The notes under the pieces are model-generated. The model was not told the DNA's origin and did not search any database. It was given only the letters and a program-made list of their open reading frames with translations. A stretch of 64,000 bases of DNA. Source: Candidatus Nitronereus thalassa. GTDB lineage: Bacteria; Nitrospirota; Nitrospiria; Nitrospirales; UBA8639. Position 1 is the stretch's first letter. Every line of letters starts with the position of its first letter. The DNA is taken from the NCBI RefSeq assembly GCF_032191465.1, contig NZ_JAQOUE010000001.1, forward strand, positions 1,240,001 to 1,304,000, written 5' to 3'. Below, piece after piece: positions 1 through 64,000 of this stretch. A program made the translations under genes and the position numbers.

Positions 1-954
1 CAGGGAATTGGCGATGATGCCGCCATTCTTCGCACTACACCAAACGAAGCCCTCATTGTCAGCACTGATCTCGCCATCGAAGGCATTCACTTTGATTTGA
101 GTTTTGAATCATTTCAGGATGTAGGCTACCGCACCGCCGTGGCCAATATTAGTGATATGGCCGCTATGGGCGCCACCCCAAAATTTCTCCTGGTTGGGTT
201 GGCTGTTCCACCTTCGACGGCGGTCAAAAGTTTAAAAGACTTGTATCGCGGCTTCAAGGAACCATGTCGGCGATATAATATTTCTATGGTCGGCGGGGAT
301 ACCTCATCATCACAATCTGGCTTGTTTCTTTGCATGACCATTCTCGGGCAGGTGAAAACCAATCACGCATTGAAACGTAGTGGGGCAAAGGTGGGGGATC
401 ACGTCTATGTCACCGGCACGTTGGGGGATTCAAAAGCTGGCCTTCAGATTTTACAACGACGAGCAACACAGAAAAATCCCAATGCCCCCCAGCCCTATGA
501 ATCATTTTTAATCAAAAGACACCTCCGCCCGACACCACGACCTGCCATGGGGCAACAGTTGGCCAAAAGTCGCTGGGCGCATGGGGCGATAGATATCTCT
601 GACGGACTTTCCGGCGATATTCAGCATCTTTGCAAAGCCAGTGGCGTAGGGGTTGAACTATGGGCCTCGCAACTGCCCATTTCACGCCAATGTGCCACCT
701 ATGCAAAAGCCTACGGACATTCCTCCATTGAATTAGCGCTTGAAGGAGGCGAAGATTACGAGTTATTGTTTACCGTCTCTCCCCGGCATCAACAGACAAT
801 GGCCAAACTCTCCAGGACCTTTAAAACGCCACTTACCTGTATCGGCGAAATACGACCCCGATCCTTTGGCCTCAAGCTTAAGTCCGAGGGTGGAATCAGC
901 CGAAGTATTGCTAAGCATAGTTACGATCATTTTTCAAAGAAACCGATCCGCTAG
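1..954 (+). CDS. thiL: Thiamine-monophosphate kinase (3' part, cut by window edge)
   Basis: ThiL phosphorylates thiamine monophosphate to the diphosphate cofactor in the cytoplasm. The reading frame is open from base 1, so the true start lies outside the window. The first visible residues read GIGDDAAIL, the N-terminal metal/ATP motif of ThiL, followed by STDLAIEGIHF and ANISDMAAMGA, both family signatures. The C-terminal half carries IDISDGLSGD and LEGGEDYELLF, also typical. Only the first few tens of residues are missing and no frameshift is seen. It is followed 17 bases later by the DUF2062 gene on the same strand. Confidence 0.95.
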   Translation, partial: QGIGDDAAILRTTPNEALIVSTDLAIEGIHFDLSFESFQDVGYRTAVANISDMAAMGATPKFLLVGLAVPPSTAVKSLKDLYRGFKEPCRRYNISMVGGDTSSSQSGLFLCMTILGQVKTNHALKRSGAKVGDHVYVTGTLGDSKAGLQILQRRATQKNPNAPQPYESFLIKRHLRPTPRPAMGQQLAKSRWAHGAIDISDGLSGDIQHLCKASGVGVELWASQLPISRQCATYAKAYGHSSIELALEGGEDYELLFTVSPRHQQTMAKLSRTFKTPLTCIGEIRPRSFGLKLKSEGGISRSIAKHSYDHFSKKPIR

Positions 955-971
955 CTAAACGATCCACTATC

Positions 972-1457
972 GTGATCTCACTCCAATCCATTCGAACACA
1001 ATTGAAGCAGGTGCTCCACCTTGATGAATCTCCACATCGGACGGCTCTAGCCTTCGCTTGTGGAGTGTTCATTGCCTTTAGCCCAACGTATGGGTTGCAT
1101 ACCATATCAGCTATTTTTTTGGCTTGGGCATTTCGCTTAAACTTTCCAGCCTTACTGTTGGGGAACTTTATCAATAACCCTTGGACGACAATTCCAATTC
1201 TTGGCGCCACGATGTGGACAGGGTTTTTCATTCTCGGCATTCCTGACACTCCAACCTTTTCCTGGGATGACCTTTCCGCGGAAGCCATCTTCGAAGTGGC
1301 CATGCCCTACATTCTACCATTTACCCTCGGAGCCCTTACATTGAGTTTGTTAGGTGCGTTGCTTGCCTATCCCCTCGGCCTTCTCCTCATTTCCCGTTAC
1401 CGGAAGAACCAAGTATCTCGCTCCGATCCCCCCAGTTGTTCCGAAAAGCCGGCTTGA
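972..1457 (+). CDS. DUF2062 membrane protein
   Basis: A 161-residue protein starting with GTG. It matches the DUF2062 family: an N-terminal segment ESPHRTALAFACGVFIAFSP, a hydrophobic stretch containing GLHTISAIFLAWAFRLN, the sequence NFINNPWT, and a second pair of hydrophobic segments near residues 105-145. It is probably an inner-membrane protein with two or three spans. The biochemical role of the family is not established, and the context (thiL upstream, HD hydrolase downstream) does not define one. Confidence 0.8.
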   Translation: MISLQSIRTQLKQVLHLDESPHRTALAFACGVFIAFSPTYGLHTISAIFLAWAFRLNFPALLLGNFINNPWTTIPILGATMWTGFFILGIPDTPTFSWDDLSAEAIFEVAMPYILPFTLGALTLSLLGALLAYPLGLLLISRYRKNQVSRSDPPSCSEKPA

Positions 1458-1510
1458 GTTAAGATCACGGTCGTTTGGCGTTTCCCAAGTCACACGGCCA
1501 CGACTTTCTT

Positions 1511-2890
1511 ATGCCACACCCCCCGTTAAATCACATTTCGCTTATTGCCGATCCCATTCATCAGTACATTCAATTCACCGTTCCACTCGAAAAGACAGGG
1601 TCCAGCGAAACCACGGAAAAGGATCTCATCGATTCTCCCTGGCTCCAACGACTTCGTTACATCTATCAATTACAAAGCGCTCGATGGGTCTATCCTTCGG
1701 CAGAGCATAGCCGGTTCCAACATTCGCTGGGAGCCATGCATTTGGCAGGACGGTATGCCAAGCATATTTATCCCACCTTGGCCCAGATCGTCCGGGACGT
1801 TCCCTCACTCCCCTATATTGAAGAACTTCTCAGAGTCACCGCGCTCGTCCACGATATTGGGCACGGACCGTTTTGCCATTTTTTTGATCACCATTTTCTT
1901 AAACACTACAATTTATCCCACGAACAAGTTGGACAATCGATTATTCGTCATGAGCTTGGTTCAATCATAAAAAAATTAACACGGAGTCCCTCCGGTGCCT
2001 TTGAACACGAAGAAGTCCTGAATCCTGAGCATATCGCCTTCCTGATTTTGAAAGATCCCCACAAACAAAGCCTACGCTATCCCAGATGGCTTCAACTCCT
2101 CCAGCCATTGATCGGCGGTTTGTTCACTGCGGATAATTTTGATTACGTCTTGCGAGACTCGTATATGTGCGGAATTGCGGTGGGACCGGTTGATATTTCT
2201 CGATTAATTCACTACACCCTCATTACCCCGAAAGGACTGACCTTACACAAGAATGGGCTCCCTGCCCTTCAAATGTTTTTGAATGCGAGATTTTACCTCT
2301 ACTCCAACGTTTACTTTCATCGAACAACACGAGCCATCGATTTGCATCTCTTAGAAATTTTTCGCGAAACCATGGAATGCGTGTTTCCCCATAATCCGAT
2401 CGAATCTCTAAAAGACTACCTTCGTCTAACAGATTGGTCTCTGCTGGAGACAGTTCGGAGTTGGACCAGATCGACCAATCGGAAACGACGGCGGCTCGCT
2501 AAAGAATGGGGAGAGATCTTAGGCCGTCAGGTGAAATGGAAAACCGCATACAGCCAACTATTGACCACCAAAGATTACCATCTTCAAAAATCAGCCACCA
2601 CGCCAGCCAAACTCGAAGCACGCATTCGGCAGCAACTCCCTCGCAGCCTGAAAAAGTTAACGTTTCGCGTGGATATTGCCAGTAAAGATACTCGCCCCTT
2701 CAACGTTCTCAACATGGGACAGTTTCAATTTTATATTTACGACCCTGCCACGCAATCTGTGGCCAAAGAACGCCTCAAGGAATTATTTGAGTTTTTACCT
2801 TCCAAAATTGTCCAACTCCGAATTTTTGCCAAAAACCATCATGCCGATGAAGCCCTCGCAAAGGCCATTGAAACAGTTCTCAGAAGATAG
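1511..2890 (+). CDS. HD-domain phosphohydrolase (dGTPase/SAMHD1-like)
   Basis: About 459 residues. The HD metal centre is visible: a histidine in FQHSLGAMHLA, then LVHDIGHGPFCHFFDHHF, followed by FTADNFDYVLRDSYMCGI with the downstream conserved Asp. This is the COG1078 type of HD hydrolase, related to dNTP triphosphohydrolases; its real substrate is not known here. An open frame extends up to a TTG at 1475, but the ATG at 1511 gives a more family-like N-terminus (MPHPPLNHISLIADPIHQ). Neither start has a strong Shine-Dalgarno. The gene converges with the opposite-strand gene 32 bases downstream. Confidence 0.85.
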   Translation: MPHPPLNHISLIADPIHQYIQFTVPLEKTGSSETTEKDLIDSPWLQRLRYIYQLQSARWVYPSAEHSRFQHSLGAMHLAGRYAKHIYPTLAQIVRDVPSLPYIEELLRVTALVHDIGHGPFCHFFDHHFLKHYNLSHEQVGQSIIRHELGSIIKKLTRSPSGAFEHEEVLNPEHIAFLILKDPHKQSLRYPRWLQLLQPLIGGLFTADNFDYVLRDSYMCGIAVGPVDISRLIHYTLITPKGLTLHKNGLPALQMFLNARFYLYSNVYFHRTTRAIDLHLLEIFRETMECVFPHNPIESLKDYLRLTDWSLLETVRSWTRSTNRKRRRLAKEWGEILGRQVKWKTAYSQLLTTKDYHLQKSATTPAKLEARIRQQLPRSLKKLTFRVDIASKDTRPFNVLNMGQFQFYIYDPATQSVAKERLKELFEFLPSKIVQLRIFAKNHHADEALAKAIETVLRR

Positions 2891-2922
2891 CTTGATTTTT
2901 TAATGTGAAGAATGCGTAGCCG

Positions 2923-3996
2923 TCAAACCAGAGCCGACTGCGAGGCCGGGAGGGAATTACCTTTGATGCGAGGAGGGGATGCCAAATTTTCATGAATCTC
3001 CGCCTTGGTAAACAGGCCAGACCAAAGCAACATGGCCTCCCGTAACGCTGACCAATACTGACCTTCCAATGTCAAAGATTCCGCAATTTCTTGATAACAC
3101 TCAATAACGGTTCTTCCAGTCAGGCAAAGCCGATCAACCGCAGACCAAAATTCTTCATTTACTTCGAGGCCGGGAGCTTCTTTCCGAAGATTGGCCCACA
3201 CATTTGAGGCTCGTTGATGAACGACGATGGGATCGCCACTCTTAATGGCATATCCAAGGTGATCGCAAATCTTCTTCACGAGAACCCCGCTCCAAATATC
3301 ACCAAATCGATCATACTGATATCCTTTTCCCATGAGCAGAAAGTACATGGCCGGAATTAATTCCGGGCGAAAGGCTACATTCATTCCACACATGGGGAAA
3401 TATCTCCCAACAGGAATGGTTTGATTGACAGGGATAAATGTTTGAGGAACCCGCGATTGGACCAACTGTGTTGGCGCATCGAAATCTGGAACATGGTCCC
3501 ATAGCCCATGATTCAACATGCAAGGCCATTCTCGATGTCGTTGGAAATAGGGAATTCCTCGAGTCGGGATCCCTTCCCCCGTCTGCTGCCACGCCTCACT
3601 GGTACCAGAGTGAGTTAACGCCTCCCAATGGGTTTCAATAAAGTGGGTCCCATCATCAACTGGATGACAATCATCGTCCAAGGTGATGACCATATCCGGA
3701 TGATCTTGATAGGCTTTCCAAAACCCATAAGATCGAATGCAATCGGTTCGCCGAGGAATGATCCAATTATTGGCTCCCAAGTCTCGGTCAATATCATTCC
3801 AGGAATAATGAGTTACTTGAGGATATGCACGGAGATCAAAGGTGGGAGTGGGATTGTCTTCAATAACGATCAAATGAGCAGAGATCAGAGCCTTTTTCCA
3901 GACGGCTAAAAATTCCTTGATCGAATGTTCGCGAATAGTAGGAACGACAATCGTACATTTCAACGAAACTGGCACCGGTGCATGACGCCTCTTCAT
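2923..3996 (-). CDS. Reversibly-glycosylated-polypeptide-like (RGP/GT75-like) protein
   Basis: A 357-residue cytosolic protein resembling plant-type RGP/UDP-arabinopyranose mutases and related nucleotide-sugar-binding glycosyltransferases. It starts with CTIVVPTIREHSIKEFL and a Rossmann-like ending VIEDNPTPTF. A DxD-type motif appears as ITLDDDCHPVDDG, and a later segment reads PMCGMNVAFRPELIPAMYF, a pattern typical of the family. Donor and acceptor cannot be deduced. It lies 6 bases downstream of another glycosyltransferase-like gene, last in the PilZ-lipoprotein-transferase unit, and may serve a surface or flagellar glycan. Confidence 0.7.
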   Translation of the reverse strand: MKRRHAPVPVSLKCTIVVPTIREHSIKEFLAVWKKALISAHLIVIEDNPTPTFDLRAYPQVTHYSWNDIDRDLGANNWIIPRRTDCIRSYGFWKAYQDHPDMVITLDDDCHPVDDGTHFIETHWEALTHSGTSEAWQQTGEGIPTRGIPYFQRHREWPCMLNHGLWDHVPDFDAPTQLVQSRVPQTFIPVNQTIPVGRYFPMCGMNVAFRPELIPAMYFLLMGKGYQYDRFGDIWSGVLVKKICDHLGYAIKSGDPIVVHQRASNVWANLRKEAPGLEVNEEFWSAVDRLCLTGRTVIECYQEIAESLTLEGQYWSALREAMLLWSGLFTKAEIHENLASPPRIKGNSLPASQSALV

Positions 3997-4002
3997 AATG
4001 AG

Positions 4003-5127
4003 TTAGGCCACCAACTCTTCAGAAGGCAGCTCTCCCTCACGATGACCATCCCCGATTTCTCCCCGCAATAAGGCCAGAAACTCCTTTCCACGACACACCC
4101 AGGAATGCCCTGTTGCCACGGCCGCATGCCCAGCCTCTCCAACAACTCCCCAATGGGATCCACCAAGAATCAAGCGGGCAAGATCCACGGCCTCATTTTC
4201 CTTTTTAAAATAGGCCAAGTGAACACCATGAAGGAAATGTTTCGACAGATAGGGAGTGGACATAGTCAAGGGAACAGCGCCACTTCCCATAGCAGTGAGA
4301 ATTCGATCATGGCCCCCTTGGGTAAATCCACAACCTGGACATAACACCACCTTTGCCTGACTCATTAATTCAGCAATCTGTGGATACGGAACTTCCCCAA
4401 TCCATCGGTGCCGGGGACTCATCTCAACCTTGTCCCACCCACTGCCAGCTATTACGACAGGAAATTCGGAAAAGGCCCGCAATAAATTTAGGCGATGGGT
4501 ACTTCGTACGATATGATCTGCCACCGTAAGTACCAACATCGAATCGGACACCTGCATGTTGACACCCTGGTGCTCCAAGAGCTTGATTAACAATTCTTCT
4601 AATGCCCGCTCGGGAAATGCTAACGCTTCTTGGATAAGCCGCTCAGCAAACGTTTGTAATTCGAGAGAAAGTCCCTTCATCAACTGAGACTTCCGGTCAA
4701 TGCTCGGCGCAGTCCCGGTTAAAAGAATATCAATTTCCCGATGTGGCCAAGAACGAAAGGGATGAGTATCGCCACCATGTGGGAAAAAAGTACCGGTTCG
4801 ATTTAACAAGGCCAGTAATGATAAATGAGAAGGATCCACGACCGCATAGTTCACCGATGACGGTCCAAGCCAAATCCACCCAGCATGGTGAAAAGGCGCA
4901 TCCAATAAATATGTCCAATAATGCTGAACATTTTCGAAAATTTCTTTTTGAATATCCAGCGCAAGAGAATTGAGTAGTACAAAAGCGTCAAGCCCTCGAG
5001 TGTCTTGAACTTTATGCACAAGGATTGGGCTCCCACCTGATTCCCGTATGCCCTGCATTAATAATTTCTGAATATGCGGGATCACGTGATAGCTAGATTG
5101 ATTTAGCGCCGAAAAACCTACCTTCAT
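4003..5127 (-). CDS. Glycosyltransferase-like protein (GT-B C-terminal half)
   Basis: A 374-residue protein without signal peptide or membrane segment. The C-terminal half looks like a GT-B nucleotide-sugar-binding domain: VVIAGSGWDKVEMS, then IGEVPYPQIAELMSQAKVVL, then GGHDRILTAMGSGAVPLT, the pattern in which an Asp/Arg pair contacts the donor. The N-terminal half is not recognised (it opens MKVGFSALNQSSYHVIPHIQ). The ATG follows GAAGG by about 8 bases. It lies between the CsgG-like lipoprotein and the RGP-like gene on the same strand, so a role in protein or cell-surface glycosylation is inferred. Confidence 0.6.
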   Translation of the reverse strand: MKVGFSALNQSSYHVIPHIQKLLMQGIRESGGSPILVHKVQDTRGLDAFVLLNSLALDIQKEIFENVQHYWTYLLDAPFHHAGWIWLGPSSVNYAVVDPSHLSLLALLNRTGTFFPHGGDTHPFRSWPHREIDILLTGTAPSIDRKSQLMKGLSLELQTFAERLIQEALAFPERALEELLIKLLEHQGVNMQVSDSMLVLTVADHIVRSTHRLNLLRAFSEFPVVIAGSGWDKVEMSPRHRWIGEVPYPQIAELMSQAKVVLCPGCGFTQGGHDRILTAMGSGAVPLTMSTPYLSKHFLHGVHLAYFKKENEAVDLARLILGGSHWGVVGEAGHAAVATGHSWVCRGKEFLALLRGEIGDGHREGELPSEELVA

Positions 5128-5239
5128 GCTTTACCTTCTTTTTTAAAAATTTGCTTACCTGACACGGTATTAAACAAAATAATTAGGTTTTTCATCGCAA
5201 GTCTTATGCCACAGGGACAGTCGAAAATAGGCGGAGCGC

Positions 5240-6979
5240 TTACCTCAATCGACCAAGTCCGGCATGACGAAGATCCTTATTCAATTCAAACTGGATTCGC
5301 AGAGTAAACGGTTGCGGGGCACTCTTCTTGGGATCAGAGTTCTCACATTTCCAAAAACATTCTCCCGGCAATTTCCTCAACGCATCGTCCACGCTATCGG
5401 CAAATTTTTCCTCTTCATCGATGTGCACGATCTGAATGTGAGCAATGGTCCCACCTTTCCCAGAGACCAATGCCACCGCATGGCGGCGGTTCCCTGGAAG
5501 GTACCCTGAGGTAGGAATGGATTCTGCGACTGAGGGATGCCATCGATGATCCAACCAGGTGCGTAAAGACGTAACCCAATCTTCAGCTTCCAAATTCGAC
5601 AGACCATCTTCACTATGATCTTCCACGACTTCCACTGAAACCGTTCGAGATTCTTCCGGAACCGGAAGCACCAACGCATCAAAAGTAATGGTGGCGTCTT
5701 GACGAGATAGCAGGGCTCCCCAAAAAGTTGCGTTCCCCATCAGAAAGGGCGACGACGAGCGAGGCAGACCAACGGTCCCATCCGGCCTTATGTGCACATA
5801 TAAATCCATCCGCCAAGACCATTCCGACGAAACCGCGAGCACTTCGCCTGATTCTCGAATAGCCCGAACAAATAACCGTCGTGGCGCTTGCAGGGCTTCA
5901 CGAAACAATTGCTGCGCTCCGGCATCTGACTCTTCAAAACCTAGCACAATTTCTCCACCCTCTGGCCCACCTCGCTCCACAATATTGATAGCGGCATCAA
6001 GTGTGGTCAGGGCTTTTTCTCGTATGGTTGCTGACACAGGAATATTTACGGTTAACGCATGCGAGGCATCCTTGTTTCCAGAATGCGATTGATAATTTAA
6101 GTTTCCTAAACGGATATCGAGCGCCTGAGACCATAAATCATGAGCGATACTGGCCGCAGCCTCGCGTACATGCTTTAACCGTTCCAACCCTAATACCGTA
6201 TCCGTTCTAAGGGTCGTAGCAATCGAAGCCTGGGTTTCGGTAGATGGAGCCTGACTTCCTATCTCTTTATGAATATCCAGGATTTCTTGAGAATCAAATT
6301 GAACGATTGGCGCTTCGTTTCCCACCGAGGAAAGTTCCTCCACATGTGATTCCCTTCCCTTTGAATCAAAGACTTGGCCTAAACTGGAAGCCAGTTCAAG
6401 CTCAAGCCCTGGAATGTCCTGAGGCGATCCGGTGACGCGGAATGTCCGAACGACAGCGCCTTGTTCGACATCTAGCAGATGCACTTCGAGGATTAACTCC
6501 TCCCCGCCAACATAATAGAGACCACTCAGTAAATACCGGGCGCCCACAAGTCGCCCCAAGCGAACCGAGGACGCCTCCTCAAAGGCACCCCGATGCTGTA
6601 GCCATTGCTCTCGAAGAACTTCCCCTAATCGATGCCGAGACACGACACGAACTCCGGGAAGCAAAGCCAAGTCCGTGACTAACATGTCAGGCAACCCTTG
6701 CCGCAACCAGCTTAAATCCTGTCGATTGGAATAATCTTCAAACGGGAGAATGGCCAGAGAATAGGGAGAAGAAACCGGGTGAGGCGTATCAACAGAAGAA
6801 ACCGTCGATGGGATTGGAATAGGGGCTGGAGGATTGGCTGGATTATTGACCTCAGCACATCCCCCTAACAGAGTGGCTAGTCCAGCCAAGAAAAAAATCA
6901 GACAGATGACCCAAAGCCGGTCAAACCCGACAGAGCTGCTTCTCGGACTACACGTACTCGCATTTCCCCGGACCATCAT
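5240..6979 (-). CDS. Lipoprotein with CsgG/TolB-N-like domain
   Basis: A 579-residue predicted lipoprotein. The N-terminus has a hydrophobic core (VICLIFFLAGLATLLGG) ending in the lipobox LGGC, Cys at about residue 41, then a Pro-rich linker. Residues ~75-200 begin YSLAILPFEDYSNRQDLSWL and include LPDMLVTDLALLPGVRVVSR and GARYLLSGLYYV. This is the fold pattern of CsgG, FlgO and TolB-N-like periplasmic domains, which often assemble at the outer membrane. The rest is not recognised. It lies 22 bases after the PilZ gene. A FlgO/FlgP/FlgT-like flagellar accessory role is plausible from context but not shown. Confidence 0.6.
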   Translation of the reverse strand: MMVRGNASTCSPRSSSVGFDRLWVICLIFFLAGLATLLGGCAEVNNPANPPAPIPIPSTVSSVDTPHPVSSPYSLAILPFEDYSNRQDLSWLRQGLPDMLVTDLALLPGVRVVSRHRLGEVLREQWLQHRGAFEEASSVRLGRLVGARYLLSGLYYVGGEELILEVHLLDVEQGAVVRTFRVTGSPQDIPGLELELASSLGQVFDSKGRESHVEELSSVGNEAPIVQFDSQEILDIHKEIGSQAPSTETQASIATTLRTDTVLGLERLKHVREAAASIAHDLWSQALDIRLGNLNYQSHSGNKDASHALTVNIPVSATIREKALTTLDAAINIVERGGPEGGEIVLGFEESDAGAQQLFREALQAPRRLFVRAIRESGEVLAVSSEWSWRMDLYVHIRPDGTVGLPRSSSPFLMGNATFWGALLSRQDATITFDALVLPVPEESRTVSVEVVEDHSEDGLSNLEAEDWVTSLRTWLDHRWHPSVAESIPTSGYLPGNRRHAVALVSGKGGTIAHIQIVHIDEEEKFADSVDDALRKLPGECFWKCENSDPKKSAPQPFTLRIQFELNKDLRHAGLGRLR

Positions 6980-7001
6980 GCATCAGGACTTCCTGTACCC
7001 A

Positions 7002-7625
7002 CTAGGTCACAAAAGCTTCTTGGTGGGTAAGACGTTGGCGTTGCAAACTAGCTTGCGCCCGAAAGACATGCCGAATAATAGCTTCCCGATCATCAGACCC
7101 AATTTCAGAGAATTCACAGGCCGTTTCAAATCGGGTTTCCCCCTCAACCTTCATGGGGCGAACTCGCAGAACCTTTGCTAAGGCTTGAATAGGGACAAAC
7201 GGGCGAAGCACCATGCGAAGCATCACCTCGGACTCTGTGGGAAACTCCTGCCGAGTGAGAAACCGAATCCCAGAGGCACTCATATTCGCCATCAAAAATT
7301 CAGGAAATCCTTGTTGAACCGGGGAGTTTTTTCCTAAAGTTTTCATCACTGTCGTCAACATCCAATCAATGCGTGTCAGCATTTGGAGTAACAAAGGTTC
7401 TTGCGTCAGAAGATCGGTTTGGGTCACCATGGATTTCACTAAATCCGGGGACACCGCGAGATCATCCCATTGCCAAGAAACATTCACCCCGTGTCTAGGC
7501 GGGAGTGCTTCGCAGGAAAGAGCCAACGGCATATCCACGGACACGCAGATGGGCATATCAGCACGAAAGTCTTGGCGTCGATCGTCTCCTTGAAGTTCAG
7601 GTGAAGGAACAGGTGGCTTACTCAT
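7002..7625 (-). CDS. PilZ-domain c-di-GMP receptor with long internal insert
   Basis: 207 residues when started at ATG 7625, which has AAAGGA at good spacing; an ATG three codons upstream is possible but lacks one. Both c-di-GMP-binding signatures are present: RQDFR (RxxxR) at residues 17-21 and NMSASG (D/NxSxxG) at 114-119. In ordinary PilZ proteins these lie close together, but here about 90 residues separate them, including a helical-looking stretch around 60-100. That recalls the tetrameric 'tPilZ' proteins with inserted helices. As a neighbour of flagellar genes it may link c-di-GMP to motility or to the lipoprotein encoded next. Confidence 0.75.
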   Translation of the reverse strand: MSKPPVPSPELQGDDRRQDFRADMPICVSVDMPLALSCEALPPRHGVNVSWQWDDLAVSPDLVKSMVTQTDLLTQEPLLLQMLTRIDWMLTTVMKTLGKNSPVQQGFPEFLMANMSASGIRFLTRQEFPTESEVMLRMVLRPFVPIQALAKVLRVRPMKVEGETRFETACEFSEIGSDDREAIIRHVFRAQASLQRQRLTHQEAFVT

Positions 7626-7813
7626 TCTTGACATCCTTTCTTGCTAGAACCCTCATTCCACATTACCTTTTCTTCCAGGCATACCATTCCCAGCGACCTC
7701 GATCTTTCCACATGCGTCGCCAAAACATGAACAGCAATACACCCATTTCCTACTCTACCTTTCTTCAACATTCACTGGCTCAACACATCACTCCAGAGCA
7801 TCCTTCTCGACTT

Positions 7814-8113
7814 CTACAAGCTATCCGTCGGCTTCTCGTGGCTCCTAGGCGCAGGACCATTTTTTTGTTGAACATCCTGCCGAAGTTGAATGATAAGATC
7901 CCGAGAATCCCGAGCCGCCTGCCGAATTTTTTCAAAATATTCCCGAAGGGTTGGATCTTCACAACGGCGCGAGCCCAAATCAGAGAACGCGACAATAGGC
8001 AGTAACTTATTCGAAAGAGTATGCAAGACTCTAGGCATATGAGGAACCCAATCATCTTCTTCCCAGGTGAGCTTCTCCACGGATACGGATTCCTGTGATG
8101 GTTTAACTTTCAT
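7814..8113 (-). CDS. Stand-alone histidine-kinase DHp-like mini-protein
   Basis: 99 residues with no other domain. Residues ~29-80 read like the dimerisation/phosphotransfer helices of a histidine kinase: an H-box-like LHTLSNKLLPIVAFSDLG with His31 in the phospho-acceptor position, a turn, and a second helix EYFEKIRQAARDSRDLIIQL. There is no ATPase domain, so it could only act as a phosphotransfer or decoy partner, as Spo0B or ChpT do. A sigma-54-type promoter lies about 75 bases upstream, tying it to the flagellar regulon. PilZ follows 188 bases downstream. The reading is by pattern only; function is unknown. Confidence 0.55.
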   Translation of the reverse strand: MKVKPSQESVSVEKLTWEEDDWVPHMPRVLHTLSNKLLPIVAFSDLGSRRCEDPTLREYFEKIRQAARDSRDLIIQLRQDVQQKNGPAPRSHEKPTDSL

Positions 8114-8186
8114 TCTTGGTCAATACCCTCCGGTCAACTTATGCACACCCAGAACATTAATAGGGGACTTATCTCTTAGCTAATGA

Positions 8187-8202
8187 AGCAATTTTTAAGC
8201 CA
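8187..8202 (-). promoter_or_regulatory. Sigma-54-type promoter of the DHp-like gene
   Basis: On the - strand the bases read TGGCTTAAAAATTGCT. They match the -24/-12 consensus TGGCACG-N4-TTGCT at TGGC and TTGCT, with exactly 10 bases between GG and GC. The predicted start of transcription is near 8177, leaving a leader of about 64 bases before the ATG at 8113. Confidence 0.6.
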
Positions 8203-8431
8203 ATTCATAGATCAAGCATCCCCCAAAGGAGAGACTTGGACAACTTATGGTTTTAAAAGCAATTTCTGTTCCCGTAGTCTTTCTCACCGAGACTAGAGAA
8301 GAACCACCAAAGATAAAGGGCAACGACCACTCTTTGACGCCTTCCTGTCAAAAGAATGACGAATGACAGACCACCTTTAATCACGAGTTTTAGGATAAGG
8401 TTTGAAAATAGATTGAGGGAATTCTTGGGAA
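8203..8431. other. Intergenic region between the fliT-like gene and the DHp-like gene
   Basis: The full gap is 8114-8431 (318 bases) and its only recognisable element is the sigma-54-type site at 8187-8202. The rest is AT-rich and shows no convincing terminator hairpin after the fliT-like gene and no conserved-looking reading frame. Confidence 0.5.
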
Positions 8432-8956
8432 TTAGGACTGTTCGTGAAAGCGATGTCCAACTGTTTCTGATTCGCGAGAGGGAACCGTCCAAGGGCTTTG
8501 GGCGGGAGTAGTCATGACGGGGACGGTTTCGTCCTGAGTAGAAACACTCGGGATGTTGGGGGTTGGAATCATACCGTGGGAAGCCACTTGCTTTTGCTGC
8601 AGATAAGACGCCAAGACACCGCGGTGGGGTTGAGAGGAACGGTATTGCTGGATATCAGCCTTCATTTGACTTAACCAACTTTGAAGACGGGTTTCATTTT
8701 CCTGCACTTGCCGCTGCGCCCGCTCCATAAGTAAAACGAGGTGCCTAGAGTCCGACAGAAATGAGGTTTCACGAATACTTTTAATATCCGTGGCTTCGAC
8801 TAGATCTTTTCGGTTGGCCTCAATTATCAAAAAAAGATCGGTACTGGCTTCTCTCAATTGATTCAACAGGCTTTCGTCCCGATTTTCAATCGCCTTCGCT
8901 ATTCTACCTTGTAAATGAAGATAAGCCTGATATTGGTCAATAAGAGTGTAAATCAT
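8432..8956 (-). CDS. fliT: FliT-like flagellar export chaperone
   Basis: 174 residues from ATG 8956, four bases after the fliS stop. An upstream ATG (9007) would overlap fliS and only translates fliS sequence out of frame, so it is not used. The first ~110 residues are highly helical and charged (MIYTLIDQYQAYLHLQGRIA, then ENRDESLLNQL and RAQRQVQENETRLQSWLSQM), as in FliT/FlgN-type chaperones. The last ~55 are Pro/Ser/Thr-rich and probably disordered. In other bacteria FliT binds FliD before export. Position directly after fliD-fliS is the main support; sequence similarity alone is weak. Confidence 0.6.
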   Translation of the reverse strand: MIYTLIDQYQAYLHLQGRIAKAIENRDESLLNQLREASTDLFLIIEANRKDLVEATDIKSIRETSFLSDSRHLVLLMERAQRQVQENETRLQSWLSQMKADIQQYRSSQPHRGVLASYLQQKQVASHGMIPTPNIPSVSTQDETVPVMTTPAQSPWTVPSRESETVGHRFHEQS

Positions 8957-8960
8957 CGGT

Positions 8961-9389
8961 CTAAATCTGGGATTTGAGGGCACTCGCCCCTGTGGAAACT
9001 TCTCCATCTTTTGTCATGAGATCTAATTCCTGCCATCCTTTTCGTAATTCTTCCAGGACACCCAGGACTGTTCCAAGTGGCGCAGGATCACTATTCATGT
9101 TGGCAATTGTGATTTCTCGAATCATGAACTCGTACATGGCATCTAATTTTTCCGCGACGACTCCACCATCCTCCCGATTCAACACGGCTTGTAATTCACA
9201 CAGAATATCCACGACTCGATTGAGGGCTTCCCCTTTGGCTTTTTCATTTTCCCTCTCGATATGTTGCACCGATTGGCGCACTAAGGCAACGGCCTTGTCA
9301 TACAATAACACCACGAGCCGCACAGGAGAGGCCTGCTCCACCTCGTGCTGCACCTGCTGCTGTCGATACATCTGAAGATTAGGATTCAA
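8961..9389 (-). CDS. fliS: Flagellin export chaperone FliS
   Basis: 142 residues. FliS keeps flagellin unfolded for export through the flagellar type III system. The N-terminus MNPNLQMYRQQQVQHEVEQ followed by ASPVRLVVLLYDKAV fits the family (normally AxPxxLIxMLYDG), and LNREDGGVVAEKLDAMYEFM matches the conserved second half. The family-like N-terminus needs a TTG start at 9389; an ATG seven codons in (9371) is the alternative. Neither has a clear Shine-Dalgarno, so coupling to fliD, whose stop is 18 bases upstream, is likely. Confidence 0.92.
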   Translation of the reverse strand: MNPNLQMYRQQQVQHEVEQASPVRLVVLLYDKAVALVRQSVQHIERENEKAKGEALNRVVDILCELQAVLNREDGGVVAEKLDAMYEFMIREITIANMNSDPAPLGTVLGVLEELRKGWQELDLMTKDGEVSTGASALKSQI

Positions 9390-9407
9390 AATAAGGAACT
9401 GTCTTAA

Positions 9408-11756
9408 TTAACGATTATTAATTTGTGCTTGAAGGTTTTGTATGCTTGTTAACCCAGCGGTCAACGCATTGCCCTGAATTTGGAACTGCCCCAACAACAC
9501 TTCTAATCGCTGAAATTGTTGCCTCGTTCTTTCTTCAAAGGCCGCGACCAACACACCTTTCCGCTCGATCTCTTCATCAATACTTTCCACAGAGTCCGCG
9601 ATACCATCTTGTCGCACCCGAATGGTACCCGTCGAGGTATCAATATTCCTCCGAATTAACGAAGCAATGCGATCTGCCACCCCAGAGGATACCGTAATGG
9701 TGCCAAAATTTCCGGTCGTGGTCACCTCGGCACGAATGGAAAGCCCATCGTCCGCAAAGCCAGACCCACTAGTCAGTACTGCACCTTTTCCATTAGCCTT
9801 AAATCCATTTATGGTTCCGGCAATATCAACTCCGGTATTTTCCTTGGCGGTACTATCTGCCGTGCCCAGTCCTGATTGGGTTGCCGAATTATCCTGATCT
9901 GAGTGGACTTGAATTTTAATATCATCGCCATATTCAGTCGCCCGAATCCGAATGGCCCCACTATTATTCGAAGCACTGGCAGCAATTTTTTGCGTCGCAA
10001 AGGCGCTATTCAAAGCATTGACAATATCATTGATCGTACTTCCCGCCGCCGCCGTAATTTGAGCGGTCGTCGGAGAAATAGCGCTATTGGTCGCATCCGA
10101 AAAGAAACTCACCGAGATCACTTCTTGAGCTGTAATTCCCCCAGCTTGGATGGCATGGTCAGCATCAATGGTGGCTCGTGTGGGCGCAGTATTAATGAAC
10201 AGGCCATAGCTTCCAGAATCCGTTTCATCAGTTTTACTGACAAACTTTATTTGCGAATTACTGGGCACCCCAATTCCCACAAACAGGCGTGTGACATTTG
10301 TAATATTGGCCGCAATAGCGGCACTAAACGTCGCCGAGTCCAAACTAATTTTTGAGGTATCCTCATTCGTTGAGATTCCCAATTTCGCCAAGCTATTCAA
10401 ACTACTGCTTGCGCCGGGAACGGCCGAGGTAATTAAATTTTGCAATTGCCGATTTAACAATACTGCCGTGGTATCACCCAACAATGGTTTCGCGGTATTG
10501 GACTCTGGGTCTTCGGGATCAAATGATAACTGTTCTTGTAAATATTCAATCACATCATTATAGGCCGAGATAAAGCCCTCAATCTGGGATTGAATACCGC
10601 TCGTATCATTCACTACCGTCACATCAATGGTGGAAGCCGAATCAGCCTGCAGCAGATTTAACGTGACACCTTGAATGACATCAGAAATGGTGTTGGAGGA
10701 TTTAGAAATCGTGAGGTTCCCGACTTCGATCACGGCATCCTTGGCTTCTTGCAAGGTAGGGTTGAATACATCAATCGTAAATTCATCACCTGCGACCAGC
10801 GTTCCCGACGAGGCCCCAAAAGAAATTTGGACACCCTCGTTTTCTCCCTCCGTCGTGCTAGAGGAACCCTGACCGTCAATATAATTGGTCAAAGATGTTT
10901 GGGTTGTGATGGCATTGGATCCGTTATAGGCGGCCCCATTGGCTCCGAGGAAGGTAATACCTCCATCAATGGAGTATTTATACGTCGCAGTTCCTGGATC
11001 TCCTCCTGTAACAATCTCCACAAGAAAAGTCTTGTTGGTCGTCCCAAGATAATTATTGCCGGAATTGGACGCGACGGTTCCAGAATAACTATTGGTGGCA
11101 TTGGCATAGGCGTCTTCCACCTGTTTATTGGTAAAGTCCAGGGTCGTAGGGTTACTGGTAATGTTAACCGAATTTGCCGTACCGGTATTCTTGGATGCCA
11201 GCACCAAACGATATGGGTTTGAACCGGAACCATCATTCAAAATCGATGCTTGTACCGAACCATTGGCATTATTAATCGCATCCCGCAACTGGACTAACGT
11301 CGTTTCGTTGGTAATACTAATTGACGTCTCTGCCCCGGCATTGCCAACTTTAAACTTAAAGGTCCCCGAAGCGCTGGCGATCGCCGTTGTGTCATCATCC
11401 ACAAATCCTTGAGAGGCAATAGAATGTGCCTGGGCCAGTTGATTGACTTGCACTTGTGATGTTCCGGGCACTGCCGAGCTATTCACTGTAGCGGAAAGCA
11501 ACTCGATTCCTGACGTGGATTTCGTGACGGAAACCGAATTGACATTGAAATTGGCCAGAGAAGACAACTTACTGGCTGCACTTTGAAGGCCAGAAAGTTT
11601 GACGCTCAGGGTGCTCAGCTCCGCGCTAACGGTTTCTAGGCTGGCTTTTCGAGATTGAAGTAAAAGGATGGGTTGAGATTCAAGTTCAACTAACTGACTG
11701 ACGACCTCGTTGAAATTGATCCCGGAAATGAGTCCAGTCGCCGACGTGAGTCCCAT
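9408..11756 (-). CDS. fliD: Flagellar filament cap FliD (HAP2)
   Basis: 782 residues, larger than the ~470 of E. coli. It forms the cap that guides flagellin folding at the filament tip. The N-terminal domain is clear: GLISGINFNEVVSQLVELES followed by a coiled coil with LSTLSVKLSGLQSAASKL. A flagellin-hook IN motif follows (GSVQASILNDG...YRLVLASKNTG). The C-terminal coiled-coil domain includes IDEEIERKGVLVAAFEERTR and ends in TSIQNLQAQINNR. The extra length lies in the outer D2/D3-like part. The ATG follows AGGAGG by 11 bases. It is in an operon with flaG upstream and fliS downstream. Confidence 0.95.
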   Translation of the reverse strand: MGLTSATGLISGINFNEVVSQLVELESQPILLLQSRKASLETVSAELSTLSVKLSGLQSAASKLSSLANFNVNSVSVTKSTSGIELLSATVNSSAVPGTSQVQVNQLAQAHSIASQGFVDDDTTAIASASGTFKFKVGNAGAETSISITNETTLVQLRDAINNANGSVQASILNDGSGSNPYRLVLASKNTGTANSVNITSNPTTLDFTNKQVEDAYANATNSYSGTVASNSGNNYLGTTNKTFLVEIVTGGDPGTATYKYSIDGGITFLGANGAAYNGSNAITTQTSLTNYIDGQGSSSTTEGENEGVQISFGASSGTLVAGDEFTIDVFNPTLQEAKDAVIEVGNLTISKSSNTISDVIQGVTLNLLQADSASTIDVTVVNDTSGIQSQIEGFISAYNDVIEYLQEQLSFDPEDPESNTAKPLLGDTTAVLLNRQLQNLITSAVPGASSSLNSLAKLGISTNEDTSKISLDSATFSAAIAANITNVTRLFVGIGVPSNSQIKFVSKTDETDSGSYGLFINTAPTRATIDADHAIQAGGITAQEVISVSFFSDATNSAISPTTAQITAAAGSTINDIVNALNSAFATQKIAASASNNSGAIRIRATEYGDDIKIQVHSDQDNSATQSGLGTADSTAKENTGVDIAGTINGFKANGKGAVLTSGSGFADDGLSIRAEVTTTGNFGTITVSSGVADRIASLIRRNIDTSTGTIRVRQDGIADSVESIDEEIERKGVLVAAFEERTRQQFQRLEVLLGQFQIQGNALTAGLTSIQNLQAQINNR

Positions 11757-11827
11757 GCTACATTCTTCCTCCTGAAGTGATGAGCAACATTATTTTACAC
11801 AACCAATCGGTATGCGAAATGGTGGTC

Positions 11828-12229
11828 TCACCCTTGAACGGACAACAGGCCACTGAATTCCCCCTGAGCCAAGATGCTCAAGGAGGGTTCCGGGGGAATG
11901 GTACGAACGACTTTCCCCGTCTCTTTATCCACCACCTGCACTTTTATTTCTTCCGTCGTATCGTCTATATGGAATCGAAGGGTGTTATTGGCCAATTCTA
12001 ACCGGTGATTGAGATCTTCGACTGCGGCACTCACCTCTGCCAATTCAATCTTTTTGTCAGATGGAAAAGCAGATGTGATATTTTTTGCACCCACATCAAC
12101 TGCCTCCGCTACCTGAGCCCCCCTCGCTTCGCTCCGTCCTGACTTAGGCGGAGAGACAGTAGGAGATTTCCCGGTGTGAGACACCGTTTGGTTGTGGGTT
12201 CTTATGACACTGACTTCCTCCATACTCAT
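11828..12229 (-). CDS. flaG: FlaG-family protein
   Basis: 133 residues. The C-terminal half is a typical FlaG domain: LNHRLELANNTLRFHID, then EEIKVQVVDKETGKVVRTIP and PEPSLSILAQ. The N-terminal ~50 residues are low-complexity. FlaG proteins lie beside flagellin and FliD in many bacteria and influence filament length; the mechanism is not settled. It sits between fliC and fliD on the same strand. The start codon is the first of two nearby ATGs (12229 and 12223). Confidence 0.88.
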   Translation of the reverse strand: MSMEEVSVIRTHNQTVSHTGKSPTVSPPKSGRSEARGAQVAEAVDVGAKNITSAFPSDKKIELAEVSAAVEDLNHRLELANNTLRFHIDDTTEEIKVQVVDKETGKVVRTIPPEPSLSILAQGEFSGLLSVQG

Positions 12230-12330
12230 CTCTCACATATAGATCACAAGGATCCAGCTTGGCTCTCACTATCTCAACTCCATCCTGAGTCTTAAGAGGA
12301 GAACGTCGCATGAAAGACGAAAACTCGCAT

Positions 12331-12366
12331 GGGAAAGAGTCCACCGCTCATGGCGAACTCTTTCCC
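12331..12366 (-). terminator. Hairpin downstream of fliC
   Basis: A perfect 10-base inverted repeat, GGGAAAGAGT / ACTCTTTCCC, with a 16-base spacer, begins 19 bases after the fliC stop codon. No clean U-tract follows directly; a TTTT run appears about 7 bases later. It probably ends or protects the flagellin mRNA and could allow partial read-through to flaG-fliD-fliS. Confidence 0.55.
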
Positions 12367-12384
12367 AATGGATGATCAAACCAA

Positions 12385-14211
12385 TTACTGGAGCAACTGC
12401 AATGCGACCTGGGGCTGGGCATTCGCCTGAGCCAAAATGGCCGTCGCAGCCTGCACCAAAATCTGACCCCGTGTAAATTGGGCCGTTTCCAATGCAAAGT
12501 CGGCATCACGAATTCGCGATTCCGAAGCTGCCTGGTTTTCAGCGGCATTATCCAAGAACGCAATGGCCGTGCTGAGTCGGCTTTGCACAGCACCGATACT
12601 TGACCGGCTCGTATTGATCGTATCCAAGGCCGAGTCAATCTGGGTAATCGCGGTATTAGCCGACGACCGACTGGTAATGGCCAAGGTGCTCAAATTTCCA
12701 GAAGCGACATACGTCGTAGCAGAGATAGCGCCGATATCGCTTGTCGTCCCAGCCACGGTAAAGTTATTGGTCGAGGTTAAGGTAAGGGAACCACGGACAA
12801 CCCCTGTTCTCCCTGAAAAAGTAACATCACCACTATTCCCTAACGCCGTCTGGGCAGCACTGGTCGCGGTAATGGCAATATTTCGACCATCCGCGGCCGT
12901 CAACGTCAACTTACCAGATGACACGGTAGCTTTAACGCCTGTACTGCTAGACTGCGCATTGATCGCCGCCGCTAGAGCCCCATTCGAATCGTTCGTGGAA
13001 ATGGTCAGCCCTCCAATGTTCACGCCATTGATGAACAAATCACCTGACGTCAGGGTGGCAGACCCTACGGAGTTAGTAAAGGTCACGGCATTCGATTCCA
13101 CCGTCGCACTCACACCGGTTGTTGAACTAATACCATTAATCGCCGCTGCCTTCGCGAGTGCAGAAGACTGCCCATTATACGTTGTAATGGCACTCGTTGT
13201 GCCTGTGGAACCCACAAAACCCGATCCAATTCCCAAGTTGGTAGCAACATCCGCACCATTACTAAAGAGGGTGTTGGCAGCCACAGTGCTAAACCCAATG
13301 GCAAGGTTGGTTCCAGCCGTAGTTTCAAAGACAAGATTGCTCGACTCGATTACCCGAGCAGTGACATTCGTGATAGAAGCCGCATTCACCAATGAGGCAA
13401 TATCCGTAACCAAGGATGCAACGGAAGACCCCGTTAAACCGCTCAAGTCAATAGCCGTGTCATTGATATATAAAGATGCATTGATCAAACTAGCAATGTA
13501 CGCACTATTTCCAGCGATGACAGTAGCCGATGTAATGGTACCACCACCGATATTCAACACCGATACTTGGTCGTCACTATCGGAAGTCGCCAAAACATCG
13601 GTTCCATTGATGCTGAATTCTCCAGCAGATAAGTTCCCAACACCATTCGCCGTAGCACTGGACACTCCATCCCCGACATCGGCAGCTTGAGAAGCAAACT
13701 GGCCAATGGCCGTAGCCCGAACATCCGCGATTTCAAACGTCAGTGTTTGATCAGCATTCGCACCGATTTGGAACTTTTTCCCGCTGAACGTTCCATCGAG
13801 AAGAGTGGTGCCGTTGAATTCCACAGTTTGGGCCAACCGCGTCAACTCATTTCGTAGCTGAGTGGCCTCATTGTTGAGTGCGGTTCGGTCGGTATCGGTG
13901 TTATCGTCAGATGCGGCTTGCACGGCCAACTCACGAAGCCGTTGCAAAATATTCGTGACGGAATTGAGAGCACCTTCAGCAGTTTGCACTAATGAAATGG
14001 CGTTATTGGCATTCCGAGAAGCTTGTTGCAGACCACGAACCTGCGCTTGCAACCGTGTGGCAATAGCTAAACCGGCAGCATCGTCAGATGCCCGGTTAAT
14101 TCTCAAACCTGAAGATAACCGCTCAAGAGATCGGTTGATGGCGTTGTTGGCACCTGTTAATTGGCGCTGCGTGTTGAGACTGGCAATGTTGGTATTAACT
14201 ACAAGTGGCAT
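12385..14211 (-). CDS. fliC: Flagellin
   Basis: 608 residues. The conserved ends are intact: N-terminal MPLVVNTNIASLNTQRQLTG and LSSGLRINRASDDAAGLAIA, C-terminal SRIRDADFALETAQFTRGQI and ATAILAQANAQPQVALQLLQ. The ~330-residue middle is Ala/Ser/Thr/Asn/Gly-rich and contains repeated flagellin-IN-type units (for example GDLFINGVNIGGLTI and GEFSINGTDVL), which would form large surface D2/D3 domains and offer many Ser/Thr sites for glycosylation. A strong AAGGAGG lies 7 bases before the ATG. Preceded by a sigma-28-like promoter and followed by a hairpin. Directly downstream of the Maf-ending glycosylation island. Confidence 0.97.
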   Translation of the reverse strand: MPLVVNTNIASLNTQRQLTGANNAINRSLERLSSGLRINRASDDAAGLAIATRLQAQVRGLQQASRNANNAISLVQTAEGALNSVTNILQRLRELAVQAASDDNTDTDRTALNNEATQLRNELTRLAQTVEFNGTTLLDGTFSGKKFQIGANADQTLTFEIADVRATAIGQFASQAADVGDGVSSATANGVGNLSAGEFSINGTDVLATSDSDDQVSVLNIGGGTITSATVIAGNSAYIASLINASLYINDTAIDLSGLTGSSVASLVTDIASLVNAASITNVTARVIESSNLVFETTAGTNLAIGFSTVAANTLFSNGADVATNLGIGSGFVGSTGTTSAITTYNGQSSALAKAAAINGISSTTGVSATVESNAVTFTNSVGSATLTSGDLFINGVNIGGLTISTNDSNGALAAAINAQSSSTGVKATVSSGKLTLTAADGRNIAITATSAAQTALGNSGDVTFSGRTGVVRGSLTLTSTNNFTVAGTTSDIGAISATTYVASGNLSTLAITSRSSANTAITQIDSALDTINTSRSSIGAVQSRLSTAIAFLDNAAENQAASESRIRDADFALETAQFTRGQILVQAATAILAQANAQPQVALQLLQ

Positions 14212-14244
14212 GATGATTCCTCCTTGAATCGTTTAGTGATTGTT

Positions 14245-14260
14245 ATGCCATTCGTGGCAT
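14245..14260 (-). promoter_or_regulatory. Hairpin in the fliC leader (possible CsrA control region)
   Basis: ATGCCA / TGGCAT form a perfect 6-base stem around a 4-base loop (CGAA on the transcribed strand), about 34 bases before the flagellin start. Two AGGA motifs occur in the same leader, one at 14287-14290 and one in the Shine-Dalgarno. CsrA binds such motifs in the Bacillus hag leader. Control by the nearby csrA-fliW pair is an inference. Confidence 0.4.
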
Positions 14261-14312
14261 TTTCTTAACCGTGGAATTTTTGCATTTCCTAAAATACAGC
14301 CGATTTTCTCTC

Positions 14313-14339
14313 TATTCGGAAAACAATCGACCAAACTTA
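14313..14339 (-). promoter_or_regulatory. Sigma-28-like promoter of fliC
   Basis: On the - strand TAAG and TCCGAATA are separated by exactly 15 bases, compared with the sigma-28 consensus TAAA-N15-GCCGATAA (3 of 4 and 5 of 8 matches). Transcription would start near 14306 and give a leader of about 95 bases. Confidence 0.5.
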
Positions 14340-14443
14340 ACGTTTATTTCACCTTTATTTGCTATCAAGAACATCTTTCGGTTTTTCAATCAAAATCCTT
14401 GAGACGGTTCACACCTTATGAAAACGCACCCAATCAGCAACAT

Positions 14444-14484
14444 TTCCTGTATGTTTGAGTCTCAAGCTGTTGAATGTACAGGAA
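14444..14484. terminator. Inverted repeat between maf and fliC
   Basis: TTCCTGTA (14444-14451) and TACAGGAA (14477-14484) flank an inner palindrome TTGAGTCTCAA (14455-14465). The element sits 27 bases after the maf stop and upstream of the fliC promoter, where an operon end is expected. It has no poly-U run, so it may be a weak terminator or a protein-binding palindrome. Nothing else is recognised in the 14212-14510 gap apart from the fliC promoter and leader. Confidence 0.4.
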
Positions 14485-14510
14485 TCACATTCAGGAAAAG
14501 GCGTAATTTT

Positions 14511-17201
14511 CTAAGCTGTGGGAACCGCTTCAAAAAGGTTCTGGTAGGCTTCGGAAATTTTATTAATAAGGTCGGGATCTTGAGGACGCTGAAGTAGGGC
14601 TTGCTCATAAAATGGGATGGCCAAAGTATAGGATCCCGCTGCAGAAAACACCGCTCCCACGGCTTCGAAAAAATCCGGATCATCGAGACTGACTTCGGCT
14701 CCTTTTTCAAAAAATCGCTGAGCCACCTCGACTCGCTGCTCCTGCAGAGAAAGAACCCCAAGGTCATAATACACACGAGGATCAGACGCGTTCATAACCA
14801 GTGCCTGCTCCAAGGCCTCAATAGAATTCTCACGATTACCCAAAGCCTGCTGGGCCTTCGACAACCGGAAATACGCTTCCCCTCGTGCGATCACTTCAAT
14901 CTTCGGATTATTAGCGATGGTTCTATAATGAGTGCTTGCCTTCTCATAATTCTCAAGACGAAAGTAAAAATCCCCTGGATAGAATAATTCATCACTCTGC
15001 CGATGCGGATCAGGACGAGCATCGACAATTCTTTTTTGCCATCGCTCATAATCCCGTTTGGCTTTTTGATAAAGGGTCTCGATTTTTTTATTGCCTGACC
15101 ATTTATCCTGAGCCGTCCTTACCAATTCCCAAGCCATTTCCGGATTACTCTGGCCCAAGGCAATCATAATTCCAACCGACATACCGTCTTCAGTAAGGGA
15201 GTCAATGTGGGTTTTTTCTAAGACATGAGAAAAAGGAACTTTAGCATTATCGTAACATTCAATGGCAATGAACTTTTGAGCACACCTCAATAATTCTTGC
15301 CTAGAAAAATTGTCATGCGCAGTGGATTCTAGTTGATCTAATGCTTTCAACCGACCATAAAGCCGCCTGATTTGTTGGCGTAGGATAGGGATCGCGTTAG
15401 TCAAGTCGCCATAATATCGAAGGCCTCGACTGACCTGTTTATCTAATCGATCAAATTCAGTTTCCTCCCCTTCAATAAAATCTGCAGCATCGGTCTCCTC
15501 TCGACACATATATAATTCCAGATCGAAGTCGATGAGCTGCAAAAGCCCAAGCGTCTTGGCATAGCCTGGAACTAAGCTCGTTATCCGTTCCGCCTTTCTG
15601 CTTAACCGTACTAGGGCTGGAGATCCATCATCACCTTGCTGCCGTAAAATCTTGATTTTTTCCATTAAGTCGCAGAGCCGAAGAGAAGCTCGCTCAAGCT
15701 TTTGAAGTTCTCGAAGACGTTGGCGAATTTCGGAAAGAATAGGAGCCCGGCTTACTCGTTCAGATTCGCCAAGGCTATGTTGAATAGTTTCGAATATGGG
15801 GGAAAGGCCTTGAAGGCAAAATTCTGTGAGAACATCGCGAAGAAGCCAATTTTGGGCTCCTTCAATATTCACGCCACCTTCAGTGGCATTGATCACGGTG
15901 TTCGTGCAATTTCGAATTTTCTGCTCCCAGGTCTGTTTATATCCAAAAAACACAGGTTCCGCTCGTACGGGTTCTCCAAAAATGTTTTTCGTCCACTTTC
16001 CTTGTTTTTCTATCCAAGATGCTTCTGTACCTTCTACAAAATAGGATCCTCCTTTCACATGCGGTAGATCATCGGTATAACTCAAATCTAGTCCTATCAA
16101 TACAATAGGATCACACCCTAACCACTGAGCAAGATTAAATCCCATATGGACCTGACACTGGATTTGGCCCTCTATAGACCCCTTTTCAGGAAAAAAATCC
16201 TGAAGCCATTGGTACGCGGTCATACTCGTAGCCGTCACAAATTTTGGTCCGGGAAAATGCTTTACAAACCGATCATGACAGGAGGGATGGAATACGAGAC
16301 TGACATCTTCCGGTATGACTACGCCTTGATACTTACAAGTGGTCTCTTCTTGAGGATCAACGCTCACCACGAAATCAGGTTTGATACCCTGAGCCAAAAG
16401 AAAACCGATTATAGTATCCGCAGCAATAATCACGGCCCGCCCTTTGAGTTCTTTCAAGTAATGACAATTTTTCCGCAATGAGGGACCAGCGGCCACTATG
16501 ACGGCTGGGAGCCCAGGAAATAGACCTTTCAGCCTATCAACGCCACTGGCGGTCATCACATGAGGCATGGCTTCAAAAATTCTTTTCGTAAATAGTTGGC
16601 CAAACCGCGAGGCCGTCGCTAGGTTAATCTTAGCTCCAGTCGTGAATCGCACTAATTCTTTGTCGATTTTCCGGTTATAGATGGCCGGTGACAACTTTAG
16701 GGCAGGAGCAAATCGGATGACGAACACATCGCCTCCCGTTTCCAACATATATTGGTAACACGAAGGTTCTATTCGCACCTCTTCCCCGACCAACACCTTA
16801 ATACGTGAATGGGTCAATATTGGCGTCAGATCGACCAATTCCATAGCTAATCGAAAAATTTGCGGGTCAGCTTCATATACGATGAGTGCCGATCCTTTTT
16901 TTAAATTCTCAGCAAGTTCCTTTGCCAAATACCCCAATCCCATTCCCATAACCACCAATACTCTATTGGCATTGCCCTGCAATTTTTTTGCAGTGTTCCT
17001 TGCCACCTGAACTGGATCATCGCCATTATGAACCGCGACCGTCTCTCCAGATAAGGTTTCGACTAGTAATCGACAGGCTCCGCTGGTAGCCTTGGTAACC
17101 TGGTATCGCTCAGATGGCTCGACATGCTCCACCACACCTCTTAGCTCTGGATGATGCTCCTCTAACGCCCTGAGATTTTCTTCATAGAGGCTTTCGTTCA
17201 T
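14511..17201 (-). CDS. maf: Motility-associated factor Maf: DUF115/MptE-like flagellin glycosyltransferase with TPR tail
   Basis: 896 residues. Maf proteins are thought to transfer nonulosonic acids (pseudaminic, legionaminic) to Ser/Thr of flagellin in the cytoplasm. The central DUF115/MptE-like domain has the typical core LPAVIVAAGPSLRKNCHYL, the sequence ADTIIGFLLAQGIKPDFVVS and VDPQEETT, then LIGLDLSYTDDLPHV. The N-terminal domain includes RVLVVMGMGLGYLAKELAE. The last ~170 residues contain about three TPR-like repeats (RGEAYFRLSKAQQALGNREN, then RVYYDLGVLSLQEQRVEVAQ), which may bind flagellin. It is the last gene of the island and the immediate neighbour of fliC. Eleven bases separate it from the sialidase-like gene. 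Confidence 0.88.
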   Translation of the reverse strand: MNESLYEENLRALEEHHPELRGVVEHVEPSERYQVTKATSGACRLLVETLSGETVAVHNGDDPVQVARNTAKKLQGNANRVLVVMGMGLGYLAKELAENLKKGSALIVYEADPQIFRLAMELVDLTPILTHSRIKVLVGEEVRIEPSCYQYMLETGGDVFVIRFAPALKLSPAIYNRKIDKELVRFTTGAKINLATASRFGQLFTKRIFEAMPHVMTASGVDRLKGLFPGLPAVIVAAGPSLRKNCHYLKELKGRAVIIAADTIIGFLLAQGIKPDFVVSVDPQEETTCKYQGVVIPEDVSLVFHPSCHDRFVKHFPGPKFVTATSMTAYQWLQDFFPEKGSIEGQIQCQVHMGFNLAQWLGCDPIVLIGLDLSYTDDLPHVKGGSYFVEGTEASWIEKQGKWTKNIFGEPVRAEPVFFGYKQTWEQKIRNCTNTVINATEGGVNIEGAQNWLLRDVLTEFCLQGLSPIFETIQHSLGESERVSRAPILSEIRQRLRELQKLERASLRLCDLMEKIKILRQQGDDGSPALVRLSRKAERITSLVPGYAKTLGLLQLIDFDLELYMCREETDAADFIEGEETEFDRLDKQVSRGLRYYGDLTNAIPILRQQIRRLYGRLKALDQLESTAHDNFSRQELLRCAQKFIAIECYDNAKVPFSHVLEKTHIDSLTEDGMSVGIMIALGQSNPEMAWELVRTAQDKWSGNKKIETLYQKAKRDYERWQKRIVDARPDPHRQSDELFYPGDFYFRLENYEKASTHYRTIANNPKIEVIARGEAYFRLSKAQQALGNRENSIEALEQALVMNASDPRVYYDLGVLSLQEQRVEVAQRFFEKGAEVSLDDPDFFEAVGAVFSAAGSYTLAIPFYEQALLQRPQDPDLINKISEAYQNLFEAVPTA

Positions 17202-17211
17202 TCGTATCTCC

Positions 17212-18261
17212 TCATGTCAGTTGGTATCGAGTCCCGGCGATATAGGGAGCTCCACCTCCACGATCCGAGAAATAATACACGGTGAGGATTTCTCCATTGC
17301 TCAACTCTATAGAGGAAGGGTAGCCCAATTCCCCATCATCATGCCCGTCGGCTCGGAGAACTTGCTCATCAAAAATAGACCAGGATAGTCCCGATTGTGA
17401 CCGACAACATCGAATCCCAGCGGGCAATTGGCGATATCCATACGTGGCAAGTACACCACCGCGGCTCAACATCAATAAGTCCGCAGGATACCCCCAAAGC
17501 GGAAGTCGCTCAGGTACGTTCCATGTGACACCTTCATCCTCTGAAATTGTTTGATACACATACCCCCGTCCCTTGTGATCCGTTCTAAGAAAAGAAAGTA
17601 ATCGACCATCTTGGAGGCGCATTAGGGCAGGCTCTTCAAATATTGGATTGCCGGACACTGCAAGAGGCCCAATCACAGGCCAGGAATGGCCACCATCCTG
17701 AGAGCGTAGAAGATACGATCCATTGGCGCCCTGATCCGAACAGCCATACAGCGGCATCAGTAATTCACCAGAAGGAAGTTCCAGCACGGCGTCAGTCGTG
17801 GCAAGTCCATTGGAAAACCCGGACACGTTAATATCTTGAGGAGCTTCCCACGTCTCGCCTCCATCCAAAGACTTAACGATCGTCAAACACAGCTTGTTTT
17901 GAGAAACATTCATCCGAAAAAAATTTACCAATACGATGCCATTCGAGAGTTGGACGATGGAAGGATCACGATCGTCCCAATCGGTATCACAGATAACTTT
18001 TGGAGCCGAAAATGTTTCCGTATTTCCGGGAGTCACCGATCGGCACATCATCAATCTCCCCGAGGCATCGACATGCTCCGCGCCCTCACGATACACCACA
18101 AGAATTTCACCTGAGATCAATTGGCAAACATCGGGAAAGGCCAAATGGCGGTTGGGATTCTGAGCAATCACAACATGTTGCCTATTCCGCTTCAAATCCA
18201 TTTCCTCCTGCACCAGAGCTTCTTCATTCATTGCAAAGCCTGTTCCCCTGTACCCATTCAT
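17212..18261 (-). CDS. Cytosolic sialidase-like (BNR/Asp-box) beta-propeller
   Basis: 349 residues with repeated Asp-box motifs: SLDGGETW, SQDGGHSW and SEDEGVTW, and an ending GYPSSIELSNGEILTVYYFS typical of the exo-sialidase superfamily. No signal peptide or membrane anchor is visible, so it should be cytosolic, unlike secreted scavenging sialidases. Its ATG overlaps the stop of the GH57-like gene (ATGA), so translation is coupled, and maf follows 11 bases later. It could trim or edit the nonulosonate glycan, or be a non-catalytic sugar-binding propeller; the catalytic Arg triad cannot be assigned by eye. Confidence 0.75.
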   Translation of the reverse strand: MNGYRGTGFAMNEEALVQEEMDLKRNRQHVVIAQNPNRHLAFPDVCQLISGEILVVYREGAEHVDASGRLMMCRSVTPGNTETFSAPKVICDTDWDDRDPSIVQLSNGIVLVNFFRMNVSQNKLCLTIVKSLDGGETWEAPQDINVSGFSNGLATTDAVLELPSGELLMPLYGCSDQGANGSYLLRSQDGGHSWPVIGPLAVSGNPIFEEPALMRLQDGRLLSFLRTDHKGRGYVYQTISEDEGVTWNVPERLPLWGYPADLLMLSRGGVLATYGYRQLPAGIRCCRSQSGLSWSIFDEQVLRADGHDDGELGYPSSIELSNGEILTVYYFSDRGGGAPYIAGTRYQLT

Positions 18262-20297
18262 GACACAGCACCAATCATCATCGCGTCTACTTCGGAAATT
18301 TCTTGAACCTCGGCTTGGGTTTTGGCCACCAAGCTCAACTCATAGACCTTAGGATTTTTTCCCCTCACCGAGATTTGACGTGTCGTATCATCACATTCAG
18401 ATGCGGAAAACGAGACACGAGAAAAATATGACTTGCCCACTGGAAACGATGTCACCAATGGGACGAGGTATCCCGTCGACTGTTTGACCGCCATAGACAA
18501 GGTGGTTCTGTGATCACCCACTAGCATGGTGCCTTCCGTCATTCCCAACCCTCCATTCGCTGACACCAAAAAGGAGACGGCCCGAGAATGGTCAATGGAC
18601 CCAGCCTGCAACAAAAATTTCTCAGGGACGAATCCGCCGTTATGAGTTTGGATCATGAGGGAATTATAATCGAAGGCATCAGGCATTAACGTAATGGGCC
18701 ATAGCCGAAGGGCCCCAGCCGGGACTTTGTTCCAAAATAATTGATAACGTACATGAAGCTCTCCATTCCATCCCAGACATAACGATTTTTCTATGGGGCC
18801 AAACCGGGTCGGAATCGTACAACAGATTTCCACACCGCCATCACCCACCATGGGCGTAACATCTGGTTCGACAGGAACCAAATCCGTAATTTTTGGTCTA
18901 CCGTACGACTCCAGCACTAAGTGACCTGAATAAAAATCAGCACCCATCGTAATATCATCAAAGAACCCATGGTGTATTGTTCCGATAAGAGGTTTCGTTG
19001 AAACGGCATGTACCCAAAAACCATCAATGGCAAGCCCCCGTCTGCAGTTCAATCGAGCCTTGACTTGGTTATTTTCCACCTCAAGATATTTTCCACATCG
19101 GCGAATCTCCCATTGTGGATGAAACTGGGAATATGAATAGGTTTTCCCTGGAAGGATGAAAGGGGAGGCTTTTTGCTGCGTGGCCAAACCCAGTTTTTTT
19201 TGAAACCGGTTTAAGCGTTTCTGGTAAGCCACCCACCGACGTTTGGTAATATGGGTTCGAAAGTCGCTACTCCAAAGATAGCAGAGCTCTTTCCAATCAT
19301 CGTCCGTCACAAATGGATTCATCTTCAGGGCTTCAAAGGCACGGTAGCAGGCGGCATTGATTCCCGCATCATCACGCCCGGTGACTGCCCATCGAAGTAC
19401 GTTATATTTAGCCTGTTTCTTCACGGGAATGGGGCATTGCGAGGATTCTAATCGTAGGTGATGCCCGGCTAAAGAATTTTCCAGAAATCTCAAGGTGTCG
19501 CTGGGACGGATAAATTGAAAGCGATCATCACCTTTCAATTGAGCAAATATGAATCGAATGCGCTCCCATTCATCGGCCATGGGCGCCGGCTCTGTGAGAT
19601 ACCGCCCTGGACGATAATCAAACACCTCAGCATCGTTTCCATATAGAGGAAAAACTCTTGGCGTCGATCCCACATGATGACCGAGATAGGTGAGATAATC
19701 TGCCCATTCCAAATCCCCATGAACAAACCGTTGAAATTTTTGAAAGGCGATGGACTTATTCCATATCACAGGAAGCTCTTGCCCAGAGGGACTAGAAACA
19801 AGTTGAGGATAATACCGCCACTCTGGGCTCCATTCGGGATTTTCGTGAAAAGGATTATCCCATTCCATCATCATGGCTTGAAAACCGGCATTCACATAAT
19901 GATCGATGATCCCCGCGGAATAAGCCTGTTCATTGATAAGCGCAAGGGACGGGGAACACCCGAGCAATTGCTTGTAGATTTCGTTTCCAAACCGGAGATT
20001 CGCACCATTCACTTCAGCAGGAACCAAAGGACCAATAATTTGGGCATAGCCGCTTCCAACAAATTCACAAAGACCGTCATCAATCAGTTCTCGTAACTGT
20101 TGAACCCAGGTAGGATCAATTTCGAAGATGCTTTCCAGGGTGGCGCCCGTAGCTTCAATACCAATGGGAACCCGTAAATCTTTAGAAAGTTTTAAAAGTG
20201 GCCAGTAGCAGCGGGAAATAACCGAGAACCGTTCCTCTTCTTCAATCGAGGAATACGCCAGGTTCAAGTGAAAAACGGTAAAAAGGTTTAATGACAT
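18258..20297 (-). CDS. GH57-like glycoside hydrolase/transferase
   Basis: 679 residues, cytosolic. The N-terminal ~350 residues resemble the GH57 barrel: FTVFHLNLAYSS near the start, ALINEQAYSAGIIDHYVNAG with Glu123 where the family nucleophile falls, and LYGNDAEVFDYRPGR with Asp222 in the DAE-motif position of the general acid. A C-terminal beta-rich part follows from about residue 390. Substrate is unknown: GH57 members act on alpha-glucans, galactosides and glycan precursors. It overlaps the ATP-grasp gene by 10 bases and the sialidase-like gene by 4, so it belongs to the maf-linked operon. Confidence 0.65.
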   Translation of the reverse strand: MSLNLFTVFHLNLAYSSIEEEERFSVISRCYWPLLKLSKDLRVPIGIEATGATLESIFEIDPTWVQQLRELIDDGLCEFVGSGYAQIIGPLVPAEVNGANLRFGNEIYKQLLGCSPSLALINEQAYSAGIIDHYVNAGFQAMMMEWDNPFHENPEWSPEWRYYPQLVSSPSGQELPVIWNKSIAFQKFQRFVHGDLEWADYLTYLGHHVGSTPRVFPLYGNDAEVFDYRPGRYLTEPAPMADEWERIRFIFAQLKGDDRFQFIRPSDTLRFLENSLAGHHLRLESSQCPIPVKKQAKYNVLRWAVTGRDDAGINAACYRAFEALKMNPFVTDDDWKELCYLWSSDFRTHITKRRWVAYQKRLNRFQKKLGLATQQKASPFILPGKTYSYSQFHPQWEIRRCGKYLEVENNQVKARLNCRRGLAIDGFWVHAVSTKPLIGTIHHGFFDDITMGADFYSGHLVLESYGRPKITDLVPVEPDVTPMVGDGGVEICCTIPTRFGPIEKSLCLGWNGELHVRYQLFWNKVPAGALRLWPITLMPDAFDYNSLMIQTHNGGFVPEKFLLQAGSIDHSRAVSFLVSANGGLGMTEGTMLVGDHRTTLSMAVKQSTGYLVPLVTSFPVGKSYFSRVSFSASECDDTTRQISVRGKNPKVYELSLVAKTQAEVQEISEVDAMMIGAVS

Positions 20298-21538
20298 AGT
20301 GAGAGCATTGCCTGAGAAATAGGAATTGTCTCGATCTGAATATTCTGAACTACGTTTTGGGCCCTATTGGCGGCTTCTTCTCTCGTCTCTCCCGTGGCAA
20401 TCACGACTCCGGCTCTTGCCGGATGATGCTCAATGGTACCCACAACATCTCCGACCTGAACCCGTACTTGCAAAAAAGCAATCCCAGGTTTATGAGCCCA
20501 ATGGGAAAAGTCAGAAATCCGCGTGACCCTTCCTGGCGATGGGAACAGATATCGTTGAGCAACACATTTTTGGTAGCGAGGTAATAAATCTTCCGGTTTG
20601 GGTTTCTGCCCTAAGGCCACATAAATGGCATGCCGAACAAATTCCACTCCCGTATTTAAAGGAATTTCGTGCGTACAAAAATACCCGCCGCTCAGACGAG
20701 CCGCGATCTCAATGATGTACGGTTGACCATGGTGGACAACAATATCCCCCTTCACCACTCCCTCGACAATGCCCAGACTTCTGGCTGCCTGCTCAACCAC
20801 CTTGCCAACCAATTCTTGCTGTGACGGAGAAAGATGACTGGGCAAATCACCTCCATTTTCAATAATATGTGGGGCATAGGTTTCTAACAATTCATAATTG
20901 CGATCAGAAAAACCAGGGGTATGGGCAACCCCATCGACCATCATCGTTTCTGTACTCACCTGAGGCCCATCTAAAAATCGCTCAACCAGAACTTGCTGGG
21001 AAGGCGAATATGACAAAGAAAATTGGTAAGCCCAGGCTAAATCGATTTCAGCCGTCAAACGAAGAACACCCCGGGCACCGCGACTATCCACTGGCTTAAT
21101 CACCAGTGGCAATCCTTGCTCAAGAACGATTTCCTGTAAGTGCGTTAAAGAATGAACCAAAGAAAACCAGGGAACGGGAACACCATCCGCCAATAACTTC
21201 ATTTTCATCGCATATTTGTCTGTAGCCAGTCGGGCCGACTCACGGGAAATCCCCGGAAGCCCCAGGTCTTGAGCTATGGCAGCCACGGTTTGTGGGACAT
21301 CAGAGCCCATACACATCACGCCATGAATGGGTCTGACGGTTTCGCAAAACATTTTTGCCTGAGCGACCGTGCGACTAACGTCATACGTATCGGTAAGAAG
21401 AAAGTCGTCAGCTACAGCTGCACCTTCTGCATCTGCATCCCGGTCACTCACTACCACATGCAAGCCCATCGATTGAGCCAACTGAATGCCCGGTACAGCC
21501 TCTATGCCCCCACCAACGACAAGTAAGGTCCGTTTCAA
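20288..21538 (-). CDS. ATP-grasp carboxylate-amine/thiol ligase
   Basis: 416 residues. An N-terminal Rossmann-like domain (RTLLVVGGGIEAVPGIQLAQ) precedes the ATP-grasp fold. Visible motifs are RLATDKYAMKMKLLADGVPV, PLVIKPVDSRGARGV (phosphate-binding loop) and GDIVVHHGQPYIIEIAARLS with the metal-binding Glu near its end. Such enzymes join a carboxylate to an amine through an acyl phosphate. In this setting it might attach an amino acid or acid to an amino sugar, which is speculation. The start overlaps the SDR stop (ATGA). Confidence 0.75.
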   Translation of the reverse strand: MKRTLLVVGGGIEAVPGIQLAQSMGLHVVVSDRDADAEGAAVADDFLLTDTYDVSRTVAQAKMFCETVRPIHGVMCMGSDVPQTVAAIAQDLGLPGISRESARLATDKYAMKMKLLADGVPVPWFSLVHSLTHLQEIVLEQGLPLVIKPVDSRGARGVLRLTAEIDLAWAYQFSLSYSPSQQVLVERFLDGPQVSTETMMVDGVAHTPGFSDRNYELLETYAPHIIENGGDLPSHLSPSQQELVGKVVEQAARSLGIVEGVVKGDIVVHHGQPYIIEIAARLSGGYFCTHEIPLNTGVEFVRHAIYVALGQKPKPEDLLPRYQKCVAQRYLFPSPGRVTRISDFSHWAHKPGIAFLQVRVQVGDVVGTIEHHPARAGVVIATGETREEAANRAQNVVQNIQIETIPISQAMLSLCH

Positions 21539-22293
21539 AAATATAATCCCCCATTCACATTGATCGTTTGTGCGGTTATATAACTACTCATGTCAGAAGC
21601 TAAAAACACCACGGCCTGCGCCACTTCCTCCGGAGTGCCAAGTCGCTTGAGCACAATCTGCTCCGCAGCCTGTTGGACACTTGGGGCCTGCAATCCTGAT
21701 TGGGCCATGTCTGAAGCAATTAACCCTGCCGCAACCGTGTTGCATCGAATATTCCATTGAGCCCCAAAACGAGCAATCACCTGTGACAAAGAAATCAGCC
21801 CGGCCTTACTTGCCGCATAATGCGCGGTCCGCGGTCCCCCGTATTGTCCACTGACCGACCCAATATTAATAATACTCCCATGTTGTCTTTTTTTTAGAAA
21901 CGGAAGGGCCTCCTGCGCACATATAAACGGACCTTTTAAATTCACGGAAAGAATCCGGTCCCAATCTTCGTCCAAGATTTGATCAAAGTCCGTAGGCTGA
22001 TTGATTCCAGCATTATTCACCAAAATATCTACCCCACCATACGTGTCTTCAATACGAGACAACGCTGACGCAATGCTCTTCCGATTCGTCACTTCCACAG
22101 ACAAGCAACAGCTCGTCCCCCCAGCCGCCTCAATGTCTTTCACGACACTTTCTGCTGCTTCAACTTTGTGCTGATAAGCTACCGCAACACGAGCTCCCCC
22201 TCGAGCCAAAGCCAGAGAAATGGCCTTTCCAATCCCCCGGCTTCCACCAGTCACGAAGGCAACTTTTCCATCAAGTTTTTCTATCATGGTCAT
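21535..22293 (-). CDS. SDR-family oxidoreductase (FabG-like)
   Basis: 252 residues. It has the classical short-chain dehydrogenase layout: NAD(P)-binding TGGSRGIGKA, NNAG at about residue 92, a catalytic Ser in IINIGSVSGQYGG, the YAASK Tyr/Lys pair, and an ending AQTINVNGGLYF. In C. jejuni the SDR PtmA belongs to the legionaminic-acid locus, so a nonulosonate-related role is reasonable, but fatty-acid-type FabG cannot be excluded by sequence. First gene of the SDR/ATP-grasp/GH57/sialidase/maf unit, after a 223-base gap. Confidence 0.75.
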   Translation of the reverse strand: MTMIEKLDGKVAFVTGGSRGIGKAISLALARGGARVAVAYQHKVEAAESVVKDIEAAGGTSCCLSVEVTNRKSIASALSRIEDTYGGVDILVNNAGINQPTDFDQILDEDWDRILSVNLKGPFICAQEALPFLKKRQHGSIINIGSVSGQYGGPRTAHYAASKAGLISLSQVIARFGAQWNIRCNTVAAGLIASDMAQSGLQAPSVQQAAEQIVLKRLGTPEEVAQAVVFLASDMSSYITAQTINVNGGLYF

Positions 22294-22349
22294 GGCGTAT
22301 CTACGTAAATATTTGACGCGAATCTCTACTTAACTCGTCCACGGCCTGA

Positions 22350-22365
22350 CGCAATAACACAACCG
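22350..22365 (-). promoter_or_regulatory. Possible sigma-54-type promoter before the SDR gene
   Basis: The - strand reads CGGTTGTGTTATTGCG: GG and GC are 10 bases apart and TTGC is intact, but the CAC part of the -24 box is missing. It lies in the only sizeable gap of the island, about 57 bases before the SDR start. Weak on its own. Confidence 0.25.
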
Positions 22366-22516
22366 GCGACGGGTTCAGGGACTTCAACCGAAGGCTCCTT
22401 TTTAAAATTGCAGCATCTCAGTAGTTCCTTCGATAAATTTCTTTGAAAAGGATCCACCATGGAGGAACATTCTTGAATAAAGGAAAGTTGCCCTATGCCT
22501 TTGATTCATTTTTCTT

Positions 22517-24403
22517 TCATTGAGCAGAGTCTACAGAGGCGAGGTGTTCCTCTGGTAATGGTGAAACCCATCGAGGAACAACTTGTGCGGATTTTGTATG
22601 TGATTGAATAATATATGCCTGAACATTGCTCTCATTTCGATCTTGCATTTCTACAGTTTCATATTCAGGAAATTCTTCTAAGAGTTGGGTCCCAATCCAA
22701 TTCATTGAATCAACAGATAGATTTGAACCAGCAAATTGAACGTTAAGTTTTTCATCTAGATAATTTTCTGTGATATTGACTCCGATATGGGGACCCTGAC
22801 CATGTTGAGATAGTTTATCCACAGTTACAGACATTATATCTTCTACAATTTCAAGCTCGACACCACACTCTTCAGCAAAATTGGCTGCCATACGATCTTG
22901 GACGAATCGCAGAATTCTTCTTTGTCGTGCCCCTCTCTTTAGGCGGTCCGCACGCATGTGAGCATCACGAATAATTTCACGTGAGGCTTCATCAGAAATA
23001 AGTCGCGAATGAAAATATGAACTTCGTTGGTGGAAGAGCGTCAGGAAGTCTTCGTCGTAATTGATCAAACCTTGCTCTTTGCAATATTCAAAAATTTCTG
23101 TTCCTGGCAGAGGAGTCAATACGCTGATTTCCGGGCTATCTGGCTGAACATCTTCCATAAAGCAAAGGGTTTCCTCGATATCAGCTGCGGTTTCCCAAGG
23201 AAAACCGATCATAATAAACATCGTTAAATGGAGACCTGCCTCTTGAATAATTCTTGAAGCACGGCGTACGGTTTCCTCTGAACTAGCCTTCTTAATGTTT
23301 TTCAAGGTTCGTTGGTTGCCGCTTTCTCCTCCAATAGCCGCTGCCACACAATTAACTTCCTTCATAGCGTGAATCACTTTTTCATTCACCAAATGAGGAT
23401 GAATCTCACACCACCAACGAAATTCGGACTTTGGCAAATCCCCAAGGCCTCGCTTTTGCATCTCTTCACATATTGCCAAGGTATAATCGAGATCAGTGAC
23501 AAAAATATCATCCTGGAATGAAAAGAAGGAACTCCCATACTTACCTTTGATACTTAAGATCTCATCAACGATATAACGGGGAGAATGACGTCGAACTTGG
23601 CGGGTCCAGGTCGCCCGAGAATCGCAAAACGTACAGCCGTAAGGGCAACCACGTGAAGAGAATAGATTGCTAAAATCATTTGGTGTCATTTGATGACTAT
23701 GAAGAATAATATCTCTCTCAGGGAAACGCAGCGTATCAATGTCAGAGATAAGTGGTCGATCAGCATTTTGAATGAATGGTCCTGTCGATACTGAACTTGC
23801 ATCCAACATTAAGTTACGTTTTAGACTTGGTGTTTGTACAATATTCCCATTTCGCCTAAATCCAATTCCTGCAACACTTCCAACTTCTTGATTGCCTCGA
23901 TTAAGGGCTTGGATCAGCTCCACAATCGTGTCCTCACCTTCACCCCGTGCAACGAAATCCGCCTCCGTACGCTCTAAAACATGGTCCGGATTCGCAGTTG
24001 CATGAGGTCCCCCCACAACAATAATCACCTTCGGCAAGGCTTGCCGAATTAAATGAATAACCGTCTTGGCAATAAAAAACTTTGCTGTCCGAACTGACAT
24101 CCCAATGAAATCTGGCTGATAATCGACAACCGTAGACACAACTTCTTGATAAACAGGATGCTGCTCATTGGTGACATCTGCCAAATATTGATCAAACATA
24201 TTCATTTCTTCTAAGTATCCTCGATTGGCCACACATAATCGCTGATGAGGGTCAAGGTCGGTATTATAGATCACCACATCCCTGTAACCCTTTGACCGAA
24301 GCGCAGCGGAAAGATAGGCAGCTCCTAGCGGCACACCCCGTTGCTCTTCGTTTAAAAATCGATAAAATGGTGGGTCCATCAACATAATTCTATTGATTTT
24401 CAT
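22517..24403 (-). CDS. B12-binding-domain radical SAM protein
   Basis: 628 residues. The ATG at 24403 is chosen because GGGAGG precedes it by 6 bases; an upstream in-frame ATG lacks one. The N-terminal ~180 residues look like a B12-binding domain (RGVPLGAAYLSAALRSKGYR, then VVGGPHATANPDHVLERTEA). A radical SAM core follows with SSRGCPYGCTFCDSRATW, placing the 4Fe-4S cysteines at 253, 257 and 260. The DxHxxG base-off cobalamin motif is not obvious. Members methylate unactivated carbons or rearrange skeletons; here sugar C-methylation is a guess. The gene closes the long island transcript, 10 bases after a small coupled ORF. Confidence 0.8.
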   Translation of the reverse strand: MKINRIMLMDPPFYRFLNEEQRGVPLGAAYLSAALRSKGYRDVVIYNTDLDPHQRLCVANRGYLEEMNMFDQYLADVTNEQHPVYQEVVSTVVDYQPDFIGMSVRTAKFFIAKTVIHLIRQALPKVIIVVGGPHATANPDHVLERTEADFVARGEGEDTIVELIQALNRGNQEVGSVAGIGFRRNGNIVQTPSLKRNLMLDASSVSTGPFIQNADRPLISDIDTLRFPERDIILHSHQMTPNDFSNLFSSRGCPYGCTFCDSRATWTRQVRRHSPRYIVDEILSIKGKYGSSFFSFQDDIFVTDLDYTLAICEEMQKRGLGDLPKSEFRWWCEIHPHLVNEKVIHAMKEVNCVAAAIGGESGNQRTLKNIKKASSEETVRRASRIIQEAGLHLTMFIMIGFPWETAADIEETLCFMEDVQPDSPEISVLTPLPGTEIFEYCKEQGLINYDEDFLTLFHQRSSYFHSRLISDEASREIIRDAHMRADRLKRGARQRRILRFVQDRMAANFAEECGVELEIVEDIMSVTVDKLSQHGQGPHIGVNITENYLDEKLNVQFAGSNLSVDSMNWIGTQLLEEFPEYETVEMQDRNESNVQAYIIQSHTKSAQVVPRWVSPLPEEHLASVDSAQ

Positions 24404-24413
24404 GATTACCTCC

Positions 24414-24566
24414 CTAGACAAACATCCGAACCGGGAATGGGCCAACTAGTTCTGTTTGGGCAAGACGATGAGCTCTCTTAGGCCGCACCAAGGGGAACGG
24501 TTGCTTAACGAAGATTGTTTCCCCATGAACTACATACCTGGGGGGATAGACATGTAAGTATTTCAT
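24414..24566 (-). CDS. Small 50-residue protein coupled to the transketolase gene
   Basis: The frame starts at an ATG that overlaps the transketolase C-subunit stop (ATGA) and ends 10 bases before the radical SAM start. The product is basic, rich in Arg, Val and Pro (start MKYLHVYPPRYVVHGETIF, end LVGPFPVRMFV), with no membrane segment and no cysteine. I do not recognise it. The exact coupling and the tight fit between two real genes argue that it is translated. It could also be a relic of a longer gene. Confidence 0.45.
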   Translation of the reverse strand: MKYLHVYPPRYVVHGETIFVKQPFPLVRPKRAHRLAQTELVGPFPVRMFV

Positions 24567-25588
24567 TGCCCACTCCTTGCCATCTGAGTAGCTTGACTGT
24601 CCTCCATGCTTTCCCTTCGCTTTAAGACCCGGCAAACAGCCTCAGCGATTCCCTTAGAACAGAGGCCATACTTCACGGCGAGTTCTTCAGGTTCTCCTGA
24701 CTCACCAAAGGAATCCTTTACCCCCACAAACTCCATGGGGCAGGGATGGTCCCGGACAAGCACTTCAGCCACGGCACTGCCTAACCCTCCATAAATGTTA
24801 TGGTCTTCAGCGGTGACAATCGCACCAGTTTCTTGAGCGCACGACACCACCAATTCCCGATCGATTGGCTTAATCGTCGACATATTCACTACTCGCACTG
24901 AGAGCCCTTCTTTCGCCAACAATACAGCTGCATCCAAAGCCCTCGCCACTTCAACCCCACAAGCGATAATGGTGACGTCCTTGCCTTGTTGAAGGATTTG
25001 CCCTTTTCCAATTTCAAATTGGTAGTTGGGATGAAGAATCCTTTTCGCAGGACTCCGCCCAGTTCGCATGTACACCGGGCCGTCATACATCAGCACGGCT
25101 TTCGTAGCTTGCTCCATTTCATATGGATCAGCCGGAGAAATCACCACCATTCCAGGAATGGCGCGAAAGGCCGCGAGATCTTCCAAGCATTGCGCTGAAC
25201 CCCCGTCAGGCCCCACATCTAATCCAGGATGACTGGCCACAATTTTGACATTCCTTTTGGCATAGGCAACCGAAAGCCTCGCCTGCTCTAATGCACGCAA
25301 ACAAAACACGGCAAAGGTCGTGACAAAAGGCACCAGCCCCACACTAGCTATTCCACCCGCCACTCCCATCATGTTTTGCTCCGCAATGCCACATTGATAA
25401 AACCGATCAGGGAAAGCCTTTCGAAAGTGATGGGTCCCCGTCCCTCCAGCAATATCGGCATCTAACACCACAAAGTTAAGATATTGATCACCAAGCTGCA
25501 CTAACGTACGGCCAAATGCCTCTCTCAAAGAGTCTCCACTGGATCCGATTTGAACCGGAACTGGTTGCCCCACTTCACACATTCCCAT
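24563..25588 (-). CDS. Transketolase C-terminal subunit
   Basis: 341 residues, carrying the pyrimidine-binding and C-terminal domains. Key marks are FYQCGIAEQNMMGVAGGIAS, whose Glu activates thiamine diphosphate, and GLDVGPDGGSAQCLEDLAAF. The C-terminal domain includes GKDVTIIACGVEVARALDAA. Together with the next-upstream gene it makes a split transketolase that moves a two-carbon ketol unit between sugars. Overlaps the N-subunit gene by 14 bases. Placement inside a sugar island suggests a dedicated rather than central-metabolic substrate. Confidence 0.88.
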   Translation of the reverse strand: MGMCEVGQPVPVQIGSSGDSLREAFGRTLVQLGDQYLNFVVLDADIAGGTGTHHFRKAFPDRFYQCGIAEQNMMGVAGGIASVGLVPFVTTFAVFCLRALEQARLSVAYAKRNVKIVASHPGLDVGPDGGSAQCLEDLAAFRAIPGMVVISPADPYEMEQATKAVLMYDGPVYMRTGRSPAKRILHPNYQFEIGKGQILQQGKDVTIIACGVEVARALDAAVLLAKEGLSVRVVNMSTIKPIDRELVVSCAQETGAIVTAEDHNIYGGLGSAVAEVLVRDHPCPMEFVGVKDSFGESGEPEELAVKYGLCSKGIAEAVCRVLKRRESMEDSQATQMARSGQ

Positions 25589-26444
25589 GGAGACTCCTTT
25601 GAATTTCTTCGTTGGTCATTCCCAAATCATCAAGGCTGGTTTCCATATCCTCCAGTTGCAACTTCACACTCCCATGCCATGCAGGATTCCCTTCCATAAA
25701 GCTGACGCCCTTTCCCTTGAGGGTATGCGCAATGATAAGAGTAGGCCCCAACCCATGGCTCCTCGATTTTGCCAATGCCTCAGAGATTTCAAAAAAATTG
25801 TGTCCATCGATTTCTAGAACATGCCAATTAAATGCTTCCCATTTGGCCCCTAAGGGTTCAAGCCCCATGATGCGTTCATTGAAATCATCGCTTTGGAGTT
25901 TGTTATAGTCGACGATCGCACAGAGGTTATCTAACTGGAATTGAGCCGCACACATCGCGCCTTCCCAAATTTCGCCTTCCTGTAATTCTCCATCACCCAG
26001 TAGCACGTACACACGTTCTGCCTTTTGTTGCTTCTTCAACCCTAGGGCCATCCCGATTGCCACGGAAAAACCTTGTCCCAGGGACCCCGTACTGGCTTCC
26101 ACGCACGGCAGGTCAAGCACATGGGGATGACCTTGTAGAGGACTTCCCAGTTTTCGCAGTGTCTTGAGTGCGGTTTTTTGTAAGTAACCCATTTCTGCAA
26201 GAATCGCATAGAGGGCTGGACAAGCATGGCCCTTGGAAAGGATAAATTTATGGCGTGAGGTAGATTCCCTGTCTTCAGGAAACACGTTTAACTCCTCACT
26301 CCATAACGCAGTTAATAGATCTGCTGCAGACAGTGAGCCCCCAGGATGTCCCGAGCCCGCAAAATATATTGACAATAGGCTACCAATCCTCACCTGGCGT
26401 GCACGTTCGATTAGGAGGTCTTGATTAATTGCAGAACACAGCAT
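25575..26444 (-). CDS. Transketolase N-terminal (TPP-binding) subunit
   Basis: 289 residues. The thiamine-diphosphate motif is complete, from LLGDGELQEGEIWEGAMCAA to an Asn about 28 residues on (IVDYNKLQ). Other transketolase marks are FAGSGHPGGSLSAADLLTAL and FILSKGHACPALYAIL. Works with the C-terminal subunit encoded immediately after it. Split transketolases of this size are common in archaea and in some bacterial polysaccharide clusters, where they may build branched-chain sugars. Confidence 0.88.
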   Translation of the reverse strand: MLCSAINQDLLIERARQVRIGSLLSIYFAGSGHPGGSLSAADLLTALWSEELNVFPEDRESTSRHKFILSKGHACPALYAILAEMGYLQKTALKTLRKLGSPLQGHPHVLDLPCVEASTGSLGQGFSVAIGMALGLKKQQKAERVYVLLGDGELQEGEIWEGAMCAAQFQLDNLCAIVDYNKLQSDDFNERIMGLEPLGAKWEAFNWHVLEIDGHNFFEISEALAKSRSHGLGPTLIIAHTLKGKGVSFMEGNPAWHGSVKLQLEDMETSLDDLGMTNEEIQRSLHGNV

Positions 26445-26451
26445 AGTTGTT

Positions 26452-27639
26452 TCAACTTATCGTTACAGGTTGTTCTGCATTGGCGGCATCGAGCAATTGT
26501 ACGACACCAATGACTTCACACGATGGAATGAGGGTATGCACCTCCTCTTGAATCTCAGAAAAGTAGGAGCGGGACATAATCAGCACCACGTCGGGGTTCA
26601 GGGCTAAAAGATCATCAGGAACTTTCAAGTGGCACCCATGAACCGAAGAGGTGAATTTGACGAGATGTTTATCGATCACACCTTGTAAGGCTTGGGTATT
26701 CAATCCACCAATCTGCACAAGCACATCAAATAGTCTCCCGGCTCCCCACACAACCACGCGCTGCTTGTGCAGTAGCTCATTCAAGGTGTCCCCGACCTTC
26801 CGCAATCGAGATTTACCCTGAGCCATTGTCTCTTGATAGCACCTAATCAAATCAAAACTTTTTGTGGCTAAGGCCGGCATTTCGCCACCGAAACGCGGCG
26901 CAGGCTCTTCCGGCTTGCGCCCCACACATGTAAGGTTTTCCAATGAGGAATCCGGCACAATGGCTTCTACCTGGAATCCAGACACTTCAAGGTAATGGGT
27001 AAGGTGCTCAGGAAGAAAATGGAAAAGGTGTTTATCAATAAACCATTCTTCAACCACATCCTCGCGCCCTACAAATTCTAAATTGGGCACTTCAAGGAAT
27101 AACAACCCTCCCGGGATCATGGCTTTTTCAATCTGCCTTAAGGTTTCTCGTGGAGAACGAAGGTGCTCAAGTGTATGTCCGCAATACACTACCTCAAAGG
27201 TATTGTCTGGCAAGGTGACGTCTTCAATACGATTGACAAGCACATCAATGCCTTCGATTGAAGAATAGTCCCCAACAATATTGGGGTCAGATTCGATAGC
27301 CAAAATTGATGCCTGTGGAGCTAACGCCTTTATGTGCTTCACAAAAGATCCGCGATTGGATCCAACATCTAAACATGAATGGATTGTTTCCAAATCTACG
27401 AATTCCTGCAAAACGGATATGGCTACTGTTGTACGAAACCCTTTGCCATATCGAATATTGCCCCAGTCAGCCCCACCTGATACGGCGACTTTTCGGTCGG
27501 CAACATGATCGATTCTTGGCAAACTTTGGACCAAACCACAAACACAACACACATAGACGGAAAGACCGCGGGTCCCTGTGGGAGCTTGGTACGCACGTTC
27601 CATTCTTTCTTCCTGACACAAATCGCAATAGCTGTTCAT
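26452..27639 (-). CDS. Zinc-binding class I SAM methyltransferase with C-terminal Rossmann domain
   Basis: 395 residues from ATG 27639, which overlaps the sulfotransferase stop (ATGA). The N-terminus has a four-cysteine pattern (CDLCQEE ... VCCVCGLVQ) as in sugar C-methyltransferases of the NovU/TylC3 type. The SAM-binding motif is CLDVGSNRGSFVKHI, with later VVYCGHTLEHLRSPRETL and a C-terminal nucleotide-binding-like segment RVVVWGAGRLFDVLVQIGG. This three-part layout fits a sugar C-methyltransferase, so a methyl-branched sugar is plausible. Substrate not proven. Confidence 0.75.
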   Translation of the reverse strand: MNSYCDLCQEERMERAYQAPTGTRGLSVYVCCVCGLVQSLPRIDHVADRKVAVSGGADWGNIRYGKGFRTTVAISVLQEFVDLETIHSCLDVGSNRGSFVKHIKALAPQASILAIESDPNIVGDYSSIEGIDVLVNRIEDVTLPDNTFEVVYCGHTLEHLRSPRETLRQIEKAMIPGGLLFLEVPNLEFVGREDVVEEWFIDKHLFHFLPEHLTHYLEVSGFQVEAIVPDSSLENLTCVGRKPEEPAPRFGGEMPALATKSFDLIRCYQETMAQGKSRLRKVGDTLNELLHKQRVVVWGAGRLFDVLVQIGGLNTQALQGVIDKHLVKFTSSVHGCHLKVPDDLLALNPDVVLIMSRSYFSEIQEEVHTLIPSCEVIGVVQLLDAANAEQPVTIS

Positions 27640-28514
27640 GGCGACGTCGCCCAACTTGGCTCAGGCTCAGGAATAGAGTCATACTCCATTCGATATTCCT
27701 CTGTTCGATCGTATCCAAATTGCCGCATGACATCTCCCGCAATAGTCATCAAATCCAATCGCTGTTCATCAGTGAGAAGGCGATCAATAGGGGTACCCAC
27801 ATTGTGTGGATGTTTAATTAATGAGAATATTTCTTGATCAATCGGCAATCCCAAGAAACTCAGCATGTCTTCGACGGCATCAGGATTAGAGACTAATTCT
27901 TCAAGTTTATAGATCCGCTTTCGACTTTCACCGAGGGGTGCCAGGGTTCGTTGAATCCACCGATTTACCTCGCCCCAGTGAAAACATATGCGCTGAAATT
28001 GATTAAACCCTCTGAATTCATGAGCCATTGCGCTACCCGCTGGTGGCAAATTCCACCAATATTTTTTTTCTGGCGGCGGGGCAGATAATTGATCTGGGTG
28101 ATCAATATGATTTTGCAGGATATTCGTACTTCTATCGTCGTAACACTCGTGACCCAATTTATGAAAAAATGAACTTGTCACTTTTCGTCCATCCCGAACG
28201 ATGTAAATAAATTTTGCGTTCGGAAAAAGCCGATCTAACGCTTCAATGAGCCACGAAAGCTTATTCGATGAGTCTCCCCAAAACCCGCGTGTACTATAAT
28301 TGATTGCTGCCCCATGATATGTGGATAATTCTTGACAGACTTCATCAAGTGAAATTAATCCCATATAATATCGCACGGCCAATGGCTGAACATGTGTACA
28401 CAGATACTCATGATGCATTTCAACTTGCGGATACAGCCCAAAAACTTTTTCCATAAGCTGTGTTCCAGATCTCCCACTCGATACGATAAAAAATGGTTTT
28501 GTGTCCCTGCTCAT
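27636..28514 (-). CDS. PAPS-dependent sulfotransferase
   Basis: 292 residues. The N-terminal PAPS-binding loop is FFIVSSGRSGTQLMEKVF (5'-phosphosulfate motif at residues 9-22) and the 3'-phosphate region is FIYIVRDGRKVTSSFFHK. Both are standard in cytosolic sulfotransferases. It moves sulfate from PAPS to a hydroxyl or amine. A GGAGG stands before the ATG, which also overlaps the methyltransferase stop upstream. The APS kinase encoded two genes earlier would supply PAPS. Confidence 0.82.
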   Translation of the reverse strand: MSRDTKPFFIVSSGRSGTQLMEKVFGLYPQVEMHHEYLCTHVQPLAVRYYMGLISLDEVCQELSTYHGAAINYSTRGFWGDSSNKLSWLIEALDRLFPNAKFIYIVRDGRKVTSSFFHKLGHECYDDRSTNILQNHIDHPDQLSAPPPEKKYWWNLPPAGSAMAHEFRGFNQFQRICFHWGEVNRWIQRTLAPLGESRKRIYKLEELVSNPDAVEDMLSFLGLPIDQEIFSLIKHPHNVGTPIDRLLTDEQRLDLMTIAGDVMRQFGYDRTEEYRMEYDSIPEPEPSWATSP

Positions 28515-29494
28515 AAATTCTCCTCCTCCTGCTCAGGGGACTGAACATTTGGCTTGGCATACACCACAAGCTCTCTTCCAATGCCCAGTGCTGCGAAATT
28601 ACGAAAGATCGTAGCTTTTTCTTTTTGCAACCCTGTTTGACTTAGATTGAGCTCAAATTGCATGCGTTTTTTATGGCAATTCCTTCCTAATTTGTCATTC
28701 CCAATATAGTGCTCCCCCATAAGAAGAAAAAACTCCATAGGAAATGTGGTATGAGAATCCACAACCGAAAAGCCACATTGCGCAAGGAGATGGCAAAGCG
28801 ACTGTAAAGTAAAATAATTGAGGTGATGGGGAGGAGCCACCCACCATGATTCGCACTGAGTCAATTGCTGGACAGCCCGCTGCAAGGGATTGTAGTCATT
28901 CGGAACAACCACACAGAGAACACCCTGAGGGTCCATCATCATTCGTGCGATTTTCAAAAACTTTTGTGGGTCAGGATGGTGCTCCAAGACTTCACTCATT
29001 TGAATCGCGTCAAATCGTCCCAAGGAATGGGCAAGCTCTGGGGTCAAAAATTCCTCGACAACATTTGCACCATGAGCACGACTTTGGGCTGCCGCTTGCG
29101 ACGATGGTTCGATTCCAAGCGTGTCCCACCCTCGGCTTTTCCCAGAGAGGAGAAATGATCCTGGACCAGAACCAATGTCACATAAGCGCCCGCTCTGTTG
29201 TCCTAATAATTGTTCTATGCGTTCATACCGTTCGCCATGAACCACATTCCACCAATCTAAATCTTCGCTATGTTCTTCAAGATAATTTGGTTTTTCCTCT
29301 CCGTAATATTCATCGTGATAGACTCGTTGCAGTTCAGACTCATCAGGAATCGGCACGACATGTGCAAACTTACACAGTTGGCACTCCAGCACGTCATACC
29401 CATTCACGGAGTCCAGTATAAATCCTTCATGCGCTTTCCATTTTTTTAACCCACCCGTTGCATACTCATTCAAAAAGAGTTCCTGCCTAGACAT
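28511..29494 (-). CDS. Class I SAM-dependent methyltransferase
   Basis: 327 residues from ATG 29494 (GGAG 7 bases before). The SAM motif is RLCDIGSGPGSFLLSGKSRG, then FDAIQMSEVLEHHPDPQKFL and VVPNDYNPLQRAVQQL. The N-terminal part has a CxxC (VLECQLCKFAHVVP) that may be half of a zinc site. Similar proteins methylate sugars, lipids or quinones. In this operon, between APS kinase and sulfotransferase, a glycan substrate is the simplest reading. Overlaps the cysC end by 8 bases. Confidence 0.75.
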   Translation of the reverse strand: MSRQELFLNEYATGGLKKWKAHEGFILDSVNGYDVLECQLCKFAHVVPIPDESELQRVYHDEYYGEEKPNYLEEHSEDLDWWNVVHGERYERIEQLLGQQSGRLCDIGSGPGSFLLSGKSRGWDTLGIEPSSQAAAQSRAHGANVVEEFLTPELAHSLGRFDAIQMSEVLEHHPDPQKFLKIARMMMDPQGVLCVVVPNDYNPLQRAVQQLTQCESWWVAPPHHLNYFTLQSLCHLLAQCGFSVVDSHTTFPMEFFLLMGEHYIGNDKLGRNCHKKRMQFELNLSQTGLQKEKATIFRNFAALGIGRELVVYAKPNVQSPEQEEENL

Positions 29495-30134
29495 CACATT
29501 CTCCATAAGAAGATGCAGAATGAAATTGGGCATGAATCCTGGTTTCCGAACCTTGCAACCATCCATGTGTCTTCACATAACCGACCACCAGCTCAGCATT
29601 GGCTTCTGGAGAAGAATGTGTTGTTTCCAATTGCAATTCAGGAGATAACGGTTGCTCATAGGGATCATCAATTCCAGTAAATCCTGACAATTGTCCACGA
29701 GCCGCCTTAGAATACAGCCCTTTGGGGTCACGGCGCTGACATTCCTGAAGTGGCGTATTCATAAATACTTCGATAAAGTGATTCTCCCCAATCATCTGCC
29801 GAACTTCCTGGCGAATCGCACAATAGGGACTAATCGTTGCGCACACCACAATTCCCCCATGACGCACAATTTCTTTAGCGACAAACCCAATACGGCGGAT
29901 ATTGGTATTCCGGTCTTCTCGACTAAAACCCAATTCTTTGGACAGATGCGTCCGAATAACATCTCCGTCTAAGAGCGTCACCTCTCGTCCAAGCTCTAAG
30001 AATTGAGACGTCAGCGTTTGAGCTGTCGTCGACTTACCAGACGCACTAAGTCCAGTAAACCAAACACAAAATCCTCGTTGGGAAGACGGAAGGCTAGAGA
30101 AGGCTAGTTGATTATTGTCTACATGAAGAGTCAT
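29487..30134 (-). CDS. cysC: Adenylylsulfate (APS) kinase
   Basis: 215 residues from ATG 30134, which has AAGGGA upstream. It makes PAPS from APS and ATP. The P-loop is GLSASGKSTTAQTL, followed by LLDGDVIRTHLSKELGFSRE with RNTNIRRIGFVAKEI, and the lid region FMNTPLQECQRRDPKGLYSK. All are characteristic of CysC. No ATP sulfurylase or PAPS reductase is next to it, so it probably serves sulfation by the neighbouring sulfotransferase rather than assimilation. Confidence 0.93.
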   Translation of the reverse strand: MTLHVDNNQLAFSSLPSSQRGFCVWFTGLSASGKSTTAQTLTSQFLELGREVTLLDGDVIRTHLSKELGFSREDRNTNIRRIGFVAKEIVRHGGIVVCATISPYCAIRQEVRQMIGENHFIEVFMNTPLQECQRRDPKGLYSKAARGQLSGFTGIDDPYEQPLSPELQLETTHSSPEANAELVVGYVKTHGWLQGSETRIHAQFHSASSYGECDV

Positions 30135-30195
30135 CTTGTTCCCTTTGCACAATCAACTTTTTACTAAACTCCATCCATCAAAATTGCCCTTACCA

Positions 30196-31260
30196 TTACT
30201 GTTGGCAAACTAACTCATTGACCTTTTCTGACACCTGCGAGACCACCATACTGGCAATACGTTGCGCGCCAAAACCATCAACAACCCTCTTTCCGTTTTG
30301 AGCCATTTGCTCACGCTTCAATGGATTATCTAGCAATTGAATTATTTCGCGAGAAATATCCACTACTTCTACATGTTCGTGCAGACCCAAACACATGGCA
30401 GCCCCCTCCTGAGATAGAGCTCTTGCGGATTCAACATGATCTTCTGTAAGACAAAGATACACAGTCGGCACACCCATGGCTGCCAACTCATACGCAGTGA
30501 TACCAAAAGATGCCAGCGCAACATCGGCTTGATTCATAAGGTCAGACATCGTTTTAGGTCCAAAGTGAATTTCAACATCCAAACTAGAACCTTCCACCCA
30601 ATTTGTAATAGCTAGAATTTGTCGACATGCTGGACCAAGAACCAAAAGGACTCGACAGTCAGACTCTAAACTTGCCAAAGCTTCAAGTGCTTTAAGGGTT
30701 AGTCCTGCGGGATCACTGGCTCCCATGGTTACCAAAATAACTGGACGACTCTTGGGCAAAAACGCTGAGGGTGTTCGAAACTCATCTCGCAAAATGATCC
30801 ACTCCCACCCAGAATGCATCTGCCCGGTAAACCCGTTCCAATCCATACGGTGTACTTGTGGAACCGGTGGATAAAAAGCGAGATCGGCATCCAAGCGACG
30901 GTCGGTAGGATCATCGATGGTCACAATCAGTTTTCCCTCGTCTCGCAACCGTTGCACCACCTCGCGAGGCAATTCATCACGGACATCCAACACCACAACC
31001 TCGGCATGGATGGCTTGGCAAAGATCTCGAAGCCACACTCCTTGATCGGGTAAATTTGGGGTCAACCCTCTTACGACACGATATCCCCGTTCCTCACATA
31101 GACCAACACCCAAGGCATCTCGCCGCATGGCAAAGGTCACCGCACAGCCATGCTGAAGTCGGAATTCATCGGCCAAAGCCAAACACCTGGTCACATGACC
31201 GAACCCAATTTCGGAAGATCCGTCACATCGAATAAGAATAGTAGGACCAGCCTGTTTCAT
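30196..31260 (-). CDS. pseG: PseG/SpsG-like UDP-sugar hydrolase
   Basis: 354 residues. PseG removes UDP from the 2,4-diamino-6-deoxy sugar before condensation with PEP. The family hallmark IRCDGSSEIGFGHVTRCLAL stands at the N-terminus, with the catalytic-type His in GFGHVTR. The C-terminal GT-B half has VLVTMGASDPAGLTLKALEA and VALASFGITAYELAAMGVPT. Three bases separate its start from the aldo/keto reductase stop. Whether its substrate is the pseudaminic precursor or a variant cannot be told. Confidence 0.85.
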   Translation of the reverse strand: MKQAGPTILIRCDGSSEIGFGHVTRCLALADEFRLQHGCAVTFAMRRDALGVGLCEERGYRVVRGLTPNLPDQGVWLRDLCQAIHAEVVVLDVRDELPREVVQRLRDEGKLIVTIDDPTDRRLDADLAFYPPVPQVHRMDWNGFTGQMHSGWEWIILRDEFRTPSAFLPKSRPVILVTMGASDPAGLTLKALEALASLESDCRVLLVLGPACRQILAITNWVEGSSLDVEIHFGPKTMSDLMNQADVALASFGITAYELAAMGVPTVYLCLTEDHVESARALSQEGAAMCLGLHEHVEVVDISREIIQLLDNPLKREQMAQNGKRVVDGFGAQRIASMVVSQVSEKVNELVCQQ

Positions 31261-31263
31261 GGA

Positions 31264-32226
31264 TTACTCCGGCCAAGAACTCGGGTTAAGTAAGGGTTCA
31301 TCGGATAGTCCCCACGACTGCGCACAATAAAATTCCTCCGTGGGCAACGGGCCACATTCTATGGAATCTAAGGTCTCTTGAAGTTCGGCTTGTGTACGCA
31401 AACCAACGAGAGCGGTCGTCACTCCTGGAGTAGACACACAAAACCGCAACGCCATCCGAGACACGTCCCTCCAAGACCCTTCAAGATACCCACAAATTTT
31501 TTCTGCACTATTTTTGAGAGGCTCAAGGGTAGCAGGAAGCCATTGCGCTTTCTCAGTCAGCACTCCTTTAAGAAAGACCGACCGTACCATGATGGCCACT
31601 CCAGCTTGTTCCGCCAGGGGAAACACACGTTCCGCCATCTTTTGGTCAAGAAGGTTGTACGGTACTTGAATCAATGAACAAAGCCCTAAACGAATAGCGG
31701 ACAGAGCCTCTTCTTCTGTGTAGACAGATGCGCCCCACACCCGCACCTTTCCTTGCTCTGTTGTCCGGGCCATTATTGTTTGCCATTCATTAGACTCCAG
31801 AACTTCGACCGTGGCATTGTGGATTTGCACAATATCCAAGGTATCCCGTCGTAATTGCCTCCTGCTATTGTCCAACGATTCATTGATGCTTTTTTCGAAT
31901 TCCTGTCCCCTTCGCAAGTTTCTATTGGCATCGACCGGAATATTCACTTTAGTCGCAATCACACAATCGGGCCGATCGTTGAGTACACTACCGAGCAACG
32001 ATTCGCTCGTGCCGTAGTTGGGAGCGGTATCAAAGAGGTTGATGCCTGACTCCGCAGCTTGTGAAATCAAACGAACGGCATCGGATGTTTCCGGACGACC
32101 ATAAGCCCCCGGCATGGGAATGCCATAATCCAGACCGAGTTCGACGGTCCCCAGTGCGATCTCGGATACCATAATTCCGGTTCGGCCTAAGGCCTTTTGT
32201 TCAATTTTACGATTCAAGACATTCAT
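31264..32226 (-). CDS. Aldo/keto reductase
   Basis: 320 residues. The catalytic tetrad can be followed: Asp and Tyr in INLFDTAPNYGTSESLLG, Lys in VIATKVNIP and His in DIVQIHN. NAD(P)H-dependent reduction of a carbonyl is expected. It overlaps the aminotransferase stop (ATGA), so the two may act in series on one sugar intermediate. Aldo/keto reductases are not part of the classical pseudaminic route. Confidence 0.85.
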   Translation of the reverse strand: MNVLNRKIEQKALGRTGIMVSEIALGTVELGLDYGIPMPGAYGRPETSDAVRLISQAAESGINLFDTAPNYGTSESLLGSVLNDRPDCVIATKVNIPVDANRNLRRGQEFEKSINESLDNSRRQLRRDTLDIVQIHNATVEVLESNEWQTIMARTTEQGKVRVWGASVYTEEEALSAIRLGLCSLIQVPYNLLDQKMAERVFPLAEQAGVAIMVRSVFLKGVLTEKAQWLPATLEPLKNSAEKICGYLEGSWRDVSRMALRFCVSTPGVTTALVGLRTQAELQETLDSIECGPLPTEEFYCAQSWGLSDEPLLNPSSWPE

Positions 32227-33587
32227 GACTCTGTCAGTCGATAAAAACCTTTTTTCGCTTGTGGACCTTTGAGACGTCGATCGACATCACCCCAGGCCAC
32301 AGCCTCGGCTATGACAAGAAAGGCATCGGAGACCGCTTCCAAATATTCCGCAACATCTTCCATTTCATGGGCAAAAGAAGGTTTAAACTGATCGCCCGCC
32401 AAATATCCTTTTTCCAACATGAGTTGAGAAAACAGCGTCATGAGTTTCACGCCATCCTCATGCATGATGGCAAAATGCGCTAAACTCGGAAGACCATCGA
32501 CGTGCACGTGAAAACCCACGTGTTCACCGGCTTTTTGCCAACCCATTTTGACCATGTTGCCGATCATGATCAGGTGTGAGGCTACATTCTCTCGACGGTG
32601 CTTTCGAATGGTGGCTAACGCGGCCACCGGCCCCATGCGCTCGGTCCAGTTCGTACTACTGATAAAAGTATTTTGGGCTGAATCCATGACTGTCGAGGTG
32701 CCAAGTATTGCGGCCATGGGAAATCCATTGGCCATGGCCTTCGCAAACACCGCGATATCCGGCATGATATTCAACAAAAGGTGAATACCTCCGGTGGTCA
32801 TCCGAAACGCCGTGGTAATTTCATCGAAGATCAACACCGCGCCGGTTTCCGTGGCCAGATCACGGACCTGTTCTAAAAATCCTGGATCAGGATTCTGCCC
32901 GCGTTGGGGTTCCATAACAATCGCAGCCAAATCATGGCGATGTTCGTCGACAATTTTTTTCAATTCTTCAATCTGGTTATAGTGGAAGGGAAATGCCGTG
33001 CCACGTAAACTCCTGGGGACACCTGCCGGCTCTAACCCTGGCATCAAATGTCCATCAAGGGCATCCACTTCCCCAAGGTTGGCCGCGAGGTACCAATCCC
33101 CCCAACCGTGATATCCACAGAATGCAATTTTTTCCCGTTTGGTATGTGCCCGTGCAATTCGCACCGCAATGGACATTGCCTCACCGCCGGATTTCGCATA
33201 ACGAACCATCTGCGCCCAGGGGTGGAGTTCACATAAGAGTTCGGCCAACTCCACTTCTTCCGGCACGTTCAATGTACACATCACCCCCTTATCAATGGCT
33301 GCTTTAACAGCTCCGTCGACTTCAGGATCTGCATACCCCAACACACAAGCCCCGATGCCCATCAGGCTCATGTCCTTAAAAACACGACCATCGAGATCGG
33401 TCACTTCAATCCCCTGAGCCTGGGCATAATAGGTTGGCCACTGATTTGGCAATATCAGTTCAGGACGCTTCGACAGTAATTGCGTGCCACCGGGAATGAA
33501 GCGTTTCGCTCTTTCATACAAACGTTGTCCTGATGACCGATGCTCAGGAGAAACTGCTGGGGTGGAATGTTGAGTCAGTATCGCCAT
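32223..33587 (-). CDS. Class III (GSAM-like) aminotransferase
   Basis: 454 residues from ATG 33587, one base after the cytidylyltransferase stop; the open frame farther upstream has no support. It resembles glutamate-1-semialdehyde aminomutase-type PLP enzymes: RFIPGGTQLLSKRP, YAKSGGEAMSIAVRIAR, the Asp of LIFDEITTAFR and the PLP lysine in FAKAMANGFPMAAILG. A copy inside a nonulosonate cluster is unlikely to be the haem-pathway enzyme. It may aminate or isomerise an extra position of the sugar. Confidence 0.8.
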   Translation of the reverse strand: MAILTQHSTPAVSPEHRSSGQRLYERAKRFIPGGTQLLSKRPELILPNQWPTYYAQAQGIEVTDLDGRVFKDMSLMGIGACVLGYADPEVDGAVKAAIDKGVMCTLNVPEEVELAELLCELHPWAQMVRYAKSGGEAMSIAVRIARAHTKREKIAFCGYHGWGDWYLAANLGEVDALDGHLMPGLEPAGVPRSLRGTAFPFHYNQIEELKKIVDEHRHDLAAIVMEPQRGQNPDPGFLEQVRDLATETGAVLIFDEITTAFRMTTGGIHLLLNIMPDIAVFAKAMANGFPMAAILGTSTVMDSAQNTFISSTNWTERMGPVAALATIRKHRRENVASHLIMIGNMVKMGWQKAGEHVGFHVHVDGLPSLAHFAIMHEDGVKLMTLFSQLMLEKGYLAGDQFKPSFAHEMEDVAEYLEAVSDAFLVIAEAVAWGDVDRRLKGPQAKKGFYRLTES

Positions 33588-33588
33588 G

Positions 33589-34368
33589 TTAGTTCCTTGC
33601 CCCCACGCGATGGTCAGCTTCCAAAGAACGCAAATACCCTTCGTTCCGAACAATTCCCTGATTGATCGACATCAACTCAGGCTCACGCTCTAATAACGCC
33701 AAGACATCCGAAGCCACAAACGGCCGGTCTTCTTGATAGAGGCGATGAAACACCCGTTCAAGAAATCGCAAATCTGCTTCCTCATCTAAGGTCCATCGAT
33801 GATGAGCCAAATTGAAAAATCGTTCGAACTTTCCTGCACGGAATAGTTCAGGATGCGCATGGAGATACGGCGTCACATGTTCACGTTCAGAAGCCAGTTC
33901 AGCCTCCTTCCAAGCCCGCTCCAAGGAGCAAAAGTCCATGACCTCACAATCCAAGCCATCAGGAAATGATCCCGACAACCCGCAAATATCATAGGTATGT
34001 TTTTCGAACTCCTCGATCAATTCATCGACCACCTCTGGATCAATCGCCGGGCAATCGGCAGTAATGCGAAGGACGGAGGATGCCTGATAAAAGGATGCCG
34101 CCTGATAATATCGATCAAGCACATCGTTTTCGCTTCCACGAAAACATCGAACCCAATGCGCAAAACACCATTCTTCAATCGCATCATCTTCAGGCGCCGT
34201 CGTGGTGGCGACCACAATGGATCCAAGTTGTTTACAAAACCGCAAACGATCCACGACATGCCAAAGAACGGGCTTGCCGATCAACAAGCGCATCACTTTT
34301 CCGGGAAGGCGGGTTGAACCCATCCGTGCCTGGACAATCGCTACCGGACGCTGGCTGGCTGTATCCAT
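33589..34368 (-). CDS. spsF: SpsF-type nonulosonate cytidylyltransferase
   Basis: 259 residues. The N-terminus VAIVQARMGSTRLPGKVM is the CMP-sugar synthetase signature of the SpsF/PseF group, and LRITADCPAIDPEVVDELIE carries the metal-binding Asp. Expected reaction: CTP plus nonulosonic acid gives the CMP-sugar used by Maf. It overlaps the synthase gene by 28 bases, a strong sign of coupling. Confidence 0.85.
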   Translation of the reverse strand: MDTASQRPVAIVQARMGSTRLPGKVMRLLIGKPVLWHVVDRLRFCKQLGSIVVATTTAPEDDAIEEWCFAHWVRCFRGSENDVLDRYYQAASFYQASSVLRITADCPAIDPEVVDELIEEFEKHTYDICGLSGSFPDGLDCEVMDFCSLERAWKEAELASEREHVTPYLHAHPELFRAGKFERFFNLAHHRWTLDEEADLRFLERVFHRLYQEDRPFVASDVLALLEREPELMSINQGIVRNEGYLRSLEADHRVGARN

Positions 34369-35225
34369 GTTTCCCTCACCTGTTGGAGTGGTCGTAACCC
34401 ATCAAGAGGATCAGCCCGCCACTTCCGCTCATCAACCTCACTGGCCGTCGGAGCTTTCACTCCATGTCCATCCGCGCCAAGCCCACAATTCACCTGTTGA
34501 ATTACCGGCGCCATTTCTTCTGGCAACCAACAATGACCGGCCTGATATTCTTCTCCTTGCCGATCTAAGTCCAAATGAAACTCCACCATCGCCGCTCCCC
34601 ATCGATGAACCGCTCGATAGACGACTCCAGGATTGACGGTATGATCCGACCACCCCACCGCACATTCACAATGTTCCCGAAGAGTCTCAAGACTTGAAAG
34701 ATTGCACTCACTCGGGACGGCAGGATATCCAGATACACAGTGCAATAAGGTCAGATCTTGGCATCCAGCTTCTCGCATCACCCGTGTGGCATGGATCACC
34801 TCATCCATGGTCGACATTCCCGTGGACAGCACGACTGGCTTTTGCGTTTGTGCGCAAGCAATTAACAAGTCATCCCACAACAATTCGTAGGAGGCGATTT
34901 TATAAAAATCGACAAAGGGTTCTAGCTCCTGGACTGCCTGTAAGTAAAAGGGGGTGCAAGAAAATTGAATGTCTCGCTGACGGCAACGCGCCACCAATTT
35001 GGGAATGTAGGATATCGGCAATTCCCATTGCTCACGGGCGCGATGAACCTCACTTTGCTCCAGCACTTCAGGAGCGAACAATTCTCGCACCTTAAACAAC
35101 TGGAACTTGACCGCCGCACAACCGATAGCTGCGGCGCGATCGATAAATGCCAGACACCGATCCAGGTTCTGATGGTGATTACTCGAGACTTCTGCGACAA
35201 ACCGGACAGGCATGGCCTCTCTCAT
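34341..35225 (-). CDS. pseI: NeuB/PseI-type nonulosonate synthase without SAF domain
   Basis: 294 residues. NeuB-family enzymes condense phosphoenolpyruvate with a six-carbon sugar. The barrel is recognisable: FVAEVSSNHHQNLDRCLAFI, CAAVKFQLFKVRELFAPE, FSCTPFYLQAVQELE, VLSTGMSTMDEV and LLHCVSGYPAVPSECNL, then VGWSDHTVNPGV. The protein stops soon after ADPLDGLRPLQQVRE, about 50-60 residues short of typical PseI/NeuB, so the C-terminal SAF (antifreeze-like) domain that closes the partner active site is missing. An internal ATG at 35213 is an alternative start. Gene-symbol use is by context. Confidence 0.8.
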   Translation of the reverse strand: MREAMPVRFVAEVSSNHHQNLDRCLAFIDRAAAIGCAAVKFQLFKVRELFAPEVLEQSEVHRAREQWELPISYIPKLVARCRQRDIQFSCTPFYLQAVQELEPFVDFYKIASYELLWDDLLIACAQTQKPVVLSTGMSTMDEVIHATRVMREAGCQDLTLLHCVSGYPAVPSECNLSSLETLREHCECAVGWSDHTVNPGVVYRAVHRWGAAMVEFHLDLDRQGEEYQAGHCWLPEEMAPVIQQVNCGLGADGHGVKAPTASEVDERKWRADPLDGLRPLQQVRETWIQPASVR

Positions 35226-35253
35226 TTCATGACTCGCAACCTACAATCCCCGC

Positions 35254-36420
35254 TCATGCCACCCCCGCCGATACCAAATCATGATGAGTGACAAGATCCT
35301 GTATCGTCCCAATTACCTTATCTATCTCTTCATTCTTGAGCATAGGAAAAATGGGCAAGGACAAAATGCTTTCGTAGGCAGATTCAGCATGTGGACAACA
35401 TCCTAGCCCCGCACCAAATTCCTCGCGATAATACGGTTGCAGATGCACGGGAATGTAATGCACTTGAACCCCTACCCCTCGTTCTCTTAACAATGAAAAA
35501 AGAGCGCCGCGATCGATCCCACAAACGTGTTGATCTACACGAATCACATACAAATGGTAGGCATGGGACACTCCCGCACGAGTCCTGAGGGGATGAATAC
35601 CTGGCACGGACGACCACGCCTTATCATAGTGCGCTGCATGCGCTTGCCGACGGGTGACCCACTCTTGAAGTTTATTCAGTTGGCTGATTCCTAACGCACA
35701 TTGAAAATCAGTCAGCCGATAATTCATGCCCAGACGGATCATCTGGTATTCCCACGTTTGCTTGGCTTCGCGCTCTTTGAGAGTTGAGGTAATCCCATGA
35801 TTTCGAAAGATGCGCATCCGCTGAGCATACTCGGGATGATTCGTCACAATCATTCCGCCTTCGCCAGTCGTGATCGCTTTGACTGGATGAAAACTAAAAA
35901 TCGTCAGATCAGCCAACGACCCTACGGGACGACCATTCAACGTCGCACCAAGGGAATGACAAGCATCCGCAATCAACACCAGGTCACGTCGATCGGCAAT
36001 GGAACGAAGGGTTTGGTAGTCACAGGGCTGCCCGGCAAAATCTACCGCGAGAATGGCTTTCGTCCGAGGTGTGACCTTGTCTTCCACAGCTTGAGGATCC
36101 AGTAGCAGGGTCTCGGGATCCACATCGGCAAACACCGGCACGCCACCGCACATCACCACTGCATTGGCAGTGGCGACAAAGGTGAGAGGAGGGAGAATGA
36201 CTTCATCGCCTAGCTGTATTCCCACTGCATGCAACGCGCAATGGAGTCCCGCGGTTCCATTGGATACTGCCACCGCCTCACGGGCTGAAACGAGTTGCGC
36301 CACGGCTTGTTCAAACTCTTGGACCTTGGCTCCCGTGGTTAACCAATCGGACTGCAAGGTATCGACCACAGCAGCAATATCCGCGGCATCAAGACTATGT
36401 CGTCCGTAGGGAATCATCAT
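35254..36420 (-). CDS. pseC: PseC-type UDP-4-keto sugar aminotransferase
   Basis: 388 residues of the DegT/DnrJ/EryC1 family. It aminates the 4-keto sugar made by PseB. Marks: AVSNGTAGLHCALHAVGI near residue 55, DACHSLGATLNGRPVGS, and the PLP lysine in FSFHPVKAITTGEGGMIVTN. The order pseB-pseC with an 11-base gap is the classical pseudaminic arrangement. Confidence 0.9.
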   Translation of the reverse strand: MMIPYGRHSLDAADIAAVVDTLQSDWLTTGAKVQEFEQAVAQLVSAREAVAVSNGTAGLHCALHAVGIQLGDEVILPPLTFVATANAVVMCGGVPVFADVDPETLLLDPQAVEDKVTPRTKAILAVDFAGQPCDYQTLRSIADRRDLVLIADACHSLGATLNGRPVGSLADLTIFSFHPVKAITTGEGGMIVTNHPEYAQRMRIFRNHGITSTLKEREAKQTWEYQMIRLGMNYRLTDFQCALGISQLNKLQEWVTRRQAHAAHYDKAWSSVPGIHPLRTRAGVSHAYHLYVIRVDQHVCGIDRGALFSLLRERGVGVQVHYIPVHLQPYYREEFGAGLGCCPHAESAYESILSLPIFPMLKNEEIDKVIGTIQDLVTHHDLVSAGVA

Positions 36421-36431
36421 CCTAACACTTC

Positions 36432-37499
36432 CTACCGCACCACAAGCCCACGAGATTTTTTAACCACAGGAGCTCCCGTATTAAATCCATTCTGCATTAA
36501 AAGGTTTCTTAACTCGGAAACCGATAACCAATGCGTATTGTTTTCACTGCTATACCGATAGCCTTCTGGAAGCGTTCGTCGTTTCCCTGCGGAACCCTCG
36601 CGTACGCCACCTTTCCAGGATTGGTATTCAGGCAAAATGGTATACAAGTCGTCATATTCCACGGCATGTCGACTCTCATCTTCCGTCAACAACACTTCGT
36701 GAAGTTTTTCTCCCGGTCGAAGGCCGATATATTGGATGGAACATTCCGGAGCCATCGCCTCCACCAAATCCAAAATCCCTATACTTGGAATTTTGGGCAC
36801 GAAGATTTCTCCACCGCGGGTCAGAGTCAGGCATCGCAAGACAAACCATGCCGCTTGATCCAAGGTGAGCCAAAATCGCGTCATTCGCTTATCCGTCACG
36901 GTGACGGTCCCTTGTTTTCTCTGGGCCTGAAACACCGGAACCACACTTCCCCGACTGCCCAGCACATTGCCATATCGCACACAACTCATCCGGGTCGGCT
37001 TCGGCCCCGCGTAACTATTCCCTTGGATAAAAATCCGTTCGGCGCAAAGTTTGGTCGCTCCATAGAGATTGATGGGGTTCACGGCTTTATCCGTACTCAA
37101 TGCCATAATTTGCTTCACATCTTGATCGATGGCGGCATCGATCAAATGCTGGGCACCCACGACGTTCGTCCGAACCGCCTCAAAAGGATTGTATTCGCAG
37201 GTAGGAACTTGCTTCATGGCGGCGGCGTGAATGACAATGTCCACGCCTTGAACGGCGCGGCGCACGCGACTCTCATCCCGCACATCCCCGATAAAGAAAC
37301 GAATCCGGTCATCAGTGCACTTTCGCGCCATATCATGCTGCTTTAATTCGTCTCGACTGAAAATTCTCAGAGTTTTAAACGAAAAATGCTCTATCAGGAT
37401 TTTGGTGAGCCGCTGTCCGAACGATCCGGTTCCCCCGGTCAACAAAATCGTTTTTCCCTGGAGATGACGTTGGATAAGACTCGATAAATTTTTTGCCAT
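36432..37499 (-). CDS. pseB: UDP-GlcNAc 4,6-dehydratase (inverting)
   Basis: 355 residues from ATG 37499, which has AAGGAG upstream; the longer frame to 37601 has no such site. PseB converts UDP-GlcNAc to the 4-keto-6-deoxy-L-altro sugar. NADP motif TGGTGSFGQRL, then FSRDELKQHDM, the STDKAVNP signature of inverting dehydratases, and YGATK as the Tyr/Lys pair. First gene of the island after csrA; the ~300-base gap to csrA shows no convincing promoter. Confidence 0.92.
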   Translation of the reverse strand: MAKNLSSLIQRHLQGKTILLTGGTGSFGQRLTKILIEHFSFKTLRIFSRDELKQHDMARKCTDDRIRFFIGDVRDESRVRRAVQGVDIVIHAAAMKQVPTCEYNPFEAVRTNVVGAQHLIDAAIDQDVKQIMALSTDKAVNPINLYGATKLCAERIFIQGNSYAGPKPTRMSCVRYGNVLGSRGSVVPVFQAQRKQGTVTVTDKRMTRFWLTLDQAAWFVLRCLTLTRGGEIFVPKIPSIGILDLVEAMAPECSIQYIGLRPGEKLHEVLLTEDESRHAVEYDDLYTILPEYQSWKGGVREGSAGKRRTLPEGYRYSSENNTHWLSVSELRNLLMQNGFNTGAPVVKKSRGLVVR

Positions 37500-37799
37500 T
37501 GCAGAGACACTCCTTCCTGAGGCCATCACACCCCGTGCTGAAGGAACGCTACAATATTCATGCCATGCTGGGAGAAGGTTTTTTGGCCAGGTTTGACTCA
37601 TTCGTTGTCAAACTTGACACTCCCAAGACCTTAAAGCGCTATGATATTGACGAGAGTTCAAAGGATGTTGGGGGACGAGTCGGGGATTTTTCTTATAAGG
37701 ACGGTAGGAAATATTAGCCGAGAGGCAGTTTTGACACCCCAAGGTCTCGGCCATCAATTTCGACAAATCTCCGACTCTCAATGAATGCGAAAACCTCCA

Positions 37800-38054
37800 T
37801 TAGGACTTTGGAGATTCCTTCGAAGATTGCGGCAAGATGTGCTTAGAGAGATCTTTCATATGCGCCGGATCAGCTGCCATGGCCGCAAGATTTTCATGCC
37901 GAACAGCTTGATACAATTCTTCTCGTAACACGCGCATATTGTTTGGACATTCAATCCCAAGTCGGACTTGGTTGCCTTTTAGCTGGACAAGCACCACTCG
38001 GATGTTATCACCGAGCCGAATGCCTTCGCCTTCCTTGCGAGTCAATATTAACAT
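37800..38054 (-). CDS. csrA: Carbon storage/translational regulator CsrA
   Basis: 84 residues from ATG 38054, preceded by AAGGAGG; seven in-frame codons upstream are not needed. CsrA binds GGA motifs in mRNA leaders. The core MLILTRKEGEGIRLGDNIRV and RLGIECPNNMRVLREELY match the family, and the last ~25 residues form an unusual tail (AADPAHMKDLSKHI). fliW lies 60 bases upstream, the arrangement in which FliW sequesters CsrA until flagellin is exported. Confidence 0.95.
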   Translation of the reverse strand: MLILTRKEGEGIRLGDNIRVVLVQLKGNQVRLGIECPNNMRVLREELYQAVRHENLAAMAADPAHMKDLSKHILPQSSKESPKS

Positions 38055-38114
38055 GCTGCCCTCCTTGGCAGACAAACGTGAGACATCAACGAAGATCGTC
38101 GTATGCGATCAACA

Positions 38115-38594
38115 TTAGGAATTCACCGTGGCTTGAGAAGGCGTTTCGGCCCCGTGCGCCACATCTTGTTTTTCAGGAATCAAGGCATAACGAATGGGGA
38201 ATGACTCATTTAAAATGATTTGTTTTCCACGAGCTCGACTGGAATTGATGACGAGTGGGCCCTGTAAATTCGCGGTAGCCTTTTCGGGTTCATTTGGCGG
38301 AACCGTGACAATCGAAAGGACCACAACTTCATCCCCTTCTTGAAATTCGATCTCATGCAAGGCATCGTCTTGAATCTCGATATGATAGTCCGCCTTGATC
38401 AATCCAGGCTGCACCACGACAAAGGCCAAATTCCCATCATCGAGAGATTGCAACCATTGATAGCCGATCCCCCGCTCATCTCCCAGCAGGGCATATCGAG
38501 TATGTTGGTTAAATCCAATCAACCCTGCATTAAATAGGAGGATATGTTCTTCCGGGATTGTTAAAGCGCCAAATCGACTTGTTTCAATTTCCAT
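38115..38594 (-). CDS. fliW: Flagellar assembly factor FliW
   Basis: 159 residues from ATG 38594 with GGTGAG upstream; a GTG four codons earlier is less likely. FliW binds free flagellin or CsrA and so couples flagellin synthesis to export. Family marks: TSRFGALTIPEEHILLFNAG, GFNQHTRYALL, YQWLQSLDDGNLAFVVVQP and LQGPLVINSSRARGKQIIL. Directly upstream of csrA on the same strand. Confidence 0.93.
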   Translation of the reverse strand: MEIETSRFGALTIPEEHILLFNAGLIGFNQHTRYALLGDERGIGYQWLQSLDDGNLAFVVVQPGLIKADYHIEIQDDALHEIEFQEGDEVVVLSIVTVPPNEPEKATANLQGPLVINSSRARGKQIILNESFPIRYALIPEKQDVAHGAETPSQATVNS

Positions 38595-38617
38595 AAGCTC
38601 ACTCACCTTTCAAGAAG

Positions 38618-40978
38618 TTACACGTCTTCCTTCGTCCCAGGCGAACACCCGGACAACGCATACTGCTGCCCTTCCCGATCAGGCACACATGCCTGTGTTA
38701 AAGCCAGAGACAAATCTTCTACGTCAAAAGGCTTCTGCACAAATCCTGCCAGACCTTCATCGCAAAGCTGTTGAACGGAATAGGGCACCTCTCCACCACT
38801 GGAAAATACAACCTTGAGGGAAGGATTGATGGTCTGGAGGGTCCGAAAGCAGTTTTCCCCGCTCATCGTGGTCATGGTGAGATCTAACAGGACCACATCA
38901 ATTTCATGGGCATGGCCTTGATAGCAAGTCAAAGCCTCCTCTCCGCTATAGGCCACACACGTCTCACATTCCAAATGGCGCAACATCTCCACTGTTGTGT
39001 CCGCGACCAAATGCTCATCATCCACGACCAACACCCGCGGATGAGGTTTTTTTAACAAGGTAGGTAAATGAATCAGGCTAGACGGAGGACTTGGGTGTTG
39101 TGGAAAATAGAGATGAAATGCACTCCCTTTATGAGGCTCACTGGAGAGAGAAATATGCCCTCCATAGGATTCCACGATCTCCTTAACAATCGCTAAACCC
39201 ATTCCAGACCCCCGGCTAGGAGGTTTGGTCGTGAAGAAGGGCTCAAACACGGTTTCAGCGAGTTCCGCGGAAATACCGCATCCTGAGTCCTTCACAATAA
39301 TTTCCAAATAGGGGGAATCATGAAATGAAGAATTTTGAGAGTAGGCTGGATCATGGGGTCGAAAAGAGTCGGTTGAAATTTGTAACGTCCCCCCATTCGG
39401 CATCGCATCACACGCATTTACCATAAGATTGAGCAACACCTGATGCAGTTGCCTCGCATTCACACCGATCCAAGGATCCCGTGCCACTAAAGCTTTCATA
39501 ATCTGAATGCTCTTGGTCCGGTCGCCAGACAGAAGCGCAAGAACTTCATCAATGGCATCATGGACATTAATGGAGGTACGCCGCTCTTTTCCCCTTCTTG
39601 CTGCTCCAAGAAGCTGGGCCGTAAGTTCTTGACCCCGATGAGCCGCCTGACGAATCACTTCCGCAGGTTTTTGAGTCGCAGCATCAGAAGAATCTTTATA
39701 GGTTAGAAGACTGGCATGGCCCTGGATCGCCGTTAAAATGTTATTGACATCATGGGCAATGCCCCCAGCCAGGTTTCCGATGGATTCGATTTCTTGAAAT
39801 TGCCGTACTTGCTCCTGCATTCGTTGTACTTCCATGCGAAGTTCGCTCAACTCTTGCACATTTTTCGCTACCAGCACGAAGCGAACCCCTTCGCTCCAAC
39901 AGACTGGATAGGTCGTGACCATGACTTTCAATGTCGAGCCGCCACGGGTCCGAAAGCAAGCCTCTCGAGATCCATGACCATTCTGGTTGGAAGACCACCA
40001 GTCCAACGGAACCGAGGGTTCAAGCATCACTAAGGAATGCCCGCACAGCTCACTGCCAGACCAAGATAGTTGCCGACAGCCCTGTGGGTTCAGATCCACA
40101 ATCTTGCCTTCACCATCAGTAAGAATGACCACCTCATCAAACTCGTGGAGGAATTTTTTGAATTCCTCATCACCCGGTTTCGACAAAGCAGATGAGGTAC
40201 TCCATTCGCCCGAGAAAAGATTGCCAACACGTGTTCGCTCGGCTTTGACCAGCAACTCATCAAGATATTTCGGATCCACTGGTTCTCGAATAAATTCATC
40301 GGCGCCGTACTGCAGGGATTCCAGGGCTAATTCCGGATTGGGATCGTCAGTGACTACAAAAATTTTTGCATTGGGTGCATGCCCCTTGAAGTCGGCTACC
40401 CAGTCAAGACTCCAACAACCAGCAAAAGGATGATGTCCTACGATCAGGTCAGGACTATCCCCTGCTTCTTGCCAGCAAGGCTCTGGTACTCCCTGAGACT
40501 CTCCGACCGACCAACCATTGCGTTGGAACATTCGGGACAAGCTGGTTAACCATTCCGTTTCCTCCCCAATCACCTGAACTCGAAACGGAGCCAGCAGCGT
40601 CTTCCCCTCAAGAATCTGAACCAAAGATTGAGTCAAAGATGCCGGGTCCAAAGGCAACGGAAGAAACGCCTGCCCTCCGAGGAAAGCGGTCACACGTTCC
40701 CCTTCCATTGTCGACAAACTCGAGGACAAGCAGAGTATCGGAATATTGGCAAACCTGGCCTGATAGCCACGACGGAGCATCCGACAAAACTCCCAACCAC
40801 TCACACCAGGTAGGCGAAGGTCAATGACCATGACATCGATGGAACCTTCCCCTTGGAGGACACGGCATGCATCTTCCGCATCGGCACTCACCACAATCTC
40901 CCACCCTTGGTGCTGGAGCAAGGAGCTAAGAAAATGCCGCTGTACCGAATCATGATGGACGATCAGAATACGTGACAT
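38618..40978 (-). CDS. Hybrid sensor histidine kinase (REC-REC-PAS-HisKA-HATPase-REC)
   Basis: 786 residues from ATG 40978; the frame upstream overlaps the previous gene and is not used. The first receiver has Asp53 in VMVIDLRLPGVSGW. A second, degenerate receiver-like region follows (KIFVVTDDPNPELALESLQY, then GADEFIREPVDP). A PAS domain contains VVILTDGEGKIVDLNPQGC. The H-box is GGIAHDVNNILTAIQGH, and the ATPase has VLLNLMVNACDAMPNGG and GSGMGLAIVKEI. The C-terminal receiver has its Asp near residue 700 (VVLLDLTMTTMSG). No membrane segment, so it senses a cytosolic cue. Encoded 25 bases after the diguanylate cyclase. Confidence 0.85.
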   Translation of the reverse strand: MSRILIVHHDSVQRHFLSSLLQHQGWEIVVSADAEDACRVLQGEGSIDVMVIDLRLPGVSGWEFCRMLRRGYQARFANIPILCLSSSLSTMEGERVTAFLGGQAFLPLPLDPASLTQSLVQILEGKTLLAPFRVQVIGEETEWLTSLSRMFQRNGWSVGESQGVPEPCWQEAGDSPDLIVGHHPFAGCWSLDWVADFKGHAPNAKIFVVTDDPNPELALESLQYGADEFIREPVDPKYLDELLVKAERTRVGNLFSGEWSTSSALSKPGDEEFKKFLHEFDEVVILTDGEGKIVDLNPQGCRQLSWSGSELCGHSLVMLEPSVPLDWWSSNQNGHGSREACFRTRGGSTLKVMVTTYPVCWSEGVRFVLVAKNVQELSELRMEVQRMQEQVRQFQEIESIGNLAGGIAHDVNNILTAIQGHASLLTYKDSSDAATQKPAEVIRQAAHRGQELTAQLLGAARRGKERRTSINVHDAIDEVLALLSGDRTKSIQIMKALVARDPWIGVNARQLHQVLLNLMVNACDAMPNGGTLQISTDSFRPHDPAYSQNSSFHDSPYLEIIVKDSGCGISAELAETVFEPFFTTKPPSRGSGMGLAIVKEIVESYGGHISLSSEPHKGSAFHLYFPQHPSPPSSLIHLPTLLKKPHPRVLVVDDEHLVADTTVEMLRHLECETCVAYSGEEALTCYQGHAHEIDVVLLDLTMTTMSGENCFRTLQTINPSLKVVFSSGGEVPYSVQQLCDEGLAGFVQKPFDVEDLSLALTQACVPDREGQQYALSGCSPGTKEDV

Positions 40979-41003
40979 TACAAAAAATCCTTCATGCCTA
41001 ACG

Positions 41004-41951
41004 TCATGATGTCGAGACCTGGGTATTTTGGTTTGTTCGATCAACTTCCAAATATTCGACACGATTCCGTCCACTATATTTCGCCAAATACATTCCCCCA
41101 TCCGCCGCTTTCAACAGGCTTTCAATATCGCCTTGCGAGGTACTCGTCCACGTCGTGACCCCTTGACTACAGGTCACGGTCACCGAAAAATCTGAAAACA
41201 CATACGGACGTTCTCCCATTGCCGCCTTCACACGCGCTGCTTCATTTAAGGCATTGGTCGCATCACTTCCCGGCAAAACGATAAGAAACTCCTCGCCACC
41301 ATATCTCCCCAATGAATCATAGGGACGTATACAAGATCCCATTCGTCGGCTCGCTTCGATGAGTACCGCATCGCCAACCAGGTGGCCATGGGTATCATTG
41401 ATTGTCTTAAAATTATCGAGGTCAACCAATATGACACTAATTGGACTCTGCTCCCGTTGAGCCCGAGCCAGTTCTCGATCTAAGTTTTCCAGAATAGCCG
41501 CGCGGTTTAAAAGACCCGTTAACGTGTCATGAGTGGCCTGGATACGCAGGGACTCTTGAGCCGCCATTAGCTCAGCTTGAAGTTCCAAAATTCGCCGTCC
41601 TGCACGAAGCCGTACTTCCAGTTCCTCCACATTAAATGGTTTCGTGAGGTAATCGTCCGCCCCGGCTTCCATTCCTGCGACAAGATCTGCCGTTTCGCCT
41701 CGCGATGTAAGTAATAAAATATAAATGTAGGGTGTGTTTCGATTCGCCCGAACATTCTGGCAAATTTGCAAGCCATCCAAGCCAGGCATCATCCAATCCA
41801 AAATGGCCAAACGCGGAGGAGACTCAGATTGCAAAATCTTCCAGGCTTCTTGCCCATCCGTACAGACCGTGACGTTGTACTGCCATTTTTGCAGTTTGGA
41901 TCTGAGCAAATGGAGCGACACTGGATCATCATCCGCAAGCAGGACATCCAT
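41004..41951 (-). CDS. Response-regulator diguanylate cyclase (REC-GGDEF)
   Basis: 315 residues. The receiver has DDD at 7-9, Asp52 in LAILDWMMPGLDG and the Lys in YLTKPFN. A short helical linker leads to a GGDEF domain with an intact GGEEF (218-222) and an inhibitory RxxD (R209-D212) five residues before it. It should therefore make c-di-GMP and be product-inhibited. It pairs with the hybrid kinase encoded next. The nearest candidate c-di-GMP receptor in the window is the PilZ protein at 7002-7625. Confidence 0.9.
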   Translation of the reverse strand: MDVLLADDDPVSLHLLRSKLQKWQYNVTVCTDGQEAWKILQSESPPRLAILDWMMPGLDGLQICQNVRANRNTPYIYILLLTSRGETADLVAGMEAGADDYLTKPFNVEELEVRLRAGRRILELQAELMAAQESLRIQATHDTLTGLLNRAAILENLDRELARAQREQSPISVILVDLDNFKTINDTHGHLVGDAVLIEASRRMGSCIRPYDSLGRYGGEEFLIVLPGSDATNALNEAARVKAAMGERPYVFSDFSVTVTCSQGVTTWTSTSQGDIESLLKAADGGMYLAKYSGRNRVEYLEVDRTNQNTQVSTS

Positions 41952-42147
41952 TCAAGTATTCCTTTTCACGCACTGTACGAGTGATCATATATCCAGGAAA
42001 GGCACTTGCGGATGGAGGGTGAGCGAACCAACCCCATGGCAAGTTTTGTCTGAGAAAGGAGCCTTCCTGGCCTCTAAGATTCTTTCGGTTGGATAGCAGG
42101 AAAACTAAAGGATCTGCGATATTCTCAAGAAACGGCTAAGATTCTGC

Positions 42148-43569
42148 CTAACGGAGGAAGTTGAGCAGGCTAATTTGAAATTGCCGGTTGAGGGTGAGCA
42201 GCGAGGCCTGCAGGTTGAGCTCTAGCGTGGCTAATTGCGAGGAGGCTTCGGCAAAATCCGTATCTTCAATCGCCGAGCGCTCATCCTGGGTGGTGACCGC
42301 CAAGAGATCTAACCCTTCCGCGATCCGATCCAGACGATTCACTTTAGACCCAATATCCGCTCGGGCATCCGTCAATTGATCTAAGCCAGTGCTTAAATTG
42401 GTAATCACGGCTGCCAGGTCCGAAGGTGAATTCGTCAATAACGCTTGTTCCAGATCTTGTAACGCATCAAAAATATCCACGCTCGGTCCAGAAAACACCT
42501 GGCTGCCAACCACATTCGTGGCAATGGTTTTCCCATCTTCGTATTCCACTGCAATACTTCCCGTGTCGCCCTGATAGGTATAATTCGGGCGAACGCGGAA
42601 CACATCACCTGGCTGTGGAGTCACCGTGCCATCCGTCACCACCGCGGTAATCCCAGCAAACACGATATTAGCCCCAGAGACATACGCGTTCCCGGTCGAG
42701 AGCACTTGATTATCGGTCAAGTTCACAATGTCAAAGGCGGTAGTGCTGGTAAATCGAATTTCATAGATATTGGGTTGTAGTGCTGAAGGAGTGGTCACCG
42801 ACGCAGTAATTGTCGCATCAGAAGGATTATGCGCGGTGATTTGAAATTCATCTCCTCCGAGCGGACCACTGGGATTATCGGTAAGAACGGTTCGTAACCC
42901 ATCAAAATCAATATTCGCACCAGACGAATAAGTTTGGCTGGCCAAGACGGTGGCACCGGTAGTCAGGTTAATTACATCAAAGGTCGTGGAATCGGAAAAG
43001 GAAATCTTGTACTCATTCCCCGTGAGTGAGGCCGCCGTTTGAATGGCCACGGTTGAGGACGTAGTGCCGGTGTTATCGTCATTGGCCGAAATCGTTGGAG
43101 TCCGTCCCGTCGCAGAGACCGACGTCGAAAGCGCGTAGGTTTCCGTTTGCGTTTCAAATCCGGAAAACAGATACCGTTCATTGATTTTCGTATTCGCCGC
43201 ATCTCGCAAGCTCAGCAATAACTGATGCACTTCTTTCGCCACCGCTTGACGTTCTGCGGAAGAACTCGTGTCATTTCGTTGCTGCAGAGCAATTTCTTTT
43301 GCCCGCTGTACGATGGATCCAGCGGTTCCAATGGAGTTTTCGGACAAGTTTAATCGCGAGGCGCCTTCATGGACGGCTAGGGATCGTTTCTCAATATTAT
43401 TGAGCACATTTCGAAACTTCAAAATTTGTTCATACGCAATCGGCTCATCCGAGGGGCGATTGACTTTTTTCCCAGATGACAAGGCTTCGCTGACACGCGC
43501 AAACGCCCCTTGCTGATTCTGATATTGTCCCAAAATGAGATTAATCTGTTGTTGTTGAGTGATACGCAT
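42148..43569 (-). CDS. flgL: Hook-filament junction protein FlgL (HAP3), enlarged
   Basis: 473 residues against about 320 in E. coli. The conserved N-terminus (ARVSEALSSGKKVNRPSDEP) and C-terminus (IEDTDFAEASSQLATLEL, ending RQFQISLLNFLR) are present. The extra length is two tandem beta-rich repeats at ~190-350, each of the form YKISFSDSTTFDVINLTTG to GDEFQI. A related single unit occurs in FlgK. Last gene of the flgM-flgN-flgK-flgL unit. Confidence 0.93.
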   Translation of the reverse strand: MRITQQQQINLILGQYQNQQGAFARVSEALSSGKKVNRPSDEPIAYEQILKFRNVLNNIEKRSLAVHEGASRLNLSENSIGTAGSIVQRAKEIALQQRNDTSSSAERQAVAKEVHQLLLSLRDAANTKINERYLFSGFETQTETYALSTSVSATGRTPTISANDDNTGTTSSTVAIQTAASLTGNEYKISFSDSTTFDVINLTTGATVLASQTYSSGANIDFDGLRTVLTDNPSGPLGGDEFQITAHNPSDATITASVTTPSALQPNIYEIRFTSTTAFDIVNLTDNQVLSTGNAYVSGANIVFAGITAVVTDGTVTPQPGDVFRVRPNYTYQGDTGSIAVEYEDGKTIATNVVGSQVFSGPSVDIFDALQDLEQALLTNSPSDLAAVITNLSTGLDQLTDARADIGSKVNRLDRIAEGLDLLAVTTQDERSAIEDTDFAEASSQLATLELNLQASLLTLNRQFQISLLNFLR

Positions 43570-43685
43570 GGGTTAAGCTCTTTATCGCAATGCGTGAAGG
43601 GTGAGGCATTCGAGCAACACTATACAAGCTCGATTTACCTTCAATCTGATTCACTGGTTCTATGTTCCCAACATGACACATCATG

Positions 43686-45344
43686 TTACAGGCCAAGACC
43701 TAATACGGTTTGAAATAATTCATCAGCGGTTGAAATTAATCTCGCCGAAGCTTCAAACGCCCGTTGAAACTCTAGCAACCGAGTCAGCTCTTCATCGAGG
43801 TTTACTCCAGAGACACTTTCTCTCAAAGACGTCACTTGGTCTCTTTCAACTTGCTTCGCTTCACGCTGCAGCCCCGCTAGAAATGTATCGCTGCCCACAT
43901 CCCCAACGGTGACAGCATGATAATCGTCGATGTTGATACCACCCAATGTGCTTTGACTCGTTGACTGTATCGCCACGAGCGCAATAGCATTGACATTATC
44001 TCCAGGAACGCCAAGGGCCGTAGAGGAGGCTGCGACTTTATCCGTATCGGTCAAACTCACTGCCATGTCCGTGGCGGCACCTTTATGCGCGCTCACGAAA
44101 AAAATATCGCCGGTTGCCGGGGCACCGCTCCCATTCGTAATCACCACATCCAGTCCATCAAAGGTAATTGTGGCTCCGGAAGTATAGGCCTGAGCGCTGA
44201 GCGTTGTTGTGCCATCGGTCACATTGACGACATCGAAGGTGGTCGCATTGGTAAATCGAACTTCATAGTTGTCCATGGTCAATGAAGCCGCAGTGGAAAC
44301 TGCCGTCGACGTCCCGGCCGCCCCTCCGGTATTCGTATCCTTGGCCAGCGGTGCATCAGGAGTTAATGCAGAGAAAAGGGAGTTGGTCGTGGTGCCGTCG
44401 AGACCATACCCAGCTTCATGTTGAATATTAATTTGATTGACCAGTACGGCAGCTAATCTGTCCAAGCGATCTTGATAACCTTGGATGTCAGCATCCCTCA
44501 CGGCTAACCGGCCAGCCACTTCACCATCATTGATTTTCGAGGTCACCACGAAATCCGTGCCATCAGATCGCCGAACCGCGACATCATTCATGCCAGGATT
44601 ATCGGCATCCGACACCTGTACAAGGGTATTATTCCGATCCCCGCTCACTAACAGCTGTCCACCAACCATGATGGCCAAACCATTGGGCATCTCGACGGTT
44701 TCGATGTTGACTAACTCCGCCATATTGTTCACCAACAAGGCGCGACGATCCCGTAAATCATTGGCGGTTTTTCCACTCGATTCGGCAAAGTGAATTTGTC
44801 CATTTAGCTCGGCAATTTGAACCGCGATCGTATTGACCGTGGATAAGTTTTGGCCAATGGCATTATCAATGTCGCGACGAATTTGCGACAACGTACCTTC
44901 GGCCAAATTAATCGTATCCACTAACGCCTGCGCTTCATTGATGACCAACGTCCGTTGAGAACTTTCTTCCGGAAATGTGGAAAGATCGCGGAACGCATTA
45001 AAGAGCCGATCAACCGCATTGTTGATTCCCCCTGAATCCGTTTCCGTAAACACGGTTTCGACCCGTCGCAGGAGATCACGGCGAATATTCAAACGCCCGA
45101 AATCTTGTGTGGTGTCGGTCAACTGGGCTTCGATAAATTGATCCACCACGCGCGTGACATCCGTGACACGAACACCGGTCGAAATAATCCCACCTTGAGG
45201 ACGACCCGCTTCAAATATGGCTCGCTGACGGGAGAACCCTTCCGTCCCCGCATTGGTGATATTATTCGACGCCGTCGACAAGCCTTGCTGATTAGCTAGA
45301 ATGCCGGTCCGCCCGATTTCAAATATATTGGTGATCCCAGCCAT
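43686..45344 (-). CDS. flgK: Hook-filament junction protein FlgK (HAP1)
   Basis: 552 residues. N-terminal ILANQQGLSTASNNITNAGT and GVRVTDVTRVVDQFIEAQL, then LRDRRALLVNNMAELVNIE, and the C-terminal VSGVNLDEELTRLLEFQRAF with TADELFQTVLGLG are family hallmarks. It joins hook and filament with FlgL. A module at about 355-430 (DNYEVRFTNATTFDVVNVTD, ending GDIFFVSA) is shared with FlgL. Twelve bases separate it from flgN. Confidence 0.96.
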   Translation of the reverse strand: MAGITNIFEIGRTGILANQQGLSTASNNITNAGTEGFSRQRAIFEAGRPQGGIISTGVRVTDVTRVVDQFIEAQLTDTTQDFGRLNIRRDLLRRVETVFTETDSGGINNAVDRLFNAFRDLSTFPEESSQRTLVINEAQALVDTINLAEGTLSQIRRDIDNAIGQNLSTVNTIAVQIAELNGQIHFAESSGKTANDLRDRRALLVNNMAELVNIETVEMPNGLAIMVGGQLLVSGDRNNTLVQVSDADNPGMNDVAVRRSDGTDFVVTSKINDGEVAGRLAVRDADIQGYQDRLDRLAAVLVNQINIQHEAGYGLDGTTTNSLFSALTPDAPLAKDTNTGGAAGTSTAVSTAASLTMDNYEVRFTNATTFDVVNVTDGTTTLSAQAYTSGATITFDGLDVVITNGSGAPATGDIFFVSAHKGAATDMAVSLTDTDKVAASSTALGVPGDNVNAIALVAIQSTSQSTLGGINIDDYHAVTVGDVGSDTFLAGLQREAKQVERDQVTSLRESVSGVNLDEELTRLLEFQRAFEASARLISTADELFQTVLGLGL

Positions 45345-45356
45345 AATTCGATACCG

Positions 45357-45857
45357 TTACCCAAGAACACTTAACGACGAGGTGACGGAGGGCATTCGCA
45401 TTTCGCCCGACCCTTCATACGTCGGATCCTGATTCCCACCGCCATGTATTAAACGCAAGGCTTCACGCACCATGCCTAATCCACGGTGGGTGAGCTCGGC
45501 GTTTTGACGACCTTGGTCAGCAACCCGACGCGCAACCTTGACGACCTCTCGAAATTCGGCGGCCGCCTGACCTCCCCAGGGAGGTTGTGCCTGTGTGAGG
45601 AGTGGGAGCCAATCCAACGGAGTGTGAATTGTTTGCGACCCTAATAATGCCTCAAACAACGTCACACGACGTGTATCCAGATCACGTAAATCCGACAATA
45701 CGATTTTTTTATGTTCCGCTAATTCCAGTAAAGGGTCAGACGCCATCCGACGCAAGGCATCATGTTCTTGTGTCAAGAGCGTGAAGAGATGATGGTAGGT
45801 GGTACGTTCCGCGCGAAGAGTTCCTAGGAGATCATCCCATAATGCTGTGGAATTCAT
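45357..45857 (-). CDS. flgN: FlgN-type chaperone for FlgK/FlgL
   Basis: 166 residues, mostly helical. The N-terminal part LWDDLLGTLRAERTTYHHLF and the later LAEHKKIVLSDLRDLDTRRV match the FlgN layout, in which a helical bundle holds the C-termini of FlgK and FlgL before export. The tail is Ser/Gly-rich. Its position between flgM and flgK is classical and is the main support for the call. Confidence 0.75.
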   Translation of the reverse strand: MNSTALWDDLLGTLRAERTTYHHLFTLLTQEHDALRRMASDPLLELAEHKKIVLSDLRDLDTRRVTLFEALLGSQTIHTPLDWLPLLTQAQPPWGGQAAAEFREVVKVARRVADQGRQNAELTHRGLGMVREALRLIHGGGNQDPTYEGSGEMRMPSVTSSLSVLG

Positions 45858-45898
45858 TGAACCTCTTCATTCACAAGGTGAGCCACGTAAACTACCGA

Positions 45899-46213
45899 TT
45901 AGGCAACGGCATTTAAGACCGTTTCCCGGATGACTCCGGCGGCAATACGAACACCGTCGACATGATGTTCTCCAGCCTCAAGGGCTTTTTGAATCGACGC
46001 CACGTAGTCCACCCGGATATCCGGTAACGCATGAATTTGGTTGATCACCGACTCCTGTTCTTTTATGGCCGAAGAAAAAACCACCGTATCCCCGGATTGA
46101 CCGGTGGATTGGGAAGGGACATCCCCTGGGCGTTTATCCCCAGCTTGAGGTCGCCGAATCCCAAACAATGCCTGGTTGAGATCACTGACCGGATCTGATC
46201 CTGATATAGCCAT
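45899..46213 (-). CDS. flgM: Anti-sigma-28 factor FlgM
   Basis: 104 residues. FlgM holds sigma-28 inactive until the hook is complete, then is exported. The C-terminal part EQESVINQIHALPDIRVDYV, then ASIQKALEAGEHHVDGVRIA matches the sigma-binding helices of the family, while the N-terminal half is disordered in character. AAGGAGG stands 8 bases before the ATG. It is preceded by a sigma-28-like promoter, giving the usual feedback. Confidence 0.9.
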   Translation of the reverse strand: MAISGSDPVSDLNQALFGIRRPQAGDKRPGDVPSQSTGQSGDTVVFSSAIKEQESVINQIHALPDIRVDYVASIQKALEAGEHHVDGVRIAAGVIRETVLNAVA

Positions 46214-46235
46214 TTGAGTATCCTCCTTACCGTTA

Positions 46236-46262
46236 TTATCGGTTATTCACCGTTATAACTTG
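46236..46262 (-). promoter_or_regulatory. Sigma-28-like promoter of flgM-flgN-flgK-flgL
   Basis: On the - strand ACCGATAA (7 of 8 matches to GCCGATAA) lies 15 bases after CAAG (2 of 4 to TAAA). It overlaps two TAACGGT direct repeats that flank the -10 box. The predicted leader before flgM is about 15-20 bases and contains the Shine-Dalgarno. Confidence 0.5.
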
Positions 46263-46363
46263 AGAAGGATGATTGTAGATCTGAATTTTTGCCATATCAC
46301 TAGGGATGGTGCGGCCAGAAGGAAGCCCTTGGCCCAAGTGGAGACAGGGGAATCCGACACCTA

Positions 46364-46711
46364 TTACGCCACCTTTTCTTCCTGGCTAAGAATCACTTCC
46401 TCTTCTCGTAATTTCGACTCAATGTATTGGGCAAGACCTATTCCTCCGACTTTGGCTGATTCTTTTCCAATGGCTTCATCATAAAATGATTGAAACGTTT
46501 CACCCATTCGGTTTTGGGTGAGGGTGCTCTTGGGCACAGTCTCTCTCATCACCTTCATCATGAAGGCAAGGAAGTACGCTTCAAAATCTTCACTGGCTTT
46601 TTTGATGTCGCCTTGCTGAATGGTCTTTTTAATGGCCTCGACGCGCCCATCAGACACGGCATGGTCGGCTGACTGCGCCACAAGCGCCCCTACGTCAGAA
46701 ATCATTGACAA
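46364..46711 (-). CDS. flgJ: Rod-assembly protein FlgJ, short form
   Basis: 115 residues. Only the N-terminal rod-binding domain is present: KKASEDFEAYFLAFMMKVMR, then MGETFQSFYDEAIGKESAKV and GIGLAQYIESKL. The peptidoglycan-hydrolase domain of the longer E. coli protein is absent, as in many phyla, so a separate muramidase must open the cell wall. It follows flgI by 100 bases and uses an AGGAGG-like site. Confidence 0.88.
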   Translation of the reverse strand: MSMISDVGALVAQSADHAVSDGRVEAIKKTIQQGDIKKASEDFEAYFLAFMMKVMRETVPKSTLTQNRMGETFQSFYDEAIGKESAKVGGIGLAQYIESKLREEEVILSQEEKVA

Positions 46712-46811
46712 AACCTCCTGGCATGAACTGTTACTAATCGCTGGTTTCTAGTGCTGGAAAAATTGTTCCCGTTTTTGAGCAACTAGCGTAGAGCAACCAA
46801 CAACGGGTTTT

Positions 46812-47942
46812 TTAAATCATTTCCAAATCCGCTTGAAGTGCGCCTGCAGCTTTTGCCGCAGTCAACACCGCCACCAGGTCACGAGGGGTAACCCCCACCG
46901 AATTCAACGCTTTCACTAAATCACCCAGAGTTACCGAACCATCGACCTGAATGACTCGGCCATCTTCTTCCTCAATATTCGTATCAACCTCCGGAGTCAC
47001 CACGGTTTCCCCTCCAAAGCTGGCCGGTCCTGGTTGCGATACATTCAAAGTCGTCTTGATTTTGATTGTCAGATTTCCATGGGAAACTGCCATGCTGGAT
47101 AATCGTACATGCTGTCCCATGACAATCGTGCCGGTTCGTTCATTGACAATGACCTTTGCGCGCACATCCACTTTCACATCCAGGCCCTCAACCGCGGCAA
47201 TCAACTGAACAATTTTTCCTTTATAGGCATCCGGCACCGTCACGACCACTTGTCCGGAACTCACGGGCGTCGCCAACCCCTCCCCCAAATGGGTATTGAC
47301 CACTTCAGCTAATCGAAGCGAGGTGGTAAAATCGGCTTGTTGCAACGATAAGGAAAAGGAATCCCATTCTTCAATTTTTAAATCCACGGCTTTTTCAACA
47401 ATCGCCCCGCTCGGGACAATTCCCCCGGACTGTTGATTCTTCACCACAGAATTTCCCCCATCCCCGCCTTCAAACCCGGAAGTCGAAATAGGCCCTTGGG
47501 CCACAGCAAACACTTCTTGGTTTGGTGCCTTCAAGGGTGTCATCAACAACGTTCCGCCTTTTAAACTTTTGGCATTGGCCAAGGACGACACCTGAACGTC
47601 CAACCGAGTTCCAGGTCTCGCAAAAGGAGGTAGTTTTGCCGTCACCATCACCGATGCGGTATTACGCGTCAGCAATTGAATGGGGTCGACTTTCAAATTA
47701 ATGCCCATCGTATTCAACATGGAAATAATCGCTTGCGCGGTGAATTGTCCACCAACCACTGAATCACCGGTTCGGTCTAATCCAACGACCAAGCCATAGC
47801 CGATCAATTGGTTGTCTCGAACGCCCTCAACGGCAGCAATATCTTTGATTCGGGCGGCCTCCGTGGCATTCCATCCATCCCCTGCTAAAAGAGCTAAGAT
47901 GACTGAAACGGCCAACGCACTGAATTGCCGGATTTTTTTCAC
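46812..47942 (-). CDS. flgI: Flagellar P-ring protein FlgI
   Basis: About 376 residues. A GTG at 47942 is preferred because GAGG and GGAGG lie just upstream and would otherwise be translated as the first codons of a start at ATG 47957. A signal peptide (KKIRQFSALAVSVILALLAG) leads to ARIKDIAAVEGVRDNQLIGY, GLVVGLDRTGDS, LLTRNTASVMVTAKLPPFAR and VVTPEVDTNIEEEDGRVI. It forms the periplasmic ring around the rod. Confidence 0.95.
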   Translation of the reverse strand: MKKIRQFSALAVSVILALLAGDGWNATEAARIKDIAAVEGVRDNQLIGYGLVVGLDRTGDSVVGGQFTAQAIISMLNTMGINLKVDPIQLLTRNTASVMVTAKLPPFARPGTRLDVQVSSLANAKSLKGGTLLMTPLKAPNQEVFAVAQGPISTSGFEGGDGGNSVVKNQQSGGIVPSGAIVEKAVDLKIEEWDSFSLSLQQADFTTSLRLAEVVNTHLGEGLATPVSSGQVVVTVPDAYKGKIVQLIAAVEGLDVKVDVRAKVIVNERTGTIVMGQHVRLSSMAVSHGNLTIKIKTTLNVSQPGPASFGGETVVTPEVDTNIEEEDGRVIQVDGSVTLGDLVKALNSVGVTPRDLVAVLTAAKAAGALQADLEMI

Positions 47943-48004
47943 CAACCTCCACCTCATTATTTCAATAACTTGTTACTAGGCTTTAGAAAAAAAGAGTCCG
48001 ATCA

Positions 48005-48718
48005 TTACAATGGAAGAATCCAGTCAATGATTCGGACTCCCCAACCTGGGCGTTGGACATCATCCACCACTCCCAAGCCCGAATACTCAATTTGAGCATC
48101 TGCGATAGAAGAGGACAGCACGGTATTTGTCGTATCTAAATCAATTCGGCGCACAATACCGGAAATAATCATGGTTTGTTTTTCGCTGTTCACGGTGACT
48201 TCCCGACGACCTTTGATCCGCATATCCCCATTGGGCAACACTTCCACCACCCGAGCCGCTATGGTCCCAGTGAGGGTATCCTCACGACTGGTGGACCCCT
48301 TTCCCTCAAATTCATTTTTCGAACTGGCATTGAGCGCCACCCCATCGACTAAAGCCGAGGCCAAATCATTCAATCCGAGAAACGAGCCACCAAGACTGCC
48401 ATCGTAAGAAGAGTCGCGATCGGCTGTGGTATCCGCACTTTTGGAACCTTTATGGTCCTCCACAATTTTCACGACCACGATATCCCCGACACGACTGGCT
48501 CGTAAATCTTCGAACATGTACGCGCGCCCATTCCCATCCTGCCACAAGGACCCCACCGTACTAGGAGGGCTCATCATTGGCAGATCCGGCATCTTTTGTT
48601 CCTTTGCCTCTTCCTTGAGTATGGGAAGGGGTTGAGCACAAGCCGTGGCCAACACCACCATCAACGCAGGAGCGACCGAACGAAACACGGCACGAATGGA
48701 TTTGAGCACTAGGTTCAA
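48005..48718 (-). CDS. flgH: Flagellar L-ring lipoprotein FlgH
   Basis: 237 residues. The start is TTG at 48718, overlapping the flgA stop, so translation is coupled. A signal peptide ends in the lipobox LATAC. Family marks: GSLWQDGNGRAYMFEDLRAS, RVGDIVVVKIVEDHKGSKSA, EGKGSTSREDTLTGTIAARV, LPNGDMRIKGRREVTVNSE and DAQIEYSGLGVVDD. It forms the outer-membrane ring, which requires a diderm envelope. Confidence 0.95.
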   Translation of the reverse strand: MNLVLKSIRAVFRSVAPALMVVLATACAQPLPILKEEAKEQKMPDLPMMSPPSTVGSLWQDGNGRAYMFEDLRASRVGDIVVVKIVEDHKGSKSADTTADRDSSYDGSLGGSFLGLNDLASALVDGVALNASSKNEFEGKGSTSREDTLTGTIAARVVEVLPNGDMRIKGRREVTVNSEKQTMIISGIVRRIDLDTTNTVLSSSIADAQIEYSGLGVVDDVQRPGWGVRIIDWILPL

Positions 48719-49464
48719 AACAAAACCTCGACTAATCCTGAATTTACAACCTTCCCCAAGACTTCTCGACCCGATTGCTGATTTTCAACGGCAATGGTTT
48801 TTCCTGGCTCTCCTGAGTCTTTAGCAATTCCCACAGCCTGGACGAGCAAGGCACCCTGTCGAACTTCCAGAACGACTCGATCACCTTTATGAATGACCGG
48901 CGGAGAGGTTAAATACGGTTTTTGAATGGGAAGGTTGGGGGAAAGAAGCCGCATGGTTTTTTTCCCTATCGCCATATCTACATCATCCAAATACTCATGC
49001 TGAAGTGCCGGCAAGGCCACATCCATCATATTAATGTCTTCGGGTTTCACCACCTCATGCGCCTTAATAAAACGAACTGGCACGACCACCTTGGTGTGTG
49101 CGGAGATGTCGGCCACGAGATTCACCATCTGTTCATACTGGGAATCTACGTGGATCGCTCCTCGAATCGATCGCCGCCCGGTTCTCCCGTTCATGGTATC
49201 CGGAGGGATTTCAATTCCGACTCGCCCTTTGGGCACGAGAATCGGTTGTTTGGGAAAAAGAATATCGACCGAAAAGTCCACATTATTCATGGGAAATTGT
49301 TCACGAAGCTGCTGTTCCAATGTGGACTGAAGTTGTTTCGGAGTCACCTCTTGAGTAGGAGGCACGTTAGTGGCAACTTGAATTGGCGGTCGCACCTCAC
49401 TCCACGTTACCAACGGGAGAGCAAAGACCAATACCATCAGCACTCCTGATTTCAACCAATCCAT
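48715..49464 (-). CDS. flgA: P-ring assembly chaperone FlgA
   Basis: 249 residues from ATG 49464 with GGAGG 5 bases before; an ATG nine codons upstream (49491) has its own weaker GAGGTG and would give an atypical N-terminus before the signal peptide. The SAF-like C-terminal domain reads FIKAHEVVKPEDINMMDVAL, then VHKGDRVVLEVRQGALLV-type sequence and AVGIAKDSGEPGKTIAVENQ. It helps FlgI polymerise in the periplasm. Confidence 0.9.
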   Translation of the reverse strand: MDWLKSGVLMVLVFALPLVTWSEVRPPIQVATNVPPTQEVTPKQLQSTLEQQLREQFPMNNVDFSVDILFPKQPILVPKGRVGIEIPPDTMNGRTGRRSIRGAIHVDSQYEQMVNLVADISAHTKVVVPVRFIKAHEVVKPEDINMMDVALPALQHEYLDDVDMAIGKKTMRLLSPNLPIQKPYLTSPPVIHKGDRVVLEVRQGALLVQAVGIAKDSGEPGKTIAVENQQSGREVLGKVVNSGLVEVLF

Positions 49465-49528
49465 GTATCCTCCATCTTTCGTTTGACTCATGCTCTTGAC
49501 ACCTCACCAGTCAATCAGAGGCCAAAGA

Positions 49529-50320
49529 CTATCGCTTGATGTTATTGACGACCTGCAACATATCATCCGCAGCCTGGATTGCTTTCGCATTAATTTCATA
49601 ACTGCGTTGCGCAATGATCATATTGACCATCTCGTCGGCAATATTGACATTGGATGTTTCGAGAAACCCTTGTCGAATCAAACCAAACCCTGTCGTAAAC
49701 CCTGGACTTCCAGCCTGGGCCGGGCCGGATGCAGTACTGTCGATAAACAAATTTCCTCCCTGGGCAATTAACCCTGAGGGATTATCAAATCGTACCAACT
49801 GAATTTGCCCCACTTGAGTGGATTGAGACACGCCTGGAAGAAGGACAGATACCGTTCCATCTTGACCAATATCAATTTGCAATGCCCCAGAGGGAATGGT
49901 GATGTTTGGGATTAAATTATCCCCATCACCCGTAACCACATTACCGGTATTGTCGATCTTGAAAGACCCAGCCCGGGTATACATGGTCGTTCCATCTGGA
50001 CGTTGCACTTGGAAAAACCCTTGCCCTTCGATCGCGACATCCAATGAATTATCCGTGCGTCGCAAATTCCCCTGGAGGTATTCCTTGGCCACCGTGATAG
50101 GACGCACCCCAGCACCCACCTGAATTCCCACGGGGAACACCCCAACATTTGAGGCACTTGAACCCGGCAGACGTTGGATCTGGTATAACAGATCTGCAAA
50201 TTCCGCGCGGCTTCTCTTGAAACCATTGGTATTCACGTTGGCCAAATTGTGAGCAATCGTATCAATATTAAGCTGTTGAGCCTCCATGCCCGTTGATGCC
50301 GTATGCATTGCACGAATCAT
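49529..50320 (-). CDS. flgG: Distal rod protein FlgG
   Basis: 263 residues, the normal length. Marks: MHTASTGMEAQQLNIDTIAH, NLANVNTNGFKRSRAEFADL, GNLRRTDNSLDVAIEGQGFF, YTRAGSFKIDNTGNVVTGDG and the C-terminal EMVNMIIAQRSYEINAKAIQ. It follows flgF by 144 bases with no obvious promoter between them. Confidence 0.97.
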   Translation of the reverse strand: MIRAMHTASTGMEAQQLNIDTIAHNLANVNTNGFKRSRAEFADLLYQIQRLPGSSASNVGVFPVGIQVGAGVRPITVAKEYLQGNLRRTDNSLDVAIEGQGFFQVQRPDGTTMYTRAGSFKIDNTGNVVTGDGDNLIPNITIPSGALQIDIGQDGTVSVLLPGVSQSTQVGQIQLVRFDNPSGLIAQGGNLFIDSTASGPAQAGSPGFTTGFGLIRQGFLETSNVNIADEMVNMIIAQRSYEINAKAIQAADDMLQVVNNIKR

Positions 50321-50464
50321 GCATTACCCCCTTGCCCAGAATAAACTCGTTGAGCCGCCTTCATTTGTATCCTGCCAAACTTCTAGATGCTGTCGTGAAA
50401 CGAAAAGGGCAACATTCCATTATTCAATGCTTTCTATTTTTCCCTTCACAACTATTCTCTGCTC

Positions 50465-51181
50465 TTATTGAACATTGGCGGACCGAATCATCCGTTCGGT
50501 CATTTCATCCATCGATTGGATGGCCTTTTGCATTTGCTCATACGCACGCGTCACTTTGATCATATTCACCAATTCCATACTGGGATTCACATTCGCCTGC
50601 TCCAGACTCGCTTGAAACACTTCCACGTTTGTGGCCTCGGTCACCTGATTGGGGACTTGCCAATACCGATCACCGACTTTCACCGCCACGGTCGTAGGAG
50701 GCAAACTTTCAATCCGCAACTTCCCAACTTGACGCCCTTCCACATTCACAATTCCTTTTCGATCAATATTCATAGTGCCGGCAGGCACCTTAATTGGACC
50801 ATTCTCTCCTAAAACTGGGTCATCGAGTTGGGTAGCCAACTCCCCCTTGGAATTGATTTTGAGCTGCCCGCCTCGGAAATGCCGAAGGCCATCCACGGTC
50901 GATACCACCAGATATCCATCGCCTTGAAGCCCAACATCCATATCATGTCCAGTAAATTTCAGCGTACCTTGACTCGTATCCGGACGGACAGTCGCGACTT
51001 GAGGAAAGAGGTCAAAACCGGCGACGGGTTGGCCAACAGAACGAGCTAAAATAGTTCCAAACACCGAGTCATCTTTCTTAAAGCCCGTCGTATGAATGTT
51101 TCCAAGATTATGGGCGAGCAATTCTAATTGACGTTCTTGAGTAATGGCCCCGGCCACTACTGGATAAATTCCTCGATTCAT
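50465..51181 (-). CDS. flgF: Proximal rod protein FlgF
   Basis: 238 residues from ATG 51181, with GGAGGT upstream. The longer frame to 51238 would start upstream of the sigma-54-type promoter and is rejected. Marks: ITQERQLELLAHNLGNIHTT, GHDMDVGLQGDGYLVVST and the ending SMELVNMIKVTRAYEQMQKA. It is shorter than FlgG and lies beside it, which fits FlgF. First gene of the rod and ring unit. Confidence 0.92.
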   Translation of the reverse strand: MNRGIYPVVAGAITQERQLELLAHNLGNIHTTGFKKDDSVFGTILARSVGQPVAGFDLFPQVATVRPDTSQGTLKFTGHDMDVGLQGDGYLVVSTVDGLRHFRGGQLKINSKGELATQLDDPVLGENGPIKVPAGTMNIDRKGIVNVEGRQVGKLRIESLPPTTVAVKVGDRYWQVPNQVTEATNVEVFQASLEQANVNPSMELVNMIKVTRAYEQMQKAIQSMDEMTERMIRSANVQ

Positions 51182-51221
51182 CGCACAGACCTCCAAACTT
51201 AAATCATCTTGGTCAAGAAGT

Positions 51222-51237
51222 AGCAACGGCCATGCCA
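51222..51237 (-). promoter_or_regulatory. Sigma-54 promoter of the flgF unit
   Basis: The - strand reads TGGCATGGCCGTTGCT, matching TGGCACG-N4-TTGCT at all but one of the key positions, with 10 bases between GG and GC. Transcription would begin near 51212 and give a ~30-base leader carrying the flgF Shine-Dalgarno. Confidence 0.7.
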
Positions 51238-51481
51238 AAATTTTTATTTTCCTTTGGAATCTTTCCTCTCCTCACATTTTGACTAGCTTGCCAAAGGCGG
51301 ACATCGCCTATTGGTGTTTCACAGAACATCGCTTTGAGGCATAGGAACGTTGAAAGAATAGGGCCAACTACGGCGAGTTTCCTAAAAATTCAAAGGCATT
51401 TTTTCATCCGTGCCTTGTCTGTGCGGTTTTTCTAAGAAAAGAGGGAGGGATTGGGAGGGTGAGCTCAGATAGGCATGGGAT

Positions 51482-51520
51482 TCTAGGCAGAAGCTGCCCT
51501 CTGCCAGGTTTTTGCCTAGA
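51482..51520 (-). terminator. Hairpin downstream of motB
   Basis: TCTAGGCA (51482-51489) pairs with TGCCTAGA (51513-51520), and an inner alternative stem GGCAGA / TCTGCC exists at 51486-51505. It lies about 75 bases after the motB stop in the 411-base gap 51182-51592, whose only other recognised element is the flgF promoter. Probably the end of the che-mot transcript. Confidence 0.4.
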
Positions 51521-51592
51521 GAAGATCCAACACACAAGGGCATTAGAAAAATGAAAAGGATAAAGCTCGAGGTAAGGGTGCCAAAAAGCAAT

Positions 51593-52342
51593 TTAAAATA
51601 GGGAAGACATTTGATCCGATTCAGGAATAGCGGTTTCCCGCAAAATCACAATTTCTACACGTCGGTTGGCTGAACGCCCTTCCGAAGTTTCATTGGATTC
51701 CAAAGGCCGTTCGCCACCAAACCCGGTGGCCGAAAACCGTTCAGGAGATAGTTGGTGCTGATTAATGAAATATCGTACCAATGCGGCAGATCTAGCGGCA
51801 GACAATTCCCAGTTCGAGGGAAATTGTGCGCTGCGGATGGGAATGGTATCGGTATGTCCCTCTACGCTAATCAGATTGGGCAAATTTTTCACCAGCGCGG
51901 CAAGGAGATCCAAGATCTCTCGAACCTCACGCTTTAGCTCAACACTTCCACTATCAAACGCCACTTCGTCTTTAATTTTTATAGAGATTCCGCGTGCGGT
52001 ATTTTGAACCGACACATCGGCACTCCCATGATCGAGGGATTCCAAGGCATTCGCAACTTGAATATAGACTTGAAAATCATCAGGTCGCTTCTGAATATCT
52101 TTTTCCATCGCCGGTCGGGATTGTTCAAGTGGAAGTTCCACCACCGACATTTGGCCCAGAGGCTTCTGATTCGTAAAGGCGGAAACCATGGATTCACTGA
52201 GCACCCGATATTTCCCTTCGTTTACTGACGAGACCGAGTACATAACGACAAAAAAGGCAAAGAGCAGAGTAATGAAGTCGGCATAGGATACCAGCCACCG
52301 CTCGTGGTTTTCATGTTCTTCGTGTTTTTTCTTTTTGGACAT
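51593..52342 (-). CDS. motB: Flagellar motor stator MotB
   Basis: 249 residues. One membrane span follows a charged N-terminus, with the proton/ion-binding Asp in SYADFITLLFAFFVVMYSVS. The OmpA-like peptidoglycan-binding domain contains VEGHTDTIPI, then NWELSAARSAALVRYFI and FSATGFGGERPLESNETSEG with RSANRRVEIVI. It works with MotA, encoded 43 bases upstream. Confidence 0.95.
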   Translation of the reverse strand: MSKKKKHEEHENHERWLVSYADFITLLFAFFVVMYSVSSVNEGKYRVLSESMVSAFTNQKPLGQMSVVELPLEQSRPAMEKDIQKRPDDFQVYIQVANALESLDHGSADVSVQNTARGISIKIKDEVAFDSGSVELKREVREILDLLAALVKNLPNLISVEGHTDTIPIRSAQFPSNWELSAARSAALVRYFINQHQLSPERFSATGFGGERPLESNETSEGRSANRRVEIVILRETAIPESDQMSSLF

Positions 52343-52385
52343 ATACGGAGAGCTCGATCTGAATGGGTTGCCAGAGAACGATCAT

Positions 52386-53150
52386 TTATTCCGGGACCGA
52401 ACGTTCGCTTTCTGGAAGATATCCACTTAGTTTTTCTTCAATCATTCGCGGATTCTCCCCCTGAGCCAAAGAGACCAACCCTTCAATCGTCATTGCACGA
52501 GCCGTTACAAGTTCTTTCACCTTCATTTTGATTTTCCCTCCCATAGGAAGAAAAAACAGGTTGGCCAGACCCACGCCATAGACGGTGGCAACGAAGGCCA
52601 CGGCGATACCACCCCCCAACTTCGAAGGATCAGCCAAATTTTCCATGACGTGAATCAACCCAAGCACCGCGCCAATAATCCCGACCGTCGGGGCATACCC
52701 GCCAAACCCATCAAAAACTTTTCCAGCATTGGCGAATTCTTCTTCAAACATTTCCACTTCGACTTCCAAAATTTCACGAATTTTCGGTGGCTCGGTGCCA
52801 TCCACCACCATCTGAAGCCCTTTTTTTAATAAGGGATCTTCCAATGTTTTAATTTTTCCTTCAAGCGCCAACAACCCCTGTTTTCGGCTGAGATTGGATA
52901 ATTCGACCAATTGAGCAATCAACCCCTTGGAATCCACATGGGGATTGACAAACACCATGCTGATGGACTTTAAGGCTTTCATGAACACGGGCATAGGGAA
53001 TTGGAGCATCACGGCGCCCAACGTCCCACCGGCCACGATAATAAACGCCGTGAGCTGCAAAATCGAACTCAGATGGCCGCCTTCCAGATGCTGCCCCACC
53101 ACAATGGAGCCTAAGGCCAAAATTATTCCAAGAATAGAGAGAATATCCAT
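52386..53150 (-). CDS. motA: Flagellar motor stator MotA
   Basis: 254 residues with four membrane segments, two at the N-terminus (SILGIILALGSIVVGQHLEG and ILQLTAFIIVAGGTLGAVML) and two after residue ~145 (GGYAPTVGIIGAVLGLIHVM and GIAVAFVATVYGVGLANLFF). The cytoplasmic loop holds charged residues that contact FliG. The ion used (proton or sodium) cannot be read safely. Confidence 0.95.
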   Translation of the reverse strand: MDILSILGIILALGSIVVGQHLEGGHLSSILQLTAFIIVAGGTLGAVMLQFPMPVFMKALKSISMVFVNPHVDSKGLIAQLVELSNLSRKQGLLALEGKIKTLEDPLLKKGLQMVVDGTEPPKIREILEVEVEMFEEEFANAGKVFDGFGGYAPTVGIIGAVLGLIHVMENLADPSKLGGGIAVAFVATVYGVGLANLFFLPMGGKIKMKVKELVTARAMTIEGLVSLAQGENPRMIEEKLSGYLPESERSVPE

Positions 53151-53183
53151 CGTAATACCACTACATCAAAAATAAAATTCGGA

Positions 53184-53666
53184 TCAGCCTGCTGCCGTCC
53201 CTACCAGCCTTGTCAAATCCAACAGAACTAATAAACGACCATCCACACGTCCAACGCCTTTATGAAACTCCGAGGCCCCTTGTTTCCCATTCGGTGGGGA
53301 TTCAATAAGGTTAGAAGGGATTCGCAGCACCTCGGACACGGAATCCACTACTAAGCCCAAGATCACACGATTCACATCGACCACCACGATACGAGTCTCC
53401 TTGGTGCGCTCCGCCTCCGAAAGCCCAAAGCGGAGTCGCATATCAATTATCGGAATGACTTTGCCACGAAGGTTGACCACACCTTCAACATAGTAGGGCG
53501 CCTTGGGAACGGGCGTAATTTCCACCATCCTGATAATTTCCTGGACCTCCAGAATATCTACGGCAAATTCCTCCGATCCTATATGAAAGCTGACGACCTG
53601 AAATACTTCACCGGAATAGGCTGAAGTATCTTCTGCCACTTTCGCTTCTTGGGCTGTCTGAATCAT
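53184..53666 (-). CDS. cheW: Chemotaxis coupling protein CheW
   Basis: 160 residues. CheW links receptors to CheA. Marks: QVVSFHIGSEEFAVDILEVQ, EIIRMVEITPVPKAPYYVEG, VVNLRGKVIPIIDMRLRFGL and the ending VDGRLLVLLDLTRLV. AGGAGG lies just before the ATG. Followed 33 bases later by motA. Confidence 0.96.
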   Translation of the reverse strand: MIQTAQEAKVAEDTSAYSGEVFQVVSFHIGSEEFAVDILEVQEIIRMVEITPVPKAPYYVEGVVNLRGKVIPIIDMRLRFGLSEAERTKETRIVVVDVNRVILGLVVDSVSEVLRIPSNLIESPPNGKQGASEFHKGVGRVDGRLLVLLDLTRLVGTAAG

Positions 53667-53761
53667 TGCGCCATCCTCCTACAATCACCCCCTATGAGGA
53701 CAAGGCAGGATTATCTCCTCGCCTACCACACCCTTTCCTCATAAGTCCTCTACGATGCATG

Positions 53762-54964
53762 CTAAGAATGAGAGGTTGTGAGACCCACCAACACAGTATC
53801 GGCCGAGTCATGCCTTGACTGATGTTTCACCCATAACTGAATTTCCGTTGAGATCTTCTGCAGTGATACCACTTTATCAACAATTCCATGATCAGCTACC
53901 GCTTTGGGCATACCATATACAATACTACTCGCTTCATCTTGCGCCAAAACTGATCCTCCAGCCCTCTTGATTGCACGAGCCCCCTCAAGACCATCTTGGC
54001 CCATTCCGGTCATAACTAATCCAACCACCTTCTGGCCATACAGCTTCGCGGCAGACTCCATCAACAAATCCACCGAGGGACGATAGGGCAAGTGTTTCGG
54101 GTGATCACTCACATGAGTCATCACGACATGTCCCCTTCTCTCGAGAGTTAAATGTTGTCCCCCTGGTGCAATAAGGACCCGGCCAGGCTTGAGGTGATCA
54201 CCTTCCTGAGCTTCTGCCACTTCTAATGCACACAACTGGTCCAGACGTTCGGCAAAGGGTTTCGTAAAAAACTTTGGCATATGCTGAGCCACGACAATAG
54301 GGTACGGGAATGTACTGGGTAAGAGGGTCAAGACAACTTGAAGGGCTTGAGGACCGCCGGTTGAACAGCCAATAATCAGAACCCCTGGATCACCAGGTAG
54401 GTTCACCTGCATCCCACCATCCGAGTCAGGATTCCCCGTGTTCGCATTTTTTGAAGAAAATGGAAACGGAGGAGTCGCTTTTCGAAGCGCCCTTGGAACG
54501 ACCGGTTGCCTGCTCCCCGATTGAATTTTGCTTCTGGCCGTTGCTGCGGCCCGAACCTTTTCTTGCAACGGCACACGAATTTCAGAAATTTTTAAGGACG
54601 ACCCACCCAAATGTTTGAAAATAAAATCTACAGCGCCCAATTCCAGGGCGCGAATCGTCACGGCAGCGCCTCCTTCAGTTAAGGAACTCACAATCACCAC
54701 CGGAAGGGGATGATGGGCCATGACCTGTTCCAAGACGGCCAACCCATCCATACCAGGCATATCGATATCTAGTGTCATCACGTCAATATCCATGGCTGCC
54801 ACTTTGCGCAAGGCATCCTCTCCGTTTATAGCCGTTCCCGCGATAACAAAATCCGAGGACTCGCACAGCATATTAGAAATCGCCTTACGCATAAATGCGG
54901 AATCATCCACTACCAGGACACGGATGGGCAGTTGAGATTTCAAGAGGTGATCATGTTGCATCAA
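53762..54964 (-). CDS. cheB: Chemotaxis methylesterase/deamidase CheB
   Basis: 400 residues. The receiver domain has DD at 20-21 and phospho-acceptor Asp66 (VMTLDIDMPGMDGL). After a linker of ~50 residues the esterase domain shows Ser201 in IIGCSTGGPQALQ, His228 in VAQHMPKFFT and Asp324 in MTGMGQDGLEGARAI. It removes methyl groups from the receptors encoded next to it. No cheR is visible in the window, so the methyltransferase must be elsewhere. Confidence 0.96.
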   Translation of the reverse strand: MMQHDHLLKSQLPIRVLVVDDSAFMRKAISNMLCESSDFVIAGTAINGEDALRKVAAMDIDVMTLDIDMPGMDGLAVLEQVMAHHPLPVVIVSSLTEGGAAVTIRALELGAVDFIFKHLGGSSLKISEIRVPLQEKVRAAATARSKIQSGSRQPVVPRALRKATPPFPFSSKNANTGNPDSDGGMQVNLPGDPGVLIIGCSTGGPQALQVVLTLLPSTFPYPIVVAQHMPKFFTKPFAERLDQLCALEVAEAQEGDHLKPGRVLIAPGGQHLTLERRGHVVMTHVSDHPKHLPYRPSVDLLMESAAKLYGQKVVGLVMTGMGQDGLEGARAIKRAGGSVLAQDEASSIVYGMPKAVADHGIVDKVVSLQKISTEIQLWVKHQSRHDSADTVLVGLTTSHS

Positions 54965-55019
54965 AACCCTACCTCATGGGCAAACAAAATAGATTCAGAC
55001 CTGCCGAGTATGCTTATTC

Positions 55020-56696
55020 TCACACTCGAAAGTTTCCGACAATTGCCTGCAATTCAGTTGCAAGCATACTCAGGTCGTGACTCGCTTTGGCAGATTCTGC
55101 AGATCCACTCGAAGAATCACGGGTCACCTGAGCCACCGTTTCCAGGTCACTGGCAATTTGCCTGGTCACCGTGGATTGTTCTTCTGCAGCTCCGGCGATT
55201 TGTTGAATCATGGAAGCCGTGCTTTGTACCATATCTTGTATCCGGCTCAATGCGTCCCCTGTTTTATTCGCCAATTCCACACCACTTGTCACCTTTCCTG
55301 TACCCTCCTCCATGGAAGCTACGGCACTTTTGGTGTCCTTCTGAATTTGGCGAATCATATCGCCAATTTCTTTGGTGGCCTTGGTCGTTCGTTCTGCAAG
55401 TTTTCGGACTTCATCCGCGACCACCGCAAACCCGCGACCTTGTTCACCGGCCCGAGCAGCTTCAATGGCGGCATTCAATGCTAACAAATTGGTTTGGTCG
55501 GCAATGTCTTCAATCACCCGAACGATCTCTCCAATTTGATCGGAGGAACTCCCCAAGGCGGATATAATCGTTGCTGATTGTCCTACCGCATCTGATAATT
55601 GCCGCATGCCCGCGACGGTTTCATTCACAACCGAATGGCCACTTTGCGCGGTTTGAGTCGTCTCTTGAGCAATCGCGGCCGCTTCCTGAGAATGACGCGC
55701 CACTTCACTCGCAGTCATGGTCATCTCCTCAACCGCAGAGGCTGATTGCGTCACTCGTTGTGTTTGAGTATCCGCCCCCTTGGCCATTTCATCCGCAGTT
55801 GCGGACAATTGTGCCGAGGCAGAAGCGACGCGATCCGTCACCTCACCAACTCGTCGAATCGATCTTTGCAGTTTTTCGATAAACCGGTTGAAGTTGTCAG
55901 CCAACTCACCAAGCTCATCTCTTCCGGCAACGGGAACACGTTGGGTCAGGTCACCTTCACCCGCTGCAATATCCTTCGTAATATTACGGAGTTGCCCAAG
56001 CGGAGCTATGATAAATTTATGCAGAAGGAGATAGACCATGACTAAACTGGTCACAATAATTCCGACTAACAGGCCACCTGTTCGCTGCAAAGAACCGAGC
56101 ATGGCCGCATTTACATCGGCCATGGGAATAGAAACGGATAACACGCCTAGGGTATCCCCAACGCTGGTGCCAGCATGACAACCAGTGCAAGCTTCAACCG
56201 TGGCTTTATCCGCGCTCGCGCGCCGAAACACCATAGAACCCCCAGACCCTTCCACTACGGAATAACTATCTTTTCCTTCTGCGATTGCCGCTAATGCCTG
56301 GGTTTCAAAACTATCCTTGGGCTTGTTCGCGGGATTCAACGGGGTTTTACTGACCAACCTGGATTGAAAAATATTCCGTTCACCAAGGGCTTCTCCAATT
56401 TCCCGAGTCGCTGTCGCTGGGAACGGAATCGCATTGGGATTATTAGCATGATCCCTCGCGACCTCAATGGACGAACCTGCTGAAGAGTTTTTCATTTTGC
56501 CGACATAATTTTTTGCGATATAGCTTCGCGTTACCTCGACTTGGGCTTGAATAACTTTCCCGCGTTCTTCAAGCTGTCGAAGCATGTTGGCTTCCTCTTG
56601 ACTGTATAAGAAATACAATCCCACCAGACTCAGCACCGCCGCGATGGCTCCTAAACAGGCCACCATTTTTGTTCCAATCTTCATGTCGGCTAACAT
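55020..56696 (-). CDS. Methyl-accepting chemotaxis protein with haem-type CxxCH sensor domain
   Basis: 558 residues. Membrane segments lie at about 12-31 and 208-228, enclosing a periplasmic domain of the DUF3365/Tll0287-like type ([20 protein letters not shown]). It carries CTGCH at 170-174, a c-type haem attachment motif. Then HAMP ([20 protein letters not shown]) and the signalling hairpin with [21 protein letters not shown] redox or gas ligand is likely. No NWETF-like CheR-tethering tail. The downstream neighbour is cheB, the upstream one a second receptor. Confidence 0.9.
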
Positions 56697-56842
56697 CGAG
56701 CTGCCCCTCCTTTTCCTGCTACCTCATTGGCCTATGCAACCCTAGCTTCTGGCCCCTTGGTAGACGATCAATCTTTCTGTCTTGAAGAAACCACAAACCG
56801 TGAAGCGTAATTTCTTTGTGTATTCCCTATTGATTTCAAGCC

Positions 56843-58954
56843 TTATGCAAGTTGAAATTGTTTGAGATTTGATTGTAATTTCGCTGCCATTTCAGACAAG
56901 TCGCTCGTCGCCGTCACGACTTGATCCACACTGTTTTCATTTTGCTGACTGAGTCCGGCCACAGTTTGAATTCCGCCAGCAATTTGCTCGGTGGCCTGGG
57001 TTTGTTCATCAATCGATCCAGCCAGTTGTTGGACCATAGTCGTCACTTTTTGCACTCCATCCACGATTTCGTTTAATCGCAAACCCGCTTCATTCACTAA
57101 ATCCATGCCCGATTGAACTTCTGCTGTTCCGGATTCCATGGAAGCGACAGCCTCTTGGGTCCCGACTTGAACGGTTTCAATCACGCCGGCGATTTCCTTC
57201 GTGGCTTTTCCTGTTCGTTCTGCAAGTTTCCGAACTTCGTCCGCCACCACCGCAAACCCACGACCCTGCTCTCCTGCGCGAGCCGCCTCAATCGCCGCAT
57301 TCAAAGCCAACAAATTCGTCTGATCGGCAATATCCTCGATCACCCGGATGATCTCGCCAATTTCTTGGGAACGTTGCCCTAATACTTGAATGCGCTCTGA
57401 CGATACTTGCATGGTACCGGCTACTGCTTCCATGCCACGGATAGAATTAGCCACTACCTCACCACCCTTCATCGCGGTTCCGCTTAACTCTTTGGCGGTC
57501 TGAGCCATGACTTGGGCATTTCGTGTCATTTCATTGGCGGTCGCAGACATTTCCTCCACGGCAGAGGCAACTTGGGTGGATTGACTCGCCTGGTCGCGAC
57601 TGGCTTGAGAGACTTGCGTTCCATTAACGGATAATTCCTCTGCTGCCGCGGCCACAGTATGTGCAACCTGAGCGGTTTGCCCAATCATGGCATTGAGACT
57701 TTCCAAAAAGGCATTAAAGGCCTGCCCCATTTGGCCTAACTCGTCGGCACTGGTGACAGGGACTCGTCCTCGCAAATCACCCTTTGAGGCCTGCTCGGCC
57801 ACGGCAATCACGGGTTTTAATTGACCAATAACCGCTCGACCAATGAACAGGCCAGCAGGAATAATGAGCGCTAAACATGCCAGCACCGCGAGCCAAATAT
57901 CTCGTTGAATGGAAAAGGCCTCAGCGGCGGCTTCAGCGGAAGGCACTCGCACCAACACCGCCCAATTCATCCCTGGGAATCCCATGGCCCCCTTGAGATG
58001 GGTGAACCCGCCAACTTGCATAATTTGCTTTCTGTCATGAAGCGATTGCATGAACCCACTTTTTCCCTGGATCGCCTCTTGAGCCATGGCCACGCCTTTG
58101 TCCGCCAGATTTAATTTCAAAATGACATTTTCGAGATCAAAGCTTATCTTTTCTGATCCTTGTGTCTGCGGATCAAAATCCAAAATGACCCGTCCCTTGG
58201 AATCGAGAAGCGTCAATTCAGCCCCCTGCATTCCGGCACGCTTTAACTCTGGATAAGTTTGCTCAAAAATATCAGCCACCAATCGAAACTTCGCTCGATT
58301 GGTCCAATAGCCAATGACATCTTCACCTTGATACACCGGAGCTGAAAAGCCAATTGTTAAGCCACCATCCTCTGGAAAAATGGCTTTCACATCTTGGTCC
58401 ACATGGATATCTTCGATAAACGTACCAGTGGAAACATCATTACCCGGAGCCGTAAACGGCATGCTGGTGGTGAATTGCTCATTTTGCAGCGCTTGAAACC
58501 AGGGCGTGTCGGCATAGTTTTTGGTGTATAGGGATTCAGTAGGAATCGGGTTGCCCTGTGCATCGCGACTATTGACCGCAATGACATCCCCTTGTAGATC
58601 CACGAACATGGATAGGTAATACATCCCATAACTTTTCACATACGCATTCATGGTCCTGACAATGGAATTTTCGGCTTCATCAGGGTTATACCAGGCATAC
58701 CGTTCTTGCAAAATTTGATTGCTGGCAAAGGCCTGCACGTCCCCATATCGCTCGAACAAGTTTCGATCGATTTTGTCGGCAATATTTTCGCTCACCAGCT
58801 GAAAGCGTTGGCCGGCGCCTTTCTCAATATCCGCAGTGGCACTGAATCCAATATAGGCCACGACCGCCATCGGAATCACACCAAAGACCAATAACAACGC
58901 GACCAGTTTAGAAGTCAACCCGAGTTTTCCTAGAAATTTTTGTTTCTGTGGCAT
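56843..58954 (-). CDS. Methyl-accepting chemotaxis protein with large dCache-type sensor domain
   Basis: 703 residues. Membrane segments at ~16-36 and ~358-378 enclose a ~320-residue periplasmic domain with double-Cache character ([20 protein letters not shown], then GELTL-like and [19 protein letters not shown]). HAMP and signalling domains follow, with the tip [20 protein letters not shown] nearly identical to the neighbouring receptor. Cache domains commonly bind amino or organic acids; the ligand is unknown. AAGGAGG before the ATG. Confidence 0.92.
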
Positions 58955-59096
58955 AACTGCCTCCTTGGCATCGAACCCCGGGTAGAGTGAGCATCCCCTC
59001 CGCTCGTTGGTTCACAAAATCGAACTATGTAGACCTCTGCTACACGTCTGAATGTATTTTCGTTTTTTCCTTACTTTCGCCCGTTGCACACCAATA

Positions 59097-60056
59097 TCAG
59101 AGTTTAGAATTTGCGGCATCCTCTGCCGGTTCAAAAATTCTTTGAATCACTTTGCGTAAATGCTGGGCATCGAATTTGGTGACATAATCGGTCACCCCAA
59201 CGACTTTTCCCTTTTCCACATTGCACGTACCAGACAAGGAAGAATGCATGAGAATCGGAATGTTCCCAAAACGCCCATCGCTCCGCACATGCTTGGTAAA
59301 CGTAAACCCATCCATTTCAGGCATTTCGATATCAGTTAGAACCAATTGCATAATGTCCTGAAAATCCTTACCCAGAAGTTCCGCGCGCTCGGCATGCATT
59401 TTCATCCGCTCCCAAGCTTCTTTGCCCGTACTGACTTCCTCATAGGTCATACCCAAACGATCAAGAGCTTTCACCAGTTGTTTGCGGGCCACCAGCGAAT
59501 CATCCGCCACCAGAACATGCTTGCCTTTGGTCGCAGGGGTCGCTTCAATCCCAGCGTAGGTTTCATCATCTGATCGTGGGGAAATTTCCGCCAACACTTT
59601 TTCGACATCCAGAATGAGCACCATTCGGTCATCATCCAGCTTGGTCACTGCGGTCACGGCACCTTGTCGGCTCGTCCGGATCATGGGTGGAGGCACATTT
59701 ACACGATCCCACGACATCCGGATAATGCGATCAACGGAGGCCACGAGAAACCCCTGCTTGTTGTCGTTGTATTCGGTAATGATGAGCTTGGCTCCCTCTT
59801 TATCCAGGGGTCCCAGTCCGATGGATTGGCGAAGGTCCACCAGGGGAATATTCTCTCCGCGGAGGTTGACCACTCCCAGTATCCGTGAATCCGAGTCTGG
59901 AATTTTCGTAATCGCCGGAATTTTCATGACTTCTCGAATCTTGAAGACATTGATGCCGTAGATCTCCTCCGTCCCCAAGGAAAACATCAACAGTTCCATT
60001 TTATTCGCACCGGCCAGTCGCGTACGTTGATCAATTTCAGCCATCAGATTCGACAT
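59097..60056 (-). CDS. cheV: Chemotaxis protein CheV (CheW-receiver fusion)
   Basis: 319 residues from ATG 60056 with GGAGG 8 bases before; the 11-codon upstream extension is not used. The CheW-like domain has SLGTEEIYGINVFKIREVMK, VVNLRGENIPLVDLRQSIGL and ILDVEKVLAEI. The receiver has VLVADDSLVARKQLVKAL and the Asp in LVLTDIEMPEMDGFTF. CheV couples or adapts receptors. A TCTCGTG/CACGAGA hairpin (60076-60098) sits just upstream of its ribosome-binding site. Confidence 0.95.
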   Translation of the reverse strand: MSNLMAEIDQRTRLAGANKMELLMFSLGTEEIYGINVFKIREVMKIPAITKIPDSDSRILGVVNLRGENIPLVDLRQSIGLGPLDKEGAKLIITEYNDNKQGFLVASVDRIIRMSWDRVNVPPPMIRTSRQGAVTAVTKLDDDRMVLILDVEKVLAEISPRSDDETYAGIEATPATKGKHVLVADDSLVARKQLVKALDRLGMTYEEVSTGKEAWERMKMHAERAELLGKDFQDIMQLVLTDIEMPEMDGFTFTKHVRSDGRFGNIPILMHSSLSGTCNVEKGKVVGVTDYVTKFDAQHLRKVIQRIFEPAEDAANSKL

Positions 60057-60075
60057 GTCTTTTTCCTCCAGGATT

Positions 60076-60098
60076 TCTCGTGACTCCAAAACACGAGA
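60076..60098 (-). promoter_or_regulatory. Hairpin in the cheV leader
   Basis: A perfect 7-base inverted repeat, TCTCGTG / CACGAGA, with a 9-base loop, begins a few bases upstream of the cheV Shine-Dalgarno at 60066-60070. It could affect cheV translation or mRNA processing. Confidence 0.3.
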
Positions 60099-60148
60099 CC
60101 TCCATACCCACTGTTTTTCCCTACGTCGTTCACGGGTTCAGATCGAGG

Positions 60149-62113
60149 TTACCCAACCATCGCCAGCCCTGAACCACCAAGAGTACCGACTTTTTGCACC
60201 ATATCTGCCATATCCAATATCAGCACGACCTTGCCATCCCCGGTAATCGTGGCCCCGGCTACTCCTGCGACTTCGGAAAGATATTCCCCGAGCGACTTAA
60301 TGACGACTTCCTCCTGGGCACGCAACCGATCAACGACAATTCCCAATCGGCGTTCGCCTACCGCCACCACCACGACATAAGACTCTTCCGCCTCATCCAT
60401 TGAGGGAATTCCAAATTCATCGGCAAGGCGAACTAAGGGCAATATCCGTTCTCGTAAGTTGAGAACCGATCGACCATTGATCGTCTTGAAATCCTCTTTG
60501 GTTACTTTGACGGCCTCAACTACGGAGGCTAAGGGGATTGCGAACGTGGAACATTCCACCTCAACCAGCAATGCTTGGATAATCGCTACAGTCAATGGCA
60601 ATTTTATGGTTACTAAACATCCATGCCCAGGCTCGGAGTTCAACTCAATGCTGCCGTTCATGCGACTGATATTCGTGCGAACCACATCCATGCCAACGCC
60701 TCGCCCGGACACATCACTCACCACGTCGGCAGTGCTGAATCCTGGCAAAAAGATCAAGTTCATCGCATCACGTTTATCCATTCCGGCCAAATCACTTTCT
60801 GTCACCAGGCCTTTGGACAATGCTTTTTCTTTGATCTTTTCGACCTGGAGACCGCGGCCATCATCTTCGATGCGAATGACGATACTGTTGCCTTCTTGCG
60901 AAGCGGACAATCGAACATTGCCTTCCGGATGTTTGCCAGCGGCTTTTCGTTCACTCCCCAACTCGATCGCATGATCGATGGAATTCCTCACCAAATGCAC
61001 AAGGGGATCACCCAATTCATCCGCCACGGATTTATCAACCTCCGTGTCTTCCCCTGCCATTTCGAGATGCACGGTTTTCCCTAATTTGTGGGCAAGATCG
61101 CGAACCAATCGTGGAAATTTGGCAAACACTTTTCGAATAGGCACCATGCGGGTTTTCATGACGGCAAGCTGAAGATCGCTAGCCACCAAGTTAATCTGAG
61201 CTAGAGTAACTCCTAATTCTCGAACCAGAGTGTCATTCTCGTAACGTTCTTCCAACCCTCCTCCAAGTTTCATGAGCCGATTCCGCCCAAGTACCAATTC
61301 GCCGACCAAGTTCATGACATGATCCAAACGACGGGTTTCCACACGAACACTCTGATCCTCTTCACGAGTGGAAGGCTTGGGTTGTGTTTTTCCCGCATGT
61401 TCCATGGTTCGGGTGGTGGCCTCTGACATTTTTGCCAACATCTCCGATAAAGCTGGCGCAGCAGGAGGAGTTGCTGGTGGAACTTCGGATGGATTGGACG
61501 ACTGCGAGGCAGCAAACTCAACCGCATGGGGAATTGCTGGCGGTTTGGGTATCGATGAGCTTTCCTTATTTTCCTTTGGAGCCTGAACAACCGGAGGTTC
61601 AGGATCTGAGGTCGCTGAAGGTGTTGCTTCCAAAACATCGGATTCTTCAGCAATTGGCTCTTCGGCAGTTGAGGCACTTGGGGCTTCAGGCACCGAAGAA
61701 GCTGACGAGGCTCCAATGTCCGCGGCACTGTCCATCGTCAGGGTCAACTTTGTCACAATTAAATCGGTATCGACATGGGTGTCTTCCCCCGTACTGCGGA
61801 TGTCTTCTTGAAGCAACTTAATGATATCGACTGTTTCGAGAATAATATCCACTACGTGGCTGGTTGCAGCCATTTCCCCGTTGCGGAGTTTATTCATCAG
61901 ACTTTCCGCGTTATGAGCCACCTCCACTAAATGCGAAAAACCAAGGAATCCTGCCCCCCCCTTCATGCTGTGCATGGCGCGGAAGATTTCGTTCAATAAT
62001 TCCACATTTCCAGGATCTGATTCCAAGGTCACAAAATGCTGGTCAAGCGACTCCAGCATTTCCGCACTTTCGGCGAGGAAGTCACCTAAGATTTCTTTCA
62101 TTTCTTCATTCAT
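60149..62113 (-). CDS. cheA: Chemotaxis histidine kinase CheA
   Basis: 654 residues. The HPt domain carries His48 in FRAMHSMKGGAGFLGFSHLV. A Pro/Ala/Glu-rich linker (~115-245) replaces a recognisable P2 (CheY-binding) domain. P3 begins RVETRRLDHVMNLVGELVLG. The ATPase has LVHLVRNSIDHAIELG, RIEDDGRGLQVEKI and GRGVGMDVVRTNI. A CheW-like P5 domain ends the protein. It phosphorylates CheY and CheB. Confidence 0.96.
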   Translation of the reverse strand: MNEEMKEILGDFLAESAEMLESLDQHFVTLESDPGNVELLNEIFRAMHSMKGGAGFLGFSHLVEVAHNAESLMNKLRNGEMAATSHVVDIILETVDIIKLLQEDIRSTGEDTHVDTDLIVTKLTLTMDSAADIGASSASSVPEAPSASTAEEPIAEESDVLEATPSATSDPEPPVVQAPKENKESSSIPKPPAIPHAVEFAASQSSNPSEVPPATPPAAPALSEMLAKMSEATTRTMEHAGKTQPKPSTREEDQSVRVETRRLDHVMNLVGELVLGRNRLMKLGGGLEERYENDTLVRELGVTLAQINLVASDLQLAVMKTRMVPIRKVFAKFPRLVRDLAHKLGKTVHLEMAGEDTEVDKSVADELGDPLVHLVRNSIDHAIELGSERKAAGKHPEGNVRLSASQEGNSIVIRIEDDGRGLQVEKIKEKALSKGLVTESDLAGMDKRDAMNLIFLPGFSTADVVSDVSGRGVGMDVVRTNISRMNGSIELNSEPGHGCLVTIKLPLTVAIIQALLVEVECSTFAIPLASVVEAVKVTKEDFKTINGRSVLNLRERILPLVRLADEFGIPSMDEAEESYVVVVAVGERRLGIVVDRLRAQEEVVIKSLGEYLSEVAGVAGATITGDGKVVLILDMADMVQKVGTLGGSGLAMVG

Positions 62114-62223
62114 AGAAGACCCCGTTTATTCAATCAGATATGCATTACCGACTGCCGCTGTTTCCATTTGTCCAACAAGGTTCTCTTGGACCAACTCTTC
62201 CTTTTCACAACCATGGTGCACGG

Positions 62224-62868
62224 TTAGTTAAAACCAAATTCGCCAAGGATGTCGTCCACCAAATTTTGTTCCAACGCCGTTTTGTTCGAAGCTTCTAATT
62301 GTTTAAGCATTTCATGGCCTCGACCGTCTTGCTTCGATTTTATTTCATCCTGCTTCAATCCAAATACCACCACCAGCTTCAGCAGCTTGTGTTGAATGTC
62401 TTCCAAGATCGTCACCAATTTCTTCACTCGCTGGGCCACTAAGTCTTGGAACGACAAGGCGACGGTGATTTCCATAAGCTGGGCTTCATCCTGCCCCAAC
62501 CTCTGGATCACGGAGGCAATCCGCTCTCGAGCCGGCCCCTGGTCTTCTGCACCCGCCAAAAGCGTTTGCGTCTCTTCCAAAGACTTCATGACCGTGGCGC
62601 GACTGTCCAAAATCTTTTCCGTCAAACTCATGACTTTATGGGTGCCCTCTTCAGTCATGGTCGCCAGTTCTTGTAAAAAATTATTGGCATCTGGTAGCGT
62701 GCTGGCCGTCGACGCCACTGGTGATTCCATATCACGAATCGCCCGTGTAGTTGCTTCCACAAATTTCGCCAACTCCCCGAGTTCTTCATAGATCGTCCGA
62801 TCTTCAGCCGATTCCAAAGGCGTAGGATCTTCCTTCTCTTCCGTCTCAAAACTGCGGTCCATCAACAT
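62224..62868 (-). CDS. cheZ: CheY-P phosphatase CheZ
   Basis: 214 residues from the ATG at 62868, which has GGGAG at the best spacing among three in-frame ATGs. The long helical hairpin contains ITVALSFQDLVAQRVKKLV, where the Gln of FQDL corresponds to the catalytic Gln of E. coli CheZ. The C-terminus VDDILGEFGF matches the CheY-binding tail. Its presence in an operon with cheA and cheY indicates CheZ-type signal termination. Confidence 0.92.
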   Translation of the reverse strand: MLMDRSFETEEKEDPTPLESAEDRTIYEELGELAKFVEATTRAIRDMESPVASTASTLPDANNFLQELATMTEEGTHKVMSLTEKILDSRATVMKSLEETQTLLAGAEDQGPARERIASVIQRLGQDEAQLMEITVALSFQDLVAQRVKKLVTILEDIQHKLLKLVVVFGLKQDEIKSKQDGRGHEMLKQLEASNKTALEQNLVDDILGEFGFN

Positions 62869-62918
62869 GAGCATCTCCCTTGGTCGTAAGTTTTCCAGTC
62901 AGGATATCTATGTGTGAA

Positions 62919-63320
62919 CTAGGCGTTAACCGTCTTTTTGGCAAATATTTTTTGCAATTTTTCCAGCAACGCATCCGGGGTAAAGGGTTTCACTACATAG
63001 TTGCTCACTCCAGCTTGAACGGCTTCAATGATATTTTCTTTTTGGGCTTCCGCCGTCACCATCAACACCGGAACGCTTTTGAGTTCGGGGTCGGCCCGGA
63101 TGGCACGAAGCATGTCAATCCCCATCATGACGGGCATATTCCAATCAGACACTACAAGGCCAAACCCGCCGGCCCTCAGTTTCTTCAACCCCTCTTCTCC
63201 ATTTTCCGCTTCCTCAATATTCGAATACCCAATCTGCTTCAGCACATTTTTGACGATTCGCCGCATCGTGGACATATCATCAACCACTAAAACCTTGATG
63301 GAAAAATCTAAATCTGACAT
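62919..63320 (-). CDS. cheY: Chemotaxis response regulator CheY
   Basis: 133 residues, a single receiver domain. Asp14-Asp15 ([18 protein letters not shown]), phospho-acceptor Asp59 ([16 protein letters not shown]), the Thr in [13 protein letters not shown] and Lys in YVVKPFT match true CheY closely. GGGAGG lies 7 bases before the ATG. It is the likely motor-binding regulator. Confidence 0.95.
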
Positions 63321-63355
63321 GTGTCTTCCTCCCGTAAATCGTTATCAAACTCTTG

Positions 63356-63769
63356 TTAGGCGATGGGCATCGGATTCGTTTGGCTTGATGATGACACGAC
63401 TCGGATCAATTCCTTGAGCAGCAACTCTTGAGAAATCGGTTTGGTTAAAAACACCGAAACTCCAGCTTCCAACCCACTCTTCCGTTCACGTTCTTCACCC
63501 TGTGTGGTCAACATAAGTATGGGAAGATCCCGATACACCGGGTGCTCCTTCAGGGATTGGGTTAACTCAATTCCATCCATTTGCGGCATATTCAAGTCCG
63601 TAATTACGGCGGCACAGGATTCCCGTCCTAATTGCTCTAGGGCTTCTAACCCATTTTCCGCCATCAACACTTCATACCCAGCTTCTCGAAGGTACATGGA
63701 AAGCAGCCGACGGGTCATTCGGCAGTCATCCACCACCAAAATTACTGATCCCAGTTTGCCTTCATCCAT
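63356..63769 (-). CDS. Second CheY-like single-domain response regulator
   Basis: 137 residues. DD at 14-15 (LVVDDCRMTRRLLSMYLREA), Asp58 in VITDLNMPQMDGIEL, Thr in LMLTTQGEERE and Lys in FLTKPIS complete the receiver site. It is less CheY-like at the motor-binding face than the neighbouring gene, so it may be a phosphate sink or serve another kinase. Its ATG overlaps the stop of the upstream ORF (TAATG). Confidence 0.88.
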   Translation of the reverse strand: MDEGKLGSVILVVDDCRMTRRLLSMYLREAGYEVLMAENGLEALEQLGRESCAAVITDLNMPQMDGIELTQSLKEHPVYRDLPILMLTTQGEERERKSGLEAGVSVFLTKPISQELLLKELIRVVSSSSQTNPMPIA

Positions 63770-64000
63770 TATCGGGTTCCTCGGGGTTCACTCTTTAGTG
63801 TTTTGGTATCTATTTTCATTTCGGGGCTAGAAACCTTCCCAGAAATAGAGTTTCCGGTTCCTACCGGAACCAACCGAGAAGGTTTGTCAGGTGTTTGCCC
63901 ACTGTGAGCCTCCCCATCCTTCCACACCTGAATGCCTGTGGGCCTCGAGCTCGTGTCTATAGAAGGAGTCGTGGGAATCGCCACAGGTGTACCAGCCTTG
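63769..64000 (-). CDS. C-terminal part of an unrecognised protein (cut by window edge)
   Basis: The frame is open to the last base, so the gene starts outside the window. The visible ~76 residues are Pro/Ser/Thr/Gly-rich and look disordered (for example GTGNSISGKVSSPEMKID), with no domain I recognise. The one-base overlap with the following CheY-like gene (TAATG) shows it is a translated neighbour in the same operon. Confidence 0.5.
   Translation of the reverse strand, partial: KAGTPVAIPTTPSIDTSSRPTGIQVWKDGEAHSGQTPDKPSRLVPVGTGNSISGKVSSPEMKIDTKTLKSEPRGTR

Follow-up and report, generated by a model that had tools for sequence, protein, structure and literature searches.

A stand-alone HisKA-type DHp protein, conserved beside flagellar genes in one Nitrospirales family and preceded by a predicted sigma-54 promoter, probably tunes a response regulator

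The phosphatase activity of histidine kinases has mostly been studied within full bifunctional kinases, and Spo0B and ChpT keep a degenerate ATPase-like second domain. To our knowledge, the DHp phosphotransferases described so far still have a vestigial ATPase domain. What is new at the locus described here is a DHp domain that, judging from sequence, serves as a complete, conserved protein; a search of the accessible literature on standalone or “DHp-only” proteins found no relevant paper. In four HisKA kinases (CrdS, HK853 and two others), replacing the acid directly after the phospho-accepting histidine (H+1) kills autokinase activity and spares phosphatase activity, and replacing the Asn or Thr at H+4 kills phosphatase activity and spares autokinase activity (PMC3510030). 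Phosphatase assays have been run with a separate HK853 DHp construct, which also binds its regulator (PMC5727384). Because nucleotide in the CA domain stimulates the phosphatase of full-length HK853 (PMC7005713), a DHp without a CA domain may be a weak phosphatase.

The DHp region of hybrid HisKA kinases, with H-boxes of the HD/EFNN or HEINNKLVPIL type, is the closest described counterpart: the two-helix region is homologous, the His and the H+4 Asn are common to both, and the closest hybrid kinases also share NKL-PI and a SEL-like motif after the His. Unlike them, the standalone protein has no sensor, ATPase or receiver, has lost the H+1 acid, and is a separate protein of about 75–110 aa, a length that depends on the start codons chosen in this analysis. 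With Spo0B and ChpT it shares a phospho-acceptor His and the use of a DHp domain that does not autophosphorylate, although a relay is here a proposal, and the 99-aa protein, which terminates about 14 residues past helix 2, lacks their degenerate ATPase-like second domain. The likeness to CheZ, CheX and CheC lies in the proposed stand-alone dephosphorylation of a receiver and in Asn/Gln-type amide chemistry, but the families are unrelated, and CheX and CheZ use an acid plus an amide where the DHp protein has an amide plus His only. The RetS-GacS pair offers a helical DHp fold and the idea of DHp-DHp interference; RetS, however, is a full membrane hybrid, and a decoy would not need the conserved catalytic residues.

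The window (the whole 64,000-nucleotide stretch that was analysed) contains the following features at and around the gene.

5240-6979, minus strand: CsgG-like protein, next after PilZ (Pfam CsgG, E 9e-6; order conserved)
7002-7634, minus strand: PilZ-domain protein, conserved downstream neighbour (Pfam PilZ, E 6e-10; order kept in 11 of 12 loci)
7814-8113, minus strand: stand-alone HisKA-type DHp protein, 99 aa (open reading frame, 22-member alignment, kinase profile matches, AlphaFold hairpin)
8187-8203, minus strand: sigma-54-type -24/-12 element TTGGCTTAAAAATTGCT, predicted start near 8176 (sequence; conserved upstream of orthologues; RpoN in genome)
8432-9007, minus strand: candidate FliT-like flagellar chaperone, upstream neighbour (weak Pfam FliT, E 0.037; position after fliS)
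8961-9389, minus strand: fliS, flagellin export chaperone (Pfam FliS, E 1e-31)

The open reading frame at 7814-8113 is a real gene as judged by its conservation, since it has 21 same-family orthologues, invariant residues and dN/dS values of 0.16–0.32 between close orthologue pairs. Orthologues were found in 21 of the 37 same-family genomes searched, each in an open frame of 84–137 codons, and a further, diverged copy is present in genome G048 (locus L022) from another family of the order. Nine residues are invariant in the 22-member alignment (H31, N35, K36, P39, L46, D53, I63, A67 and R71); in the focal protein H31 is the phospho-acceptor position, N35 is H+4, and H+1 is Thr. A profile search of 396 genomes of the phylum restricted the standalone clade (E below 1e-26) to this family. 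All other listed matches at E ≤ 1e-7 sit in open frames of at least 304 codons, and every listed match outside the family falls in a long open frame (300–1200 codons); G048 is absent from the listed hits of this search. Sequence-pattern matches came from records labelled Nitrospirales, Nitrospirae/Nitrospirota or Nitrospira.

Profile comparisons establish homology between the 99-aa protein and HisKA DHp domains. The Pfam HisKA model (PF00512) matches the focal protein at E 0.15 and 12.5 bits, which does not reach the gathering cut-off of 26.9, and matches 16 of the 22 family members (best E 8e-4); the focal protein alone has no significant match in NCBIfam or the PDB. Run against its own genome, the family profile matched two kinase frames, both hybrid kinases, precisely at “GGIAHDFNN...” (E 4e-7 and 1.6e-5); a third, weak match (E 0.006) covered the second half only and did not fall at a kinase H-box. 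Across genomes, profile matches to kinases at the H-box reached E values down to 1e-9/1e-10 per genome, and 17 of 17 kinases examined align with the family at that box. No ATPase domain was found in the frame or in the conserved neighbours scanned, and Hpt (PF01627) is missing both from the focal protein's matches and from the families listed across the 22 members.

AlphaFold, run on the monomer, predicts helices at 23–50 and 54–85, with a mean pLDDT of 94–98 per ten-residue block over residues 31–80. The top Foldseek match was the RetS/GacS DHp co-complex (E 0.38), amid many unrelated hairpins; because such hairpins score equally, fold comparison was dropped as proof of DHp identity. These results bear on the initial annotation, which had read the stretch as a 99-residue protein with H31 and N35 and with an H-box-like helix pair but no ATPase domain. 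The coordinates (7814-8113, minus strand) were exactly reproduced, and the kinase profile matches and the AlphaFold hairpin support the helix pair. Structure prediction, one of the checks it had suggested, gave a two-helix hairpin compatible with DHp, in a fold that is itself generic. Its proposed phospho-acceptor, His31, lies at a position where all 29 members have His.

The residues around that histidine separate the standalone proteins from the kinases. In 29 distinct standalone sequences the phospho-acceptor His, the Asn at H+4 and the Lys at H+5 are each present in 29 of 29, and H+1 is never an acid (Ser in 21, Val in 4, Ala in 2, Thr and Arg in one each), whereas the 17 closest full kinases all have Asp or Glu at H+1 together with Asn at H+4. 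The standalone proteins thus lack the autokinase combination of His followed by Asp/Glu plus HATPase_c, and they have the Asn/Thr at H+4 of HisKA-type phosphatases. Read against the published HisKA mutagenesis (PMC3510030), a DHp that has lost the H+1 acid but kept the H+4 Asn has a “kinase off, phosphatase possible” signature. The nearest kinase H-boxes are HEINNKLVPILVYSEL, in GAF-PAS hybrid kinases, and the diverged G048 copy has the H-box HIINNKLAPIL. Residue comparison, rather than a tree, suggests that the standalone protein descends from a DHp like that of GAF-PAS hybrid kinases by losing the H+1 acid. Among GAF-PAS hybrid kinases, the one whose H-box is most similar (L126) was considered as partner or resident parent and set aside; it has no clear orthologue in the family, where only generic kinase matches were found.

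Within its bacterial family, gene content ties the DHp gene strictly to flagella, with FliS taken as the presence marker. The gene is present in 21 of 21 genomes with FliS and in 0 of 16 without (Fisher p 8e-11, for genomes that are related and hence not independent; one of the 16, G002, is only 64% complete). It sits after fliS in all 12 loci examined, mostly with the fliT-like gene in between, and is followed by the PilZ gene and then the CsgG-like gene in 11 of the 12, the twelfth stopping at a contig edge. The PilZ gene (7002-7634) is possibly in one transcription unit with the DHp gene. A profile search of the loci in a different flagellated family of the order found no DHp gene at the equivalent position; there, fliS and the fliT-like gene are followed by PilZ, either directly or after a GAF/GGDEF-type gene, which fills the DHp slot in L059, L063, L064 and L065. 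Genome G004 (locus L050) has a tandem pair of FliS copies near its DHp gene.

A sigma-54-type promoter element is, by comparison of upstream regions, conserved before the DHp gene. The element TTGGCTTAAAAATTGCT has the correct GG-N10-GC spacing and lies 73 bp upstream of the ATG. As a single site, scored with weights that follow the published consensus rather than being fitted, it is only of moderate significance (p about 0.008–0.02 when its own upstream region is shuffled for comparison), and several sites within the 64 kb equal it in score. Comparable elements, typically GGTATGACAATTGC, occur 47–112 bp ahead of nearly every orthologue for which enough upstream sequence is available, and the flanks have diverged between genera; the genome of L007 has GT where the element has GC. 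For one representative of each of seven genera the combined p is about 2e-10 (2e-9 without the focal genome), an optimistic value given that the seven genera share ancestry. RpoN is encoded in 40 of the 41 genomes searched, flagellated or not. An own, well-spaced sigma-54-type promoter in a flagellar context, as put forward in the initial annotation, therefore stands as a predicted element conserved across seven genera. A second sigma-54-like element, CGGGAACAGAAATTGCT, lies at 8274-8258 on the minus strand, 71 bp upstream of TTGGCTTAAAAATTGCT.

Candidate partners were sought inside and beyond the window, which also holds the following two genes.

38618-41101, minus strand: hybrid kinase with three receivers, PAS, HisKA (HDVNN) and HATPase (domain matches)
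62224-62874: CheZ, chemotaxis phosphatase, encoded separately

The hybrid kinase adjoins a FliW-like gene and a receiver-GGDEF gene. At E ≤ 1e-80, orthologues of this kinase were found in some, but not all, genomes with the DHp gene, and none at that threshold in g3, g5 and g6, genera that keep the DHp gene; on this ground it was rejected as an obligate partner, and the initial annotation's suggestion of this kinase is not supported in the sense of a required partner. Its other suggestion, a FlrB/FleS-type kinase, is a possible partner: beside fliF/fliG homologues on the same contig, beyond the window, lie genes for an FlrB-like kinase with PAS, HisKA and HATPase domains and for an FlrC-like NtrC-type regulator. 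Since flagellated genomes of another family have FlrB-like kinases but no DHp protein, the FlrB/DHp pairing is put forward as a hypothesis. An apparent in-frame stop in FlrB in several genomes proved to be an alignment-end artefact, and the kinases are intact in the regions read. Also beyond the window, the same genome encodes a receiver fused to an anti-sigma-type HATPase_c_2 (L122:3349-4299, minus strand) and a receiver fused to a SpoIIE phosphatase (L123:1095-2393, minus strand); these fusions, in the chemotaxis/flagellar region, are a possible partner-switching module.

The reading we prefer, at a probability of roughly 0.45, is that of a dedicated, kinase-incompetent HisKA DHp protein that would act on the receiver of a flagellar response regulator and remove its phosphoryl group as feedback. 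The protein would dimerise into a four-helix bundle, and this would dock on a response regulator of the flagellar programme at its receiver domain, the FlrC-like NtrC-type activator being the first candidate target; N35 and H31 would then hydrolyse the receiver phospho-aspartate. Because the predicted sigma-54 promoter lies within the flagellin/cap/chaperone region, we propose a feedback role, in which expression from it would lower the regulator once the late flagellar genes are on. Several points weigh against this explanation: CheZ is encoded separately, FlrB-like kinases occur elsewhere without the DHp protein, the Pfam score is below the cut-off, and the fold is not diagnostic. A fuller version strikes us as doubtful: a hybrid kinase would have shed all its domains but the HisKA DHp hairpin, and the autokinase acid as well, and the bare hairpin would be a natural, dedicated response-regulator phosphatase in a sigma-54-driven loop that feeds back on flagellar transcription.

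The main rival is a relay of the Spo0B/ChpT kind, in which H31 would take a phosphoryl group from a receiver, for example that of a hybrid kinase, and hand it to a flagellar response regulator. Spo0B and ChpT do use their DHp domains in this way (PMC5231405). The phospho-acceptor His, invariant in all members, fits such a role, and the genome offers receiver-bearing hybrid kinases, among them the one at 38618-41101, for which three receivers but no Hpt domain were reported. Yet that kinase has no detected close orthologue in several genomes with the DHp gene, the cluster encodes at least one hybrid kinase that has an Hpt domain of its own, and the H+4 Asn is a requirement of the phosphatase reaction that we do not know to be needed for a relay; on balance we regard the relay as rather unlikely, if tenable. 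The initial annotation had listed a phosphotransferase, a kinase decoy and a dimerisation inhibitor. Because the His and the H+4 Asn are kept and the H+1 acid is lost, and a decoy needs no catalytic residues, we retain action on a response regulator, as phosphatase or phosphotransferase, and disfavour the other two.

Such a decoy or inhibitor would join a flagellar histidine kinase in mixed bundles, or occupy that kinase's regulator, as RetS does with GacS. The protein has no means to autophosphorylate, and its top Foldseek match is the RetS/GacS co-complex, but that match is not distinctive, and a decoy role neither needs nor explains an H31 and an N35 that are invariant in at least seven genera, so that we think this improbable. 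We give equally little credence to a structural or chaperone-like flagellar hairpin, or a PilZ partner, that has abandoned phosphate chemistry. The strict synteny with fliS, the fliT-like gene and PilZ and the generic fold would suit it; however, the conserved polar residues match the kinase H-box (H and H+4 N) and not packing positions alone, and the other family has kept a PilZ gene while lacking the DHp gene.

Taken together with the gene neighbourhood, the kept His and Asn and the lost acid lead us to think that the standalone DHp protein probably tunes a flagellar response regulator. The loss of the kinase acid with retention of His and Asn in every member examined amounts to a natural experiment separating two activities of histidine kinases, and it raises a directly testable question, whether a bare DHp is sufficient for response-regulator control in vivo. 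A protein acting as the preferred reading has it would be one more regulator in the flagellar hierarchy of Nitrospirales, which has been little studied.

Two further observations concern flagellar genes elsewhere in the window. Its best sigma-54-like element, TTGGCATGGCCGTTGCT, lies at 51238-51222 on the minus strand, about 40 bp ahead of the point where a flgF-like gene probably begins; this position suggests that the TTG listed as the start of that frame comes too early, and that sigma-54 dependence may extend to other flagellar genes. Beside fliC, positions 14511-37601 hold sugar-nucleotide, aminotransferase, sialic/legionaminic-type synthase and motility-accessory-like genes, a block that looks like a flagellin glycosylation island.
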